From: Phycisphaeraceae bacterium
GTDB lineage: Bacteria; Planctomycetota; Phycisphaerae; Phycisphaerales; Phycisphaeraceae
Direction of reading: 5' to 3'
NCBI GenBank assembly: GCA_029260595.1
Contig: JAJDCY010000010.1
Location: 297,675 to 361,674 of the forward strand
DNA: 64,000 nucleotides
The position numbers and the translations under genes are program-made. The notes below the pieces were generated by a model. It saw only the letters and a list, made by a program, of their open reading frames with translations, made no database searches and had not been told where the DNA came from. Positions 1 to 64,000 of the stretch are shown in pieces (within the stretch, counting starts at the first letter, position 1; every line of letters begins with the position of its first letter).

Positions 1-1830
1 CACGGCCTGGCGATCCGCGACGTCGTGCTCACCGATGTGCTCGCGGCGATCCAGGCCTTCGCGACGCTGTTCGCCGAACTTGGCCCCACAGGTGGCGACC
101 CACTGGTATTGATGACCGACTTCATCGGCAAGACCATCAGCGCGCCCGGGCAGAATCCGCGTGACGTCTGGCGCACCGTGACAGGCCATCGCCACGACAG
201 CGCCCAGGTCTTGGCCGATCCCGCGCGTGCCGGCGAGCGGCGCGGCGGCATCGCGGCGATCTGGTACGACACACTTGAATCGCTCGTCGCCGGGGATATG
301 GATGGGTTACTCGATGCGGCATGTTCCGGGAGGCTGGTCGAGCGCCTTGGGCAGCCAGTCACCGAGCCGGGCGTGTGTGTGAACAGCGCTAACACTCAAA
401 TCGATCTGAACGGATTACGCACCGATCCGGCCAAGCAGGCGATCGCCGATTGGTTGGAACAGCAAGGCATCGGGCGCAAGGCCGTGCGCTTCAAGCTGCG
501 CGACTGGCTGTTCAGCCGGCAGCGATACTGGGGCGAGCCGTTCCCGATCCTGCACGGCCCGGACGGCGAGGTGCGACCCGTGGACGAAGCCGAGTTGCCC
601 GTCGAGCTGCCGCCGATGGACGACTTCAAACCCTCCGCCAGCGACGACCCCGATGCCCCGCCCCAGCCACCGCTGTCGCGAGCACCGGACACGTGGAAGC
701 ACGTCGAATGCGACGGTGTGACGTACACACGCGAGTTCAACACGATGCCCCAGTGGGCCGGTTCGTGCTGGTATTACCTGCGTTTTTGCGATCCGCACAA
801 CGCAGACCGGTTTGTCGATCGCGACGCCGAACGCTACTGGATGGGCCCGGCCGCATCGCCAGGCAAGGGCAGCGAACAGACCAGCGGGGTCGACCTCTAC
901 GTAGGCGGCGCCGAGCACGCCGTGCTACACCTGCTCTACTCACGATTCTGGCACAAGGTGCTCTACGACCTGGGCCACGTCAGCACCCCCGAGCCGTTCG
1001 GAAGACTATTTAATCAGGGCTACATCCAGGCGCACGCGTACACCGACGAGCGCGGGATGCACCTGTCCGCCGACGATGTCGTCGAGAAGGACGGCAAGTA
1101 CTACATCGGCGACGCCGAGGTCCGCCAGCAACTCGGCAAGATGGGCAAGTCCCTGAAAAACGCGATCGCCCCGGACGATATCTGCGACCAGTACGGCTGT
1201 GACACCCTGCGACTCTATGAGATGTACCTCGGGCCGCTCGACCAGTCCAAGCTCTGGCGCACGCGCGACATCGTCGGCGTGCACCGCTTCCTCCAGCGCC
1301 TGTGGCGTAACTTTGTCGACGAGGAGTCCGGAAACCTGTTGATCGACGACGCCCCGCCAACCGAGGCATTACGCCGCCGACTGCACCGCACGATCCAGCG
1401 CGTAACCGATGCGATGGACACGATGTCCGTAAACGTCGCGATCGCCGCACTGATCGAACTCAACAACGAACTCGTCCAACTCCCAAAGATCCCGCGCGAG
1501 GTCGCCGAGAAGCTCACACTGCTGCTGTCCCCGATGGCGCCCCATGTCGCCGAGGAGTTGTGGAGCCGCCTGGGCCATGACCACGGGCTGGCCACAGAAG
1601 CCTGGCCGCAGCCAGACCCGGCCATGCTCGTTGATGAGCGAATCGAATACCCAATCCAGATCAACGGAAAAGTCCGCGCTAAGATCACCGTCCCCGCCGA
1701 CGCCGACGACCAGGCCATCGAGACCGCCGCACTCGCCGACGAAAAAGTCCAAGTACAGATCGGCCAAATGACCGTCCGCAAGGTGATCCTGGTCAAAGGC
1801 CGGATGGTCAACATCGTGGCCAAAGGCTAA
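1..1830 (+). CDS. leuS: Leucyl-tRNA synthetase, C-terminal part (5' truncated by window edge)
   Basis: Charges tRNA-Leu with leucine in the cytoplasm. The frame is open from base 1, so the gene starts outside the window and the internal GTG at 25 is not its start. Visible: the class I LeuRS block LRDWLFSRQRYWGEP, the motif GGAEHAVLHLLYSRFWHK, the signature KMGKSLKN (a KMSKS variant with Gly for the first Ser), the anticodon-binding helices and the C-terminal tail with INGKVRAKI. The HIGH motif and most of the editing domain lie upstream. Odd: between HGLAIRDVV, which looks like the end of the editing domain, and VNSANTQIDLNGL there are about 110 residues where usual bacterial enzymes have some 25-35, so an extra segment seems inserted. 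Identity is certain; the insert's role is unknown. Confidence 0.95.
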   Translation, partial: HGLAIRDVVLTDVLAAIQAFATLFAELGPTGGDPLVLMTDFIGKTISAPGQNPRDVWRTVTGHRHDSAQVLADPARAGERRGGIAAIWYDTLESLVAGDMDGLLDAACSGRLVERLGQPVTEPGVCVNSANTQIDLNGLRTDPAKQAIADWLEQQGIGRKAVRFKLRDWLFSRQRYWGEPFPILHGPDGEVRPVDEAELPVELPPMDDFKPSASDDPDAPPQPPLSRAPDTWKHVECDGVTYTREFNTMPQWAGSCWYYLRFCDPHNADRFVDRDAERYWMGPAASPGKGSEQTSGVDLYVGGAEHAVLHLLYSRFWHKVLYDLGHVSTPEPFGRLFNQGYIQAHAYTDERGMHLSADDVVEKDGKYYIGDAEVRQQLGKMGKSLKNAIAPDDICDQYGCDTLRLYEMYLGPLDQSKLWRTRDIVGVHRFLQRLWRNFVDEESGNLLIDDAPPTEALRRRLHRTIQRVTDAMDTMSVNVAIAALIELNNELVQLPKIPREVAEKLTLLLSPMAPHVAEELWSRLGHDHGLATEAWPQPDPAMLVDERIEYPIQINGKVRAKITVPADADDQAIETAALADEKVQVQIGQMTVRKVILVKGRMVNIVAKG

Positions 1831-1873
1831 GCCCCAGGCCCACCCGCGCCCGAGACCGATTTGAGGTGCTGTT

Positions 1874-2512
1874 TTGGTGCTGTTAATCGATAACTACGAT
1901 AGCTTTACGTACAATCTCGTCCAGCGGATCGGCGAGCTCGACGCACGGTTGGATGTCCGGGTCGTCCGCCACGACAAAATCTCCGCCGACCAAGCCGCCG
2001 GCCTGAAACCCGATCACGTCATCATCTCGCCCGGCCCCTGCACACCGGACCAAGCCGGTGTCTCCTCCAACGTGATACAGGCCCTGGCAGGCCGAGTCCC
2101 ATTGCTCGGGGTGTGTCTCGGTCACCAGTGCATCGGCCAATGCTTCGCGATGACCGTTGCCCGGCACGACCGGATCATGCACGGCAAGACATCACCCATC
2201 CATCACGACGGCAGGGGCGTGTTTCAGGGGCTCACTAACCCTTTTACCGCGACCCGGTACCACAGCTTGATCGTCACTCGCGACAGCTTCGATGCCGACC
2301 GGTTCGAACTCACCGCCTGGACCGACCTGGATGAGATCATGGGCATGCGGGCCAAGCCGGGCGCACTGCCCGGCGGCGACGCACCACTCGAGGGCGTCCA
2401 GTTCCACCCGGAAAGCTTCCTGACCGATGCCGGGCCGAGAATCCTGGCGAATTTCTTAGGGCTGCCCGCACCGAGCACCCCAGCACCGCCAGTCGCCTCA
2501 CCCCAGCGATAA
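1874..2512 (+). CDS. Glutamine amidotransferase, anthranilate/aminodeoxychorismate synthase component II
   Basis: Class I glutamine amidotransferase of 212 residues that releases ammonia from glutamine for the chorismate-using partner in tryptophan or folate (PABA) synthesis. The N-terminus LLIDNYDSFTYNL is typical of TrpG/PabA; the nucleophile elbow is GVCLGHQ (Cys) and the His-Glu pair is in FHPES. The start is TTG 1874 or GTG 1877, both after GAGGT at 1863-1867. It lies 43 bases after leuS on the same strand. No component I gene is adjacent, and trpA is about 49 kb away, so sequence alone does not separate TrpG from PabA; a dual-use subunit is possible. Confidence 0.92.
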   Translation: MVLLIDNYDSFTYNLVQRIGELDARLDVRVVRHDKISADQAAGLKPDHVIISPGPCTPDQAGVSSNVIQALAGRVPLLGVCLGHQCIGQCFAMTVARHDRIMHGKTSPIHHDGRGVFQGLTNPFTATRYHSLIVTRDSFDADRFELTAWTDLDEIMGMRAKPGALPGGDAPLEGVQFHPESFLTDAGPRILANFLGLPAPSTPAPPVASPQR

Positions 2513-2737
2513 CTCACTTCAAACCCCTTGGCTTGACACATTATAAGGCTCAAGGCGAGGCTTCCTCCTCGCCGCGCAGCCGTTGCGCCTCGACTCGCAG
2601 GGTTTGCGCGTCGAATGACTCGCCCGGCTCCGGCGTTAGCCCGCTTTTCGCTCGCTGTTCGATTCGGATCACGCCAAACGCCTGTTTTTCTTGCCATTTG
2701 ACCGGTCGAGCCGCCTCGCTCGTGGTTTCCCGCTGCC

Positions 2738-2757
2738 ACGGCACACCCGTTGCACTT
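2738..2757 (+). promoter_or_regulatory. Candidate sigma-54 (RpoN) -24/-12 promoter of the flagellar cluster
   Basis: The sequence CGGCACACCCGTTGCA (2739-2754) has GG and GC separated by exactly 10 bases and matches the RpoN consensus TGGCACG-N4-TTGCW at 10 of 12 defined positions. The predicted transcript start is near 2765, upstream of flgF. Sigma-54 control of rod, ring and hook genes is known in many flagellated bacteria. No activator gene or enhancer site was recognised in the window, so the call rests on the site and its position. Confidence 0.6.
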
Positions 2758-2767
2758 CCTTTACCCC

Positions 2768-3022
2768 ATGGGTGTGAGTCCGAACAATGTCCGCCGGCCC
2801 GCCGAGACGCCGCCATCCCTGCTCTCCGCCGTCCGCGACACCCCCGCCGCCACGACCGGCCAGGCGATCCTACGCCTCGCCCGCCTCGCCGCCGCCGCGC
2901 ACAGATACGACGCCGCCGAGCGATTCGACGGCCCACTAACAATCAACGGACTGCTCAACCCCATCCCAATCCACCCCACCCCCAACATCACCCCCTCAAC
3001 CCGCACGGAGGTGGGTTCGTGA
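2768..3022 (+). CDS. Possible small protein translationally coupled to flgF
   Basis: An 84-residue reading frame (ATG 2768; GTG 2774 also possible) that ends in TGA overlapping the GTG start of flgF by four bases, a typical coupling arrangement. Third codon positions are strongly G/C, as in its neighbours. The middle holds a short Ala/Leu-rich helix (LRLARLAAAAHRYDAAERF) and the tail is Pro/Thr-rich. No family recognised. The RpoN-type promoter just upstream would start the mRNA about at this start codon. It may instead be a leader peptide, or chance coding potential in GC-rich DNA. Confidence 0.45.
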   Translation: MGVSPNNVRRPAETPPSLLSAVRDTPAATTGQAILRLARLAAAAHRYDAAERFDGPLTINGLLNPIPIHPTPNITPSTRTEVGS

Positions 3023-3807
3023 ACTATGGTCTATACCTGTCGGCATCGGGCGTCCTGACGAACCTGTATCGCCAGGATGTTTTCGCCAACAACTTGTCCA
3101 ACGTGAAGACGGCCGGGTTCAAGAGTGACATGGCCAGCGTCAGCCAGCGGCCGGCGGAGGTGATTGAGGAAGGGTTCGGCGGTCACGTCAGCGACGAGTT
3201 GCTCGACCGACTCGGCGGCGGTGTGATGGCCGGGCCGCAGCGGATCAACTTTCAGCCGAGCACAATCGAGCAAACCGGCGGTGCGCTCGATGCAGCGCTC
3301 GAGTTACCCAAAACATTTTTTGCCGTAGCCCAGACCGACAACGCGACGGGCGAGCAGAAAGTCAGCCTGACACGTGACGGGCGGTTCAGCCTCAACGACC
3401 AGGGATACCTCGTCACCGTAGGCGGCGGGCACCGTGTGCTCGGGCCGGACGATCAGCCGATCCGAGTCAGCGGCGATGGGCCGGTGCGGATCGACGCGTC
3501 GGGGAACCTGATTCAGGACGGCCAACCTGTTGCACGGCTGCAGATCACCGCGGTGGCTGACACCGACCACCTGATCAAGCTCGGACAAAACCTGCTGGGT
3601 TTTAAGGGTGGACGCGACGGTAGAGTCCCGGCTGGGGCGAGTGCGATCGTGCACCCCGGTGCGATCGAGTCCAGCGGGGTTGATCCGATCAAGGCGTTGA
3701 TGCAGGTGATCGAAGCGACGAAAGCGGTAACGGCGAACGGGAACATGATCCGCTACCACGACCTGGTGATGGACCGCGCGGTCAATGTGCTGGGGCGGGT
3801 GGCGTGA
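3019..3807 (+). CDS. flgF: Flagellar basal-body rod protein FlgF-like
   Basis: Proximal-rod component of the flagellum, 262 residues. The N-terminus NYGLYLSASGVLTNLYRQDV followed by FANNLSNVKTAGFK is the rod-protein signature; the C-terminus IKALMQVIEATKAVTANGN is the matching coiled segment that packs with it in the axial bundle. GTG 3019 was chosen because GGAGGT lies at 3007-3012, six bases upstream; the open frame extends further left without family similarity. It is followed by flgG after 100 bases. Assignment to FlgF rather than a second FlgG rests on divergence and its place before flgG. Confidence 0.88.
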   Translation: MNYGLYLSASGVLTNLYRQDVFANNLSNVKTAGFKSDMASVSQRPAEVIEEGFGGHVSDELLDRLGGGVMAGPQRINFQPSTIEQTGGALDAALELPKTFFAVAQTDNATGEQKVSLTRDGRFSLNDQGYLVTVGGGHRVLGPDDQPIRVSGDGPVRIDASGNLIQDGQPVARLQITAVADTDHLIKLGQNLLGFKGGRDGRVPAGASAIVHPGAIESSGVDPIKALMQVIEATKAVTANGNMIRYHDLVMDRAVNVLGRVA

Positions 3808-3907
3808 CTGAATAGCGGGGATTGATGCGGCCGGGTTACGCCGGTCGGGCATCCTGATCGAACTGGAGTCGACATCGGCGGCAGGAAGCCGCAAAGGATC
3901 CAAACGC

Positions 3908-4717
3908 ATGGCTGTGACGGCACTTCATTCGGCTGCGACGGGGCTCTCGGCACTCTCGACCGAGATTGACATCATTGCGAATAACCTGGCGAACGTGAAC
4001 ACGACCGGTTTCAAGGGCTCGCGTGCGAATTTTGAGTCGTTGCTCTACCAGGAAAAGATGCAGCCGGGGGTTGAGAACGCCAACGGCGACCGCCGACCGG
4101 CAGGGCTGTTCGTCGGGCTCGGAACGCGGATCAGCAACACGCAGCCTGACTTCACGACCGGTTCGCCGATCGAAACGGGGCGGCAACTGGACATCATGGT
4201 CGACGGCGATGGGTTGTTCCAGGTCAGCATCCTGCAGGAAACCGGCAGTGGCATCGGCTACACCCGGGCGGGCAATTTCTTCATCAACGCTGATGGTGAC
4301 ATGGTGCTGGGTAACTCCAACGGGCCACGGCTGGACCCGCCGATCAACGTCCCGTCGGATACCGAGCGGGTCGAGATCAGTGCGGACGGAAGTGTGTTCG
4401 CCCTGCAATCCGGCGCAATCGAGCCGTCGAATGTCGGGCAGATCGAGTTGGCGACGTTCATCAACCTTAATGGGCTCAAGCCGATCGGCGGGAACATTTA
4501 CGTGGAGTCCGGTGCGTCCGGCCCACCGATCCAGGGTGTGCCTGGTGAGGGGACACTCGGGACGATCATCCAGCGATTTCTCGAGTCGTCCAACGTTGAT
4601 CCGGTGAAGGAACTGGTCTCGCTGATCAAGACGCAGCGTGCGTTTGAGATGAACAGTCAAACGATCCAGGCCGCCGACGAGGCGCTTCAGGTGGTCAGCA
4701 ATCTTAGAAGGTTCTAG
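3908..4717 (+). CDS. flgG: Flagellar distal rod protein FlgG
   Basis: Forms the distal rod that passes through the P and L rings. It has 269 residues, close to the usual 260. The N-terminal signature ANNLANVNTTGFKGSRANF and C-terminal SSNVDPVKELVSLIKTQRAF plus MNSQTIQAADEALQ are nearly canonical. The middle holds the D1 region with DIMVDGDGLFQV and YTRAGNFFINADGDMV. It belongs to the same strand run as flgF and flgA. Little doubt about identity. Confidence 0.97.
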   Translation: MAVTALHSAATGLSALSTEIDIIANNLANVNTTGFKGSRANFESLLYQEKMQPGVENANGDRRPAGLFVGLGTRISNTQPDFTTGSPIETGRQLDIMVDGDGLFQVSILQETGSGIGYTRAGNFFINADGDMVLGNSNGPRLDPPINVPSDTERVEISADGSVFALQSGAIEPSNVGQIELATFINLNGLKPIGGNIYVESGASGPPIQGVPGEGTLGTIIQRFLESSNVDPVKELVSLIKTQRAFEMNSQTIQAADEALQVVSNLRRF

Positions 4718-4757
4718 CCGGGTTTGACCGCTAACAAGCGGTCGTGAATGAAGGGTT

Positions 4758-5915
4758 GTGATTTTCTCGATGCGAACAGTATGTGAAAACCTCAGGTGGG
4801 AAAGAGCCTGTCGCGTCGGCGGCGTGATGATCGCGTTGACGATCACATTATTCGGGTCCGGACCGATGCGCGCCGATGCGGGGTCTCTGTCGGATGCAGT
4901 CGCGGAGATCCGGATACGCCGGTCGGGCATGACCACGGAGTTACCGGTACGCCTGGGTGATATCGCAGACATCGAGGGTTCTGATGCGTCACAGGTCGCG
5001 GATACGGTCGTCGCGGCGACGACCGACGCGGGTGGGTCACTCACCGTGACCGCGACAACAGTGCGGAGTCTGCTCGACACACAAGGGATCAACTGGGCAC
5101 GTGTCACCCTTGGTGGTCACAGCCGGTGTGTCGTTTCGATCGGTGAGCAGCCGTCCAGCGAGTTGGTGGATTCGATACCGTCGGCGTTGGCGAATCCGAC
5201 TGATCCGATCAGCATCGAGCCGACGGTCACGCTGCAAGACCGTGTGATCACGTGGCTGGAGGGGTACACCGGGATCGATCGAGCACGATTACGCGTAACG
5301 CCATCCCGTCGAGACGACGAAGCACTGTCTCAAGTTGCGACCCACGCCCGCTATGAATTCGAGCCGGCTGGGTCCGCCGCGATCGGGCGCGTTCCACTGG
5401 AGATTCGGTGCTACCAGGGTGATCGTTTGGTGCAGACGCACCGGGTTGCGCTCGATGTCGCTATGCGCGTGGACGCGGTTGTCGCGACGCGGCCGATCGG
5501 TCGCGGACAAACACTCGCCCCGGGCGACCTTGATCTGCGTGAGGTGTTTCTAACCAACAAGACCGCCACAGCAGTAACCGATATCGACTCGGTCATCGGG
5601 CAGGTCGCCGGTGCGTCGATTCCCTCGGGCGCTGTTCTGCATACCGATCAGGTAAGTCCTCCGTTGATGGTGCGGCGCGGCGAGCTGATGGCTGTGCGTT
5701 GCGTGTCGGGAAACCTGGTGATCAAGACAGTCGGTCGAGCGACGCGCAATGCCGGGCTTGGCGAACTGGTCGAGGTACGAAACGAGCGGTCGCGCGACAT
5801 GTTCACCGCGCGGCTGACCGGCCCACGGGTCGGCGTGATGGTGGCGGGCGAACCCGTGAACGAGGCTGCCGATGAGACCAGCCCTGCCGCCGATCCGACG
5901 GAGGGCCGGCTATGA
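4758..5915 (+). CDS. flgA: Flagellar P-ring assembly chaperone FlgA
   Basis: Periplasmic chaperone for assembly of the FlgI P-ring, 385 residues. An N-terminal hydrophobic stretch (MIALTITLFGSGPMRADAG) looks like a signal peptide. The C-terminal third is a SAF domain: VVATRPIGRGQTLAPGDLDL, then VIGQVAGASIPSGAVL, and the last beta-strands RRGELMAVR and VEVRNERSRDMFTARL. The protein is longer than enterobacterial FlgA (about 220) because of a long N-terminal half. GTG 4758 or ATG 4770 could be the start; neither has a well-spaced Shine-Dalgarno. Its stop overlaps the flgH start by four bases (ATGA). Confidence 0.92.
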   Translation: MIFSMRTVCENLRWERACRVGGVMIALTITLFGSGPMRADAGSLSDAVAEIRIRRSGMTTELPVRLGDIADIEGSDASQVADTVVAATTDAGGSLTVTATTVRSLLDTQGINWARVTLGGHSRCVVSIGEQPSSELVDSIPSALANPTDPISIEPTVTLQDRVITWLEGYTGIDRARLRVTPSRRDDEALSQVATHARYEFEPAGSAAIGRVPLEIRCYQGDRLVQTHRVALDVAMRVDAVVATRPIGRGQTLAPGDLDLREVFLTNKTATAVTDIDSVIGQVAGASIPSGAVLHTDQVSPPLMVRRGELMAVRCVSGNLVIKTVGRATRNAGLGELVEVRNERSRDMFTARLTGPRVGVMVAGEPVNEAADETSPAADPTEGRL

Positions 5916-6634
5916 GAATCACAGCCACGAGGTTGAGTATGTTGGCTTTCGCGGCTTGTGTGAATGTCGTGGTCGGTGCGGCCAACGCACAAAGCTCATC
6001 GCTGTATGTCGAAGCCGACTCAACGTCGATTTTGAATCGAAGCAACCTTGAGAACCGGCTTTCGCCGGAGATCGCACGGGTCAGTCTTGTCGCCGCGGCT
6101 CTCCCCGAGCCGCGGGAGTTCTCGGTTCACGACCTGATCACCATCATCGTGCGTGAGTCGATCGAAGCCGACGCCTCGAGCAGCATCAGCACCGAGAAGG
6201 AGACCACGATCTCCGGGCAGCTCACACAGTTCCCGGATTTGCGGCCGGAGAAGCTGCTGCAGCTAAAACTCGATCGCGGTGATCTCGCGGGCAACGAGCC
6301 GGCAGTGGACGTTACGTATACCGGGGAGTTTGAAGGCGACGGTGACTACCAGCGCAGTGATTCGTTCACGACGCGGATGACCGCGCGCATCGTCGACATC
6401 AAGCCGAACGGGACGCTGGTGCTTGAGGCTCGCAAGCGGATCCAGTCCGACGAAGAAAGCGTGACCATCCTGCTGACGGGTACTTGCCGCAAGGATGACA
6501 TCAGCGCCAGCAACACCGTGTTATCGACGCAGATCTACGATCTGCAATTGGTCAAAGAGCACAAAGGCGAGTTGCGGCGAGCAACGAAAAAGGGCCTTTT
6601 GACCAAGGTGTTCGAGACGATTTTTAATTTTTAG
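5912..6634 (+). CDS. flgH: Flagellar L-ring protein FlgH
   Basis: Outer-membrane L-ring subunit, 240 residues. Recognised by HDLITIIVRESIEADASSS, the central VTYTGEFEGDGDYQRSDSF, and VDIKPNGTLVLEARKRIQ near the end. FlgH is usually a lipoprotein; here the signal region ends VVVGAANAQSS, which looks like a signal peptidase I site, and the only early Cys (FAAC) is a poor lipobox. Translation appears coupled to flgA through ATGA at 5912-5915. The flgI start follows after 62 bases. Confidence 0.95.
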   Translation: MRITATRLSMLAFAACVNVVVGAANAQSSSLYVEADSTSILNRSNLENRLSPEIARVSLVAAALPEPREFSVHDLITIIVRESIEADASSSISTEKETTISGQLTQFPDLRPEKLLQLKLDRGDLAGNEPAVDVTYTGEFEGDGDYQRSDSFTTRMTARIVDIKPNGTLVLEARKRIQSDEESVTILLTGTCRKDDISASNTVLSTQIYDLQLVKEHKGELRRATKKGLLTKVFETIFNF

Positions 6635-6696
6635 TTACAGAAGCATCGCCTCTGAGTGGGTGTCCTGGACTCAGTGAACAGACGTATTGCGAAGAG

Positions 6697-7818
6697 ATGA
6701 GAACTTGCATGGCTAATCCGGCTCGTCAACTCAAATCCCCTTCTGTGCGCCCGGCGTGGGTGTGCTTCGCGGTGTTGTACTTCCTGGCGGCTTCGCAGGT
6801 CGCGGTGGCGGTTCAGGTGCAAGACCTGGTGCGACTAAAAGGGTCAGAGTCGAGCAAGCTCGTCGGGATGGGGTTGGTTGTTGGCTTGGCTGGTACGGGT
6901 GACGGCGGGAAGTTCCTGCCGGCGATGCGCCCGCTCGCCGCGGTGATTCAGCAGTTGATTGATCCCGGGGTCGTGTCGGCCGAACTTAAGAACGCGAAGA
7001 ACGTGGCGCTGGTCGCACTCACCGCGACGCTGCCGGGGTCGGGGGTCCGAGAAGGCGACCGTGTGGATGTGCATGTCAGCGCGATCGGCCCGGCGTCCAG
7101 CCTTGCCGGTGGGCGGCTGTTCGTGATCCCCATGACGGGGCCGTTGCCGGGATCGCCGGTTTATATGTTTGCCGAGGGACCGGTAACGATCGAGGATTCG
7201 GATACCCCGACCGTTGGAGTTGTCGAGGATGGTGGTCAACTTACGCGCGACGTGATGGCGCAGTACATCGACTCGAGCGGTCGGATCACACTGGTGATCG
7301 ATGGCGCGAATGCGTCGTGGCCCACCGCGAATAACCTGGCGAATCTGGTCAACGGTGTGATCGCGCCTGAGGGGCCGAACATCGCCAAAGCCGTTGACCC
7401 CAAAAATATCATGATCGAAGTGCCGGACTATGAGCGCACGGATCCGGCTGCATTCATCAGTCAGATTTTGCAGTCGTATGTCGACCCGTCGCAGATTGGT
7501 ACGGGTGCCCGGGTCGTGATCAATGAGCGGACGGGGACGATCATTGTCAGCGGTGAGGTGCAGATCTCGCCGGTGATCATCTCGCACAAGGGTTTGACGA
7601 TTACGACGATCACACCGTCGACGCCTGCCACCGCGGCGAACCCGTTGGTGGAGGAAGTCAGCTTTGTTTCGATCGACCCCGAGCAGCGAGCGGATGCGCG
7701 GCTGATGGACCTGCTCGCCGCGTTCAACCAGTTGAAGGTACAGGCCGAGGACCGCATTGCGATCCTCAAAGAGATTCACCGCAGTGGGAAGCTGCACGCA
7801 CAGATGATCATCGAGTAG
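6697..7818 (+). CDS. flgI: Flagellar P-ring protein FlgI
   Basis: Forms the periplasmic P-ring around the rod, 373 residues. A signal peptide (FAVLYFLAASQVAVA) precedes the mature start VQVQDLVRLKG. Conserved blocks are LVGMGLVVGLAGTGDGGK, VHVSAIGPASSLAGGRLFV, NLVNGVIAPEG, ARVVINERTGTIIVSG and a C-terminal LLAAFNQLKVQAEDRIAIL. Another in-frame start, ATG 6709, has GATGAG seven bases upstream and may be the true one. It sits between flgH and a FlgJ-type rod protein, the usual order. Confidence 0.97.
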   Translation: MRTCMANPARQLKSPSVRPAWVCFAVLYFLAASQVAVAVQVQDLVRLKGSESSKLVGMGLVVGLAGTGDGGKFLPAMRPLAAVIQQLIDPGVVSAELKNAKNVALVALTATLPGSGVREGDRVDVHVSAIGPASSLAGGRLFVIPMTGPLPGSPVYMFAEGPVTIEDSDTPTVGVVEDGGQLTRDVMAQYIDSSGRITLVIDGANASWPTANNLANLVNGVIAPEGPNIAKAVDPKNIMIEVPDYERTDPAAFISQILQSYVDPSQIGTGARVVINERTGTIIVSGEVQISPVIISHKGLTITTITPSTPATAANPLVEEVSFVSIDPEQRADARLMDLLAAFNQLKVQAEDRIAILKEIHRSGKLHAQMIIE

Positions 7819-7847
7819 ATCGAGTAATCCAACTGGCGGAGCCAACG

Positions 7848-8231
7848 ATGCATATCGCAGCACTGGGCATCACGAATACGACGAACGCGGGTGGTCTATC
7901 CGCCGCGCTGGGCGGTGGCGAGCATTTCTCTCGGTTGCTGGAGCTGCGTGATGCGGCTTCGGATCGTGCCGCTAAGCCTCATGAGGAAGCCGCACGCGAC
8001 GCAGCGCGGGACCTTGTTTCGGTCAGCCTCGTACAGCCGTTGCTCGAAGAGGCGCGCCGCGATCCGTTCCAATCGGATCTGTTTCACGGTGGTCAAACCG
8101 AAGATGCGTTTGGCGCGCAGCTGGACACGATATTCGCGGAGCGGATCACCTCGTCAAGCGGGTTCTCGGTGGTTGACGCGGTGTATCGTCAGATCACGCG
8201 TGGCGGTGTGCAGGTGGACACAGCCGGCTAG
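7848..8231 (+). CDS. flgJ: FlgJ-type rod-capping protein without muramidase domain
   Basis: A 127-residue protein carrying only the N-terminal rod-binding domain of FlgJ: LVSVSLVQPLLEEARRDPF, then GGQTEDAFGAQLDTIFAERI and SGFSVVDAVYRQI, matching the Rod-binding family. The C-terminal glucosaminidase domain found in enterobacteria is absent, as in many non-proteobacterial FlgJ homologues, so wall cutting for the rod must be done elsewhere. GGCGGAG precedes the ATG. It follows flgI directly. Confidence 0.85.
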   Translation: MHIAALGITNTTNAGGLSAALGGGEHFSRLLELRDAASDRAAKPHEEAARDAARDLVSVSLVQPLLEEARRDPFQSDLFHGGQTEDAFGAQLDTIFAERITSSSGFSVVDAVYRQITRGGVQVDTAG

Positions 8232-8248
8232 CGAAGGAACGTTGGATC

Positions 8249-8752
8249 ATGGATAGGACGTTGGCAGAACTCGAAACGGCGCTTAAACAGCAAACCTCGG
8301 CGCATGAGGAATTGCTGTCGCTGATCGCGCGCAAGCGCGACGCGGTTCGGTCCGCTAATCACGCCGAGGTGGCCCGCTGCTGTGGTCTAGAGAACGGTTG
8401 TGTGCAAAAGATCACCGAGTTGGAGAAGCAGCGACTGGCGCTTGTCGGTGATCTCACGCTGGCGATTGATCCTGCGGCGTCGAGTCCATTGCCGCTTCGT
8501 GAGTTGGCGGAGCGGCTGGCGGAGCCGGCGCGCGGCCGTGTGCTGGTGCTTCGCCAGGCTCTGCGTGAGCGTATCGAGCGCGTGCATCGAGAGAACGCGA
8601 TAGCCAAGCGTGCGATCGGGTCGTTGGTCAGCCACATGCAGGGGATCATGCAGACGATCGGTGGGGCGGTGACCGGCGTCGCCGTGTACAGCCGTGAGGG
8701 CGGGTTGCCGCCGGCCGCGTTGGCGGTCAGTACGTTCAACGCCACGGCGTAG
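8249..8752 (+). CDS. flgN: FlgN-family chaperone for hook-filament junction proteins
   Basis: A 167-residue, mostly helical protein. The pattern LAELETALKQQTSAHEELLSL, then IARKRDAVRSANHAEVARCC and LEKQRLALVGDL, fits the FlgN family, which holds FlgK and FlgL in the cytoplasm and delivers them to the export gate. GAAGGAACG precedes ATG 8249. Position directly before flgK and flgL supports the assignment. Sequence conservation in this family is low. Confidence 0.75.
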   Translation: MDRTLAELETALKQQTSAHEELLSLIARKRDAVRSANHAEVARCCGLENGCVQKITELEKQRLALVGDLTLAIDPAASSPLPLRELAERLAEPARGRVLVLRQALRERIERVHRENAIAKRAIGSLVSHMQGIMQTIGGAVTGVAVYSREGGLPPAALAVSTFNATA

Positions 8753-8782
8753 CGGTTGGGTTTGGACGAGCAGAGATAGACC

Positions 8783-10489
8783 ATGAGTTTGACCGGCGCA
8801 TTACATGTTGGACGTTCCGGCCTGGTCGCCAGCCAGGCGGGCATTGAGACCGCGGGTAACAACCTGACTAACATCGGGACGCGCGGGTATCACCGTCAGA
8901 CGGTGGGCTTGGCCCCGGCGGGGCGCGAGCGGATCGCTCAAGGGATTTTTGTCGGGCGCGGCGTGCAGATCGAGCAGATTCTGCGGCAGGTTGACGGGGC
9001 TCTTGAGGGGCGGATCCGCAACGGCATCGCGGATGAGTCCGGCTCAAAGACACGCACGGAGTTGCTCGAGCAGATCGAGAGTTTGCAGAACGAGTTTACG
9101 GACAATGATCTTTCGTCGCGGTTGAGCGAGTTCTTCAACGCATGGAGCGAGCTTGCAAACAATGCGGACGACCCGTCAGCCCGGACGTTGATTGCTCAGC
9201 AGGCTCAGAGCCTCGCGACCTTCACCCAGTCGCTCCGGTCAGACTTGTCGAACGTACGCGGGCGGGTTGACGATGCGATCGAGAGCGCGGCGAACGCGGC
9301 GAACGACTTGCTTACGCAGATCGATCGGATCAATCTAAAAATCTATACTGTCGAGGGCGGTGGGGGTGTGGCGAATGATCTACGTGACCAACGAGATCTA
9401 TTGTTGGGCGAACTGTCGCAGTACCTGGATATCTCGGTCAACGAGCAGCCGGCTGGCCAAGTCGATGTGTTTGTCGGGTCGCTACCGATCGTGCTCAATG
9501 GGAAGAGTCGAGGGGTCGAGATCAATCGCGATACCGGGGATCCGTCGGCGCCGGTTGGTCTGATCATTAGCGACGATGGCAGCCCGCTCAATCCCACCGC
9601 GGGCGAGATCGGCGCGTTGTTGCAAGGCCGGCAGCAGGACGTGGTCGGTGCGATCGATGCGCTCGATGACTTCGCCGGGCGTCTGATTTTTGAGGTGAAT
9701 CGTGTCCATAGCCAGGGCCAGGGGACGCGCGGATTTGAGTCGGTTACGGCTGAGGCCGAAGTGGCTGACGCGACGGTGCCGTTGACCGACCCGGCGGCGG
9801 GCCTGGCGTTCGAGCCGGGGCACGGGTCGTTCCAGTTACACGTTACGCAGGTCTCGACCGGGCAGCGCGTCACAAGCGTGATCAACATCGACTTGGACGG
9901 GATCGCTCCGGCTACGGACACGACGCTTACGAGCTTGACCGCGGACATCGACGCGATAGCGAATATCTCGGCAACCATCGGGCCAGACGGGCGGCTGCAA
10001 ATCGATTCCGCCGGCGGTGATTTCCAGGTGTCGTTTAGCGACGATACCAGCGGGGTCCTGGCCGCACTGGGGATCAACACGTTCTTTTCCGGGTCTAACG
10101 CCCAGGACATCGGCGTCGCCGAGGCGATCCGTGAGAACCCCGGCGTGATCGCAGCGGGGTTGGAGCACCTACCCGGTGATAACCGCACGGCGCTGGCGAT
10201 CGCTGCATTGCGGGACGAAACCAATCCGAACCTCGATGGGCTGAGCTTGACGGGGTATTGGAATCGCCACGTCGAGGATTACGCCCTGCGGCTGAACGAG
10301 GCGCAGCAGAATCAAGAAGCCGACACGCTCGTACGTGAGAGCCTCGAGACCGAGCAGCAATCGATCAGCGGGGTGAACATCGACGAGGAAGCGATCAACC
10401 TGCTGACGTATCAGCGGTCGTATCAGGGCAGTGCGCGGTTTATCAGTGTTGTGGATGAGTTGATGCAGACACTGTTGTCGCTGGTGTAA
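8783..10489 (+). CDS. flgK: Flagellar hook-associated protein 1 FlgK
   Basis: First hook-filament junction protein, 568 residues. N-terminal LHVGRSGLVASQAGIETAGN followed by NNLTNIGTRGYHRQ, and C-terminal SGVNIDEEAINLLTYQRSYQ, SARFISVVDELMQTL, are hallmark FlgK ends. The middle includes RDQRDLLLGELSQYLDI and a segment near residues 400-440 (DGRLQIDSAGGDFQVSFS) resembling a flagellin hook-IN unit. It lies directly before flgL with a four-base gap. Confidence 0.97.
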   Translation: MSLTGALHVGRSGLVASQAGIETAGNNLTNIGTRGYHRQTVGLAPAGRERIAQGIFVGRGVQIEQILRQVDGALEGRIRNGIADESGSKTRTELLEQIESLQNEFTDNDLSSRLSEFFNAWSELANNADDPSARTLIAQQAQSLATFTQSLRSDLSNVRGRVDDAIESAANAANDLLTQIDRINLKIYTVEGGGGVANDLRDQRDLLLGELSQYLDISVNEQPAGQVDVFVGSLPIVLNGKSRGVEINRDTGDPSAPVGLIISDDGSPLNPTAGEIGALLQGRQQDVVGAIDALDDFAGRLIFEVNRVHSQGQGTRGFESVTAEAEVADATVPLTDPAAGLAFEPGHGSFQLHVTQVSTGQRVTSVINIDLDGIAPATDTTLTSLTADIDAIANISATIGPDGRLQIDSAGGDFQVSFSDDTSGVLAALGINTFFSGSNAQDIGVAEAIRENPGVIAAGLEHLPGDNRTALAIAALRDETNPNLDGLSLTGYWNRHVEDYALRLNEAQQNQEADTLVRESLETEQQSISGVNIDEEAINLLTYQRSYQGSARFISVVDELMQTLLSLV

Positions 10490-10493
10490 CTAG

Positions 10494-12467
10494 ATGTCCC
10501 AGATTACTTCATCATTCTCCCGTTCCTCGTTGTTGCTGACCGGTGACCGGTTCCTCGGGCACCTGCGTCGCACACAGCAGCAGTTGCTCGATGCGCAGGA
10601 GCAGATCAGTTCGGGGCTGGCGATCAGTCGCCCCTCGGACGGCCCGGGGCGTACACTGGCGATTCTTTCGATCCAGGCGGACCTCGAGGCGCGCTCACAG
10701 GTTAATAAGAACCAGCAGCACGCGATCACCGTTCTAAATAACACCGATCAGGCTCTCAATGACGCGACGGATCAGCTGTTGGAGATCAAGAGTTTGACCA
10801 TTTCGCAGCTCGGTCTCGACGCGACCGGGCAGACGCGCCAGAGCCAGGTTGGTGTCGTCGACGCGCACCTGCAGACGATGATCGACATCGGAAACCGGCG
10901 TTTCAACGACGTGAATCTGTTCGCGGGGCGCGAGAGCGGCGTGGAGGAAGGGCAGGTATTCACCTACTTCCCCGGGGGGGGGATTCGGTATCAGGGCGAT
11001 GATCTGCCCCTCACGGGCGACTTGGGTCTGGACTTCCCGCTGGGGGTGAACAGTAACGGGGTTGATGCGTTTGGTGCGCTGTCCAGCCGGGTTGCGGGGA
11101 CGGTTGATCTGGACCCACAGGCGACCGCGCAGACACGGTTGGTCGACCTACGCGGGGCGCAGGGTGCCGGCGTCCGCGCGACGATCATCGCCGTGACGGT
11201 CAACGGAACAACGGCGAACGTTGAACTTGGCGGCGTGCAGACACTCGGCGACGCGGCGACGGTGATCAGCGATGCGATCGCTACCTTGAACCCCGCTGCT
11301 GGTGCGGTGGCGGTGTCCGGTGGTGGGTTGGGAGTAACCGCGAACGGTGGGCACACGATCACGATCGCAGATCTCGGCGCCGGGCAGGCCGCGGCCGATC
11401 TTGGGATCGCAGTCACCGCGGCGAGCGCGACGGTGCCGGGCGCTGATCTGGACGCGAGGCTCACAGAACTGACTGCGCTAAGTTCGCTGGCGGCGCCGAT
11501 CGATTTGACCGGTGGGCTGAAGATCACGCAGGGCGCCGAGACACGCACCGTCGATCTCAGCAGCGCTCAGACCGTGCAAGACCTGGTCAACACGATCGAT
11601 CAACTGGGGCTGGGGCTGCGTCTGCAGATCAACGATGACGGAACGGGATTCAACCTGCGAAGCGAGGTGAGCGGGATCGAGTTGTCTGTGGGCGAAAACG
11701 CTGGCGGGACGACCGCGCAGGATTTGGGGATCCGGTCGTTTGGCACGGGGACGCGGCTGTCGGATTTCAATCACGGGCGCGGGATTCAGCAGGTCGCTGG
11801 CCTGGACGACTTCGATATCGAGCTGCACAGCGGGGCGGCGTTTGGCGTCAACCTGGACGGCGTCGCTACCGTGTCGCAGTTGCTCTCAACGATCGGTACG
11901 GCTGCCGCAGGGGCGGGGTTGACGATTGGTGTGCCCGGTGACGCCGGGACGGACCTGAACATCGGGCTTGCGGCCGACGGCAACGGGTTGGTGTTTGAGG
12001 ACGGGACGGCTGGTGCCGGCGACTTCCGTGTGGTCGGGGTGAATGGGTCATTGGCCGCGACCGACTTGGGGATCGATCTGAACGCCGGGACGGGTGGCAC
12101 GATCGCCGGGGAAGACCGGGCGACGGTTCGGGCGGAGGGTGTGTTCACACAATTAATCAATTTGCGAGCGGCATTGGCGAATAATGACACGTCTGGCATC
12201 ACGCTTGCTGGAGAGAGTCTAGAGAACAGCCTGGACACGGTGATCGCAGCGCGGGCCGACGTCAGCGTGCGAGCCAGGCAGGTCGAGCAGATGCAGGAAA
12301 GGTCATCGGAATTGAGAACGACAGAACAATCCCTGTTAAGCGAGCTGCGGGATGCGGACCTGACGCAGGTCATCACGCGGTTCACGCAGCTGCAGCAACA
12401 ACTCGAGGCGAGCCTGCGGGTTGGTGTGCAAGGATTGGAATTGAACTTGCTGGATTTTTTGCGCTAA
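10494..12467 (+). CDS. flgL: Flagellar hook-associated protein 3 FlgL, with enlarged middle region
   Basis: Second junction protein. The ends are flagellin-like: N-terminal LDAQEQISSGLAISRPSDGP (QQxISSGxRxxxPSDDP type) and C-terminal TEQSLLSELRDADLTQVITR. At 657 residues it is about twice the usual length. The extra middle (roughly residues 200-530) contains three units that each end in a DLGI motif (ADLGIAVT, QDLGIRSF, TDLGIDLN) and resemble flagellin hook-IN repeats. Only four bases separate it from flgK and no Shine-Dalgarno is evident, so translational coupling is likely. Confidence 0.93.
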   Translation: MSQITSSFSRSSLLLTGDRFLGHLRRTQQQLLDAQEQISSGLAISRPSDGPGRTLAILSIQADLEARSQVNKNQQHAITVLNNTDQALNDATDQLLEIKSLTISQLGLDATGQTRQSQVGVVDAHLQTMIDIGNRRFNDVNLFAGRESGVEEGQVFTYFPGGGIRYQGDDLPLTGDLGLDFPLGVNSNGVDAFGALSSRVAGTVDLDPQATAQTRLVDLRGAQGAGVRATIIAVTVNGTTANVELGGVQTLGDAATVISDAIATLNPAAGAVAVSGGGLGVTANGGHTITIADLGAGQAAADLGIAVTAASATVPGADLDARLTELTALSSLAAPIDLTGGLKITQGAETRTVDLSSAQTVQDLVNTIDQLGLGLRLQINDDGTGFNLRSEVSGIELSVGENAGGTTAQDLGIRSFGTGTRLSDFNHGRGIQQVAGLDDFDIELHSGAAFGVNLDGVATVSQLLSTIGTAAAGAGLTIGVPGDAGTDLNIGLAADGNGLVFEDGTAGAGDFRVVGVNGSLAATDLGIDLNAGTGGTIAGEDRATVRAEGVFTQLINLRAALANNDTSGITLAGESLENSLDTVIAARADVSVRARQVEQMQERSSELRTTEQSLLSELRDADLTQVITRFTQLQQQLEASLRVGVQGLELNLLDFLR

Positions 12468-12610
12468 CGGCGCAAGGTTTGCGCGGCGTGCGGCGAATAC
12501 GGCCAGCCGACGCCCGCGGGTAGTGATGACGGCAGGACGCCGTCGCCCGGGTCAACGGAACCGACCTCGGGGATCGAACCAGGATGGATGGCCGGATGAG
12601 GTTTGGTCAG

Positions 12611-13057
12611 ATGATCGTCAACACCACGAGATTCGGACAGGTTGAGGTCGACGAAGCCGGCGTGATCACGTTCCCCAAGGGGGTACTTGGTTTTCCCAAG
12701 TACACGCAGTACGTGCTCATGCAGCCGGACGACGACAGCTTCTTCCTGTGGCTGCAGTCGGTCGATGCGGCGGACCTGGCGTTTGTCGTCACGGACCCCA
12801 AGCAGTTCGTGCCGACCTACCGCGTGCCGTTCAAGACGGAGCAGATGGAAGACCTGGGCATCCGGACGCCTTCCGAGGCCGAGGTCTTCGTGATTGTGAA
12901 CAAGCACGGGAGCATGCTGACGGGGAACCTGCAGGGGCCGTTGGTCATCCACGTGAAGGACCGGGTTGGTGAGCAACTGGTGCTCTCGGACCGGCGGTTC
13001 ACGACGCGGGTGCCGCTGGTTGAGCTCGGCCGAGCGGTCGAGGCGGTCCCGGCGTAG
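12611..13057 (+). CDS. fliW: Flagellar assembly factor FliW
   Basis: FliW binds flagellin and, when flagellin is exported, is freed to bind and inhibit CsrA. The 148-residue frame starts [15 protein letters not shown], followed by [18 protein letters not shown], the strongest FliW block, and [19 protein letters not shown] near the end. ATG 12611 was chosen because GAGGT lies at 12598-12602, eight bases upstream, and family members begin at this point; ATG 12584 and 12596 are in frame. csrA follows after 122 bases and flagellin after that, the classical partner-switch order. Confidence 0.95.
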
Positions 13058-13097
13058 ACCGGGGGCGGCTCCACGGTGTGGGGCCGACACGTGGAAG

Positions 13098-13119
13098 GGC
13101 GGCGCACGGACGCGCCGCC
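13098..13119 (+). promoter_or_regulatory. Candidate CsrA-binding hairpin in the csrA leader
   Basis: An 8-bp perfect stem, GGCGGCGC (13098-13105) with GCGCCGCC (13112-13119), closes a six-base loop ACGGAC. CsrA/RsmA targets typically show ANGGA in a hairpin hexaloop, and this loop fits. It lies between the fliW stop and the csrA start, 60 bases before the ATG. It would allow autoregulation of csrA or control of a fliW-csrA transcript. Inference from structure only. Confidence 0.55.
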
Positions 13120-13179
13120 AGTGTGTGCTACGCAGAGCGTCGCCGGGAGGTCCGGCGTCCAAGGAAGGAGCTCAACCCA

Positions 13180-13443
13180 ATGCTCGTGCTTTCCCGTCAG
13201 CGCGACGAAACGATCATGATCGGTGATCAAATCGAGATCACCGTGGTCGATATCCGAGGGGACAAGGTGCGGTTGGGGATCAACGCCCCGCGGCAGGTCC
13301 AGGTGCACAGAAAAGAAGTGTACGACTCGATCAAGCGAGAGAACACCGAGGCATCCAATGTGCAGATCGACGACCTTGACCTTGCGGACGACAACCTGCG
13401 GCGGCTGGATCGGCGAGCCGGTACCGGCCTGCAGCGACCATAG
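13180..13443 (+). CDS. csrA: Carbon storage regulator CsrA
   Basis: Homodimeric RNA-binding translational regulator, 87 residues. [16 protein letters not shown] and the RNA-contact strand [12 protein letters not shown] are conserved; Leu4 and Arg44, key RNA-binding residues in the family, are present. About 25 residues beyond the minimal 61 form a charged C-terminal tail, seen in CsrA proteins that work with FliW. ATG 13180 has AAGGAG at 13165-13170. The frame is open upstream but without family similarity. It sits between fliW and flagellin, its probable main target. Confidence 0.97.
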
Positions 13444-13488
13444 ATCGGAATGAACAAGAGCACTGCCGGCCGCGTGGCACGGCGGACA

Positions 13489-13514
13489 GAAAACGACACC
13501 ACCCTAGCGGATAG
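13489..13514 (+). promoter_or_regulatory. Weak candidate sigma-28 (FliA) promoter of flagellin
   Basis: GAAA at 13489-13492 and GCGGATAG at 13507-13514 resemble the FliA consensus TAAA-N15-GCCGATAA, with a 14-base spacer and three mismatches. The position, about 73 bases before the flagellin start, is suitable. The match is weak and flagellin could also be read from upstream genes. Confidence 0.3.
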
Positions 13515-13565
13515 CGCGGCTATGACGGGGCCAGACCCCGGGGCCGAGCGAGGATCACGAACAGG

Positions 13566-13585
13566 GACAATCAAGGAGGATTGTC
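13566..13585 (+). promoter_or_regulatory. CsrA-target hairpin holding the flagellin Shine-Dalgarno
   Basis: GACAATC (13566-13572) and GATTGTC (13579-13585) form a perfect 7-bp stem around the six-base loop AAGGAG, which contains the ANGGA CsrA motif and most of the flagellin ribosome-binding site AGGAGG (13574-13579). The ATG follows at 13587. CsrA bound here would block ribosome entry, as shown for hag of Bacillus subtilis. Further GGA triplets at 13552 and 13565 could serve as a second site. The sequence and fold are seen directly; binding is inferred. Confidence 0.72.
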
Positions 13586-13586
13586 G

Positions 13587-15047
13587 ATGTCAAGAATCAA
13601 TACCAACGTTACGGCACTGATCGCCCAGCACAACCTAAGCAAGACCAACGCCGACCTGGCGACCCGCCTCCAGCGGCTAAGCACGGGTCTGCGGATCAAC
13701 CGTGGGGCGGATGACCCGTCCGGGCTGATCGTCTCCGAGCGGTTGCGAAGCGAGATCGCCGGTATTTCCCAGGCGATCAACAACGCCGAGCGAGCCGCCA
13801 ACGTCATCGCAACCACCGAAGCCGCACTGACCGAGGTCTCGACGCTGCTGACCGATATCAAGGGATTGGTGGTCGAAGCGGCGAACACCGGTGGGTTCAG
13901 CAAAGCCGAAACGGAAGCGAACCAGTTGCAGATCGACTCGGCGGTCGAGTCCATCACGCGGATCGCCAACACGGCGAGCTTCGCGGGGCTGAAGCTGCTC
14001 AACGGCGGATTGGACTACCTGACCAGTGGCGTTGATCAGAACCAGATACAGGACGTCAAGGTGTTCGGCGCCTCAGTTGCGACCGGCTCACACATGCCGG
14101 TGACCGTCGAGGTGTTGACAAGCGCGAACTCCGCGCAGTTGTTTATCTCCGGCAATACAGCCGGCGCCGTAGGGGCGTTGCTGTCGAGCGTTACCTTTGA
14201 AATCAACGGGGCTCTGGGTTCGGAGGTGTTCGAGTTCATCAGCGGCACGGCGTTGTCTGCCGTGGCATTCGCGGTGAATCAGGTGGTCGATGTTACGGGC
14301 GTGTCCGCTTCGTTGGTCAACGGTGCCGACGCGACATCCGGCCTGGTGCTCAGCAGTTCCGAGCTCGGATCGGATTCGTTTGTCAGCGTCCGTAAGCTGG
14401 CCGACGGTGACTTCCTGCAGACGTTCGATGCGCAGGGAGGCAGCGCGGTTAATCGCGACGTGGGCGAGGATGTGTTTGCACTGGTGAACGGGAATCTGGC
14501 ATTGGGCGACGGTGCGAAGGTCAGCCTGCGATCGTCCGTGCTGAACATCGAGCTGACCCTAACGACCGCGGCCGCACAGACACAAGGCGTCAATTCCTTC
14601 GCGATCACCGGCGGCGGAACCACCTACCAGATCGGCGAGGATATCAACCCCGGTCAACAGGTGAACTTCGGGATCCAATCGGTCGCGGCGAGCCACCTCG
14701 GGCGTGAGGCGATCGGGTTCCTCAGCTCGATTGTGACCGGCGGCGACAACAGTTTGATTGCCAGCAAATCCCGCGAATCGTCGCTGATTATTGAAGAAGC
14801 AATCGACCAGGTCTCGACGCTTCGTGGGCGGCTCGGTGCCTTCGAACGCAACACGCTGCAGACGAGTGTGCGGAGCAATCAGATTGCGCTTGAGAATCTA
14901 ACGTCGGCGGAAAGTGTGGTCCGTGACGCGGACTTTGCGTCAGAAACGGCGAGCCTGACCCGTGCCCAGATCCTGGCCAACGCCGGGACATCGACGTTAG
15001 CAATCGCCAACAGCACAGCTCAGAGCGTGTTGTCGCTGCTGCAATAA
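13587..15047 (+). CDS. fliC: Flagellin
   Basis: Filament subunit, 486 residues. The N-terminal D0/D1 is canonical (MSRINTNVTALIAQHNLSK, LSTGLRINRGADDPSGL), as is the C-terminal D1/D0 (LRGRLGAFERNTLQTSVRSN, ADFASETASLTRAQILANAG, ending QSVLSLLQ). Residues of about 150-380 are a variable outer domain. ATG 13587 is preceded by AAGGAGGA seven bases upstream, inside a hairpin loop that fits a CsrA target; the TTG at 13581 is less likely. It closes the flagellar run, and the next genes are on the opposite strand. Confidence 0.97.
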   Translation: MSRINTNVTALIAQHNLSKTNADLATRLQRLSTGLRINRGADDPSGLIVSERLRSEIAGISQAINNAERAANVIATTEAALTEVSTLLTDIKGLVVEAANTGGFSKAETEANQLQIDSAVESITRIANTASFAGLKLLNGGLDYLTSGVDQNQIQDVKVFGASVATGSHMPVTVEVLTSANSAQLFISGNTAGAVGALLSSVTFEINGALGSEVFEFISGTALSAVAFAVNQVVDVTGVSASLVNGADATSGLVLSSSELGSDSFVSVRKLADGDFLQTFDAQGGSAVNRDVGEDVFALVNGNLALGDGAKVSLRSSVLNIELTLTTAAAQTQGVNSFAITGGGTTYQIGEDINPGQQVNFGIQSVAASHLGREAIGFLSSIVTGGDNSLIASKSRESSLIIEEAIDQVSTLRGRLGAFERNTLQTSVRSNQIALENLTSAESVVRDADFASETASLTRAQILANAGTSTLAIANSTAQSVLSLLQ

Positions 15048-15110
15048 ACCGTCAGGCGATCGGTCGGTGCGCGAAAGTATGTTGCCACAGTGATTGATGT
15101 TCGTTGAGCG

Positions 15111-15749
15111 TTACTGATTCGGTACCGGTGTCTGCCGGCCGAGCGGGATCAGCGAAACGCCGATCGCCACGGTGATGAGCAGCGCGACGAAAATCACCGA
15201 CACGTGGGCCACGACCGATGGCTGCGCCGATACCGTGAATATCCAGCCGCCCGTAAGCCCCACGCGCGCCGTGCGCAGTCCCTCCACGAGTGCGGACGTT
15301 TGACTGCGGCTGCGGTGCTGCCGACCGGCGATCGACTCGATCACCGTTACGAACACGATCGCCATAACCAACGCCGACGCTAATGCGGTGTGTTGATCGG
15401 TACGCCGGGCTCGGGCGTGCTCGACGTGCTGGACGAGTGGCCGCCGGTCGGTCTTGATGGACTCATCGAACAGCGTCAGTGCGTCGTTCGTGACGCCGGT
15501 TGCCTGTAATCGATCACGCCCTTGTGTGGCTTCTTGATCGAATTGTTCGAGCGCATCCTGTGCATCGAGCGAATTGAACATCACACGTTCGTAAACGCGC
15601 GGCGCGACCCTGCCGAGCCCAGCCGGGCCGGCCGCGACGCCGAGCACACCAGCGACAAGCAGCAGGGCAAGCCCGGAGGAGGCTCGCGTACGCGGTGCGC
15701 CGGGTAAATTTGCGTGCGGCGGGCGTCCAGTATCGCGCGATTGGCTCAT
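15111..15749 (-). CDS. Unknown membrane protein, three predicted transmembrane helices
   Basis: A 212-residue protein of no recognised family. Hydrophobic segments are near residues 25-46 (GLALLLVAGVLGVAAGPAGL), 125-143 (ALVMAIVFVTVIESIAG) and 183-203 (VSVIFVALLITVAIGVSLIP). The 80 residues between the first two are polar and acidic. It follows the 136-residue gene upstream by 42 bases, so the two probably share a transcript, and it converges with flagellin. A link to motility is suggested only by position. Confidence 0.65.
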   Translation of the reverse strand: MSQSRDTGRPPHANLPGAPRTRASSGLALLLVAGVLGVAAGPAGLGRVAPRVYERVMFNSLDAQDALEQFDQEATQGRDRLQATGVTNDALTLFDESIKTDRRPLVQHVEHARARRTDQHTALASALVMAIVFVTVIESIAGRQHRSRSQTSALVEGLRTARVGLTGGWIFTVSAQPSVVAHVSVIFVALLITVAIGVSLIPLGRQTPVPNQ

Positions 15750-15791
15750 CCGCCAAGCGTACGGCGAGACACCGGGTAAGCCAAAGCACCG

Positions 15792-16202
15792 CTAGCCGAA
15801 CATCTCGGGGCCGACGAGTTGGTTGGACCAATGGCCCTGCGCCAGTGCGATCTTTCGGACCTGTTCGAGAACCCTGATGACGGCGGAGACCTGGGCTTCG
15901 ATCTCGTCCCGGTCGGTACGGCCGAGGATCGTATCGCCGCATTCGTCAACAAAGTAGAGGTCGGTGATCATGCCGCGGATGGCGGGGGCGGATTCGGCGG
16001 CGGCATGGCCCGGCGATTCGCCAATCACACTTAGTAAATCGGGCAGGATCCACAATGCCGGGCAGGCCTCAGCCGTCAGTCTGCCTGTGTTCGGCTCGGA
16101 GCCAGCCGGCTGCGTCTCCCGTGGGTCGTGCCAGCCTAGGCGGGTCCATTCGTCCTCCAGGAGGCCACGCGCGATCTCTTCCAACAGCAGCGAGCGGGTC
16201 AT
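15792..16202 (-). CDS. Unknown small soluble protein
   Basis: A 136-residue protein without recognised domain. It starts MTRSLLLEEIARGLLEDEWT, contains a helix-rich C-terminal half (DEIEAQVSAVIRVLEQVRK), and has no membrane segment. GAGGT lies six bases before the ATG on this strand. It heads a short minus-strand pair with the three-helix membrane protein downstream, and about 190 bases separate it from the SGNH genes upstream. Confidence 0.6.
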   Translation of the reverse strand: MTRSLLLEEIARGLLEDEWTRLGWHDPRETQPAGSEPNTGRLTAEACPALWILPDLLSVIGESPGHAAAESAPAIRGMITDLYFVDECGDTILGRTDRDEIEAQVSAVIRVLEQVRKIALAQGHWSNQLVGPEMFG

Positions 16203-16395
16203 GGTACACCTCGATCCTGGTTGGGTGAGCGCTGCCCGGTGCGATACCGGGCGCTGGGCTTACCGAATTTTCTGACTCTATATTGATGCGGTTGCGTCCG
16301 GATCGCAAGCATGACGGCTGGCAGCGCCTATAATCGGACTTTTACATATTTTATACGTCGCGGTTCTGTCTGTCAATCGCAGGCGAGCAAAATTT

Positions 16396-17430
16396 CTAAT
16401 TGGTTGATCCCGAGCCCGGTCCATCGGGGGATTTGGTGAGCAGCCGAGACAATTGCCCGTCGAGGATCTTGGTGAACTTGGTCGCGCCGCTGGCGTTGAG
16501 GTGGTCGCCATCATAGAAGTCGCTGTTGTCGAACCGCGTGTCGTCGTGGAAGTCCCAGACCTCCATGCCCCGGTCGCTGAAGCGCCCCTCAAGCCTGGCC
16601 ATGACATCTTGATGCAAATCGACCCATTCGGTCGGTCGGTTGTCTCGGTATGTTTGATGGTGCGGTAGGGTCATGATCGAGACGCGATACCCGCGGGCGA
16701 GCAAGCCATCGACCATCTGCTCGAACCTATGAATATTTTTGCGCATCTGAGCTTGGTTGACCCTGCCCAGGTCTCGGATTTGTAGCCGGACCCGCTCGGC
16801 GCCGTCGGTCTCGGCGCTGATATGCCCGACAGTGGGCAGATAACCGGCTTGGGGCGGGCCGAGTTTGGGTTGGCGGCGGCGTTCGTACAGGTGGGTGGGG
16901 GTGAGTTTATCGTCGCCCATGAGCGCCCCCAGCACGGATCGATACCAGAACCACTCATACCATAGGGCGGTTTTTCGTTTGATATTGGTATCCAACGCGT
17001 TGATATCGCAGCGCAGGTCGAACAGGATCCGGTAGTCGCCCCAGTAGTAGTTGATCGAATCGAGCTGGTAGAGCAGAGGGTCGGCCTCGATGATGACCGC
17101 TTTTACGTTCGGCGCGCGGTGCAGCGCGCCCTCAAGCACCGCCGACATGCAGATGTAATCGAACGCGTCGGCGGCGAGGTTCATGTGGCGGGCGGTAGTT
17201 AGTTCGGGATTGATGCCCCGGTAGACGTGCGACGAGCCGAGTGCAAGCGTACGGGTTTTATCGCCGACGGCATCCGCCGCCAGGGACATATGGTTGACGC
17301 GGGAGCGTGCGGGTAGCGCTGCGATGCCGAGCGCGAGCGTCGCCGTCATGGTGATGGCCACGATCGCTAACCACGCCTTCTCGATGGAGGGAAGTCGATG
17401 CAGATGTCTAGGGTATTTAGTATCGAACAT
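16396..17430 (-). CDS. SGNH/GDSL-type membrane-anchored protein, copy 2 (O-acyl transfer to glycans?)
   Basis: A 344-residue protein with one N-terminal membrane helix (WLAIVAITMTATLALGIAAL). The GSSHVYRGINP block holds the SGNH nucleophile Ser, and FYDGDHLNASGATKF holds the Asp-x-x-His of the catalytic triad. Such proteins act with MBOAT proteins in acetylation of secreted polysaccharides (AlgI with AlgJ/AlgX, DltB with DltD). ATG 17430 aligns with the start of its paralogue; an in-frame ATG at 17451 is possible. It is a tandem copy of the gene just upstream and presumably arose by duplication. Confidence 0.8.
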   Translation of the reverse strand: MFDTKYPRHLHRLPSIEKAWLAIVAITMTATLALGIAALPARSRVNHMSLAADAVGDKTRTLALGSSHVYRGINPELTTARHMNLAADAFDYICMSAVLEGALHRAPNVKAVIIEADPLLYQLDSINYYWGDYRILFDLRCDINALDTNIKRKTALWYEWFWYRSVLGALMGDDKLTPTHLYERRRQPKLGPPQAGYLPTVGHISAETDGAERVRLQIRDLGRVNQAQMRKNIHRFEQMVDGLLARGYRVSIMTLPHHQTYRDNRPTEWVDLHQDVMARLEGRFSDRGMEVWDFHDDTRFDNSDFYDGDHLNASGATKFTKILDGQLSRLLTKSPDGPGSGSTN

Positions 17431-17501
17431 CACTATGGCCCGCTTGGGCATCGCCGGGTCGCGGCGTCGATTGGCCCGTCGTGGCAGCCTGGCTCCTGGT
17501 T

Positions 17502-18533
17502 TTAGGGGTCCGTCCGGCTGCGATCGTCCCTGACTTGAGCGACCCGTTGGTCTAGTATCTTGGTGAATTTGGCGGCGCCGCTGTTGTTGAGGTGGTCACC
17601 ATCCCAAAAATCCTCGTCGGTAAACCTTGGGTCGGCATCGAAGTCCCATATGCGCAAGCCCATCCCCGCGAAACGTGATTCGAGTTGAGCAACGTAGGTA
17701 CCATGCATCGCGACCCAGTCATCGGGCAGGGTATTGCGGTAGGTGAGGTGGTGTGGCAACCGGGTCACCGCGACCCGGTACCCGCCGGCCAGGAGATCGC
17801 CCACGAGCCTCTCTAACGCGCGGTAATTCTTGCTCAATTGAGCTTCGGAGACTCTGCCGAGGTCTCGGATGTGTCGCCGTACGCGCTCGACGCCATCGGT
17901 CGAGGGGTTGATCCGGACGTCACTGGCGACAAACCCCGCGTCGACGGGCGGCCGCGGCGGTTCATGGAATCTCTCATAAAGGTACGCCGGCGTTAGCTTG
18001 GCCTCGCCAACGACGGGTGCCAGGATAGATGTATACCAAAACCATTGATACCAAAGACTGATCTTGCGCTTAACGGTTGTATCCAGGGTATTAATATCAC
18101 ACCGCAGGTCGAACAGGATTCGAAAGTCTTCCCAGTAGTAGTTGATGCTGTTCATCCGGTAGATCACCGGGTCAACTTCGACGATGACCATCTCGACGTT
18201 GGGTGCGCGGCGGAGGCCGGCTGCGAGTGCGGCCTCCATGCACACGTAATCGAAGGCGTCCGCCGCCAGGTTCATGGACCTGGTCGACATCAGCCGGGGG
18301 TTGACCGCGCGGTAGACGTGCGACGAGCCGATGACCAGGACCTTCGTGCGGTCATCGAGTGCGTCCGCGCCGGCAGTCATGTGGTTAACCCGCATCCGCT
18401 TGGGCAGCGCGGCGATGCCGAGCGCGAGGGCGAGCGTCATTGTGAGCGCGACGACAGCGAGCCACCGTTTTTCGCCGGCGGGCAATGCCCGGAAGCGCTT
18501 GGCGTAATCAGAATTGAAAATAGATGAACTCAT
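17502..18533 (-). CDS. SGNH/GDSL-type membrane-anchored protein, copy 1
   Basis: A 343-residue paralogue of the gene at 16396-17430, alike over the full length. An N-terminal helix (WLAVVALTMTLALALGIAAL) is followed by VIGSSHVYRAVNP (catalytic Ser) and FWDGDHLNNSGAAKF (Asp-x-x-His). ATG 18533 is the likely start, with GTG 18548 as alternative; either overlaps the end of the MBOAT gene (stop at 18508), so translation is coupled to it. It probably works in the periplasm with the MBOAT protein to move acyl groups onto a glycan; substrate unknown. Confidence 0.82.
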   Translation of the reverse strand: MSSSIFNSDYAKRFRALPAGEKRWLAVVALTMTLALALGIAALPKRMRVNHMTAGADALDDRTKVLVIGSSHVYRAVNPRLMSTRSMNLAADAFDYVCMEAALAAGLRRAPNVEMVIVEVDPVIYRMNSINYYWEDFRILFDLRCDINTLDTTVKRKISLWYQWFWYTSILAPVVGEAKLTPAYLYERFHEPPRPPVDAGFVASDVRINPSTDGVERVRRHIRDLGRVSEAQLSKNYRALERLVGDLLAGGYRVAVTRLPHHLTYRNTLPDDWVAMHGTYVAQLESRFAGMGLRIWDFDADPRFTDEDFWDGDHLNNSGAAKFTKILDQRVAQVRDDRSRTDP

Positions 18534-19923
18534 GTTGGTCGGCGACACCGCAGACGACGATCATCCAGAACACAAACGCATACACCGCCAACCGGACCAC
18601 CCGTGGCCAGGTCTTGACGACCATCATGTTGTCTGAGCGCTCTTTGAACACCTGCAGCACCATCACCGGGCCGGCCAGCATGACGATCGTCGCGATCGCG
18701 AGCCAGTCGTTGGTCCGCCACGGCTCGAGCATCCGCCCGAGCAGGATCGGCACGTCCGAGAGGTTTCGCACCGCGAACAGCAGCCACCCGAAACACGTCA
18801 CGTGGAAGAAGAACACGATGCACGCCAGCCTCCACCACGCCCCCGTTCGGCCGGTCTGCGGGGTGATCGCGCGCAACGCCGGGCTGATCATGCGGTGGAT
18901 CGCCAGGATCGCGCCGTGAAACGCACCCCACGCGACGAAGTGCCACGCGGCCCCGTGCCACAGCCCGCCGAGGAGCATGGTGATGATCAGGTTGCGGTAG
19001 GTCGCGATCGGGCCACCGCGGCTGCCGCCCAGCGGGATGTAGAGGTAGTCGCGCAGCCACGTTGACAGCGAGATGTGCCAGCGGCGCCAGAAGTCGCTGG
19101 GGTTGGTCGCGAAGTAGGGCATGCGGAAATTGAGCATCAGGTCGAAGCCCATGAGCATGGCCACGCCGCGAGCGATATCGGTGTAACCGGAAAAATCGCC
19201 GTAGATCTGGAACGCGAACGCGTAGACGGCGATGGCCGACGACAGCCCGTCCGCCGCGCCGGGGTCATCAAACACCGGTTTGGTAAACGCGGCCATGTTG
19301 TCGGCGAGGACGACTTTCTTGAAGTAGCCAAGCAGGATCAGCCAGCAGGCTTGTCGGACCATCCAGTAGGTGACGCGGCGCGGCTGTGTGACCTGCGGCA
19401 ACAGGTGGCTGGCCCGCTCGATCGGCCCGGCGACGAGTTGTGGGAAGAACGCGACGAACAGGGCGAAGTCGCGCAGGTTCCGCGTGGGCGCTAGTTGCCC
19501 GCGGTAGATATCGATGGTGTAGCTCATCGTCTGGAACGTGTAGAACGAGATACCCACCGGGAGGATGAAGTTGAACAGCCGCCAGTCGGCCTCATAGCCG
19601 AATGACTGGAGCAGGGCGGCGAAGCTGGCACGGAAGAAATCGAAATACTTCAGCGAAAACAGGATCCCCAGGTTGGTCACCATGCTCAGCGTCAGGAAGA
19701 CCCGGCGCTTGGTCCGCGTCGATGCGGAGTGGATCCACAGCCCGCATGCGTAGTCAACGAACGTGGACACGAGGATCAGCGATAGGAACCGCCAGTCCCA
19801 CCGGCCATAGAACAGGTAGCTGGCGAACAGGAGGAGCCAGTTTTGCCCGCGGTGGCGCAGGAGCAGGTACAGGCCGTAGACGCCGGTCAGGAACGCCAAG
19901 AATTCAAAGGAGTTGAAGAGCAT
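18508..19923 (-). CDS. MBOAT family O-acyltransferase, AlgI-like
   Basis: A polytopic membrane protein of 471 residues that moves acetyl groups across the membrane for O-acetylation of an exported polysaccharide. Family blocks: WLLLFASYLFYGRWDWRFL, FNFILPVGISFYTFQTMSYT, AFFPQLVAGPIERASHLLPQ, FSGYTDIARGVAMLMGF, FWRRWHISLSTWLRDYLYIP and the His-containing GGLWHGAAWHFVAWG. It is first in a three-gene minus-strand unit with two SGNH-type partners. The target could be an extracellular polysaccharide or, given flagellin 3.5 kb away, a flagellar glycan; that is inference. Confidence 0.92.
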   Translation of the reverse strand: MLFNSFEFLAFLTGVYGLYLLLRHRGQNWLLLFASYLFYGRWDWRFLSLILVSTFVDYACGLWIHSASTRTKRRVFLTLSMVTNLGILFSLKYFDFFRASFAALLQSFGYEADWRLFNFILPVGISFYTFQTMSYTIDIYRGQLAPTRNLRDFALFVAFFPQLVAGPIERASHLLPQVTQPRRVTYWMVRQACWLILLGYFKKVVLADNMAAFTKPVFDDPGAADGLSSAIAVYAFAFQIYGDFSGYTDIARGVAMLMGFDLMLNFRMPYFATNPSDFWRRWHISLSTWLRDYLYIPLGGSRGGPIATYRNLIITMLLGGLWHGAAWHFVAWGAFHGAILAIHRMISPALRAITPQTGRTGAWWRLACIVFFFHVTCFGWLLFAVRNLSDVPILLGRMLEPWRTNDWLAIATIVMLAGPVMVLQVFKERSDNMMVVKTWPRVVRLAVYAFVFWMIVVCGVADQHEFIYFQF

Positions 19924-20285
19924 TAGTTCCGAACCGTCCGATAACCGTTCAAGGGGCCGCCCACGGTCGATCTCCGCACCTAACGGCGCATCCGGGCACG
20001 GCGCTGTATACCAGATTCGGGCCAGAATCCATCGCGGTTTAGGTTACCCACGAATTGCCAAGTCGCGTAACTTCCTTTGGTTGTCCCCAGATGAACGCGA
20101 TCGCACGATGGGGCCCCTCGCCGGGTGGGTCTGTTTGTTGCTTCAACTGCGGGGCACACATATCTTGGCCTCAATGGCGGCGGTGGCCGGATCGGGTGCA
20201 CGGCCGCACCCACGGGTTTTCCCACCGGCCAGGCCCACCGAGTGCGGGTCGGCGAGCCGCGGCCGAAGCGATCGAAAGGTTCCGG
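19924..20285. other. Gene-free gap between divergent MBOAT and nuoJ genes
   Basis: A 362-base intergenic stretch that must contain the start signals of two divergent units. Open frames here read as low-complexity Arg/Pro/Ser protein and resemble nothing known. No clear -35/-10 pair, hairpin-plus-T-run or RNA gene was found. Confidence 0.5.
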
Positions 20286-21161
20286 TTGTACATCCTTTAT
20301 CTGGCTAGCGCTCTTGGGGGCCTGTCGTTGTATCTGATGATGCCGCGCCTGGGCTACAACCCGATACGGATCGGGGCCTTGTTGGGTGCGATGACGTTGG
20401 GCGGCCTCTGGCTGGTCCTCGCGGAGCGGCTGCCGGAGGCGCTGGGTGTCGAGCGGGCCGCGTTCGCCTACTACTACGTTTTCAGCGCTCTTGCGATCGG
20501 CTCAGCGACGCGTGTCGTCACGCACCAGCGCCCGGTCTATGCCGCGCTGTGGTTCGTTATGGTCGTGCTGGCGTGTGCCGGGCTGCTGCTCGCATTGAGC
20601 GCCGAGTTCATGGCCATCGCCATGGTGATCGTCTACGGCGGGGCGATCTTGGTTACTTACGTTTTCGTCATCATGCTCGCATCGCAGAGCGGCCAAAGCC
20701 GCGATTCGGAGCAATCGTGGGATGAAGCGGCAGCCGCTCAGGCCAATACCGGGTATGACTGGTTGTCCTACGAGCCGGCCGCAGCCGTGGCGGCGGGGTG
20801 TGTGCTGCTCGCATCGCTGCTGGGTGCGGCGTTCGTCCCCCTCGACGCGAACGAGGCCGCCCGCGGCCGCACCGACGAGCAGGTTGTTTCCGAATACCTC
20901 ACCCAGCGTCCGGCGGTCCGATTGGCTGCTCGGGTTGCCGCGCAAGGTGATGCCGAAGGGGCCTCTGTCCTCGCCAGCGCCAGCCAACTGACCAACGCCG
21001 AACGTGTGGGGCTCGACTTGTTCGACAGCCACCCGTTGGGGCTCGAACTCGCCGGAGTCATTCTGTTGGTCTCATTGGTCGGTGCGGTCGTGATCGCACG
21101 CAAGCGCGTCGAGCTCGAACCGGTCCGCGAGTCCAGCCGTGATCGGTTGGCTGGCGGGTAG
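20286..21161 (+). CDS. nuoJ: NADH-quinone oxidoreductase subunit J
   Basis: Membrane subunit of respiratory complex I, 291 residues. The helix with EFMAIAMVIVYGGAILVTYV is the NuoJ signature. TTG 20286 (MYILYLASALGGLSLYLMM) was chosen because GAAAGG lies six bases upstream and homology begins there; the frame is open for 77 more codons of unlikely sequence. It is longer than usual (160-200) because of a polar loop of around 60 residues before the last helix (LGLELAGVILLVSLVGAVVI). First gene of nuoJKLMN. Confidence 0.9.
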   Translation: MYILYLASALGGLSLYLMMPRLGYNPIRIGALLGAMTLGGLWLVLAERLPEALGVERAAFAYYYVFSALAIGSATRVVTHQRPVYAALWFVMVVLACAGLLLALSAEFMAIAMVIVYGGAILVTYVFVIMLASQSGQSRDSEQSWDEAAAAQANTGYDWLSYEPAAAVAAGCVLLASLLGAAFVPLDANEAARGRTDEQVVSEYLTQRPAVRLAARVAAQGDAEGASVLASASQLTNAERVGLDLFDSHPLGLELAGVILLVSLVGAVVIARKRVELEPVRESSRDRLAGG

Positions 21162-21259
21162 TGTCGGTGGGAATCGTTGTATCTATATAGAGGTTTCATC
21201 CCGATCGGATAGGTGAATCAGACTCCGCAACCGCTCCGCAGCACTCACGGGATTTTCAA

Positions 21260-21568
21260 GTGCACCACGCTGTTTTGTCTCACTTCTTGCTGACCGGGGC
21301 GGTGTTGTTCGTCCTGGGTTTGATCGGGTTTCTCTCGCGCCGCAACCTGATCGTGATGTTTCTATGCACCGAGATGATGTTCCAGGGCGTCGTCGTGACG
21401 CTCGGGGCGTTTAGCCGCTTTCACGCGAACGACACGGGGCAGACGTTCGTGATTTTTGTCCTGACGATCGCGGCGGCTGAGGCGGCACTGGCGCTTGGGT
21501 TGGTGGTCCTGCTTTTTCGGCGTCGCGGGACGCTTGATGTCCAGGCGTGGGGTCGGCTGCGCGGTTGA
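21260..21568 (+). CDS. nuoK: NADH-quinone oxidoreductase subunit K
   Basis: A 102-residue, three-helix subunit of the complex I proton channel region. Blocks LIGFLSRRNLIVMFLCTEMM and IAAAEAALALGLVVLLFRRR carry the conserved membrane Glu residues (CTEMM and AAEAAL). GTG 21260 start. nuoL follows after about 108 bases. Confidence 0.95.
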   Translation: MHHAVLSHFLLTGAVLFVLGLIGFLSRRNLIVMFLCTEMMFQGVVVTLGAFSRFHANDTGQTFVIFVLTIAAAEAALALGLVVLLFRRRGTLDVQAWGRLRG

Positions 21569-21676
21569 CACTTGCCGCGTCGCTAAGCGGCCTTGCGGGC
21601 GGAGAATCTGGTATCGTGCCCCGCATACCGGGGCCGTGTTTGGGTCGATCCTCCGGCTGGGATGGGTTCAGCGTTG

Positions 21677-23770
21677 ATGAGTATTGAGTTCGCTAAATGG
21701 GTGCCGTGGCTGCCGGCGGCGGCGGCGGTTTTCTGCGGGCTTTGCTGCACCAATCGCCGCATGCGGACGTTGGCCGCGCCGGTGTGCATCGTGTCCCTGG
21801 TCAGCGGGTTCCTGATCACACTCGGCGTGAAGGGGCAGATTGGCGGCGAGCTGTCCGACGCCGGGACGCGGCTGCAGGTCTTCGAGTGGATCCGCATCGG
21901 CGGGCTCAATGCCGACTTCGCCTACTACCTCGACACGCTCACCGTCCTGATGCTGCTGGTCGTTACCGGCGTGGGGTCGCTTGTCGCGATCTACGCGGCT
22001 GGGTACATGGCCGGCGATCGCGGGTACGCGCGGTTTTTCGCAGCGGTCAGCCTGTTTATCTTCGCGATGACGACGCTGGTGATGGCGGACAACCTCGTCC
22101 TGCTCTACCTGGGGTGGGAAGGTGTCGGGCTGTGTTCCTACCTGCTGATTGGTTACTACTACCAGAAGCCGTCCGCCGTGGCGGCCGCGAAGAAAGCGTT
22201 CATCGTCAACCGGATCGGCGACCTTGGCTTCGCGCTGGGGATCATGCTCATCTATCACCAGTTCGGGACGGTGCATTTTTCCACGTTCACCGCTGACGGC
22301 GTGGTCTATCCCGGTTTGTTCGAGCATTGCAGCCGGTTGACGCTGGCGCAGGTCGAGACGCCGGTCCTGGTGATCCCGTTTCTGCTGATGCTCGGGGCGT
22401 TCGGCAAGAGCGCTCAGCTACCACTTTATGTCTGGTTGCCCGACGCGATGGAGGGGCCGACACCGGTTTCCGCGCTGATCCACGCCGCGACGATGGTCAC
22501 AGCCGGGGTGTACATGATCGCGCGACTGTTGCCGGTGTTTGAGCTCTCGCCCTATGCGCTGCCCACGGTCGCGGTGGTGGGCGGGGCGACGGCGCTGTTC
22601 GCCGCGACGATCGCGCTCCGCCAGCACGACATCAAGCGCGTCTTCGCGTACTCAACGGTGTCTCAACTGGGGTACATGTTCCTCGGTGTTGGCGTGTTGT
22701 CGACCGTCGGCGGGGTGTTTCACCTGTTCACACACGCGTTTTTTAAGGCGCTGCTGTTCCTGACGGCCGGGTCGGTGATGCACGGGCTCGCCGGGCAGTT
22801 GGACATGCGGAAGATGTCCGGTTTGCGGACGAAGATGCCTGTTACGTGTTGGTTGATGTTTGTTGGTTGCCTGGCATTGGCGGGGTTCCCGTTTACCGCT
22901 GGGTTTTTCAGCAAGGACATGATTCTTGCCGCGGCTATGGATCGTGGGCTGACCGGGCAGGGCACGATGTACACCGTGCTTGGGATCGCGGGGTTGTTCA
23001 CGGCGCTGCTGACGGCGTACTACACGTTCCGCGTGTGGTTCCGCGTGTTCATGGGGCCGACCGAATACGAGATGGGTGAGGAGCACGCAGCCGTCGAGGA
23101 CACGCCGACCGACGGGAATGAAGCCGACCCATCTGCGGACACGAGCATCGACGACGGGAACATCAAGGTTGAGCACCACCACGATGCGCACGAGATGGGT
23201 TGGCTGATGAACGGCCCATTGGTCGTGTTAGCCGTCGGGGCGCTGCTGGCCGGGTGGCTGGGGCACGCGGACAGTTCCGGGCACAGTTGGCTGCTCTCGG
23301 TGATTGAAGGGTCGTCGGCAAACCCGACGCGTATGGTGGAAGCGGCCGCGGGGCACGCCGAGGCACACACGATGCTGCTGGGGATGGAACTGCACACCGC
23401 GATGATGGTAATCAGCTCCTGTCTGTCGGTGCTGGGGATCCTCGTTGCGGCGTATCTGCATTGGTTCAACAGGCCGGCGGCGGACCGGTTGGCTGAGCAG
23501 TGGTCCGGGTCGGCCCGCGTTCTGGAAAACAAGTATTTCGTCGACGAAGCGATGGATGCTGTGATCGTCAAGCCGCTTCGGATGATGGGCTACCTGTGCT
23601 TCGTGTTCGATCGGCTGGTGATCGAGGGCCTGGTGCTCGCGGTCGGGTGGGTGCCGCGGATCGGTGGTTTGGCTGTGCGACGGACACAGCGCGGTGCGCT
23701 GCAGGGATACGGGATCGGCATGGCGGTCGGCGTGGCGGTGGTCGCCGTGTTGATTGCGATGGTCCGGTGA
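21677..23770 (+). CDS. nuoL: NADH-quinone oxidoreductase subunit L
   Basis: Large antiporter-like subunit of complex I, about 697 residues. Conserved blocks: YLGWEGVGLCSYLLIGYYY, VNRIGDLGFALGIML, the discontinuous-helix region DAMEGPTPVSALIHAATMVT, HDIKRVFAYSTVSQLGYMF and the C-terminal lateral helix region. ATG 21677 gives a hydrophobic N-terminus at once; ATG 21662 is also possible. A histidine-rich loop (VEHHHDAHEMG) lies near residue 500. Proton pumping is inferred from the family. Confidence 0.96.
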   Translation: MSIEFAKWVPWLPAAAAVFCGLCCTNRRMRTLAAPVCIVSLVSGFLITLGVKGQIGGELSDAGTRLQVFEWIRIGGLNADFAYYLDTLTVLMLLVVTGVGSLVAIYAAGYMAGDRGYARFFAAVSLFIFAMTTLVMADNLVLLYLGWEGVGLCSYLLIGYYYQKPSAVAAAKKAFIVNRIGDLGFALGIMLIYHQFGTVHFSTFTADGVVYPGLFEHCSRLTLAQVETPVLVIPFLLMLGAFGKSAQLPLYVWLPDAMEGPTPVSALIHAATMVTAGVYMIARLLPVFELSPYALPTVAVVGGATALFAATIALRQHDIKRVFAYSTVSQLGYMFLGVGVLSTVGGVFHLFTHAFFKALLFLTAGSVMHGLAGQLDMRKMSGLRTKMPVTCWLMFVGCLALAGFPFTAGFFSKDMILAAAMDRGLTGQGTMYTVLGIAGLFTALLTAYYTFRVWFRVFMGPTEYEMGEEHAAVEDTPTDGNEADPSADTSIDDGNIKVEHHHDAHEMGWLMNGPLVVLAVGALLAGWLGHADSSGHSWLLSVIEGSSANPTRMVEAAAGHAEAHTMLLGMELHTAMMVISSCLSVLGILVAAYLHWFNRPAADRLAEQWSGSARVLENKYFVDEAMDAVIVKPLRMMGYLCFVFDRLVIEGLVLAVGWVPRIGGLAVRRTQRGALQGYGIGMAVGVAVVAVLIAMVR

Positions 23771-23831
23771 TGGTTAACCGATTCGAGTCGTGTCCCCCGC
23801 GGCGAAATGACGACGAGGTAAGTGGACAGAG

Positions 23832-25517
23832 ATGCAATTGTCGATGCTGATCCCGATGATGGTCGTGCTGCCGCTGCTTAGCGGTGCGGCGCTGTTGCTG
23901 CTGCCCAGCGGCGGCAAGGCGATCAAAGCGCACGCACTGATCGGGACGCTGGCGACGCTCGGCGTTTCATTGCTGGTCGTTTGCCGGTTCGACTGGAGCG
24001 AATCGCAGGCCATTCAGATGGCGTCGGCGATCGGCTGGGTCGAGGGGTTCGGCTTATCGTTCGGGTTTGGGATCGATGCGATCTCGCTGTGGCTGGTGCT
24101 GCTCACGACGGTGCTGATGCCGCTGGTGGTGCTCGGCTCGTTCTCGTCTGTGACGCACCGGTTCAAAGAGTTCTACGGCTGGTTAATGGTGCTCGAAGCA
24201 GCGATGATCGGGACGTTCGTCGCGACGGACCTGATCTTTTTCTACATCTGCTTCGAGTTCACGCTCGTTCCGCTGTACCTGTTGATCGGGGTGTTCGGCG
24301 GTACGCAGCGGCTGCGTGCGGCGAAGATGTTCTTCCTCTACACCTTCACCGGCTCGATGCTGACCTTCGCCGGCGTGCTGTACGTCGCGTGGTTCAACAC
24401 GACGCTGCCATGGACACTGTTTGAGGGCGCCGGCCGCTGGACGTTCGACATCCGCACGCTATACGGCTCGGCCCAGGCGATGAGCCACGGTCAGCAGGTG
24501 TGGGTTTTGATCGCGTTGCTGTCCGGCTTCGCGGTGAAGGTGCCGCTGTTTCCCGTGCACACCTGGCTGCCGCTGGCGCACACCGAAGCGCCGACATCCG
24601 GGTCGGTCATCCTCGCCGGTGTGTTGCTCAAGCTCGGTACTTACGGGCTGCTGCGATTCGCGCTGCCGATGACGCCCTGGGCGGTTGTTACGATCGGTCC
24701 GTACATCGGGGCATTCGCCGTCGCCGGGATTCTTTACACCGCGTTGATCTGTTGGGTACAGAAAGACATCAAGAAGCTGATCGCGTACTCCTCGGTCTCG
24801 CACCTGGGGTTCTGCGTATTAGGGATGTTTGCGCTCAACAGCGTGGGCGTCGGCGGGTCGATCCTTTACATGATTAATCACGGGTTATCGACCGGTGCGC
24901 TGTTCCTGTGCGTCGGGATGATCTACGAGCGGATGCACACACGCGAGATGTCGCGGATGGGTGGGCTGGCTCGGATCATGCCGGTGTGGGCGTTTTTTAT
25001 GGTGTTTTTCTGCATGGCCAGCGTGGGGTTGCCTGGGCTGAACGGTTTCGTCGGCGAGTTCCTGACGCTGATGGGTGCGTTCGTCGCGACCGATGTGTTG
25101 GGCCCGGCGTACGCCGCGATCGCCGGCGTGGGGATGATTCTTGGTGCGATCTACGTGCTGTATATGGTTGGCCGTGTCGTGTTCGGCCCGGTCGTCACGC
25201 TCGGCCCATCGTTGGGCGACCCCAGCGATGGGCACGGTGTTCGGACGGACGACCTGAACTGGCGAGAGATCGGCGTGCTTTCGCCGCTGGCGGTCGGCTG
25301 CCTCTGGCTGGGGCTGTTTCCGACGACGGTGTTGCAGACACTCGAAGCCCCGATCGAAGGCATCATCGAACCGACCCGCTCGATTCTCGACGGCGGTGTG
25401 TACGGCAAGGGGGTGACGATTGATTCTGATTCCGAGAGGATCGATCGCGACAGCGATTTTCCCGCAGCGCGCCGCGTGTTGGTTCTGTTCGATACTGATC
25501 GGATCGCTCAGCCATGA
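23832..25517 (+). CDS. nuoM: NADH-quinone oxidoreductase subunit M
   Basis: Second antiporter-like proton-channel subunit, 561 residues, with some 14 membrane helices. Blocks: FYICFEFTLVPLYLLIGVFG, KVPLFPVHTWLPLAHTEAPT, SVILAGVLLKLGTYGLLRF and DIKKLIAYSSVSHLGFCVLG. The final 60 or so residues form an acidic cytoplasmic tail (DSDSERIDRDSDF). Its stop overlaps the nuoN start by four bases (ATGA at 25514-25517), so translation is coupled. Confidence 0.97.
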   Translation: MQLSMLIPMMVVLPLLSGAALLLLPSGGKAIKAHALIGTLATLGVSLLVVCRFDWSESQAIQMASAIGWVEGFGLSFGFGIDAISLWLVLLTTVLMPLVVLGSFSSVTHRFKEFYGWLMVLEAAMIGTFVATDLIFFYICFEFTLVPLYLLIGVFGGTQRLRAAKMFFLYTFTGSMLTFAGVLYVAWFNTTLPWTLFEGAGRWTFDIRTLYGSAQAMSHGQQVWVLIALLSGFAVKVPLFPVHTWLPLAHTEAPTSGSVILAGVLLKLGTYGLLRFALPMTPWAVVTIGPYIGAFAVAGILYTALICWVQKDIKKLIAYSSVSHLGFCVLGMFALNSVGVGGSILYMINHGLSTGALFLCVGMIYERMHTREMSRMGGLARIMPVWAFFMVFFCMASVGLPGLNGFVGEFLTLMGAFVATDVLGPAYAAIAGVGMILGAIYVLYMVGRVVFGPVVTLGPSLGDPSDGHGVRTDDLNWREIGVLSPLAVGCLWLGLFPTTVLQTLEAPIEGIIEPTRSILDGGVYGKGVTIDSDSERIDRDSDFPAARRVLVLFDTDRIAQP

Positions 25518-27082
25518 CGCATATGCTGGACAAGATCGTCACGCTTTGGCCTGAGGTCGCGCTGCTCGTGGGTGCGTGCGTGTGCTTGGCGGTTGGACTG
25601 TCGCCGCGAGCCGGGACAAGGTTGTTGTGTGCTTGGGTCGCGGGATTGAGTCTCGTAGCGGCCGGGGGTCTGTTGGCATTCGGTGTTGGGCAAGCCGACC
25701 AAGGTCTCGCGGCCGCGGCTGGTACGGGGATGACCGGTTTCGTCAAAGCCGCGATCGTCGGCGTCGGGTTGCTGTTGCTGCTGGTTGCGGCGTCGGTGCC
25801 GAGCGAGTTGGAGCGCGACGCGCCGGGCGGTTTGGTCGACGGCGATGGGAAGTTCGACCCCGGTTCGGTGATGCGAGGTGAGTTTTTCGCGTTTTTTCTG
25901 TTCAGCCTGGCCGGTGCGATGTTGTGTGCCGGTGCTAACGATCTTGTGTGGTTGTTCCTGGCGCTCGAGTTAACCAGTTTGCCCACGTACGTCTTGGTTG
26001 CGACATCGAGAGACCGGGCCGATGCGCAGGAGTCAGCCGTCAAGTACTTCTTCCTCGGTGCGATGGCCGCGGCTGTGTTCCTGTACGGGTTCACGCTGAT
26101 CTACGGGAGTACGGGCCTGACCAATTTCGACGCGATCCGCGCCTACGTCGCGGCGTTTGCTGATTCCGGTGAGCCGCTGGCGCCGTTGCTGCGGACGGGT
26201 CTGATCCTGGCGATCCTCGGTGTGTCGTTCAAGATCGCCGCGGTTCCGATGCACTTCTACGCGGCTGATGTTTATCAGGGTGCTGCGACGCCGGTCACCG
26301 CGATGCTCGCGTTTGTCCCCAAGACCGCGGGTTTCGTCTCGTTGATCCTGTTGCTGAGTTTGGTCCAGCCGGCGGGTGCCGAAGCGACCCGCGCCGTGAC
26401 GTGGCTGCTCTGCCTGATGGCGGCTTTGACGATGACGGTTGGGAACGTGCTCGGCCTGCTGCAACACAACGTCAAGCGCGTGCTCGCGTACAGCTCGATC
26501 GCGCACTCGGGGTACATCCTGGTAGGGCTGGTCGGGTTTACCGAAGCGGGGTCGACTGCATTGGGCAACGGCACCGCGGCTGTACTTTTCTATCTTGTTG
26601 CTTATGGGCTCGCGACGGTCGGCGCGTTTGCCGTGCTTGGTTGCATCGGCAGCCGGGGCGACGAGGCCCAGACCTACGACGACCTGGCGGGGCTCGGGCG
26701 GCGTCACCCGGTATTGGGTGCGGCGATGCTCATCAGCGTGCTTTCGTTGTTGGGGCTGCCGCCGATGATCGGGTTCATCGGCAAGATCTATCTGTTCGGC
26801 TCGGCGATCGACCGCGGGTACACGCTGCTCGTCATCATCGCGGTCCTCAACAGTGCGGTCTCAGCCGTTTACTACCTGCGCATCGCCGCGGCGTGCTATT
26901 TTCGCGACCCGGCCGCTGAGACCGTCTCGCTCGCGGTCCCCTGGCGGCGGGCCGGCGCGGTGTTGGCCGCGATCAGTGCATTGGTACTTGGTGTTGCCGG
27001 CGGCCGACTGGTCGACGCGGCCCACGTCGCCACCGCCGGTCAGGCACAAGCGGTGGCCCACGTCTCTTCAGTCGCGCCGTGA
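25514..27082 (+). CDS. nuoN: NADH-quinone oxidoreductase subunit N
   Basis: Third antiporter-like subunit of complex I, 522 residues. Blocks LFLALELTSLPTYVLVATSR, FKIAAVPMHFYAADVYQGAA, NVKRVLAYSSIAHSGYILVG and GLPPMIGFIGKIYLFGSAID identify it. It ends the nuoJKLMN run. The hydrophilic arm genes (nuoA-I) are not in the window, so they must lie elsewhere or the machine is a nonstandard form. Confidence 0.96.
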   Translation: MTHMLDKIVTLWPEVALLVGACVCLAVGLSPRAGTRLLCAWVAGLSLVAAGGLLAFGVGQADQGLAAAAGTGMTGFVKAAIVGVGLLLLLVAASVPSELERDAPGGLVDGDGKFDPGSVMRGEFFAFFLFSLAGAMLCAGANDLVWLFLALELTSLPTYVLVATSRDRADAQESAVKYFFLGAMAAAVFLYGFTLIYGSTGLTNFDAIRAYVAAFADSGEPLAPLLRTGLILAILGVSFKIAAVPMHFYAADVYQGAATPVTAMLAFVPKTAGFVSLILLLSLVQPAGAEATRAVTWLLCLMAALTMTVGNVLGLLQHNVKRVLAYSSIAHSGYILVGLVGFTEAGSTALGNGTAAVLFYLVAYGLATVGAFAVLGCIGSRGDEAQTYDDLAGLGRRHPVLGAAMLISVLSLLGLPPMIGFIGKIYLFGSAIDRGYTLLVIIAVLNSAVSAVYYLRIAAACYFRDPAAETVSLAVPWRRAGAVLAAISALVLGVAGGRLVDAAHVATAGQAQAVAHVSSVAP

Positions 27083-27088
27083 TTGATC

Positions 27089-27118
27089 GCGGCCGGTTGA
27101 GCTGCGGCCGGTTGAGCT
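27089..27118 (+). repeat. Tandem duplication of a 15-base unit
   Basis: GCGGCCGGTTGAGCT occurs twice without a break in the 45-base gap between the convergent nuoN and rph genes. It is not followed by a T-run, so it does not look like an intrinsic terminator. Confidence 0.8.
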
Positions 27119-27127
27119 AATGAAAAA

Positions 27128-27841
27128 CTAAGTGAGCTTGCGGATCGCCTCGCGCTGGACGCGGATCAGCTTGCGGATGCCCGTGCCGGCTAGATCGAGC
27201 AGTTGGTCCAGCTCCGCCCGCGAGAACGTGTTGCGTTCGCCGGTGCCCTGGACCTCGATCAGGTGCCCGCGGTGGTTCATCGCGACGTTCATGTCGACGT
27301 CGGCTCGGACATCCAACTCGTAGTCCAGATCCAGCCGCGGCTTGCCGTCGATGATCCCGACGCTGACCGCGGCGACCGGTCCGATCAGCGGGTTTTTGCT
27401 GAGCAGGCCCCGTCGTTTCGCCTCGGCCAACGCCTGTGCGAGGGCGACATACGCTCCGGTCACCGACGCCGTCCGCGTCCCGCCGTCCGCGGCCAACACG
27501 TCGCAGTCACAGGTCACCATCACGCCGGGCATGCGATCCAGGTCCACGGCGGCTCGCAGCGACCGCCCGATAAGTCGCTGGATCTCAGTCGACCGCCCAT
27601 CCGGTCCGCGTCGTTTTCGCTGCGGGGTTGAGCCGGGGAGCATCGAGTACTCAGCCGTCACCCACCCGCGCTCGGCTTCGCCCGACTTGCCGATCATCCA
27701 CTTGGGCACCTCCGACGCGACGCTTGCCGTGCATAGCACCCGCGTCCCGCCCTGGCTGATCACGACGCTCCCCGGGGCGCCAGTGGGGTACCGTTTGATC
27801 GTCACATCCCGCAATTGATTGCCGCGTCGTTGTTTTGTCAT
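27128..27841 (-). CDS. rph: Ribonuclease PH
   Basis: Phosphate-dependent 3'-5' exoribonuclease that trims tRNA 3' ends, 237 residues. Family blocks: GGTRVLCTASVASEVPKW, GWVTAEYSMLPGSTPQRK, CDCDVLAADGGTRTASVTGA and EVQGTGERNTFSRAELDQLL. ATG 27841 is chosen because AGGAG stands eight bases upstream on this strand. Converges with nuoN. Confidence 0.97.
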   Translation of the reverse strand: MTKQRRGNQLRDVTIKRYPTGAPGSVVISQGGTRVLCTASVASEVPKWMIGKSGEAERGWVTAEYSMLPGSTPQRKRRGPDGRSTEIQRLIGRSLRAAVDLDRMPGVMVTCDCDVLAADGGTRTASVTGAYVALAQALAEAKRRGLLSKNPLIGPVAAVSVGIIDGKPRLDLDYELDVRADVDMNVAMNHRGHLIEVQGTGERNTFSRAELDQLLDLAGTGIRKLIRVQREAIRKLT

Positions 27842-28018
27842 GATCGCACTCCTATCAGCGCCGCGTAGTGGTGGCAAACTCGCGCCCAATGTCGCCATGC
27901 GATCGGTTTTTGCTCGCGCCGCACCGGGGCTGTTATCGAACCTAAACCCGCACTGTCAGCGTGCCGATACCGGATAGTGGTCCCGGGGCACTCCAACTCA
28001 ACGCAGGAGCGAGCAAGC

Positions 28019-28402
28019 ATGTCCGACTCTTCCAAGCCCCCGGCCGACCTGCGAAACAACCCCCGCCTCAAAGTCCCCCCCATGTATACCCTCATCCGCG
28101 TGACCCAGCCGGGCAAGACACGCGCGACGATGACCGGCCACATCTACGACGTCAGCACCACCGGCATGCGGTTCGAATTGGATCGGCCGATCGCTGCGGG
28201 CACCACCATCCAGGCCCGTGCGCTCTTGCCCGGCAAGACTCACACCACGGTTCAACTCAGCGGACAGGTTGTCCGCCACCACAGCGACGCGGACGACCCC
28301 GGTCCTGCCAGGATGGCGATGAGGTTCGACCGGACGTCGCACCGCAAGGACCTGCTGCGGCTGACCGATTATCTGCGAGACGCCGGCCTCCGCGCGGCCT
28401 AG
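28019..28402 (+). CDS. PilZ-domain protein, probable c-di-GMP receptor
   Basis: A single-domain protein of 127 residues. The PilZ motifs are visible: RNNPR (RxxxR) near residue 12 and DVSTTGMRFEL (D-x-S-x-x-G), both needed to bind c-di-GMP. CAGGAGC precedes ATG 28019. It is monocistronic by appearance, between rph (divergent) and an uptake gene. It may act on motility or exopolysaccharide, but its partner is unknown. Confidence 0.85.
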   Translation: MSDSSKPPADLRNNPRLKVPPMYTLIRVTQPGKTRATMTGHIYDVSTTGMRFELDRPIAAGTTIQARALLPGKTHTTVQLSGQVVRHHSDADDPGPARMAMRFDRTSHRKDLLRLTDYLRDAGLRAA

Positions 28403-28536
28403 TTAGATGGGCCGCGAGTGCTCCCATGTCCGTCCCGACTACGCCTGATAGGTGTCTGCGACTACCACTTCCTGCGCGACCCTTGCGAACCGATACGCCA
28501 CACTGGTGCCCGGGCGCGACCCGCTGGGCCAGTTGG

Positions 28537-28551
28537 TATGATGCGTGCATG
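28537..28551 (+). promoter_or_regulatory. Candidate -10 element placing transcription start at the btuF ATG
   Basis: TATGAT at 28537-28542 is followed by six bases and then ATG at 28549, so transcription would start on or next to the A of the start codon and the mRNA would be leaderless. No Shine-Dalgarno is present. No -35 hexamer was recognised. Confidence 0.45.
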
Positions 28552-29616
28552 GTCACCGCGAGGCCGATCACAATGAACTGCAAGACCCTCGTTGTTGTTG
28601 CGTTATTTGCCGCGTTCGCAATGGCCACCCCGGCCTGCGATCGTCCGCCGAGTGACTACGACTACGGCAGCGCTGACGGCGAGCGATACGATCAGAATGT
28701 CGACGAGCCTATCTTCCGCGTGGTCACGCTGGCCCCGGCCATCACTCAGATGATGAACGACCTGGGCCTGCAAAAAATGATCGCCGCCACGGCCGATCAG
28801 GACCCGGTCGCCCCCGACGGCTTACCGACGGTGGGCAACTATTTAGACATCCACACCGAGTCACTGTGGTCGGTCAAGCCGACTCACGTGCTGATGATGA
28901 CCGACAAAGCCGGTGTGCCGCCACGCCTCCAGGAGATGGCGGATAGCGGCAAGTTCCAACTCGTCACCTACCCCTCGCCGACCAAAGTGTCGGACATCTT
29001 GCAGATCATCTACGACTATCAGGAGGCGTTCCCGCTAGGCGAGCCCACGGGCCCACCGAAGAGTCTGGGGATCATCCTGAGCGCACCGGCCAAAGCCCTC
29101 GAGCTGCACACGACGATCGGCGTCCAACTCGCCCAGTTAAGCGACCTCACCTCGAAGGAGGATTGGCCGCGCGTGCTGATGGTCATCGGCACCGACCCGC
29201 TTATGGCCAGCGGCCCCGGCACCGTGCACGATCAATTGTTGTCCTTCATCGGTGGCGTCAACGCCGCGGGCGACGCGACTGTCTCGGCGCCGGTGTACGA
29301 CAAGGAAAAGATCATCGCCGCTCAGCCGGACGTGATTTTGCTGCTCGAACCCGGTGGCGCCGACCTTGAATCGATCCGAACCGACAGCCGATTGCTGAGT
29401 TTTCGCGGCCTGCCAGTGCCGGCTGTGGAAGACGGCCGCATCGCCGTGATCAATGACCCCACCGCGCTGCTGCCGAGCAGCTCACTTGCCCGCGTCTGTG
29501 CGTCGATGGCCAAGGTGATCCACCCGAACCTGGCTGAGCAGGTCGACCAGGCCATGTCGACGGGGTTGCTGCCGCAGCGCGAGCCCGATGCGGATGAGCC
29601 AGCCCTCGACGACTAA
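28549..29616 (+). CDS. Periplasmic substrate-binding protein, BtuF/FhuD-like (cobalamin or iron-siderophore uptake)
   Basis: A 355-residue type III binding protein of an ABC importer. After a hydrophobic N-terminus (TLVVVALFAAFAMATPACD, perhaps an atypical lipobox) it shows FRVVTLAPAITQMMNDLGL, VGNYLDIHTESLWSVKPTHV, YDKEKIIAAQPDVILLL and a C-terminal DGRIAVINDPTALLPSSS, in the order of the PF01497 fold. It overlaps the permease gene by 29 bases. No cobalamin riboswitch was seen upstream, so cobalamin versus haem or siderophore is open. Confidence 0.85.
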   Translation: MVTARPITMNCKTLVVVALFAAFAMATPACDRPPSDYDYGSADGERYDQNVDEPIFRVVTLAPAITQMMNDLGLQKMIAATADQDPVAPDGLPTVGNYLDIHTESLWSVKPTHVLMMTDKAGVPPRLQEMADSGKFQLVTYPSPTKVSDILQIIYDYQEAFPLGEPTGPPKSLGIILSAPAKALELHTTIGVQLAQLSDLTSKEDWPRVLMVIGTDPLMASGPGTVHDQLLSFIGGVNAAGDATVSAPVYDKEKIIAAQPDVILLLEPGGADLESIRTDSRLLSFRGLPVPAVEDGRIAVINDPTALLPSSSLARVCASMAKVIHPNLAEQVDQAMSTGLLPQREPDADEPALDD

Positions 29617-30685
29617 CTCCAAACTCTTTGCACCAGCCGGGTGCCCAACGCGCGGCGTCGCCGTGCTCATTGCGCTGGCGATCGGATTGATCGTTCTTGC
29701 GACGATCCGTTTGTGCGTCGGTCAGCACTTCGGTTGGCCGACCGGCAGCCTGCCGCAGGCACTGTGGGCGGTATCCCTGGGCGACATATGGCCGCGAACC
29801 CCGGCGTCACTCACGCTGATGGACATCCGAACGCTGCGGCTGGTGCTCGGGGTGTTGGTCGGTGCGGCGCTGGCGACCAGCGGTGTCGCTCTGCAGGCGC
29901 TGCTGCGAAATCCATTGGCCGAGCCTTACATCCTCGGGTTGTCCAGCGGGGCCGGCGTCGGTGTGATGGCGCAGATGCTCGTCGCGTATCACTTGGGCCG
30001 GGACGTCGGTGGGAACCACCTTGGCGCACTGCTTGGCGCTGCCGCCACGATGGTGGTTGTGTACGGTGCCAGCCGCCGGCGCGGTGTGCTCGACCCGCTC
30101 GGCCTACTGCTGATCGGTGTCGTGATGGGTACGGTTAATGGCGGGCTGATCCTCTTAATGAACTACATCGGCGGTGCGGCCGGCCTGCGCGAGGACCTGG
30201 CTCGCTGGATGATGGGTTACCTGAACGAATCGGTTTCCGGGTCGGCCGCGGTGGTGGTGGTCGGCGCGATGACACTGTTCGGGTGGCTGCTTTTGTGGAA
30301 GCTCGGCCGGGCGATGGATGTGGCGACTTTTTCCGATGATGAAGCTGCCAGCCTAGGGGTCAACCTCCGCCGGCTGCGGGCCGCGCTGTTTCTCGTGGCG
30401 AGCGCTCTCGCCGGTGGGGCGGTGGTGTTGGCCGGGCCGATCGCGTTCGTCGGGCTGGTCTGCCCGCACGTCGGCCGGCTGCTGCTGGGCCCTAGTCACC
30501 GACCGCTGCTCGCCGCGTCCGCGATGCTCGGTGCGATGTTGATTGTCCTGGCGGACACCGCATCAGCCACCATCGATGCCTGGTTTGGGATCGGCTTACT
30601 TCCGATCGGTGTTTTTACAGCTATTTTTGGCGGCCCGGTGTTCGTCTGGATGCTCCGCCCACAACTCGGTGGCGGCGTCGCGTAA
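29588..30685 (+). CDS. FecCD-family ABC transporter permease, BtuC-like
   Basis: Inner-membrane permease, 365 residues, with about 9-10 helices. Blocks: IRTLRLVLGVLVGAALATSG, ALLRNPLAEPYILGLSSGAG, the coupling segment DVATFSDDEAASLGV and AGPIAFVGLVCPHVGRLLLG. Works with the binding protein encoded just upstream. No ATPase (BtuD/FecE) follows; the next gene is pyrF, so the ATPase must be encoded elsewhere. Confidence 0.93.
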   Translation: MRMSQPSTTNSKLFAPAGCPTRGVAVLIALAIGLIVLATIRLCVGQHFGWPTGSLPQALWAVSLGDIWPRTPASLTLMDIRTLRLVLGVLVGAALATSGVALQALLRNPLAEPYILGLSSGAGVGVMAQMLVAYHLGRDVGGNHLGALLGAAATMVVVYGASRRRGVLDPLGLLLIGVVMGTVNGGLILLMNYIGGAAGLREDLARWMMGYLNESVSGSAAVVVVGAMTLFGWLLLWKLGRAMDVATFSDDEAASLGVNLRRLRAALFLVASALAGGAVVLAGPIAFVGLVCPHVGRLLLGPSHRPLLAASAMLGAMLIVLADTASATIDAWFGIGLLPIGVFTAIFGGPVFVWMLRPQLGGGVA

Positions 30686-30747
30686 ACTCTGGGCGTGCTC
30701 GGCCGCAACGTAGTGCCGGCCGGGTGATTCATCGAAAGTGATCAGCG

Positions 30748-31674
30748 TTGGCAGTGAACGAGACCCATTTCGCCGATCGTTTGAGCGACCGCTGCAAGGA
30801 GGTTGGCGCGGCTGTGTGCGTCGGCATCGACCCGGTCTACGAGCGCTTGCCTGACGAGGTGCGGGCGGGCGACCGTCCCGACAGCGCCGCCGACCGGGTT
30901 GCGTCGATCCAACGCTATGTCCGTGGCGTGCTCAACGCGGTCGCGCCGCACGCCCCTTGCGTGAAAATTCAATCCGCGTGCTTTGAGCGGTACCTCTGGT
31001 TGGGTGTCGAGGCGTACTTTCAAACGATCCGTGAGGCCCGCGACCTCGGGCTGATCGTCATCGGCGATGCCAAACGCGGTGACATCGGTGTTAGCGCCAG
31101 CCACTACGCCGCCGGCTGCCTCGGCGACAGTCCGTTTGGTGATCTGAACAACGCGCCGGGGCCGGATGCGATTACCGTCAATGCCTATCTCGGCGACGAC
31201 AGCTTGCGACCTTTCCTCGACCACGCCGCAGAGATGGGCAAGGGCGTGTTCGCGCTGGTGCGCACCAGCAACCCCGGCGGCGATGCGGTCCAGTCGTTGC
31301 GCTTGGCCGAGGGGCGAACCGTCGCGGAATCTGTTGCGGTGATGATCGACGCGATGGGTGCGCAGCCGGGCTACGTTGGCAAGTGCGGGTTGAGCTTGCT
31401 CGGCGCCGTTATCGGCGCGACGAAGAAAGACGAGGCTGCGCAGTTACGCCAGCTCATGCCGCGTACCATCTTCCTCGTGCCCGGGATCGGCGCTCAGGGT
31501 GCAGCCGTCGAGGACACGCGTGCCTGCTTCCACCCCGACGGGACCGGCGCGCTACTCACGGCCAGTCGGTCGGTGCTCTACGCCTACGAGCACGCTACCG
31601 ATATGCCCTGGGAGTCCGCAGTGCGAGATGCGGCGATCGCTCTCAAAGATCAGGTTTCAGCGATGTTTAGGTGA
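30748..31674 (+). CDS. pyrF: Orotidine 5'-phosphate decarboxylase, type 2
   Basis: Last step of de novo UMP synthesis: orotidylate to UMP and CO2. At 308 residues it is the long type 2 form. The catalytic Asp-Lys-Asp motif is in VIGDAKRGDIG; phosphate-binding loops are FLVPGIGAQG and LLTASRSVLYA. Start TTG 30748 or GTG 30754. It stands apart from the uptake genes by 62 bases. Confidence 0.95.
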   Translation: MAVNETHFADRLSDRCKEVGAAVCVGIDPVYERLPDEVRAGDRPDSAADRVASIQRYVRGVLNAVAPHAPCVKIQSACFERYLWLGVEAYFQTIREARDLGLIVIGDAKRGDIGVSASHYAAGCLGDSPFGDLNNAPGPDAITVNAYLGDDSLRPFLDHAAEMGKGVFALVRTSNPGGDAVQSLRLAEGRTVAESVAVMIDAMGAQPGYVGKCGLSLLGAVIGATKKDEAAQLRQLMPRTIFLVPGIGAQGAAVEDTRACFHPDGTGALLTASRSVLYAYEHATDMPWESAVRDAAIALKDQVSAMFR

Positions 31675-31837
31675 ATTGTTGGCTGGCCGGTTGCGCGGCC
31701 TGTCGGTCGGTTATACGGACTGTTCAATTTGCGCAAGCGCAGTGAACCCTATCTGCGAGCCTGTCAATCTCGGCGGGTGATGCGTTGCGGACAACGTGAC
31801 GATCCATGTTTGGGGTGGGCTCCCGTGGAGTACATGG

Positions 31838-32959
31838 ATGATTCGCTGGGCGATGCTCTTTTTGGGCGGCCTGACTATGGTCGCTGCGTGGTCGTTGTGG
31901 CTGCTCCCCGAGCCCGCCACGGCTGAGGATCTGTACGTTCGCCCGGACCAAGCGGCGGCCTTGCTCGCTCTGTCACTAAAGCCCGATCAAGTCCATTGGA
32001 TCGACGGGCGGGTCGACCGCGCGAATCCACTTTATCGATCCGGCCTGCCCGCACCGGCGTTCGCCGCCTATCGGCCGGGTGATACGCAACCACTTTTTGT
32101 TGATGGGCGCTTGGACCTCGATCGGTTAGACGGGTTGCTCGGTAGTTCGGTCGAAGCGTCTGGGCCACTGGACGCTCGAGCAGTTGTTGTTGATTGGACG
32201 GATGACCCAGCGGCCGCGCCGCACGCCGCATCGCCACAACGCCGAGTTATCGCGCCGATCAAGGGGTCGGAGGCGACTGTTTTCGTCGTCTCGCCCGCGT
32301 TGGCGTCCAAGGACAGCGCCGAGGCGAAGGCGTGGTTCCGCGCACCGAAGTTCCACGGCGATCTGTCGCTGTTCTCCGACCTCCCCACGAACACAGGCCG
32401 GCTGCATCACGAGATGGAATCGATCCGTCAGCGGTTCGACGAGATGGGGGTGTTCGTCCCGGCGAATGCGGTGGTGATCCTGCCCGCCGACGCCGTTGTT
32501 GTGCGGCCCGCCGCCCGCCGCATCGCGAGTTACTTTCTGCCGATCGAGGGGAGTGGCTTCACGCTGTTCGTCGAGGCACTTGAGGGACAAGGCCATCTGA
32601 TCCCCGACGCCGGGCCGCTTGCCGGAGTCATGAGACCCGCAGCCGACGCCGGGCTTATCGGTTATGAGCATATTGTCAGTGCGCGGGTCGGAAACCGTGC
32701 TGCCGTGCTCGAACTTCGTGACGCACCGCTGCCCGAACCGGCTGAGTCGTCGCCGCTGTTTGCCGGCTTTAGCGCACTCGCTGCGATCGGGTGCGGCATC
32801 TGGCTGATCCAAGCCCGTAACCGCATCGATCGCTGGTCGGCAGCGCCGCTGCCGGTGACATCTCAGCCAATCGCGGTCGCGGAATCGCCCGAAGCTTACG
32901 TCGCGCATGCCCACACCGACTGGCGATCGCCTGCGGCATCGGCGACCCGGCCACTCTAG
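31838..32959 (+). CDS. Unknown protein with N- and C-terminal membrane segments
   Basis: A 373-residue protein of no recognised family. Start ATG 31838 has GGAG seven bases upstream; GTG 31796 is an alternative. The N-terminus (WAMLFLGGLTMVAAWSLWLL) is a signal anchor and a second helix lies near residues 310-330 (FAGFSALAAIGCGIWLI), with some 270 residues in between, probably periplasmic. It contains repeated short motifs DGRVDRANPLY and DGRLDLDRLDG. Its end overlaps the convergent gene by four bases. Confidence 0.65.
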   Translation: MIRWAMLFLGGLTMVAAWSLWLLPEPATAEDLYVRPDQAAALLALSLKPDQVHWIDGRVDRANPLYRSGLPAPAFAAYRPGDTQPLFVDGRLDLDRLDGLLGSSVEASGPLDARAVVVDWTDDPAAAPHAASPQRRVIAPIKGSEATVFVVSPALASKDSAEAKAWFRAPKFHGDLSLFSDLPTNTGRLHHEMESIRQRFDEMGVFVPANAVVILPADAVVVRPAARRIASYFLPIEGSGFTLFVEALEGQGHLIPDAGPLAGVMRPAADAGLIGYEHIVSARVGNRAAVLELRDAPLPEPAESSPLFAGFSALAAIGCGIWLIQARNRIDRWSAAPLPVTSQPIAVAESPEAYVAHAHTDWRSPAASATRPL

Positions 32960-33498
32960 ACATGGTCGGGTAGCCATGCAGGATCGGTCGCACTAAACCA
33001 TAGTTGCCCGTGGTGATGGATCTTGATCATCACTGGCGCGTCGACCAGGATCATTGCGTCGGCACGGTCGAGCCCGTTGAGCAGCACCGTCAACAACATT
33101 GCCAGATCGTGCGCGCCAGGATCGATCACCACACCGTTCGCGGCGGTGAGTTGCGGGTCATTGGTCGGCTGGCCCACGATATCGAGGGCGCGCCGCCAGA
33201 CCTGGGGGCAGTGATCGAGCAACTCGTGCTCCCAGTGCGTGTGTGGGATCAGGTACATCGGCGTCGGCAGGCGCGTACCCAGGTAAGCAGCGGCGGTCGT
33301 CGTGAGCGTGTCGATAGTGGGAAGCTTGTGACACCGTGTGCGCAGCGACGGGGCAATCGTCGGATCGTCCTCAACGAGCCAACAGCACCGGTGGACGGCC
33401 AGACCGGAGGCGAATTCGAACCGCCCGGAGTTCGGGTACACCGGTTCCATACCGTGCCGGCTCACCCATGCGGTTAGCTCATCGAGTTGTCGTATCAC
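32956..33498 (-). CDS. Unknown 180-residue protein coupled to an upstream membrane protein
   Basis: No family recognised. No membrane segment. The sequence has His-rich patches (PHTHWEHELLDHCPQ and IKIHHHGQLWF) that could bind metal. The GTG start at 33498 overlaps the stop of the upstream gene by four bases, so both are translated from one mRNA. Confidence 0.65.
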   Translation of the reverse strand: MIRQLDELTAWVSRHGMEPVYPNSGRFEFASGLAVHRCCWLVEDDPTIAPSLRTRCHKLPTIDTLTTTAAAYLGTRLPTPMYLIPHTHWEHELLDHCPQVWRRALDIVGQPTNDPQLTAANGVVIDPGAHDLAMLLTVLLNGLDRADAMILVDAPVMIKIHHHGQLWFSATDPAWLPDHV

Positions 33499-35123
33499 GG
33501 CGTGGGGGTGTCGCCGTTGGCCGCTGGTTCCTGCTTGCCTTGCTCGGTCTTCGCCGGGGCGTGCTCAGTGGTTGTGGCGGCAATCGGCAACTCGTCGTCA
33601 TCTTCATCTTCAAACACGTCATCGAACTCGGCTCCGTCAGCCGCACGCCGCAGCAGCAGGTAGACCCAGGTATTCGCACTGAAGTAGAAACTCACTGCGA
33701 ACGACGTGACCAATGCACTGACCAGACACACCCACAGTCCCACCAGCGCCGCGCCCGCGCTGGAGAACATGTTCAGTTGATCCCACGCGCCCTCCGGGCC
33801 GGGCACACCGTACTGCGGCCCGGGGAAGACCGTTTCAAAAAGTGTTTCGCCGCCCTGGCCGGCATCGCGGACTGCCCACACACCCACGAACCGGTGCGTG
33901 CTCCACAGCGTCAGGAATACGACCAACTCCACGAACATCAGCGTGATCGCGCCGTAGACCAAAGCGGCGGCGTTATACAACAACCACCGCCACGGTCGAC
34001 CGACCACATACCCGAACGCCCGGCTGATCGCGTCGAACGTATCCGTTCCTTCGACCGCGAGGGCGGGGAAGTACAGGTGCATTCCCGCTGCTTGTAGCAG
34101 GAGCAGGAACGCGATGATCGCTCCGCCGAATAGCGCGAGGAAAAGCAACGCTCCGCCGATCGGGCTGGTCACCGACATATTGAAGAACACCATCCCGCCC
34201 AGTGCCATGGCCAGCCCGACCAGCCCGGCGATCACGCAAGGCAGCAGCGGCGTCAGCACGAACCACCCCCAGCGGGCCGCGACGAATCTGCCTGCCGCTA
34301 ATGGGGTGATCCGCCGGTCGCGCGTTGCGTGCAGCGCCGCCATTCGCGCCAGCGTTCCGCCGAGCAGCGACCACACCGCTAACGCCCAAGCGCCGAACAA
34401 AACCGCGAATCCGCAGTGTGCCCGCCAGAGCCAACCGGGGATCGTCACCATCAGCTCGTAGACCGCACCGCTGACGGTTGCTCGGTCGGGCCCGGCGCGA
34501 CTCAGCAACTGATCAAACCCGAATCGCAACCCCGACGCTGCCATGATGAGTCGATCCAGCGCGGCGGCTTCAATCTCGATCAGCGCATCGAAGACCCCGG
34601 CCGGTCTTAACTCTTCAACGGCGCGAACCATCTCGCGGCGCTGACGATCGAAGTCAGCCAACCGCTCATGGTCGGCTTCTGCCAGCGAATTGCCGTCTTT
34701 GGTAACCAACTCGATCAGCCGTTGCCGCTTGGCCTCGAAAGACTCATTGATCCCGGCGAGAACGAACCGGTGCGGATCACCCGTCGTCTTAAACGCATCG
34801 CGTGTTGCGGCCTCCACACCCGGCAAGCGTCCGAGCAGACGTCCTAACCGGTCGCGCGTCGCGTCCGGCTGCGCGTCCAGCCACTGTGCAAACGCTTCGC
34901 GGTCAAGCGCGGTGTAGCGATCGAACTCTCCGGAATAAACGCCGGTTGCGCCGAGCCCACTGAGCGTCCGCCCGCCCAGCCACAGCGAAGCCACCAGCAA
35001 CAGGCCGACCACCAGCTTGGGCGGGTGGATCGCCATCCGGAACGCCCCGAACAGCCGGGTCAGCGGCAGGAGGTTGGCCCAATCGATCTCTTCGACGCGT
35101 ACACGCTGGCGCTCATCAAACAT
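33495..35123 (-). CDS. Unknown polytopic membrane protein
   Basis: A 542-residue protein with around seven hydrophobic segments (for example VVGLLLVASLWLG, FAVLFGAWALAVWSLLG, LLPCVIAGLVGLAMALGG, LLFLALFGGAIIAFLLLL) and a helical, charged region at residues 60-200. The C-terminus is acidic and disordered (DDVFEDEDDDELPI). GAGGG lies eight bases before the ATG. Arrangement and repeated membrane pairs recall general planctomycete membrane proteins, but no function can be given. Confidence 0.7.
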   Translation of the reverse strand: MFDERQRVRVEEIDWANLLPLTRLFGAFRMAIHPPKLVVGLLLVASLWLGGRTLSGLGATGVYSGEFDRYTALDREAFAQWLDAQPDATRDRLGRLLGRLPGVEAATRDAFKTTGDPHRFVLAGINESFEAKRQRLIELVTKDGNSLAEADHERLADFDRQRREMVRAVEELRPAGVFDALIEIEAAALDRLIMAASGLRFGFDQLLSRAGPDRATVSGAVYELMVTIPGWLWRAHCGFAVLFGAWALAVWSLLGGTLARMAALHATRDRRITPLAAGRFVAARWGWFVLTPLLPCVIAGLVGLAMALGGMVFFNMSVTSPIGGALLFLALFGGAIIAFLLLLQAAGMHLYFPALAVEGTDTFDAISRAFGYVVGRPWRWLLYNAAALVYGAITLMFVELVVFLTLWSTHRFVGVWAVRDAGQGGETLFETVFPGPQYGVPGPEGAWDQLNMFSSAGAALVGLWVCLVSALVTSFAVSFYFSANTWVYLLLRRAADGAEFDDVFEDEDDDELPIAATTTEHAPAKTEQGKQEPAANGDTPTP

Positions 35124-35202
35124 GGGGGTACCCTCGATTCAATAATCCCCGCGGCGCACCGCTGGCCGTCGCCGGGCTCAGGTTGTCCGGTCGACACGCG
35201 GG

Positions 35203-36348
35203 CTAAACCTGGTGTTGTTCGGTTAGATGGTGTCGCAGCCGCCGGCGGATCATCTCCGCACAGCGCAGGTATGTCGTGAGGCTGCCGCCGATCGGGTCTT
35301 CGACATCGTGGCTCGGGTCCAGCGGGAAGACCTTCGCCTCGGCTGACGGCACGGCCCGCAGGACTGTCTTCGCGTGTGCCTCGGTCATGCAAAACACCGC
35401 GTCCGCTTCCTGGATCAGTTGTGCTGTCAGCGGTTCGGACCGGTGGTCTGATAGGTCGAGGCCTAATCGCTGCATTGCCTCGACGGCTTCGGGGCTGGCG
35501 GGGCTGCCCTTGCCGGCCGACGTCCCCGCCGAGACCACGCGGATGCCCGATGTCTCAAGGTCTTCCACCGGGATTGATCGCGCCTCGCTTAGCATCTGTT
35601 GTGCCAACGCCGCCGCCATCGGCGACCGGCAGGTGTTGCCGCTGCACACCATCAGCGCCGTCCAACGCATCATCCGCCGGATGGTTCGCTCGTCATACAC
35701 CCCTTCGCGCTCCACGCTCACGCGCGACCGGCCATCGATCTGCCGCACCCGGACGATCGTCGACGGCTTCGCGTAGCGGCAGCGACCGCCGTCGATCACC
35801 AGCCCGGCCGCGTCGGCAACGGCGTCGGCTGCCTCCTGTGCATCCAGCGGCGCCTGTCCGCCACGCCGGTTCGCACTGCTGGCGACGACCGGAACGCCAG
35901 CCGCGGCGAGCACACGCTGCGCTGTGGGTGAGTCCGGGCAGCGCAGCCCGACCGTCCCCTCGTGATACAGCCGACCCGCGTCGTCCGCGGCCAACCCGAG
36001 CCCCGACAGGCTGCGGTCAATCACTTCCTGCGACACGTCCGCTACAAGTGTGACCGGCCCGGGGAACACCTTGTCGATCAGTCGTTTGAGCGGTGGCCAC
36101 GACGTATCAACATACTGCCCCGCCGCATCGGCATCAGGGATATGGATGGTAAATGGTTGCTCGCTGGGCCGTTCCTTAAATGCCCGCAGCGCGGCCAATC
36201 CCTGCTCGCTCGCCGCCGACGCCGCGATGCCGTAGACCGTCTCGGTCGGGAACACAACCAACCCGCCGTCGCGCAGGATCTGTCCGGCCTGGGCGGCGGT
36301 TTGCTCGGCGTGTGCCTGGTCTTGCTGACTGACCGTGGTGACCTGCAT
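35203..36348 (-). CDS. Fusion: TsaC/Sua5 threonylcarbamoyl-AMP synthase plus low-molecular-weight protein-tyrosine phosphatase
   Basis: Two enzymes in one 381-residue chain. Residues 1 to about 220 are a YrdC/Sua5 domain (GGLVVFPTETVYGIAASAAS, AFKERPSEQPFTIHI, VGLRCPDSPTAQRVLAAAGV, VVASSANRRGG) that makes threonylcarbamoyl-AMP for the t6A modification of tRNA. Residues from about 228 are a low-molecular-weight phosphatase: the loop VCSGNTCRSP is C-x5-R-S, and DPSHDVEDPIGG holds the acid Asp. ATG 36348 is preferred; the frame is open to 36408. Which substrate the phosphatase acts on is unknown. Confidence 0.9.
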   Translation of the reverse strand: MQVTTVSQQDQAHAEQTAAQAGQILRDGGLVVFPTETVYGIAASAASEQGLAALRAFKERPSEQPFTIHIPDADAAGQYVDTSWPPLKRLIDKVFPGPVTLVADVSQEVIDRSLSGLGLAADDAGRLYHEGTVGLRCPDSPTAQRVLAAAGVPVVASSANRRGGQAPLDAQEAADAVADAAGLVIDGGRCRYAKPSTIVRVRQIDGRSRVSVEREGVYDERTIRRMMRWTALMVCSGNTCRSPMAAALAQQMLSEARSIPVEDLETSGIRVVSAGTSAGKGSPASPEAVEAMQRLGLDLSDHRSEPLTAQLIQEADAVFCMTEAHAKTVLRAVPSAEAKVFPLDPSHDVEDPIGGSLTTYLRCAEMIRRRLRHHLTEQHQV

Positions 36349-36429
36349 AGCCGGGGTATGGTAGCAGCCAACGCGTTGCTTCGCGTTTCCCGGATCGACC
36401 ACTTCCACGCCGAGCGATGGCCGGCGAGA

Positions 36430-36990
36430 TCAGCTCGATTGCGCAAGATTCACCCTTTCGGCAACGGTGTATCGCGGCCCATCGGGGCGTAGCTCGCTGA
36501 ACACTACGTCGATCGAGTCAACCGGCGAAACGCCGAACCGCCTATCGCGCGTCTTGTCCAGCCACTCCGCCAACTCGCCGGGCGGCTTCGCCTTGATCCG
36601 CGCCAGTGTCACATGCGCACGCCAAGGCCGGCGCTGATCGCCATACAACCCAATCGCCTCAAGCCCGGGCACGAGTCGGGCTTCGATCTCACCGAGCGTG
36701 GCGTCGTCCGAAACCCCGGCCCACACCGACGCCTGTCGGGTGAACGTGGGAAACGCCCCGACCCCGGCGAGCCCAATAGAAAATGCCGGTGTCTCACCCA
36801 CCGCGTTTCGGACCGCAGCCGTGATCCCGATGAGTTGATTGCGATCGATATCGCCCAGGAATCGCAGCGTGACATGCAATCGGTCGGGCTCAACGACGCG
36901 GCCGGCTTGGCCCATGCCGCGCAGTGTGGCGATCTCACGACGCAGCGCATCGCCTGGCGACACCTTCACCGCGATAAATGCCCTGCACAT
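36430..36990 (-). CDS. thpR: RNA 2',3'-cyclic phosphodiesterase (LigT/ThpR family)
   Basis: A 186-residue 2H phosphoesterase that opens 2',3'-cyclic phosphates on RNA. The two catalytic motifs are LHVTLRFLG (residues 38-46) and AHVTLARIK (near 125). It starts MCRAFIAVKV as usual. It lies 80 bases upstream of the TsaC/Sua5 fusion on the same strand, so both may be in one RNA-linked unit. Confidence 0.93.
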   Translation of the reverse strand: MCRAFIAVKVSPGDALRREIATLRGMGQAGRVVEPDRLHVTLRFLGDIDRNQLIGITAAVRNAVGETPAFSIGLAGVGAFPTFTRQASVWAGVSDDATLGEIEARLVPGLEAIGLYGDQRRPWRAHVTLARIKAKPPGELAEWLDKTRDRRFGVSPVDSIDVVFSELRPDGPRYTVAERVNLAQSS

Positions 36991-37491
36991 CGCTTTCCAA
37001 TCTGATCAACACCGGCATAGCGCACGACAGACCCCGGTGCGTGAAGCGGATAATCTATGTTGTGATGTGATAGAAGGTCCGCGTGGTCCGCAGCCGCCGG
37101 ATACAACCATGCCCCCGAATGATTCCACCGGGGGCATGGCGGAGGAGAAAGAGTCCGGCGTTACCCGGCGTGCTGGGAATCTCCCGCCGCCCGGGTATAA
37201 TTGCTCATGAAGGGATGCCGCGTACCGCTTCGCTTAATTCAGCGAAGGTTCCGCCGACACGTGTAGCTGTGGCCAGGCCAGAATCGGAGCGATAGCAAAA
37301 TCCGATCACTGATGCACCCTGACTGCCATACCGCGGCGACCCGTCCTTGAGCCGGCCTTTGGCTGGGCTTGGCTACCCGCTACGGCGGGAGCGATCCGTC
37401 TGCCTTCGCTGAGGTTTTCTTAAGGATCGATCCTTTCGACTATCCCAACCCCGCGTCCGCGCGACGCCATTACTCTGGTTCGTTGCGGCCG
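36991..37491. other. Structured intergenic region, possible noncoding RNA
   Basis: 501 bases without a credible gene but with several strong hairpins: CCATGCCCCCG/CGGGGGCATGG at 37107-37139; CTTCGCT/AGCGAAG around 37228-37247; ATCGGA/TCCGAT near 37283-37306; and the palindrome AAGGATCGATCCTT around 37422-37435. TATAAT stands at 37196-37201 with no gene behind it (the ATG at 37207 gives 19 codons). RNase P RNA, tmRNA, SRP RNA and tRNA hallmarks were looked for and not found. Strand and function unknown. Confidence 0.4.
37107..37139. repeat. Perfect 11-bp inverted repeat with 11-base loop
   Basis: CCATGCCCCCG (37107-37117) pairs fully with CGGGGGCATGG (37129-37139). No T-run follows on either strand, so it is not a standard intrinsic terminator. 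Confidence 0.8.
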
Positions 37492-37983
37492 TTACCCCGG
37501 CCGGTTGTTCGCTCGCCCGGCTCGCATCGCCCGCCGCGGGTTCATCAACACCCCCGGCTCCGACGCGAGCACCTGCTCGACATACGCCTGCCACGCTGCC
37601 CGGTCCCTAATCTCCATATGGTCTTTCACGCCGATCAGCACGACATCGCTTCCCAGTTCGGCCTTTTTCAGCAGGTTCTCGGGCAGGCGGACCCGCCCCT
37701 GCTTATCCATCTCGACCCGCCTCGCCAGGCTGAACATCAGCCGCTCGTATGACAGCAACTCGCCCGGTTCGAGTTCGCTCTGATCCAGCTCTTCGGCCCG
37801 CTGCTCGAAACTCTGCTCGGTGTAGAGGCACAGCGTCTGTCCCTCGCCGAGTGTGACATACCAGCTAAAACCCCCGTTGCCCGGGGTGTCGTCCGCGATC
37901 GGCAGCCTGGCGCGGACCTCAGAAGGGATCGCCAGGCGCTGCTTGGCGTCGATCGCGTGCTCGTAGGTGCCTGTGAATACCAA
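37492..37983 (-). CDS. mraZ: Transcriptional regulator MraZ
   Basis: DNA-binding regulator that normally heads the division and cell wall (dcw) cluster and binds repeats in its own promoter. The 163-residue product has two AbrB-like units: FTGTYEHAIDAKQRLAIPSE and MDKQGRVRLPENLLKKA. TTG 37983 is preferred, since GGAG precedes it by about 10 bases and family similarity starts there (open frame to 38064). Unusually, no rsmH, ftsL or ftsI follows; instead there is a 500-base gap. Confidence 0.9.
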   Translation of the reverse strand: MVFTGTYEHAIDAKQRLAIPSEVRARLPIADDTPGNGGFSWYVTLGEGQTLCLYTEQSFEQRAEELDQSELEPGELLSYERLMFSLARRVEMDKQGRVRLPENLLKKAELGSDVVLIGVKDHMEIRDRAAWQAYVEQVLASEPGVLMNPRRAMRAGRANNRPG

Positions 37984-38159
37984 ACCATTGATTCTCCAGG
38001 CGACTCCCCACCGTCCGATCAGGTTATGGGAACTTAAACCACCCTGCCCCACAATGCAACACAATCCCCCAATCCGCCGGTTTCTGTGGATAAGGTGTCG
38101 ATTATCGGAGGTTCGGCCGGACGTTCCCTCCCGACAGCGGAAGCATTAGCATCTCGCCC

Positions 38160-40910
38160 ATGCCGCTTTCGTGGAATGAGATACGACAACGAGCCATCCG
38201 ATTTTCGCGGGAATGGGCCGATGCCTCTCGCGAGCGCGGCGAGGCACAAACCTTCTGGAACGAGTTTTTCGACGTTTTCGGCCTCCGTCGCCGCACGGTC
38301 GCCGGGTTCGAGGAGCCCGTCCGCAACCTCAAAGGCGACTACGAATTCATCGATCTGTTCTGGAAGGGCCGCCTGATCGCCGAGCACAAATCTCGCGGCA
38401 AGGACCTCTCCAAGGCCGCATCGCAGGCGTTCGGCTACACCCAGCACTTGGCCTCGCAAGGCCGCGCCGACGAGTGCCCCCGCTACCTGATGGTCTGCGA
38501 TTTCGCGCGCTTCGCCCTGCACGACCTCGAAGCCGAGTCACCGCAAGACCAGACGCTTGAATTCACGCTCGATCAGTTTCACAAACACATCCGGGCGTTC
38601 GGTTTCGTCGCCGGCTACGAGTCTCGCCGGATCGACCCGGAGGACCCGGCCAACTTCAAAGCCGTCGAGCTCCTGGGCAACCTGCACGATCGGCTGGAAG
38701 ACGGCGGGTATGCCGGTCACGACCTGCAGCGCTTCATGGTGCGCGTGCTTTTCTGCTTGTTCGCCGAGGACACCGGGATTTTCGAGCCCGAGGCCTTTAA
38801 GAACTTCATCCTTCACCGCACCAGCCCGGACGCGGCCGACCTGGGTGCCCAGCTATCGCGCTGCTTCGACACCTTGAACACCCCGCCGGACAAGCGCCAG
38901 AAAAACCTCGACGAAGACCTCGCCGCGCTGCCCTATGTCAACGGCGATCTGTTCGCCGAGCGGTTGGCATTCGCCGACTTCGACACGGCGATGCGCAACG
39001 CGCTGCTGTCCTGCTGCTCGTTCAAGTGGGACAAGATCTCGCCCGCGGTCTTCGGCTCGTTGTTCCAGAGCATCATGGATGCGCGCGCCCGCCGCAGCGC
39101 CGGCGCTCACTACACGTCTGAGCGCGACATCATGAAGGTGATCCGCTCGCTTTTCCTGGATCGGCTCCGCAACCGCTTCGAAAAGGCCGGGCGCGACAAG
39201 AAAAAACTCGCCGCGCTCAGCCGCGAGCTTGGCGAGTTGCGTTTTCTCGATCCGGCCTGCGGTTGCGGCAATTTCCTGGTTCTGGCCTACCGCGAGCTGC
39301 GACTGCTCGAGATGGACATCCTCCAGGCACGCTTCGGTGAGCGGATCAACGAAGGTGATATCCGCGCCAACTGCCACCTCACCGTGGATCAGTTCTGCGG
39401 GATCGAGATCGAGGAGTGGCCCGTCCGCATCGCAGAGGTCGCGCTATGGTTGATGGATCACCAGATGAACGCCGAGTTGTTCGACCGGTTCGGCCAGATC
39501 AAAGCCACGGTCCCCCTGGAAAGCTCACCGACGATCCGCCAGGCCAACGCCCTGCGGACCGACTGGAACGAAGTGCTGCCTGCACAGGACTGCTCCTACA
39601 TCCTCGGCAACCCGCCATTCATCGGCGCGAAATACCAGGACAAATCTCAGCGGGCCGACATGGCCGCGGTGGCCGAGGGGGTCAGCCGCGCCGGGCTGCT
39701 CGACTACGTCGCCGGGTGGTACTTCAAGGCCGCCGACTACGTGCGCTGCACAAAGACCCCGGTCGGGTTCGTCTCGACCAACTCGATCACCCAGGGCGAG
39801 CAGGTCGGCGTCCTGTGGAACGAGCTGTTCCGCCGCGGGGTCAAGATCCACTTCGCCCACCGCACGTTCGTCTGGCAGAGCGAGGCCCGCGGCAAGGCCC
39901 ACGTCCACGTCGTGATCATCGGGTTCGGGCTGTTCGACACCAAACCGAAACACCTCTACGACTACGAGACATCCCAGGACGACCCGACGATCACCAAGGC
40001 CGCCAACATCAGCCCGTACCTGGTTGATGGCCCGGATCGGGCCATCGTGAATCGGACCAAGCCGATATGCGACGTTCCGAGGATCGGCATCGGGAACAAA
40101 CCAATCGACGGTGGGAATTACCTGTTTACCCCGGAGGAGAAGCAAGAGTTGTTGTCACTAGAGCCCGAGGCGGCCACGTTATTCCGGCGATGGTATGGAT
40201 CGCGTGAGTTCCTCAACGGACTTGAACGTTGGTGTCTTTGGCTCGGCGATACGGCGCCGAATGAGTTGCGCCGAATGCCTCATGCGCTCAATCGCGTGGA
40301 AGCCGTTCGAACGCTGCGATCAGAAAGCAAGGCTGCGGCAACGCGCACTTTGGCGTCGACGCCAACCCGTTTTCATGTTGAGAACATGCCCGATGCGCCG
40401 TTTCTCGTAGTTCCGAATGTGTCCTCTGCGCAGCGACCCTATATCCCACTGGGATACCTCGCACCAACCGCGTTCGCTAGCAATCTTCTGGGGATCATTG
40501 CCGATGCGACGGCCTTCCATTTCGGCGTCTTGTCCAGCGCGATGCACATGGCGTGGGTGCGGCAGGTTTGTGGGCGGTTGAAGTCCGACTATCGCTACTC
40601 GAACAAACTCGTCTACAACAACTATCCCTGGCCCCAGGCGGCGACGGATAAGAACCGCGAGAAAGTTGAACTCGCGGCTCAGGTAGTGCTTGACACACGC
40701 GAGCAGTTCCCCGACGCCTCGCTCGCCGACCTCTACGACCCGCTGTCGATGCCGCCGGCCCTGAGCGAGGCCCATCGGGCACTCGACACAGCCGTGGACC
40801 GCTGCTACCGCGCGCACCGGTTCACCGGCGACCGCCAACGCGTCGAACACTTGTTCGCGCTCTACGAACAAATCGCGGCGCCGCTGACCGGAAAACGCTC
40901 GCAGCGGTAG
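38160..40910 (+). CDS. MmeI-like type IIL/IIG restriction-modification enzyme
   Basis: A single 916-residue chain that should both cut and methylate DNA, like MmeI (919 residues). The N-terminal nuclease site is D65-x9-E75-x-K77 (in FIDLFWKGRLIAEHKSRG), exactly the MmeI spacing. The gamma-type adenine methyltransferase follows: motif X GAHYTSERDIMKV near residue 314, motif I FLDPACGCGNFL near 362, and motif IV GNPPFIG near 483. The C-terminal 300 residues would be the target-recognition domain (KSDYRYSNKLVYNNYPWP). No separate S or R subunit is needed or present. Both active sites look intact. Recognition sequence unknown. Confidence 0.93.
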   Translation: MPLSWNEIRQRAIRFSREWADASRERGEAQTFWNEFFDVFGLRRRTVAGFEEPVRNLKGDYEFIDLFWKGRLIAEHKSRGKDLSKAASQAFGYTQHLASQGRADECPRYLMVCDFARFALHDLEAESPQDQTLEFTLDQFHKHIRAFGFVAGYESRRIDPEDPANFKAVELLGNLHDRLEDGGYAGHDLQRFMVRVLFCLFAEDTGIFEPEAFKNFILHRTSPDAADLGAQLSRCFDTLNTPPDKRQKNLDEDLAALPYVNGDLFAERLAFADFDTAMRNALLSCCSFKWDKISPAVFGSLFQSIMDARARRSAGAHYTSERDIMKVIRSLFLDRLRNRFEKAGRDKKKLAALSRELGELRFLDPACGCGNFLVLAYRELRLLEMDILQARFGERINEGDIRANCHLTVDQFCGIEIEEWPVRIAEVALWLMDHQMNAELFDRFGQIKATVPLESSPTIRQANALRTDWNEVLPAQDCSYILGNPPFIGAKYQDKSQRADMAAVAEGVSRAGLLDYVAGWYFKAADYVRCTKTPVGFVSTNSITQGEQVGVLWNELFRRGVKIHFAHRTFVWQSEARGKAHVHVVIIGFGLFDTKPKHLYDYETSQDDPTITKAANISPYLVDGPDRAIVNRTKPICDVPRIGIGNKPIDGGNYLFTPEEKQELLSLEPEAATLFRRWYGSREFLNGLERWCLWLGDTAPNELRRMPHALNRVEAVRTLRSESKAAATRTLASTPTRFHVENMPDAPFLVVPNVSSAQRPYIPLGYLAPTAFASNLLGIIADATAFHFGVLSSAMHMAWVRQVCGRLKSDYRYSNKLVYNNYPWPQAATDKNREKVELAAQVVLDTREQFPDASLADLYDPLSMPPALSEAHRALDTAVDRCYRAHRFTGDRQRVEHLFALYEQIAAPLTGKRSQR

Positions 40911-41015
40911 AGGCGTATCAGGCTATCGCGACCCATTCTCACCTCAGCGATCGGCCGCCAGGCGGCTGTGTGAGCTCGGCCCGGTTGCGGTGGTCTGAGG
41001 GGGGCGCAGGGGGCC

Positions 41016-41043
41016 TTGACACCATTTTGCAACTCATTATCAT
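41016..41043 (+). promoter_or_regulatory. Sigma-70-type promoter of the barrel/cytochrome unit
   Basis: TTGACA (41016-41021), 16-base spacer, TATCAT (41038-41043): a perfect -35 and a -10 with one mismatch. Transcription would begin near 41050, some 50 bases before ATG 41100. A Fur-like dyad overlaps it. Confidence 0.65.
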
Positions 41044-41047
41044 TTGC
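41029..41047 (+). promoter_or_regulatory. Fur-box-like operator overlapping the -10 element
   Basis: The 19-base sequence GCAACTCATTATCATTTGC is a near-palindrome (7 of 9 pairs around 41038) and agrees with the Fur consensus GATAATGATWATCATTATC at about 13 positions. Placement over the -10 suits a repressor acting under iron-replete conditions. A Fur-family relative is equally possible. Confidence 0.5.
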
Positions 41048-41099
41048 GGCGATCGTGCCGGAGAATATTTAGACTCAGTCTCAATTGAAAGGGCGGGCC

Positions 41100-42053
41100 A
41101 TGCTTGCAAGGACTTCAGAACGTGTGATCGGCCGTGGGTTGGACGGGGCGGCGGGTCGGCCGGTGGCAGGGCCGTTGGGCCGGCCGGTGTCGCGACTGTT
41201 GGCGTGGCTTGGCTCGGGTGATCGGGAGCTCCGGCGATCGTTGGGTCGGGAGATTGGGAGGGCAAGTAGCGGCGGGCTCGTCATGCGGATGTTGTCGGTC
41301 GTGGTGCTTTGGGCGGTGTTTCTCGGGGCGATCGGGCTTGGGACGCCCTCCGCACACGCTGACAACCGCAAGTTTGGTTACGTGTATGAGGTCACGACGA
41401 TGCCGGCGGGGATGTGGGAGTACGAGCAGTGGGTGACGTGGAAGACCAGCAAAGGCAACGACTCGGACTTTGACCGGTTCGACTTCCGCCATGAGATCGA
41501 GGTTGGGATCACGGATCGGCTCCAACTGGCTGTGTACCTGGCGGACTGGCGGTATCAGGACGGTGGGTCGGTCGGCAATGACCGCGTTGAGTACAAGGGC
41601 ACGGCGTTCGAGGTGATCTACAACCTGAGCGACCCCGTGGCTGACCCGATCGGAAGCGCCCTGTACGGCGAGGTGAAGATCGGCGACCAGGTATTCGAGC
41701 TTGAGGGCAAGATCCTGCTGCAAAAGGACATCGGGGCCTGGACGTTCGCCTACAACCTGGTCCTCGAAGCCGAGTGGGAGGGCAGCGACTATGAGGAAGA
41801 CAAGGGCGTGATCGAGCAGGTATTCGGTGCCAGCTACCAGATCAACCCCAACTGGTCGGTCGGCGGCGAGCTGCTGCACGAGGTCGAGTTCGATGACTGG
41901 GAGCACACCGGCCCGAGCGTGGTGTATCTCGGCCCCGTCGTGGCGTACCGGGCCAAGACGTGGTGGATGACGCTGACGCAGTTGTTCCAGGTCACGGATA
42001 TCGACAGCGAAGCCGACTTCCAGACGCGGGTGCTTTTCGGGATCGATCTGTAG
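41100..42053 (+). CDS. Probable outer-membrane beta-barrel protein
   Basis: A 317-residue exported protein. The signal peptide is MLSVVVLWAVFLGAIGLG up to SAHA, followed by mature DNRKFGYVYEVTTMPAGMWE. The rest alternates hydrophobic and polar residues and is rich in Trp/Tyr/Asp, like barrel strands (RLQLAVYLADWRYQD, NWSVGGELLHEVEFDDW), and it ends in QTRVLFGIDL. ATG 41100 has AAAGGG upstream; ATG 41283 would remove an odd Arg/Gly-rich leader and leave a normal signal peptide. It is first in a Fur-box unit with a cytochrome. Substrate unknown. Confidence 0.72.
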   Translation: MLARTSERVIGRGLDGAAGRPVAGPLGRPVSRLLAWLGSGDRELRRSLGREIGRASSGGLVMRMLSVVVLWAVFLGAIGLGTPSAHADNRKFGYVYEVTTMPAGMWEYEQWVTWKTSKGNDSDFDRFDFRHEIEVGITDRLQLAVYLADWRYQDGGSVGNDRVEYKGTAFEVIYNLSDPVADPIGSALYGEVKIGDQVFELEGKILLQKDIGAWTFAYNLVLEAEWEGSDYEEDKGVIEQVFGASYQINPNWSVGGELLHEVEFDDWEHTGPSVVYLGPVVAYRAKTWWMTLTQLFQVTDIDSEADFQTRVLFGIDL

Positions 42054-42064
42054 GGCGATCGGTG

Positions 42065-42469
42065 ATGCAAATAGTTGTGAAAAATGAGTTTGCCAATTGT
42101 CTGGGCAGCCGGCGAGTGGTCGCCTGCGTGTTCGTCCTTGCGATTGTCGGGATCGGTTTGGCCGGGTGCATGACCACGGCTCAGATGGCCCCGCCGGTGG
42201 GCCCGGGCCTGGCGGAGTTCGCCTCGGCCCGGGGGATGGATTCGCAGACGCTCGAGCGTGGGCGGCGGGTGTACTTGACCCAGTGCAACACGTGTCACAG
42301 CATCGAACCGATCGAGCGCTACAGCCTGGCGCGGTGGAAGTTGATCGCCCCGGAGATGGCGGCCGAGTCGCGATTGGACGATTCTGAGTCCGCCGATATG
42401 TTTGCATATCTTTATTATTCAAGGCAGTTTATGGATGTCATCGCGGCGCCCGTCCCATCCGCCGACTGA
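42065..42469 (+). CDS. Small c-type cytochrome lipoprotein
   Basis: A 134-residue protein. [15 protein letters not shown] is a lipoprotein signal with a good lipobox (LAGC). One haem-binding CxxCH motif is present in [13 protein letters not shown], and the Met in APEMAAES could be the distal ligand. It is only 11 bases downstream of the barrel gene and surely co-transcribed. A small monohaem electron carrier attached to a membrane is the likeliest role; an electron route across the outer membrane together with the barrel is speculation. Confidence 0.8.
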
Positions 42470-42497
42470 GAATCGGGCGGGGCGGCGACTGTTCGCC

Positions 42498-42512
42498 TAT
42501 AATCCGCCCACT

Positions 42513-42515
<3 letters not shown>
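42498..42515 (+). promoter_or_regulatory. Candidate -10 element giving an almost leaderless fba mRNA
   Basis: TATAAT at 42498-42503 is nine bases before ATG 42513; transcription would start near 42510, leaving about three bases of leader. There is no Shine-Dalgarno before the ATG. The -35 region is poor. Confidence 0.5.
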
Positions 42516-43583
<1,068 letters not shown>

Positions 43584-43745
43584 GGGGTCGGTTGGGGCGC
43601 GGTCTCCACGACTGCATTTCAACGAACGAAGGTAACTGTTTCACCGTACCGGTGAAGATGAAGGTTTTCGGCGCGATCCATAGGTCTAGATTCGTCCTGA
43701 TCAGTCATTAGGGGATTCATCATTTTCTAGGAAGTACAGACTGCT

Positions 43746-46484
43746 TTGAATTCGACCGCAACACCTGTCGACATGTCTGGCCGGCCCGGCGACGACGCTA
43801 GCACGCTGGTGTCGGTGATCACCCCGACGCTCAATGAAGCGGCCAATATTGATCTGTTGATCCAGGGCGTGTTGGATGCGTTCGCGTCGCAGGGATTGGA
43901 ATACGAGATCCTAGTCGCGGATGGCGGGTCGGCTGATGGCACGCAGGCGCTGGTCCAGGCGTGGGAAGGGCGGGCGCCAGTCAGGCTGGTCACCAGCGAC
44001 GGGTGCGGCGGGCTCGCGGGCGACGTGTTGGCGGCCGCGGCGCAGGCAAGTGGTCGCGTGGTGGTGGTGTTGGATGCTGACCTGAGCCATCCCGTTGACG
44101 TCGCCCCGGTGTTGGCGAAGCACGTGCTTAGCGGGTCGTACGACATGGCCATCGGCAGCCGGTACGTGAAGGGCGGGCGGACGCCGGGTTGGGGTTGGAC
44201 GCGGCGCGTGATTTCCCGGGCCGCGACGTTGCTGGCCGCACCGCTCGTTGACGTGCGAGACCCGATGTCGGGATTCTTCGCGGTCAGTCGGGACCGGTTG
44301 CTGACCGTCGATCCCAGCGCCAAGGGATTCAAGATTGGGTTGGAAGCGCTGATCGCCGGGGGGGACCATTTGCGGGTCGTCGAGGTGCCTATTTCGTTTC
44401 GTGACCGTATGCACGGGGTATCGAAGATCGGCTTGAAGCAGGTGGACTTTTATCTGCGGCGGCTCGGTTCGCTGGCCGGTGCCAGCGGGGGTACTCGCGG
44501 TACATTGCGGGGCACACTGGCCGCGCTGCTCGGCGTGGCGGTCGATGTGTGTGCGTTCCAAGCATTGCGGGGGGCCGGGGCCGCGTTGTCTACCGCCCAC
44601 ATCGGTGGGTTTCTCGCCGCGATGGTCTTGTTTTTTCTGTTCAACGGGCGGTGGGCGTTTGTTCCAACCTCCGAGCACCGGCTGCAGTGGTCCGAGATCC
44701 CTCGGTTTCTGGTTCTGCTTCTCCTGACGCTGTTTTTGAGGGGCGGCATCCTGGTGCTGTTGATCGAGCGCGCCGGTCTACCCGAGCAACTGGCAATCTT
44801 AAGCGCGGCGGTCGTGGGGTTGCTGGTAACCCTGATCGGCAGCGTATTTTTTGTATGGGCGCCATCGGAAACGCCCTTGGCCAAGGGCATCGCGTGGCGC
44901 GTCGCGGCCGTCGGGGTCGTGGGGTACGTTTTGATCCTGCGACTGGCCTACCTGGGGTTGCCCGATCTGCTTCCGGAGGAAGCCTACTACTGGAATTACT
45001 CTCAGCACCTGGATCTAGGGTACCTGGATCACCCACCGATGGTGGCGTGGCTGATCGCCGCGGGCACTTCAATATTCGGTGATACGGAGTTTGGTGTGCG
45101 GGTCGGTGCGCTGGTTTGCTGGGCCGTGGCAGCATATTTTTGCTACGGTTTTGCCCGCAACCTAGCCGACCGAGGTACGGCGATCCGGACATTGATGCTC
45201 GTCGCGGTGCTGCCGTTTTTCTTTGTATTCGGCATGTTCATGACCCCGGACGCGCCGTTGATCGCCTTCTGGGCGGCCTCGCTATTCTTTCTGGAGCGAG
45301 CGTTACTGGGGCAGAACCGGGACGCTTGGTACGGCTTTGGGCTGTGTATTGGGTTGGGCATGCTGTCCAAGTACACCATTGCCCTGCTGATGCCCGCGGC
45401 CGCGATGTTTGTCGTGCTGGACCGGTCGTCGCGTCGTTGGCTGTTGCGGCCCGAGCCGTATGTCGCGGTTATCCTCGCAGCGATCGTGTTTTCCCCTGTG
45501 ATCGTGTGGAACTATCAGAACGAATGGGCGTCGTTCTGGTTTCAGGGGCCGCGGCGGATTAATCGATCGCCGGTATTTTCGCTACACCTGCTGGTGGCCT
45601 CTGCCATGCTGCTGATCACTCCGATCGGGGTGGTCGGTTGCCTTCGGGCGGTCATGGCGAAACCGCCGGCGTCGCAACTGCGGTCGGTGCTCCGCAAGGG
45701 GGGCGGTCCCGACAGGCGCAGGCGGTTATTCGTTGCGGTGTTTACTCTTGTGCCGCTATCCGTATTCGTATTGTTCAGTCTGAGACATGCGCCGAAACTG
45801 AGTTGGACCGGCCCGATCTGGCTGGCTGCATTGCCGATGCTGGCGCGAGAGTTGACGCCGACACTGGGTGCGAAGGACTCGCGGATCGAGTTGGCAGGCA
45901 GGCGGATGTGGGCCCCGACGGTGGCGACGGTGCTATTGCTGTTCGGCGGGTTCTTACACTACTTGGTGCTCGGGCTGCCGGGTGTTGGTTACAGCCCCAA
46001 CATGCGCCTTCCGGTCGCCTGGGAGGAGCTAGCCAATCAGGTGGAGCGTCTGGAAGAGCAGATCGAATCCCGTAGCGGGATCGAGCCGCTTATCGTTGGC
46101 ATGGACAAGTATTTCCTCGCCAGTGGGCTGGCCTTCTATCGCCGCCATGACGACGAGGGAGTTGCGCATTCCACGAGCCGTCACCTTTTTGATCGCAACG
46201 GGCTGATGTATGCCTACTGGTTCCCGCCGGCAGAGCACGCGGGGCGGACCTTGATCCTGGTGGCGTTTGACCTGGAGGACCTGGCCGACGATCGGCTCGC
46301 TGGATACGCGGACAAGCTGGGCGAGATCCATCGGCGGGCCGTGGTCAAGGACGGGCGGCGCGTCGGGTGGTACTACTACCGCATCGCTAGCGGGTATCTC
46401 CCGATCACCGAGGTGGATCGGCCCAGCAGTCGTTTGGATTTCACCTTGGCCCGCGACACCCACGATCGAGACCTGTCTCCGTGA
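43746..46484 (+). CDS. Three-domain glycosyltransferase: GT2 (DPM1-like), GtrA, GT39/PMT
   Basis: A 912-residue membrane protein. Residues 20-240 are a GT2 polyprenyl-phosphate sugar synthase (VSVITPTLNEAANIDLLIQG, VLDADLSHPVD with the DxD, VRDPMSGFFAVSRDRLL). Residues 245-378 are a GtrA-like four-helix domain (FLAAMVLFFLFNGRWAFVPT). From 382 on comes an ArnT/PMT-type transferase (LLPEEAYYWNYSQHLDLGYL, DHPPMVAWLIAAG with the acidic residues in the first loop). It could load a lipid-linked sugar, flip it and transfer it within one chain. Start TTG 43746 follows AGGAAG; ATG 43773 is possible. Acceptor unknown. Confidence 0.88.
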   Translation: MNSTATPVDMSGRPGDDASTLVSVITPTLNEAANIDLLIQGVLDAFASQGLEYEILVADGGSADGTQALVQAWEGRAPVRLVTSDGCGGLAGDVLAAAAQASGRVVVVLDADLSHPVDVAPVLAKHVLSGSYDMAIGSRYVKGGRTPGWGWTRRVISRAATLLAAPLVDVRDPMSGFFAVSRDRLLTVDPSAKGFKIGLEALIAGGDHLRVVEVPISFRDRMHGVSKIGLKQVDFYLRRLGSLAGASGGTRGTLRGTLAALLGVAVDVCAFQALRGAGAALSTAHIGGFLAAMVLFFLFNGRWAFVPTSEHRLQWSEIPRFLVLLLLTLFLRGGILVLLIERAGLPEQLAILSAAVVGLLVTLIGSVFFVWAPSETPLAKGIAWRVAAVGVVGYVLILRLAYLGLPDLLPEEAYYWNYSQHLDLGYLDHPPMVAWLIAAGTSIFGDTEFGVRVGALVCWAVAAYFCYGFARNLADRGTAIRTLMLVAVLPFFFVFGMFMTPDAPLIAFWAASLFFLERALLGQNRDAWYGFGLCIGLGMLSKYTIALLMPAAAMFVVLDRSSRRWLLRPEPYVAVILAAIVFSPVIVWNYQNEWASFWFQGPRRINRSPVFSLHLLVASAMLLITPIGVVGCLRAVMAKPPASQLRSVLRKGGGPDRRRRLFVAVFTLVPLSVFVLFSLRHAPKLSWTGPIWLAALPMLARELTPTLGAKDSRIELAGRRMWAPTVATVLLLFGGFLHYLVLGLPGVGYSPNMRLPVAWEELANQVERLEEQIESRSGIEPLIVGMDKYFLASGLAFYRRHDDEGVAHSTSRHLFDRNGLMYAYWFPPAEHAGRTLILVAFDLEDLADDRLAGYADKLGEIHRRAVVKDGRRVGWYYYRIASGYLPITEVDRPSSRLDFTLARDTHDRDLSP

Positions 46485-46596
46485 GATCGGCTGGCGTCTA
46501 GCGGCTTTTGCATCACCGCCTAGTCGTTTGAAGCTGCCCGGTTGCGTTACGTCATATCGCAAAGCGCCGGCGCGTCGCGAGGGCAGGCGGCTGCAA

Positions 46597-47265
46597 TCAG
46601 GTCGCTGGGTATTTCTCAAGGATCATCGCGTGGAAGGGGCGGCCTTGGCGGCGGTATTTTCGTTCGAAGTTGCTGCCGACCAGTTCACCGGGGCCGGCGG
46701 CTTGGGGGCACTCGAACGGGAGGCGACGCCACAGGTCGGCGACGCGGTCGGCGTGATGCTCGATCCATTCGTAGTAGTCGGGGTGGTCGGTGACGATGCG
46801 GACGAGGCCGCTGGGCGCGGTGGCGGTGTGCAGGCTGCGGAGGAATGATTCCTGGATGAGCCTGCGTTTGTTGTGTCGCGGCTTCGGCCAGGGGTCGGGG
46901 AAGTAGATGTGGGTCTGTCGCAGTGATTCGGGCGGGGTGTATCGGCGGACGAACAGGTCGGCTTCGGTGCGGACGACTTTCACGTTGGTGAGTTGGTGTC
47001 GCCGGCAGCGGTCGGCCGCGTGTCGCCAGTACTGCTTGGCGTACTCGATCCCGATGTAGTTGGTGCCCGGCGTCTGGTCGGCCTGGTTGACGAGGAAGGT
47101 GCCTTTGCCCGAGCCGATTTCGAGTTCGAGCGGGCAGTCGCGGCGGTCCGGATCGAACCACCCGGCGAGGTCGAGCGGGCCGCTATCCCACGGTGGTAGC
47201 TGTTCGTCGAGGATGCCGATCTCGCCGATATCCAGCGTCTTGGTGTGTGAAAGGGAAGTGGTCAT
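46597..47265 (-). CDS. trmB: tRNA (guanine-N7-)-methyltransferase
   Basis: Makes m7G46 in tRNA. The 222-residue chain has the SAM site LELEIGSGKGTFLVNQA, GIEYAKQYWRHAADR, and the family motif IYFPDPWPKPRHNKRRLIQ. ATG 47265 is chosen as the start from where family similarity begins (frame open to 47412). It diverges from a lipoprotein gene; the shared gap is 174 bases. Confidence 0.95.
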   Translation of the reverse strand: MTTSLSHTKTLDIGEIGILDEQLPPWDSGPLDLAGWFDPDRRDCPLELEIGSGKGTFLVNQADQTPGTNYIGIEYAKQYWRHAADRCRRHQLTNVKVVRTEADLFVRRYTPPESLRQTHIYFPDPWPKPRHNKRRLIQESFLRSLHTATAPSGLVRIVTDHPDYYEWIEHHADRVADLWRRLPFECPQAAGPGELVGSNFERKYRRQGRPFHAMILEKYPAT

Positions 47266-47439
47266 GGCGTCTGCCGAGTTTGGCTCGCGGATGGAATAAA
47301 CGGGCGGCGGCCGCGGGTTGTATCGCGGTAGCTCGGATCGAAGAGCGTTGTCGGTATGATAGGGTCGCCGATGCAACGGGGCGCAGCGTGGCGCGATCGC
47401 GGCGGCGTCCATCCCACTTAAGAAAGGATCGAATCAGCC

Positions 47440-48255
47440 ATGGGGACAAACCTTCTGCGGGTTGTGTGGGCTATCGGCGTGTCGGCCGCATTGGGGCTCG
47501 GGGGCGTCGGTTGCGCCGGCGTCAGCCCGGAGAGAAATTTTGCCGAGCGGTTCGCCGGGTCGATCGAGGCCGCGCACGGGGCGCGGGCGTGGCGGTCGAA
47601 GCAGGCGGTGCGGGCCGGGATCACCGTCGACTTCGGCGGGCAGCGCGTGCTCGACGGGACAATCCGGTTCGATACATCGTTGGAGCGCGTGCGGATGGAA
47701 CTGGCCGACGGCAGCGTCATGACTTTTGACGGGAAGGAGGCGTGGGTGTCGCCGGCTGACTCGGCCGTCGAGGGCGCGCGGTTTCACCTTTTGACATGGC
47801 CTTACTTCGTCGCGGTTCCGATGAAGCTGCATGACCCGGGGTCGCATCTGACCGACGCGGGCATGCTCCCGTTGCGGGGCGGCGAGATGCGGGCGGGTCG
47901 GCTGACGTTCGACCCAGGCATCGGCGATTCGCCGGACGATTGGTACCTGGTGTATCGCGATCCGGCGACCGAGCGGTTGGCCGCGATGGCGTACATCGTG
48001 ACGTTCGGGACCGATGTCGAGCAGGCCGAGAAGGAGCCGCACGCGATTACCTACAGCGGTTGGGAGACGATCGACGGCGTGACGCTGTCGACGGTGTGGG
48101 AGTTTTGGAACTGGGACCACCAACGCGGTGTGCACGGCGAGCCGATCGGCCGGGTTGAGTTGAGCGGGCTAAGATTCGTCGGGTACGACGCGAGCGATTT
48201 TCTGGCGCCTAGCGGTGCACGACACGAACCGCTGCCCGGCGTTGCCGACCCGTGA
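47440..48255 (+). CDS. Unknown lipoprotein, 271 residues
   Basis: The N-terminus ALGLGGVGCAGVSPERNF is a lipoprotein signal. The mature part begins with a helix (RFAGSIEAAHGARAWRSK) and continues in beta-rich sequence (GQRVLDGTIRFDTSLERVRM, WYLVYRDPATERLAAMAYI, ITYSGWETIDGVTLSTVWEF) of the kind seen in LolA/LolB-like and related outer-membrane lipoprotein folds. No family assigned. It is followed by another small lipoprotein on the same strand. Confidence 0.7.
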   Translation: MGTNLLRVVWAIGVSAALGLGGVGCAGVSPERNFAERFAGSIEAAHGARAWRSKQAVRAGITVDFGGQRVLDGTIRFDTSLERVRMELADGSVMTFDGKEAWVSPADSAVEGARFHLLTWPYFVAVPMKLHDPGSHLTDAGMLPLRGGEMRAGRLTFDPGIGDSPDDWYLVYRDPATERLAAMAYIVTFGTDVEQAEKEPHAITYSGWETIDGVTLSTVWEFWNWDHQRGVHGEPIGRVELSGLRFVGYDASDFLAPSGARHEPLPGVADP

Positions 48256-48298
48256 TGGGCGTTGTGGTTGCGCGACGGATTGCATAAGGAGACCGGCT

Positions 48299-48496
48299 AT
48301 GAATCTACGCAGTGTGTCGGGATTGCTCGTGCTCATGATGGTCTGCGCGGTTGTCGGCGGTTGCGAGACGTCCAAGCCGGCGCCGGACGACGCTCATGCG
48401 GCCGACTCCAGCGGGCTGGAGCCACAAGAGACGACCATCCAGATCGACTCGTTCCGCAAGCCGGGTGTGCGGCACGCGCAGGACCGCCTGGACTAG
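48299..48496 (+). CDS. Small lipoprotein, 65 residues
   Basis: ATG 48299 has AAGGAG seven bases upstream. LVLMMVCAVVGGCETSKPAP is a typical lipoprotein signal with lipobox VGGC. The mature part is about 44 residues, acidic and without known domain. It lies between a larger lipoprotein and an LptF-like gene and may be co-transcribed with them. Confidence 0.72.
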   Translation: MNLRSVSGLLVLMMVCAVVGGCETSKPAPDDAHAADSSGLEPQETTIQIDSFRKPGVRHAQDRLD

Positions 48497-48605
48497 GCGG
48501 CGGGTTTGCGGGATTGGGGGGCTGGGTTAGTGGCGTGCAGGAGCGCTGCGCGGCGCGGGTTTGTGGCGGCCTTGTTGCAGCGTTTACACTCCCGCCCGAA
48601 CCACT

Positions 48606-50267
48606 ATGCCCTGGACCCTCTACCGCTACATCTTCAAAGAAGTATTCAAGCTGTTGGCCGTCACCACCACGGTGCTGGTGCTTGTGATCAGCTTCGCGGC
48701 CGCGATCAAGCCGCTTAACGAGGGGTTGCTCGGCCCGGCTGCGCTGCTCAAGTACGTTTTTTATCTCGCGCCGACGATGCTCGGGTTTACGCTGCCGTTC
48801 GCGGGAGCGTTCGCCGGGGCGCTGGTGTTTGGGCGGATGGCGAATGATCGCGAGTTGGTCGCCTGTCGCGCGGGCGGGATCGGGTATGGGTCGATCTTGC
48901 TCCCGGTGGTGTTCCTCGGGCTGGTGTTGATGCTGGGGTTGTTCTTTTTGAGCAACTGGGTGGTGCCCGGGTTTTATCAGCGTGCGGCGGCGATGCTCGA
49001 GACGGACCTGACGCGGCTGCTGGTTGGTCGGATCGAGCAGCAACAACCGGTGACGCTCGGGGGTATGGTGCTCTATGCCGATGCGGTTGACGACACGCAG
49101 GCGCCGCCGGTGTTGCCTGACTCGGCGGTGCAGCCGTCGAAGCTGATTCGGTTGCAGGGTGTTGTGGCGGGGCAGTTGGACGAGGCCGGGCGGCTGTTGA
49201 ATGACGCGACGGCTCGGCATGCGGACTTGTTGTTGTTTCATGTCGACGGTGATGCGTGGGTGACGATGAGCCTGCAGCAGGTGACGTATCACGATGCGGC
49301 GCGCGGGGACTTGTTTTGGGTCGAGCAATGGTCCGTCCCACAGATACGCGTGCCCAGCCCGTTCCGCGACAGCCCGCGGTTCATGAGTTGGCCACAGCTA
49401 AGAAGGTTGGGCCGTCGGCCGGAGCGGTTTGATCTTGTGCGCATCACGCGGCGTGAGCTGGTCAACGCGATCGCTGAGGAGCAGGTGTTGCAACTGATCG
49501 AGGCGGGATTGGCCGGCGGGCGCGGTCGATCGTCGGTGACGCTGCCGGGTGTTGGGCCGGGGCGGTCGTATCAGGTTTCCGCGCCGGTGGTGCGGCGGCT
49601 GGAGGATGGGCTCGAGTTGTTGGCCGACGCAGCGGTGCCGGTGCGGGTGGACTATATCGAGGGGGGTTTGGTGGTGCGGCGGATCGAAGCGGCCGGGGCG
49701 GTGGTGCAGGCTCAGACGATGGACCCGCAGCCTGAGCCGCAGGTGCTGATCGAGCTGTCGGCTGCGCGGATGATTGACGCGCGGGTCGGGGCGCGCCGCG
49801 GCGCGGAGCACGCGACGTTGGCACTGCCCAGGGCGCGCTGGCCTAAGCCGGTCGTCACGCCGCTAACAAGTGTTCCGATCAACGACCTGATCGGGCTTGC
49901 CAAGGGTCAGTACGCGGATTCGGCCGCCGTTCAGCACGGGGTGTATGTGCTGCGGTACCACATCAACCGTTTGTTCCGCGGCGTCGTCGCGCAGCTTCAC
50001 GAGCGTGCCGCCCAGGCAGTCGCCTGTCTGCTAGTGCTGCTGTTCAGCGCGGTGCTCAGCATGCGGATGACGGGGAGCATCCCGTTGGTGACGTACTTCT
50101 GGAGTTTTTTACCGGCTGTGATCGTTGTGGTCATTACCCATAGCGGCGAGAACATCGCGACGGACCCGAGCGTCCCGAGTTGGATCGGACAATCGGTGAT
50201 GTGGTTGGGCGATCTGCTGTTGGCTGCGACGACCGGGGTGATGTACTGGGTTTTGGCGAGGAACTAG
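48606..50267 (+). CDS. LptF/LptG (YjgP/YjgQ) family permease, long form
   Basis: Inner-membrane part of the ABC machine that lifts lipopolysaccharide out of the membrane. ATG 48606 (PWTLYRYIFKEVFKLLAVTT) is the family start. Helices 1-3 are at the N-terminus, with LAPTMLGFTLPFAGAFAGAL and RMANDRELVACRAGG (the coupling region); the last three helices are near the C-terminus. At 553 residues it is longer than usual (about 360-400), with the gain in the periplasmic part between helices 3 and 4. A second family member follows; the pair acts as LptF-LptG. Confidence 0.88.
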   Translation: MPWTLYRYIFKEVFKLLAVTTTVLVLVISFAAAIKPLNEGLLGPAALLKYVFYLAPTMLGFTLPFAGAFAGALVFGRMANDRELVACRAGGIGYGSILLPVVFLGLVLMLGLFFLSNWVVPGFYQRAAAMLETDLTRLLVGRIEQQQPVTLGGMVLYADAVDDTQAPPVLPDSAVQPSKLIRLQGVVAGQLDEAGRLLNDATARHADLLLFHVDGDAWVTMSLQQVTYHDAARGDLFWVEQWSVPQIRVPSPFRDSPRFMSWPQLRRLGRRPERFDLVRITRRELVNAIAEEQVLQLIEAGLAGGRGRSSVTLPGVGPGRSYQVSAPVVRRLEDGLELLADAAVPVRVDYIEGGLVVRRIEAAGAVVQAQTMDPQPEPQVLIELSAARMIDARVGARRGAEHATLALPRARWPKPVVTPLTSVPINDLIGLAKGQYADSAAVQHGVYVLRYHINRLFRGVVAQLHERAAQAVACLLVLLFSAVLSMRMTGSIPLVTYFWSFLPAVIVVVITHSGENIATDPSVPSWIGQSVMWLGDLLLAATTGVMYWVLARN

Positions 50268-50310
50268 GCGGGGTCGTCCGATCGGAGATTTTTCCTGAAG
50301 AGCAACCGTA

Positions 50311-51435
50311 TTGAGGACACTTGACCGCTACATCATCCGTCAGTTCCTGATCAACTTTGCGATCCTGTTGTTGGTGTTTTTGTGCCTTTTTGTTTTGATC
50401 GATCTGATTGTGGATCTGGACGAGTTTGTCGAAGCCGGCCGTGAGCGGGCTACGCGGACGGGTAACCTGTTCACGGGCATCCTTGTGACGGTTGGCGACT
50501 ACTACGGGCCGGTGTCGTTGATGCTTTATGTGTTTTTCTCGGGCCTGATAGCGGCCGCGGCGATGGGATTCACGCTGACATCACTAGGGCGCAGCGGCGA
50601 GCTGGTGGCGATGGCGACCAGCGGGATCAGCATGGGGCGGGCCGCGATGCCGGTGATTGTTGCCGGGTGTCTTTTGAATGTGTTGACGCTGCCGTGCCAG
50701 GAGCTACTGATCCCGCAGTTCGCACACAAGCTGGCGCGGTCGAAGAACCACCTGCAATACGACACCGCGCCGCAGCTTCAAGTTCACTACGCAATCGATC
50801 GGCGCCGCTCGCTGCTCAGTGCGGCTGAGTTCGATCCCTACCGCGACCAGGCGATGCTCAAGGGAGTGACGATCCTGACGCGCGACGAGCGGGGGATGGT
50901 GCAGCGGCGGATCACGGCTGAGCAGGCGTTCTGGGACGCCGGGCGCGGCGGGTGGGAGTTGATCGGGGGGTATGCGATCAGTGCCAAGCCGCCGGAGGAC
51001 CCGTTCGCCGGGCCGGGCACGCGCGGGGTCGAGCCCGAGGAGTTCTACCAGACAACGCTGACGCCGAGCGTGTTGCTGTCGCGCCGCGCGACGAACTACC
51101 CGGTGCTGCTTAGCTCTGTGCAACTGCGTGAGCTGTCGCAGAATCTTGCGCCGGAAGATGGGCCGATCCGCAAGATCATGCACAGCCGATTCAGCTTGAT
51201 GGTCGTGAACATGCTCGTGCTGGTGATCGGCCTGCCGTTCTTTTTGGTGACGGACAGCGGCAACCCGCTACGCGACGGGGCCAAAGCGGCGGGTGTGTGT
51301 ATCGGTGCCTGGGGGTTTGGGTTGGTGCTGTTGCAGGTGACCGCGACGCAGTTCAACCCGGTGATGGCTGCGTGGTTGCCGGTGGTGATCCTATTGCCGG
51401 CGAGCGCCGCATTGCTGCAAACAATCCGCTCGTAG
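50311..51435 (+). CDS. LptF/LptG (YjgP/YjgQ) family permease
   Basis: Partner permease for lipopolysaccharide transport, 374 residues. LDRYIIRQFLINFAILLLVF, TSLGRSGELVAMATSGISM (coupling helix) and SRFSLMVVNMLVLVIGLPFF fit the family. TTG 50311 is the start with GAAGAG eight bases before it. It is 43 bases after the long member, so the two form an operon. The ATPase LptB is not in the window. Confidence 0.9.
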   Translation: MRTLDRYIIRQFLINFAILLLVFLCLFVLIDLIVDLDEFVEAGRERATRTGNLFTGILVTVGDYYGPVSLMLYVFFSGLIAAAAMGFTLTSLGRSGELVAMATSGISMGRAAMPVIVAGCLLNVLTLPCQELLIPQFAHKLARSKNHLQYDTAPQLQVHYAIDRRRSLLSAAEFDPYRDQAMLKGVTILTRDERGMVQRRITAEQAFWDAGRGGWELIGGYAISAKPPEDPFAGPGTRGVEPEEFYQTTLTPSVLLSRRATNYPVLLSSVQLRELSQNLAPEDGPIRKIMHSRFSLMVVNMLVLVIGLPFFLVTDSGNPLRDGAKAAGVCIGAWGFGLVLLQVTATQFNPVMAAWLPVVILLPASAALLQTIRS

Positions 51436-51542
51436 CCGCGGCGTCCGATTCTCCCGGCCATTCTTGTGGGACCATTCGGATCACGATTCGCTTCGAATTA
51501 ATTGCCGGTCGGTCCAGCGAGCGGTATCCTCCGGCTCAATCG

Positions 51543-52370
51543 ATGAACAGGATTAACACGATTTTCAAGCAGTTGCGGGCCGATGGGGGCAAGGCGCTGA
51601 TGCCGTTCATCACAGCGGGCGATCCGGATCTGGCGACGACAGCCGCGCTGTTGCCCGCGTTGGAGCGCGCCGGCGCGTCGATTTGCGAGGTTGGGATCCC
51701 GTACTCGGATCCGATCGCCGATGGGCCGGTGATCCAGGCGTCGATGACGCATGCGTTGCGTGGTGGTGTTCGGCTGGCCGGTGTGTTGCAGGCGATCGCC
51801 GAGCAGCGGGATCGCGTCGGGCTTGGGTTGGTCGCGATGGTGAGTATCTCGATCGTTGAGCGCGTTGGCACGAAGCGGTTCCTCACGGACGCTGCGGACG
51901 CCGGATTTGACGGCGTGATCTTTCCAGACTTGCCGGTCGAGGAATCGGACTCAGTCCGTGCGGCTGTGGCGGAACACGGGCTGGTGTGCAGTTTGTTGAT
52001 CGCGCCGACGACGCCGATCGACCGCGCCGAGCGGATCGCGCGTGCGTGCAGCGGGTTTGTGTACTTGCTGGCGCGCTCCGGGCTGACCGGCGAGCAGGCG
52101 GAACTGGACGGCGGGCTGCCCGAGCGGGTCCGGAGGTTGCGAGCCGTGACTGATCTGCCGATCGCGGTTGGATTTGGAATCAGCACGGCGGATCAGGTGA
52201 GCGAGGTGGTGCAGGAGGCGGACGCCGCGATTGTCGGGTCGGCGATCATGAAACGAGTTGCGACGCTGCGCGATGATGGCGGCGAGGCGGTGGTCGGTGG
52301 GGTCGAGCGGTTTGTTGAGCAGCTAGCCGGCGGGTTGTCGCGTCAGCCTCGGCCCGCGACGGAGCGGTAG
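51543..52370 (+). CDS. trpA: Tryptophan synthase alpha chain
   Basis: Cleaves indole-3-glycerol phosphate to indole and glyceraldehyde 3-phosphate. The 275-residue chain shows ALMPFITAGDPDLATT, the catalytic Glu in CEVGIPYSDPIADGPVIQ (with the catalytic Asp), DGVIFPDLPVEES, and the phosphate site VGFGISTADQV. The open frame reaches back to 51297, overlapping the permease gene, but ATG 51543 is the family start. No trpB adjoins it here. Confidence 0.96.
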   Translation: MNRINTIFKQLRADGGKALMPFITAGDPDLATTAALLPALERAGASICEVGIPYSDPIADGPVIQASMTHALRGGVRLAGVLQAIAEQRDRVGLGLVAMVSISIVERVGTKRFLTDAADAGFDGVIFPDLPVEESDSVRAAVAEHGLVCSLLIAPTTPIDRAERIARACSGFVYLLARSGLTGEQAELDGGLPERVRRLRAVTDLPIAVGFGISTADQVSEVVQEADAAIVGSAIMKRVATLRDDGGEAVVGGVERFVEQLAGGLSRQPRPATER

Positions 52371-52409
52371 GGGTGTATTGACGCGCCCCGGCAAGACAAG
52401 GAGGTCACC

Positions 52410-52736
52410 GTGCGAGCATTACGGATCGTGCTGGGGTATCTCTGGTCGGTGGTGTTGCTGTTGATCGGTGTGTGGTTGTGGAGGCACCACGCCGAGATCA
52501 TCGCCGGGCTGGGTGGCGTGCTGGGAGACGACCCGGTGGTGCTCATGAGGCTGGCCCGCTGCGCCTCGGTTTTCGCGGTCTCGGGCGGGCTTTTTGTGTA
52601 TATGTTTCTGGTTGCCGACGACCTGTGCCCGAACGCGCCGATGACACTGAGCGGGTTCCTGCGGTTTTTTACCGGGACGCTGGCGATGGGGACGCTGGGC
52701 TGGTCGGTTTGGTTGATCTGCCGGGTCGTGGTGTGA
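52410..52736 (+). CDS. Small membrane protein, three predicted helices
   Basis: A 108-residue protein with helices LGYLWSVVLLLIGVWLW, ASVFAVSGGLFVYMFLV and FTGTLAMGTLGWSVWLI. GTG 52410 follows a strong Shine-Dalgarno (AAGGAGGT). No family recognised. It lies between trpA and a large exported protein on the same strand. Confidence 0.7.
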   Translation: MRALRIVLGYLWSVVLLLIGVWLWRHHAEIIAGLGGVLGDDPVVLMRLARCASVFAVSGGLFVYMFLVADDLCPNAPMTLSGFLRFFTGTLAMGTLGWSVWLICRVVV

Positions 52737-52769
52737 AGGCGGCTGGGAAAGATAGGGCAAAGGTGCATT

Positions 52770-55223
52770 ATGAGATTTCGAGTGAACAAGTGGCGGTGGT
52801 GCGGGGTGTTAGCGTTGATGGCTGCGTGGGTGTGGGCATCGGCGTCGGCCGGCGTGCTTGCGCGGGATCAGGTCTCGCCAAACTCACTTGTCGCGGACCA
52901 GTTGGTTGCGTTGGCGCGGGTGAGTCTGGGCAACGGTGGTGAGCCGCGCGACGATCAGGTGGTGCGCGCACAGATCCTGCTTGAGTTGGCCAGTGAGGTG
53001 AGCCCTGATGATCCGTCGGTTTGGCGGTTGCGGATGGAGCTTGCCCGGCAGTTGGGTGATGGGGATACGGAGTTGGCGGCGTTGCGGCGGTACTGCTCGT
53101 TGTCGCCACGAGACGACGCGGCGCAGCTTGAGCTGACGAGCCGGTTGATCGGCGATTACCAAACGCTGCCCGATCGTGTTGATGCGATCGGCAGGATGCT
53201 CGACGGGTCGGCGGCGTCGATGTTCAGCGAAGCGCTGCGGTCACGGCTGGCGTCGATGGCGGCCGGGTATGCGTTGGAGATCGGCGACTCTGACACATTT
53301 GTGATGCGTTTGAAGCAGGCGGTGTCGCTGGACGTGACGAACGCGCACGCCGCGGCGCTGACGTATCAGTGGGCGCTGTCGCGCGGTGCGCCGGTCGAGC
53401 AGATTGGGTCGGCGCTGATGTTGATGGTGCGGGCCAACCCGCTGGACTCACAGCCGCGGCGGGCGTTGGCGGATTTGTTGGCGTCGCAGGGCGCGTACCG
53501 AGACGCGGCGCAGCAGTACGAGATCGCGCAGCGCCTGGCGACCGAGCCGCCGACCGAAGCGATCATTTACCGATGGGTCCTGAGTCTCGCAGCGCTGGGT
53601 CGAAGCGAAGACGCGATTGGTTTGGTGCGCGAATACGAGGCGCTGCTCGGGGCGAGGGAACGGGCGCAGTCGCCGGCAACAAGCGACGCCGCTACGGAGG
53701 GCGATGCGGCGGTTGAACTGCCGCGTGTCTCGGTTGATCTGGAGTTGCTGCGCCTGGCGGTGTTGCAGAAGCAAGGCCAAACCGCGCGGGCCGAGGGTTC
53801 GTACGGGCGGCTTGAGGCAATGATGCGGGCGCAGCTCGATGAGCAGGCCGACAAGGGGCGCGCCGAGTTGCTCTGGTTGGGATTGATCTTTGGCGATCGA
53901 GCGGTCGATGCGGCGGAGTTGGATGGGCTCGAGGAAGAGCGCCCCGATCGGGCCCGATGGGTCGCGTGCCTGCGCGGGTGGGCCGCGCTTCGAAATAGTC
54001 AGTTGGCGCAAGCCGAGGAGATCTTTCGGCCGCTAGCCGAGGAGAATATCCCACTGGCGTTGTACGGGCTGGCGCAGGCTACGGACGTCGAGGGGGTGAT
54101 TCCGCGGGCGGACCTGTTGCGGCGGGTTGTGGCCGCGGCACCCGGCGAGTTGCTTGGGATGATGGCCGCGTGGGATCTGTTGGATGCGGGTCAGGACGAA
54201 CCGGGCACGGCCCCGGGTGCTGCGTTGGCGGAGGCGATCGAGCAGTGGCCGGATGTGCTGACATCGCCCGACCCGATCGGTGCGCCCTGGGTGCAGCTCA
54301 GCCTGGAGTTCGATCAGGCTCGGTATCGGTACCTCGATCCAATCGCCGCCCGGCTGACACTCCGCAACGCGACGAGCCTGCCGCTGTCGCTGGGTGAGGG
54401 CGGGTCGTTGCCGACGCGGTTGTTCCTGTATGTCTCGCCGCGGCGGGCGGGTGAGTCAGTCGGTGATATGCCGCCGATCGTGATCGATCTGCGGCGACGG
54501 ATACGGCTCGGGCCGCTGGAGTCTCTGGAAGTGCCGACGCGGATTGACCGCGGCGACCTGGGGCTGTTGCTCAAGGCCAATCCGTTCGAGTCGATCCATT
54601 TCGGTGTGACCGCTGTGCTCGATCCGCGTGTCGGTTCGGGCAGAGGGCATGCGACCGGGCTGCTCGGAACGCGCCAGAGCGTCAAGCTCGTGGAGCGTCC
54701 GGCGGTGCCCGCGACCCAGGCAGCGATCGACCTGTGGTTGGCTGTGCTGGCGGAGCCGGACCCGATCGAGCAGTTCGAAGCGGTCGCGCGCCTTTCGCGG
54801 CTGATCGCGATGATCGGGTCGGCGCCCGAGTCGGTGACGGGTGGGGCGGAGTTGATCGGGCGGGTGTCCGAGGCGTTGGACGGGTATTACGAGTCGTTGG
54901 ATGACCCGGTGCGGCGGGCGTGGGTCGTGCGGTACATGCCGCAGGAGGTTCGTGGCGAGCAGGCGTGCCCGGGCGTTCATCGCGCCGCGGAGCGCAGCGA
55001 CGAGACGCTGGTGCGTGTGCTTTATCTGGCCACGCAGATCGGGGACGGTAGCTCGCCGATCATCGATGCGGCGCTGCGGGCGGGCGATCAGCGAGTGGTC
55101 CGATTCGCCGAGGGGTTCCGCAACGGCTACATCATTGAGAAGCAGCAGCGCGAAGCGGCGGAGGCCGCGGCGGCGGCACGGGAGGCGGAGGCGGCGGAAC
55201 AGGCGGGCGGGCCGGGCAGGTAG
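52770..55223 (+). CDS. Large exported protein with TPR-like repeats
   Basis: An 817-residue protein with an N-terminal signal (GVLALMAAWVWASASAG). Residues 40-470 are helical and Ala/Leu-rich with TPR-like spacing (ALADLLASQGAYRDAAQQYE, LALYGLAQATDVEGVIPRAD). Residues around 500-620 are beta-rich (LRNATSLPLSLGEGGSLPT). The C-terminus is an Ala/Glu-rich coiled stretch (EAAEAAAAAREAEAAEQAG). Probably a periplasmic scaffold; function unknown. Confidence 0.75.
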   Translation: MRFRVNKWRWCGVLALMAAWVWASASAGVLARDQVSPNSLVADQLVALARVSLGNGGEPRDDQVVRAQILLELASEVSPDDPSVWRLRMELARQLGDGDTELAALRRYCSLSPRDDAAQLELTSRLIGDYQTLPDRVDAIGRMLDGSAASMFSEALRSRLASMAAGYALEIGDSDTFVMRLKQAVSLDVTNAHAAALTYQWALSRGAPVEQIGSALMLMVRANPLDSQPRRALADLLASQGAYRDAAQQYEIAQRLATEPPTEAIIYRWVLSLAALGRSEDAIGLVREYEALLGARERAQSPATSDAATEGDAAVELPRVSVDLELLRLAVLQKQGQTARAEGSYGRLEAMMRAQLDEQADKGRAELLWLGLIFGDRAVDAAELDGLEEERPDRARWVACLRGWAALRNSQLAQAEEIFRPLAEENIPLALYGLAQATDVEGVIPRADLLRRVVAAAPGELLGMMAAWDLLDAGQDEPGTAPGAALAEAIEQWPDVLTSPDPIGAPWVQLSLEFDQARYRYLDPIAARLTLRNATSLPLSLGEGGSLPTRLFLYVSPRRAGESVGDMPPIVIDLRRRIRLGPLESLEVPTRIDRGDLGLLLKANPFESIHFGVTAVLDPRVGSGRGHATGLLGTRQSVKLVERPAVPATQAAIDLWLAVLAEPDPIEQFEAVARLSRLIAMIGSAPESVTGGAELIGRVSEALDGYYESLDDPVRRAWVVRYMPQEVRGEQACPGVHRAAERSDETLVRVLYLATQIGDGSSPIIDAALRAGDQRVVRFAEGFRNGYIIEKQQREAAEAAAAAREAEAAEQAGGPGR

Positions 55224-55299
55224 CGGGCCAAGCTCACGACGCATTGTCCAATTCCATACGCCGTATGCACACGCTGGTTCCATGCAGCGTGTTGATCCC

Positions 55300-56091
55300 T
55301 TATCGATCGCGGTAGAGGCCGAAGACGACCACGGTGGCGAACCGCCCTAGCGGCGGGACTTTGAGCAGGTAGTGGTCGAGCTTGTGCAGCGCGACGGCGA
55401 GCGGCCAATTGTTGGGGAACATCGGCCAGAGGCGACTGGTGAGTTGGAACTCGCGTCGGACGATCCGATCGAACGGTTTAGCGAACTGGTTGATCGCGTC
55501 GTCGTCGAGGGGCTTCTCGTCTTCGGTTGGTTCGAAGATGTAGTACGGCACGCACTTGCGCAGGGCGTGCAGCCATCGGCTGTTGATCACCGGTTCGGCG
55601 AAGACCGCGACGCCGCCGGGTCGCAGCCGGTCGTAGACTTGCTCGGCCAAGCCTTCGAGCGGGATGTGGTGCAAGGCGGCGTACCCGATGATCGCGTCGA
55701 AGCTCTGGCCGGGGAATGCGTCGGTGAACTGCCCGGTGACTTGGAGCTTGACGCGGTCAGACACCCCGTTGACGTGGGCCCGCCGCCGGACCATCTCGGT
55801 TGACTTCGCACTTAGATCGTACGCGTGAACGTTTGCACCGTTGTGCGCACAGATCGATGCGTCGATCCCGTTACCGCAGGCGACCTCGAGTGTGTCCTTA
55901 CCTTTGAGCGGGGCGAGCAGGTGGTAGTAGTACTCGCGTGGGAAGATCGTGTTGGCCGGCGGAGTGGTGTAGCGCACGCGGTCTCGCGCACAAAGCGGAT
56001 CGATGCCGCGGGCGGCCTCCTCGGCGTAGTGGTGCTCGAAATACTCGATCTCTCGCGCCAGTCGTGGGTCATTGGCGACGGCTTGTGACAT
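55300..56091 (-). CDS. Class I SAM-dependent methyltransferase
   Basis: A 263-residue methyltransferase. The SAM motif is DTLEVACGNGIDASICAHNG, followed by VHAYDLSAKSTEMVRRRA and the post-motif RPGGVAVFAEPV. The N-terminus REIEYFEHHYAEEAARG resembles small-molecule or lipid methyltransferases. ATG 56091 has GAGG about ten bases upstream. Substrate not inferable. It is convergent with the TPR protein gene and divergent from the M16 peptidase gene. Confidence 0.85.
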   Translation of the reverse strand: MSQAVANDPRLAREIEYFEHHYAEEAARGIDPLCARDRVRYTTPPANTIFPREYYYHLLAPLKGKDTLEVACGNGIDASICAHNGANVHAYDLSAKSTEMVRRRAHVNGVSDRVKLQVTGQFTDAFPGQSFDAIIGYAALHHIPLEGLAEQVYDRLRPGGVAVFAEPVINSRWLHALRKCVPYYIFEPTEDEKPLDDDAINQFAKPFDRIVRREFQLTSRLWPMFPNNWPLAVALHKLDHYLLKVPPLGRFATVVVFGLYRDR

Positions 56092-56335
56092 GGTGGGCGA
56101 TCCTCGCTGGGTGTCCCGGAAACCGCGGGCGCACATTGGCCGGTCGTAGCGGTGCTACCGGTTGTATCGGTTAGCTGAACGGCCGGGTTGACTGGGCACG
56201 CGACGATCGGGGAACCAGGGGGTTGGATTCGCGTATGATCGGTGGCCGGCGGGGTAAACTCGCTCGCTCCCCGGGATTTTTGCCCAGTTGCCCGCGACAT
56301 GCGGCCTTGGGGGCTTAAGAAAAAAGGAAATTGCC

Positions 56336-59236
56336 GTGGCTCTGAAGCGAATCTGCCGACTGTTAGTGCTCTGGGGCGTTGCGTTGGGGTTGGGCTGCGG
56401 CGTGGCGCGCGGCGGAGACGCTGCTGCGGTCAATGTGAAGGAGCCATCGGCGATGTCTTATCGCGTGTTGCAGGAGCGGCCTGATCGGCTGTTGGTCGAG
56501 CTGCCGAACCGGATGATCGTGGTAGCACAGGAAGTCCGGACGACGCCGATCGTTTCGGCGCACGTCTGGATCAAGACCGGGTCGCTGTTCGAGCAGGAGC
56601 ACGTCGGGGCGGGGCTGTCGCACTTCCTTGAGCACCTGCTTGCGGGCGGATCGACGTCGACGCGACCCGAGGCAGAGAGCAACGCACTTCTCGGTGCGAT
56701 CGGCGCGCAAACGAACGCGGCGACCAGCCTGGATACCGTCCGCTACTACATCAACACGACGAGCGAGCACGCGGGGCAGGCCTTGGACTTGCTCAGCGAT
56801 TGGATGCAAAACAGCCTGATCACGCAGGAGGAGTTTGATCGCGAGCGGTCGGTGATCCAGCGTGAGTTCGAGATGGGCCAAGGCGACCCGGGGCGGGTGT
56901 TCTGGAAGCTCACGCAGCAGGCGCGCTTCGGCGATCACCACCCCGGCAGGCACCCGACGATCGGGTACCTCGAAGATTTCTTGTCGATCACGCGCGACGA
57001 GATCGAGGCGTTTTATCGACGGATGTACGTGCCCAACAACATGGTGTTTGTGGTGGTCGGCGACATCGACAAACAGGCGGTGGTCGATCGCATCGCACGG
57101 CTGTGGAGCGACGTTGTGCCTGGTGAGCTGCCCGAGGTCGGGTTCCCCGACGACCCGCCGGTATCGCAGCCGATCGCCGTGAGTGGCGCGGCGAATATCG
57201 ATCAGCCGCGGCTTCGGCTGGCGTGGGTCGGTGCGCGGCTGTCGGGTGAGAGCGACTACGAATTGGATTTGATCACCACCATTCTTGGTGACGGCGAGTC
57301 CAGCCGGCTGGTGCGGTCGGTGCGTGACGACCAGCGGCTGGTTAACACCGTCAGCGCTTACAACATGAGCTTCGCGTGGGGCAAGGGGATCGTCGCGATT
57401 GACGCGGCCGTGCAGGTGCCGTCGATGCCGGACGATTCCGATGTCGAGGAGGGGGCGTGGCGGCAGCAGCATATCGAAGCGGCGAAAGAAGCGATCCTCG
57501 ATCAGGTCCGCCTTGTGCGTGAGCAGGGCGTGACGGATGAGGAAGTCGCCAGGGCCAAGCGCAAAGCCGTCGCCGATGTCGTCTATCACGCGCAGTCGGC
57601 GCAGGCATTGGCGGGGCGGTTGGCGCGGGACCTGATCGGGATGAGTGATCCGGACTTTCTTCAGCGGTATGCGCGTGACGTGCAGGGGGTGTCGGCTGAG
57701 GCGATTCAGGCCGCAGCGAGGCGGGTGTTGGACCCCGAACGGCTGATCACAATCGAGTTACTGCCGACGGCGGGCGAGCAGGCGACCACGGCGATGTCGC
57801 GGCCGACGCTGCCCGACGGTGAGGCGCCCGGGGTTGAGCCGTTTGACCTGGATAACCGGCGGATCCTCGCCAAGCTGCGGGAGGGTGCCGGCGGCGATGC
57901 GGATCCGTTCAATGCGGTCGAGGTTCAGCCGACGAAGCGGTACGTGATGTCGAACGGGCTACGGCTGTTGGTTGGTCGCAGCACGGTTGTGCCCGCGGTC
58001 GCGATCCAGGTGTACCGCCTGGGCGGGTTGTTGGCTGAGGAGCCCGGGCGTGAGGGCGTCGCGAATGCGGCGGACATGATGCTGATGAAGGGGACGACGA
58101 CCCGCAGCGCACAGGAGTTGGCCAAGCAGATCGAGGACCTTGGCGCGAGCCTCTCGACGCTTTGCGGTAACAACACGTCGTATGCGCGGGCGGTCTGCCT
58201 GCGTGAGGATTGGCCGGCGGTGATGGAGTTGCTTGCGGATGTGACTCTTAACCCGACGTTCCCCGAGGATGAGTGGGAGAAGCTGCGGCCGCGCCTGCTC
58301 GCGGCGATTGAGCGCGAGGCGGACACCTGGCGCGGCGAATTGGGTATGCGGTTTCGTGAGGCCTATTTCGGCGAGCACCCCTGGGCTGTCTCGCCGCTTG
58401 GACGTGCGGTAACGGTCGAGTCGTTGACTACCGATCAACTCCGGGAGTATCACCGACATCACCTGGGCGCGGCGACGACGGTGGTCGCTGTATTTGGTGA
58501 CGTCGATCCCGACCGGGTCGCGGCCGAAGTTGAGCGGCTGCTCGGTGGGATGCCGGCGGTGGCGGAGGCAGAATGGGATCCGACGGCTGCACAGCCGCCG
58601 GCGGGGTCGGTGATCGCTGTTCGCACGGACAAGCCGTTGGCCGCGGTGCAGATTGGATTTGGACCGGGTGTGACACGCGACCATCCGGATTACCCGAAGC
58701 TGCAGGTGCTGACGCGCGTGCTTAGCGCGTTTCCGACGGGATGGCTTGAGCAGGAGCTACGCGGCAGGGGCCCGGGCCTCGTCTACGCGGTGGGCGCGCG
58801 GCAGGCCACGGGTGTGATCCCCGGGTATGTTTCCGTTCTGTTCAACACACAGCCCGAGTCGGTTGGCGAGGCGGTCACACGCACGATGGCGGTGATCGAT
58901 CGGGCTATAACGACAGCCGTCGATGAGCCGACGCTCGCACGGGCCAAGGCCAAGACCCTCATGGACGAGGATCTTTACAAGCAGTCCAATTCGGATCGCG
59001 CGGCGGATGCGGCGCTGAATGAGTTGTTTGGGTTGAGCCAGGAAGAAGCCGAGCGGTTCCGCCTGACAGTTCAGCAGCTAACCAGCGAAGGGCTGCAGTC
59101 GATCGCGCAGCAGTATCTTCGTCAGCCTGTAGCGGTGGTGCTTAGCCACCAATCCCAGTCGCAAGCCGAACTCCGCGAAGCGGTCGGTTTGGCTAAGCCG
59201 GTTGCGGAGCCTTCCGCAGCGGTTGCTGATGAGTAG
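56336..59236 (+). CDS. M16 family zinc metallopeptidase, two fused M16 halves
   Basis: A 966-residue periplasmic peptidase (pitrilysin/insulinase superfamily). GTG 56336 follows AAGGAA by seven bases and starts a signal sequence (LLVLWGVALGLGCGVARG). The first half has the inverted zinc motif HFLEH (about residues 98-102) with the downstream Glu in QREFEMGQGD. The second half, from about residue 520 (YVMSNGLRLLVGRSTVVPAV), has the fold but GVANAADMM in place of HxxEH, so it is catalytically dead and serves to close the chamber. This is the usual one-chain arrangement. Confidence 0.92.
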   Translation: MALKRICRLLVLWGVALGLGCGVARGGDAAAVNVKEPSAMSYRVLQERPDRLLVELPNRMIVVAQEVRTTPIVSAHVWIKTGSLFEQEHVGAGLSHFLEHLLAGGSTSTRPEAESNALLGAIGAQTNAATSLDTVRYYINTTSEHAGQALDLLSDWMQNSLITQEEFDRERSVIQREFEMGQGDPGRVFWKLTQQARFGDHHPGRHPTIGYLEDFLSITRDEIEAFYRRMYVPNNMVFVVVGDIDKQAVVDRIARLWSDVVPGELPEVGFPDDPPVSQPIAVSGAANIDQPRLRLAWVGARLSGESDYELDLITTILGDGESSRLVRSVRDDQRLVNTVSAYNMSFAWGKGIVAIDAAVQVPSMPDDSDVEEGAWRQQHIEAAKEAILDQVRLVREQGVTDEEVARAKRKAVADVVYHAQSAQALAGRLARDLIGMSDPDFLQRYARDVQGVSAEAIQAAARRVLDPERLITIELLPTAGEQATTAMSRPTLPDGEAPGVEPFDLDNRRILAKLREGAGGDADPFNAVEVQPTKRYVMSNGLRLLVGRSTVVPAVAIQVYRLGGLLAEEPGREGVANAADMMLMKGTTTRSAQELAKQIEDLGASLSTLCGNNTSYARAVCLREDWPAVMELLADVTLNPTFPEDEWEKLRPRLLAAIEREADTWRGELGMRFREAYFGEHPWAVSPLGRAVTVESLTTDQLREYHRHHLGAATTVVAVFGDVDPDRVAAEVERLLGGMPAVAEAEWDPTAAQPPAGSVIAVRTDKPLAAVQIGFGPGVTRDHPDYPKLQVLTRVLSAFPTGWLEQELRGRGPGLVYAVGARQATGVIPGYVSVLFNTQPESVGEAVTRTMAVIDRAITTAVDEPTLARAKAKTLMDEDLYKQSNSDRAADAALNELFGLSQEEAERFRLTVQQLTSEGLQSIAQQYLRQPVAVVLSHQSQSQAELREAVGLAKPVAEPSAAVADE

Positions 59237-59273
59237 TTGCTAGCCGCTCACTCTGATTACGGCACGCTCTGGG

Positions 59274-60854
59274 CTACGCCTTCGCGCGGTACTTGCCTCG
59301 GCTGCGGGCGACGCCTTGTTTGTTCGCGGCCAGGTGTTCGAGGATGTGGTAGACGGTCTCCACGTGGTGCGGGTCACCCATGCGGTCGGCGATCTGCTCT
59401 GCGGTGGCCGGCTCGGCGTGCTCCTGGAGGAATGCGACCACGCGGTGTTGCAGCGCGATCACCGCTTCGGCCGCCTTCTTGCCGGCTTCGACGCCGGGTT
59501 GGTGGTATGCGTTGATGTTGACCAGTGTCGCGTAGAAGCCGACGGCACGCTCGTACAGAGCGATCAGCGCGCCGAGTGATCGGGCGTCGAGTTTCTCGAT
59601 CGTGATGGTGATTGACCCGCGGCCGCCGTCGTAGAGCGCCTCGCGCGTGCCCTGCCAGAAACCGCTTAGGTAGTCGCCGCTGGTGATGCCCGGGTCGACC
59701 TCGGGTGCGTGCTTGCGCGCCGCGGGTTGGCGGTCCTGCAGGACGACGATGAACGTGGCGAAGAAGTTATTCACCCCGTCGCGGAGCTGCTGGATATATG
59801 CGTGCTGGTCGGTTGAGCCCTTATTGCCGTAGACCGCGATGCCCTGGTGGACGACCTGCCCGCCCAGGTCGTATTCCTTGCCCAGCGACTCCATCACGAG
59901 TTGCTGCAGGTAGCGGCTCATGAGCAACAGCCTGTCTTTGTAGGGGAGGACGACCATGTCCTTGCTGCCTCGCCCTTCGGTGGCGAAGTGCCACAGCAGT
60001 GCCAGCCGCGCAGCCGGGTTCTTATTCGTGTCTCGCTTGCGCGTGATCGTGTCCATCTCGGCTGCGCCTTGCAGCATGGCGGGGGCGTCGACACCCTGCA
60101 GCGCGGCTGGTAGCAGGCCGACCGCGGACATCAGGCTGGTCCGCCCGCCGACCCAGTCCCACATCGGGAAGCGACGGAGCCAGCCTTGTTCGGCCGCGTG
60201 GCGATCGAGCTGGCTGCCCTCGCCGGTCACCGCGACGGCTTGCGGGGGTAGTGGGAGGCCTTTGCGCTGCATCGCGGCTTCGATCTCGAGCATCCCGTTG
60301 CGCGTCTCTTTCGTGCCGCCGGATTTCGAGATCACGACCACAAGCGTGCTCTTGAGACGCGCCCCGAGGCTGTCGATCAGCCGGTCGACGCCGTCCGGGT
60401 CGGTGTTGTCGACGAAGTGGGGCTTGAGCTTGTCGCGCTTGGTCGTCATCGCGTCCGCGACGAGTTGCGGGCCGAGCGCGCTGCCGCCGATCCCGACGAC
60501 GATCAGATCGGTGAAGCGAGCGGCGGTTGGCGGGGTGATCTTTTTGTTGTGTACGTCGGCCGCGAATGTCTCGATATCCTCGACGGTCTTCTCAATCAGG
60601 TCGGTGAGTTGCTGGTTGGGCGCGAGGTGCGGGGCGCGCAGCCAGTAGTGGCCGACCATGCGCTGCTCGTCCGGGTTGGCGATATCGCCGGCTTCGAGCG
60701 CGTTCATCGCGTCGTAGGCGCGAGAGATGGCGGACTCGGACTCCTCAAAGAACTTTTCGGGGAAGTCCAGGCGCGACGCATCCAGCGTGATGCCGACGGC
60801 TGGGCAGGTGCATAGATGTTTTCGGTAACGCCGCCAGAGTGTTAGACGATCCAT
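59274..60854 (-). CDS. pgi: Glucose-6-phosphate isomerase with extra C-terminal domain
   Basis: Interconverts glucose 6-phosphate and fructose 6-phosphate. Blocks: [71 protein letters not shown] (catalytic His) and [16 protein letters not shown]. After the usual end there are about 60 more residues ([20 protein letters not shown] and on to [17 protein letters not shown]) that look like a small winged-helix. GGGAGG precedes ATG 60854. It lies 47 bases after a lipoprotein gene on the same strand. Confidence 0.95.
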
Positions 60855-60901
60855 GCGGGCCTCCCGTGGAAGGGGGTTGTGATCGATGCGGGACGCTGTT
60901 G

Positions 60902-61387
60902 TTACTTCGGGGACCTGACCAGCAGGCGGTGCCGCGTTCCGCTTCGCCGATCGGTCGGCGCGGTGGCGGCGAGCATGTCGTGGTCCGGCGCGTGGTAGAG
61001 TTCGACCAGCAAGACCGGTTCAGCCAATTCGGGCGTGAGCAGGCCGCCGACGGGGAACGTCTCGCCGTGTCGGTTGACGAAATAGGTCAAGTCGAAGACC
61101 GGTGTGCGGCCGATGGGCAACTCGATCACCGGTTGGACATACTGTTGGTTGATCCACAACTGCACGTCGCGGAAGTGTGTGACGGTGCGGTTGGTCACGG
61201 CGAGGGACGTCCCGTCGCGTTCGATCACGATGTCCAGGTCGGGCCCGTGCGGCGCGAGGTCGGGGTAGGGGACTTTGGACCAGTGGTCGGCGTAGGCACG
61301 GGCGTTAACCGGAGTGTCGGGCACGCGGCATCCTGCGACAGTCAGCAACGAGATCAAGACGATTTGGGATAGATGGGTAAGGCGCAT
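60902..61387 (-). CDS. Unknown lipoprotein, 161 residues
   Basis: ATG 61387 starts the signal [18 protein letters not shown] with a good lipobox (VAGC); AGAGGA lies upstream. The mature part is beta-rich ([37 protein letters not shown]) and may be an immunoglobulin-like or carbohydrate-binding fold. No family recognised. It is upstream of pgi on the same strand. Confidence 0.72.
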
Positions 61388-61425
61388 CGTGGCCGATCCT
61401 CTCGGGCGCTGCACAGTGAACAGCC

Positions 61426-61441
61426 TATAATGACCGGCATG
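61426..61441 (+). promoter_or_regulatory. Candidate -10 element placing transcription start at the dus ATG
   Basis: TATAAT at 61426-61431 with seven bases to ATG 61439. Transcription would begin at or one base before the start codon. No Shine-Dalgarno is visible. Confidence 0.5.
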
Positions 61442-62485
61442 ACGCGTATCGGCAAGCTACAACTGGACGCGCCGTTCTTCCAAGCGGGATTGGCGGGGTA
61501 TTCCGACGCGGCGATGCGTCTGGTCGCGCGGCGGCATGGCTGTCCCTACGCGGTGACCGAAGCCATGCTCGACCAGTTTCTGATCCGCGGCGGCAAGGGC
61601 CTGCGCGAGGCCGAACTTGTCGACGCCGACCACCCCATCGCCGGGCAACTGATGGGCTCGCACCCGGACGACATCGCCGAGGGAGCGCAGGTATTAGCCG
61701 GGCTCGGTTACGACGTGATTGATATCAACTTGGCCTGCCCGGTGAAGAAGATCCGTAAGAAAAGTCGTGGCGGGCACCTGTTGCAGGTTCCCGATGAGGC
61801 GATTGCGATTCTTGCGGCGGTGCGCGACGCGGTGCCCGCGGCGATCCCCTGCACGGTCAAGCTGCGGCGTGGCACGGACGATTCATCTGAAGCCGAGGCA
61901 CGCTTTCACCAGATTTTTCAGGCGGTGATCGAATTGGGGTATGCGGCCGCGACCGTGCATGGGCGGACAGTCGATCAGAAATACAACGGCCCGTCGCGGT
62001 GGTCGTTCTTAAAGGATCTGGTTGCGCGGTATCGCGGTCGAATCCCGATTTTCGGGTCGGGTGATATCTGGCAGGCGTCGGACATCTTCACGATGATCGA
62101 GCAGACCGGGGTCCAGGCTGTCAGCGTCGCCCGCGGGTGCATTGGGAATCCGTGGGTCTTCGCACAGGCCCGCGCGTTGATGGCCGGCGATGCGGAGGGT
62201 GGCAGGCGACCGCCGACCGTCGCCGAGCAACGGGCGGTGTTGCTCGAGCACTTCGATTTGTCCGTGGGGCTGCACGGCGAGCGGCGTGCCGGGATGATGA
62301 TGCGCAAGTTCGGGATTAAGTTTTCGCGACACCACCACGACCCGGACGTGGTCGCCAAGGCCTTCATCGCGGTCAAGAACCTGGCCGATTGGCGCGGCGT
62401 GCTCGACGATCATTACGCGATCGATTCAGACCCGACCGCCACGGCAGGGACGGAGCCGTGCGCCTCGCTCGAATTGTCCGCGTAA
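61439..62485 (+). CDS. dus: tRNA-dihydrouridine synthase
   Basis: FMN enzyme that reduces uridines in the tRNA D-loop. The 348-residue chain starts IGKLQLDAPFFQAGLAGYSD and contains VIDINLACPVKKIRKKSRGG with the catalytic Cys, TVKLRRGTDD, AATVHGRT and IPIFGSGDIW, SVARGCIGNPW for FMN. ATG 61439 is preferred over ATG 61430, since the latter overlaps the TATAAT element. It converges with a small lipoprotein gene, nine bases apart. Confidence 0.93.
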   Translation: MTRIGKLQLDAPFFQAGLAGYSDAAMRLVARRHGCPYAVTEAMLDQFLIRGGKGLREAELVDADHPIAGQLMGSHPDDIAEGAQVLAGLGYDVIDINLACPVKKIRKKSRGGHLLQVPDEAIAILAAVRDAVPAAIPCTVKLRRGTDDSSEAEARFHQIFQAVIELGYAAATVHGRTVDQKYNGPSRWSFLKDLVARYRGRIPIFGSGDIWQASDIFTMIEQTGVQAVSVARGCIGNPWVFAQARALMAGDAEGGRRPPTVAEQRAVLLEHFDLSVGLHGERRAGMMMRKFGIKFSRHHHDPDVVAKAFIAVKNLADWRGVLDDHYAIDSDPTATAGTEPCASLELSA

Positions 62486-62494
62486 TCGCCCGGC

Positions 62495-62740
62495 CTATGG
62501 CTGCGCCGGGTTGACCATCTCTTTGAAGCGTTCCTCTGAGATCTTGCGGACCTGCGAGGATTGGAGTGTGACCTCGTCGCCGGTTGCCGCGTCCTTAAAG
62601 CGGATCGCGCCGCTCTGGTCGTGGCGTTTCTGGTTCCAGTTGTCGGTGTAGTACACCTTGCCGGATGCGGGGTCGGTGACGGAGTAGTACGTGCAGCCGG
62701 TGGCGAGCAGGCAGGCGGCCAGGGCGAGTGTTCGCAGCAT
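62495..62740 (-). CDS. Small lipoprotein, 81 residues
   Basis: LALAACLLATGCTYYSVTDP is a lipoprotein signal with lipobox ATGC. The mature part (SGKVYYTDNWNQKRHDQSGA, GDEVTLQSSQVRKISEERFK) is short and polar. AGGAG stands nine bases before the ATG. Unknown function; it is 124 bases downstream of the kinase-like gene and perhaps separate from it. Confidence 0.78.
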   Translation of the reverse strand: MLRTLALAACLLATGCTYYSVTDPASGKVYYTDNWNQKRHDQSGAIRFKDAATGDEVTLQSSQVRKISEERFKEMVNPAQP

Positions 62741-62864
62741 GGTTGGGTTCTCCTAAAGAGGGATTCGCACTGTTGGGTATCGTGCAGGGTCGCGGTGGGG
62801 GTTGAGAAAAACTATTGCGGTGGGGCGGGAATTACGGCGTGTTGTGCCGGTTGAATCGGCTCAT

Positions 62865-64000
62865 TCACCGGCCAAACAGCGTCGTCGGGTGCAGCATGCC
62901 TTGGGCTTCAAAGTATTCGAGTGCCTGCTCGGGCGTAGCGAACACTTTGGTCGCGGTCTCGGTGATGAACGGGCTGGGGTTCTTGGCCGGCTTCCAGACG
63001 ACGTAGACCTCCTTGCCGTGCTCGAAGGCGTGTTGCAGCTCGCGCTCGACACCGCTGGAGATCGCGGGGACGCCGGCGGTGCTCGTCTGGCCGGCGGCGG
63101 CGGGTAGCTCGGGGATCAGCGAGACGATCATGTCCGACTGGTCGATCAGCTTGAAGTCGCGCGCGTAGATCTGCCCGTCGATATCACCGGCGATGTCGAG
63201 CACCTGTTTGACGGGCACGGGGAAGTGCTCGACGCGGCCGTCCGGGTGGGACATCTGCGCCTCGACAAAATCCTCCCCGGATTTCGCGGCGGCGATGGCG
63301 GTATCGAGGAGCATTTTTTCATCGACGTCGCCGGGGTCGAACGTGATGAAGTGTTTGGCCTGCTGGTCGCGGAAGGCATCGATCTCGGCGAGCACATCGG
63401 GCAGGTCGGCCACGTGGCTCATCGGGAATGACGGGTAGACCTTGCGGGTTTGCGGGCGGCAGATCAGGCGAAATGCCGTTTCGATTGTGTCCTTGTGTCG
63501 GCCGCGTGACAGGACATAGCAGCGGTTCTCCAGCCCGAGCGCCTGGGCCAGCAACTCGGTGGCCATAATCTCTTCCTCACGCCAGACCATGACGTCTTTA
63601 AGCGTCGCGTCGATCGTGTGGTCGCGGTGCAGCCGGTGGTGGGTGACTTCGATGTTGTCAACCAGGCAGATCAGCGCATCGGGCTTGAGCGCGCGGACCA
63701 GGTCAAAATCGAACGCAGGGAACAACCCGTGCCGCCAGCGGAACGTCGCGTGTGTGTTGACGATGATGTGGGATTTGTCGGCCGAGTCGGCGATGATGTC
63801 GCGGAAGACCGCGCGGCGGACGGCTTGGAGGCGGCTAAGGGGCAGGTCGAGGATGCGGCCGGGCCGGATGCCGGAGGCCTCGCCATACATCATGTCGCCG
63901 ATGTGATACGTCTCGATCCGCTCGCCGTGGTCGGCTGCGAGCCGGGCAACGGCGTCGACGTAGGCTTTTTTGTCCATGCCCACCTGGCCGGTGACGATCG
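62865..64000 (-). CDS. P-loop kinase-like plus deoxyribosyltransferase-like fusion (5' end cut by window edge)
   Basis: The frame is open to the right edge; just before the GTG at 63983 it reads IVTGQ and continues GMDKKAY, giving a Walker-A-like GQVGMDKK, so the start lies outside. The first 200 residues resemble an adenylate-kinase-like ATPase (YHIGDMMYGEASG, SHIIVNTHATFRWRHGLFP, LVDNIEVTHHRLHRD). The last 110 residues (IYARDFKLIDQSDMIVSLI, ISSGVERELQHAFEHGKEVY) look like the nucleoside 2-deoxyribosyltransferase fold. A role in nucleotide chemistry is inference. Confidence 0.65.
   Translation of the reverse strand, partial: IVTGQVGMDKKAYVDAVARLAADHGERIETYHIGDMMYGEASGIRPGRILDLPLSRLQAVRRAVFRDIIADSADKSHIIVNTHATFRWRHGLFPAFDFDLVRALKPDALICLVDNIEVTHHRLHRDHTIDATLKDVMVWREEEIMATELLAQALGLENRCYVLSRGRHKDTIETAFRLICRPQTRKVYPSFPMSHVADLPDVLAEIDAFRDQQAKHFITFDPGDVDEKMLLDTAIAAAKSGEDFVEAQMSHPDGRVEHFPVPVKQVLDIAGDIDGQIYARDFKLIDQSDMIVSLIPELPAAAGQTSTAGVPAISSGVERELQHAFEHGKEVYVVWKPAKNPSPFITETATKVFATPEQALEYFEAQGMLHPTTLFGR

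Follow-up and report, generated by a model that had tools for sequence, protein, structure and literature searches.

The control of flagellin synthesis by CsrA and its protein antagonist FliW is a mechanism already known from Bacillus and Campylobacter. In Bacillus subtilis, as two accounts describe it (PMC7652899, PMC6529632), csrA adjoins fliW, and CsrA acts over the Shine-Dalgarno sequence (SD) of the flagellin gene hag, whose leader contains two CsrA sites, one of them at the SD (Yakhnin 2007 and Mukherjee 2011, through the same accounts). The FliW:CsrA ratio is set there by overlapping genes and translational coupling (PMC6529632). In Campylobacter jejuni, the 45-nt flaA leader carries two tandem ANGGA stem-loops 21 nt apart, and the second lies over the ribosome-binding site (RBS) (Dugar et al. 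2016, PMC4894983). Residue N55 of CsrA is required for FliW binding in both species (PMC7829508). Escherichia coli CsrA has sites in its own leader, and on glgC a hairpin with GGA in the loop tethers CsrA, which bridges to an SD site 10-63 nt away; its antagonists are sponge RNAs and not FliW (PMC7652899). Planctomycetota are listed among the phyla with FliW (PMC4682653), and beyond this list we found no planctomycete study of the flagellin-FliW-CsrA switch in the open-access literature.

The locus presented here lies in a stretch of 64,000 nt (the window, to which all plain coordinates refer), in a run of flagellar genes that reads flgJ-like (weak), flgN, flgK, flgL-like, fliW, csrA and flagellin. 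The three genes of interest are:

12611..13057, + strand: fliW, encoding FliW, the CsrA antagonist (PF02623, E 2.4e-34; a longer in-frame start lies at 12584)
13180..13443, + strand: csrA, encoding 87 aa with a C-terminal extension and N55 (PF02599, E 1e-25)
13587..15047, + strand: flagellin gene downstream of hairpin B (PF00669 and PF00700)

An initial annotation made from the sequence had placed fliW and csrA directly upstream of flagellin, the three genes together in about 2.5 kb, and had guessed at a planctomycete host. The domain assignments agree with this order, the fliW start and the flagellin stop are about 2.45 kb apart, and the genome belongs with the Phycisphaeraceae (Planctomycetota). 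The fliW start is probably 12611 rather than 12584, because the alignments of most homologues begin at residue 10. All three partners are thus present, and FliW and CsrA are of the interacting type: the best structure match of FliW is the FliW of the FliW-CsrA complex 5DMB (E 8.6e-20), that of CsrA is chain D of the same complex, and N55, the FliW-contact residue, is found in this CsrA and in 134/138 aligned relatives, one of the four exceptions (L073) being an alignment slip. The csrA gene is present in 61/61 of the nearest genomes, and flagellin is next downstream in most loci read. Between csrA and flagellin, scores for a conserved sigma54, sigma28 or sigma70 promoter in the family equaled those of shuffled sequences.

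The flagellin leader ends in the following elements:

13566..13585, + strand: hairpin B, predicted CsrA site over the flagellin SD (sequence, fold, conservation, covariation, other-start control)
13573..13579, + strand: SD, AAGGAGG, 7 nt 5' of the flagellin ATG (sequence)

Hairpin B reads GACAATCAAGGAGGATTGTC in DNA; in RNA, the arms GACAAUC and GAUUGUC form seven Watson-Crick pairs around the hexaloop AAGGAG, and the 3' end lies one base upstream of the ATG at 13587. The loop contains the flagellin SD, the final G of which is paired in the stem. The 7-bp perfect stem, and a loop that is at once ANGGA motif and SD, had both been noticed earlier, and sequence and fold uphold them. The high-affinity CsrA/RsmE hexaloop consensus CANGGANG, as cited in PMC4894983, is matched by CAAGGAGG at 13572-13579, with ANGGAN as the hexaloop of the 7-bp stem. 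Hairpin B alone is predicted at -7.1 kcal/mol, so that the earlier description of one strong hairpin stands for the single perfect hairpin but slightly overstates its strength, the stability being moderate. When the 197-nt leader is folded, all seven pairs have probabilities of 0.98-1.0; the leader overall is not unusually stable compared with shuffles (z = 0.02), and the signal of hairpin B is therefore local. The window contains 247 ANGGAN sites on both strands, only two of them with perfect stems of at least 6 bp, against shuffle expectations of 0.13 (at least 6 bp) and 0.05 (at least 7 bp), and both (13566-13585 and 13098-13119) fall in one small locus. Hairpin B is unlikely to be a product of chance. 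An Rfam search of the region matched no family. Genome-wide scans were made with covariance models; in the own genome they gave no significant extra copies of either hairpin, and model R2, built on the flagellin hairpin, was significant only at flagellin. A close likeness to a described loop was found in Pseudomonas: the apical 12 nt of hairpin B, AUCAAGGAGGAU, are one base off AUCAAGGACGAU of RsmZ SL2, the apical AUCAAGGA(C/G)GAU being nearly identical, and SL2 binds RsmE in the low-nM range, although SL2 is a loop of a sponge RNA that removes RsmE whereas hairpin B is an mRNA start site (PMC12047976).

Among relatives the hairpin keeps a fixed place. Covariance model R1, built on hairpin B, gave one match per genome in 45/61 relatives of the order, and the matches with surroundings read lie between csrA and flagellin. 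The identical 20-mer occurs in 27/31 family members, and mean pairwise identity across these 31, all of which carry the hairpin so that the values gauge variation where it is present, reaches 97.8% in the hairpin, compared with 28.7% over the preceding 20 nt and 73.9% over the 30 nt that open the coding sequence. Loss of stem and loop in relatives had been named beforehand as the outcome that would speak against the element; the opposite was found, about 98% against 29% identity. Two family leaders that were fetched (L033 and L040) lack the hairpin. Where the stem does change, pairing is kept, by a compensatory swap in L028 (GACAAAC with GUUUGUC) and through G-U in L025 and L041 (GACAGUC); L020 has the loop AGGGAA. 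Outside the family but within the order, the five inner pairs are retained, and the outer pairs give way to a pairing of AGCC with GGCU around the AUG. In one draft genome (G019, L059:709-728) a hairpin with an AAGGAA loop precedes a GTG start, and the flagellin appears to be shortened or broken.

We extended the comparison to the class with leaders picked via csrA (order) or via flagellin (class), thereby avoiding selection by the hairpin itself; the class matches fetched with R1 (L105-L113 and L144-L158) were excluded from alignment A2 and the column counts, and included in the start-site control. Among the 95 leaders with GGA in place, GGA and the closing G14 are found in all, and C7 and A8 in 94, with loop position 2 free (A57/C16/G12/T10), a column pattern equal to CANGGANG. 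These leaders constitute a ready set of natural CsrA-site variants. The pattern bears on whether hairpin B could be a protein-independent translational attenuator or thermometer in which CsrA takes no part. An SD in the loop with its last G in the stem, the predicted -7.1 kcal/mol and a stem sequence strongly kept throughout the family would suit such a device. However, it has no need of CA-N-GGA-NG with one free loop position, does not require fliW and csrA next door, leaves unexplained a second ANGGAN hairpin before csrA where the SD is not covered, and would have to contend with nearby genes that lack such a hairpin. We consider it improbable.

The stem of hairpin B is retained by compensation across the class while the loop is constant. 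For 58 distinct rows, pairing is 73.2% against 67.9% in shuffles (reached by 0/500), double-changed cells number 34 against 19.8 (1/500), and the covariation score is 0.201 against 0.136 (1/500), with all slid registers lower. The alignment of leaders that had been proposed as a check thus showed, class-wide, that the ANGGA loop is invariant, that the stem changes by compensation and that the element holds its place between csrA and flagellin. The same comparison makes it very improbable that the inverted repeat serves in DNA as the operator of a transcription factor, with the RNA form incidental. GACAATC-N6-GATTGTC is a perfect inverted repeat in DNA, nearly invariant in the family, and it recurs away from flagellin in two Thalassospira genomes; yet class-wide it is the arms that vary and the spacer ANGGAG that stays constant, the opposite of operator behavior, and the element stays close to the ATG, at a distance like that of an SD. 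A search over 84,980 species gave the exact 20-mer in 30 stretches, 28 from planctomycetes and two from Thalassospira (L123:4554-4573 and L138:5911-5930). The Thalassospira copies have no start codon behind them and no adjacent flagellin, and may be an operator or a coincidental match.

AAGGAGG comes close to a perfect SD, and flagellin is strongly expressed. It is nevertheless scarcely credible that the motif is just the preferred SD of this lineage, used strongly for an abundant protein, since neither the invariant C upstream nor the invariant A downstream matches the anti-SD, the base preceding GGAG varies freely, the two arms show covariation, and the context is not shared by other GGAG starts of these loci; pairing with the anti-SD requires neither the C before the loop, nor the A after GGAGG, nor the free N. 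The core UCANGGAGGA precedes 99/117 flagellin starts compared with 2/179 other GGAG-SD starts of the same loci, and by their N-termini (MSRIITNVPS...) these two also resemble flagellins. Stems of at least 5 bp accompany 74/117 flagellin starts and 5/179 other starts, four of the five being fliW genes as judged from N-termini.

Our observations at this locus comprise sequence, predicted fold, conservation, covariation, gene context and the conserved FliW-contact residue. From these, and by analogy with the described systems, it is highly probable that hairpin B is a high-affinity CsrA site through which CsrA could cover the flagellin RBS, under a FliW/flagellin partner switch. When cytoplasmic flagellin is high, FliW would be held by flagellin and CsrA left free; free CsrA would bind the ANGGA loop of hairpin B and block ribosome entry on the flagellin mRNA. 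When flagellin is exported, FliW would be released, bind CsrA via N55 and the C-terminal helix, and take it off the flagellin mRNA. The initial annotation had seen the whole partner switch at this locus: genes, ANGGA site and conservation support that view, while CsrA binding, translational repression, the exchange of partners between FliW and flagellin, and autoregulation we infer from homologous systems. It had also likened the geometry to that of B. subtilis hag, which is right for the type of switch, as the same three proteins are involved, but for the hairpin the closest precedent is C. jejuni flaA (PMC4894983). With flaA it has in common an ANGGA hexaloop that covers the RBS, compensatory changes among relatives and a FliW antagonist, as well as a CsrA without known sponge RNAs (PMC4894983). 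The differences are the phylum, the single SD hairpin with no clear second in place of two, and a further hairpin in the csrA leader. Our results thereby extend the flagellin-FliW-CsrA switch to Planctomycetota, the RNA site being supported at the level of sequence.

That further hairpin is the second perfect ANGGAN hairpin of the window, overlooked in the earlier inventory, which had listed hairpin B. The csrA leader contains:

13098..13119, + strand: hairpin A, GGCGGCGC[ACGGAC]GCGCCGCC, 8-bp stem, predicted CsrA autoregulatory tether site (hexaloop scan, leader enrichment, covariation, model R3)
13158..13169, + strand: short stem-loop TCC[AAGGAA]GGA, possible second CsrA site (3' arm enters the csrA SD; evidence weaker than for hairpins A and B)

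Hairpin A lies inside the fliW-csrA gap, its 3' end 60 nt upstream of the csrA ATG. The gap measures 122 nt and the genes do not overlap, whereas overlap and coupling are described for B. subtilis (PMC6529632). ANGGAN hexaloop hairpins of at least 4 bp are found in 45/95 csrA leaders, where 0.97 would be expected and no more than 5 were reached in 100 shuffles; those of at least 6 bp are found in 31/95 against 0.17. Their stems covary freely, with 87 double-changed cells against 27.6 and all 8 pairs involved, although these rows were preselected for at least 4 pairs and the fair test is therefore the enrichment in 45/95 leaders. The distance from loop to ATG varies from 31 to 150 nt. In the own genome, model R3, built on hairpin A, had 13098-13119 as its sole match at E up to 10. 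The csrA SD, GGAG, lies at 13167-13170, and CCANGGAAGG is present in 44/97 csrA leaders. This leader thus has CsrA-type sites in hairpin A and in the SD-proximal ANGGAA, the latter being weaker. The two GGA are 55 nt apart, within the bridging range of 10-63 nt known for CsrA (PMC7652899), as they are in 23/27 measurable relatives.

Hairpin A is a probable CsrA autoregulatory site, judging by these patterns. CsrA would tether at hairpin A and reach the csrA start, probably limiting its own synthesis, as the E. coli glgC tether and csrA autoregulation suggest, and very probably the flagellin-FliW-CsrA switch runs here with this extra feedback on csrA itself. We found no report of CsrA autoregulation in FliW-type systems in the open-access literature; both the host group and the presence of such an element in the csrA leader, next to fliW, look new. 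The element suggests that CsrA autoregulates in a FliW-type system, and bears on how a near 1:1 FliW:CsrA ratio is held when the genes do not overlap. The hairpin B stem is almost invariant in the family, beyond the needs of CsrA recognition, so another constraint may act on it. A nearly frozen stem in hairpin B within the family, against a freely varying hairpin A, is not explained by CsrA recognition alone. We propose, tentatively and with somewhat more doubt than confidence, that in Phycisphaerae the csrA leader keeps the CsrA:FliW balance through a hairpin that binds CsrA, i.e. by built-in autoregulation, rather than by overlap and coupling in the manner of B. subtilis, and that the near-invariance of the flagellin stem reflects a further factor which, besides CsrA, binds there in a sequence-specific manner.

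For the other half of a CsrA dimer, the flagellin leader of the window offers no good second hairpin; upstream are only a 3-bp GGA hairpin and one unstructured contact:

13552..13554, + strand: unstructured GGA (in GAGGAU), weak candidate for a second CsrA-dimer contact (sequence; 23 nt upstream of the hairpin B GGA)

In the family, a second GGA at a set position 5' of hairpin B is in slight excess only, with no clear position-specific enrichment. Hairpins with GGA in the loop are more frequent upstream than expected in both the class (17/44 against 2.4) and the phylum (14/48 against 2.2), and some read ACAAGGAUGU (L231, L241), so that two-site flagellin leaders do exist. In a sample of 39 genomes from other planctomycete families, stems of at least 4 bp occur at the flagellin SD in 9/25 genomes that encode FliW and 0/14 that lack it (Fisher p 0.015), an association that is suggestive only and is confounded by phylogeny, because most FliW-lacking genomes are of one family (f49). 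A survey of CsrA paralogues in other planctomycete families (G571, G598, G551, G636, G512, G446, G627, G642 and others) gave 5-13 per genome in f49, which has no FliW, and 4-8 in f82 and f89. Most relatives in the order have a further CsrA of divergent sequence (about 50 bits); the own genome, which is 88% complete, yielded a single CsrA.

The fliW leader of the window has no ANGGAN hairpin at its SD. In a few class members (L208, L270, L271 and L291) the fliW SD lies inside an ANGGAG hairpin, for example ACGGAG between the arms ATCAGAA and TTCTGAT in L270, and CsrA may in these genomes control its own antagonist. The flagellin gene at 13587..15047 is one of four in the genome. The three others stand in tandem (L189, G000:C6:28500-35500), their SDs in the weaker contexts ttcACGGAGGac, tccAGGGAGGat and ttcCAAGGAGGat. 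Among flagellin paralogues of relatives, UCACGGAGGA with short stems is recurrent, which suggests a graded control of the paralogues by CsrA.
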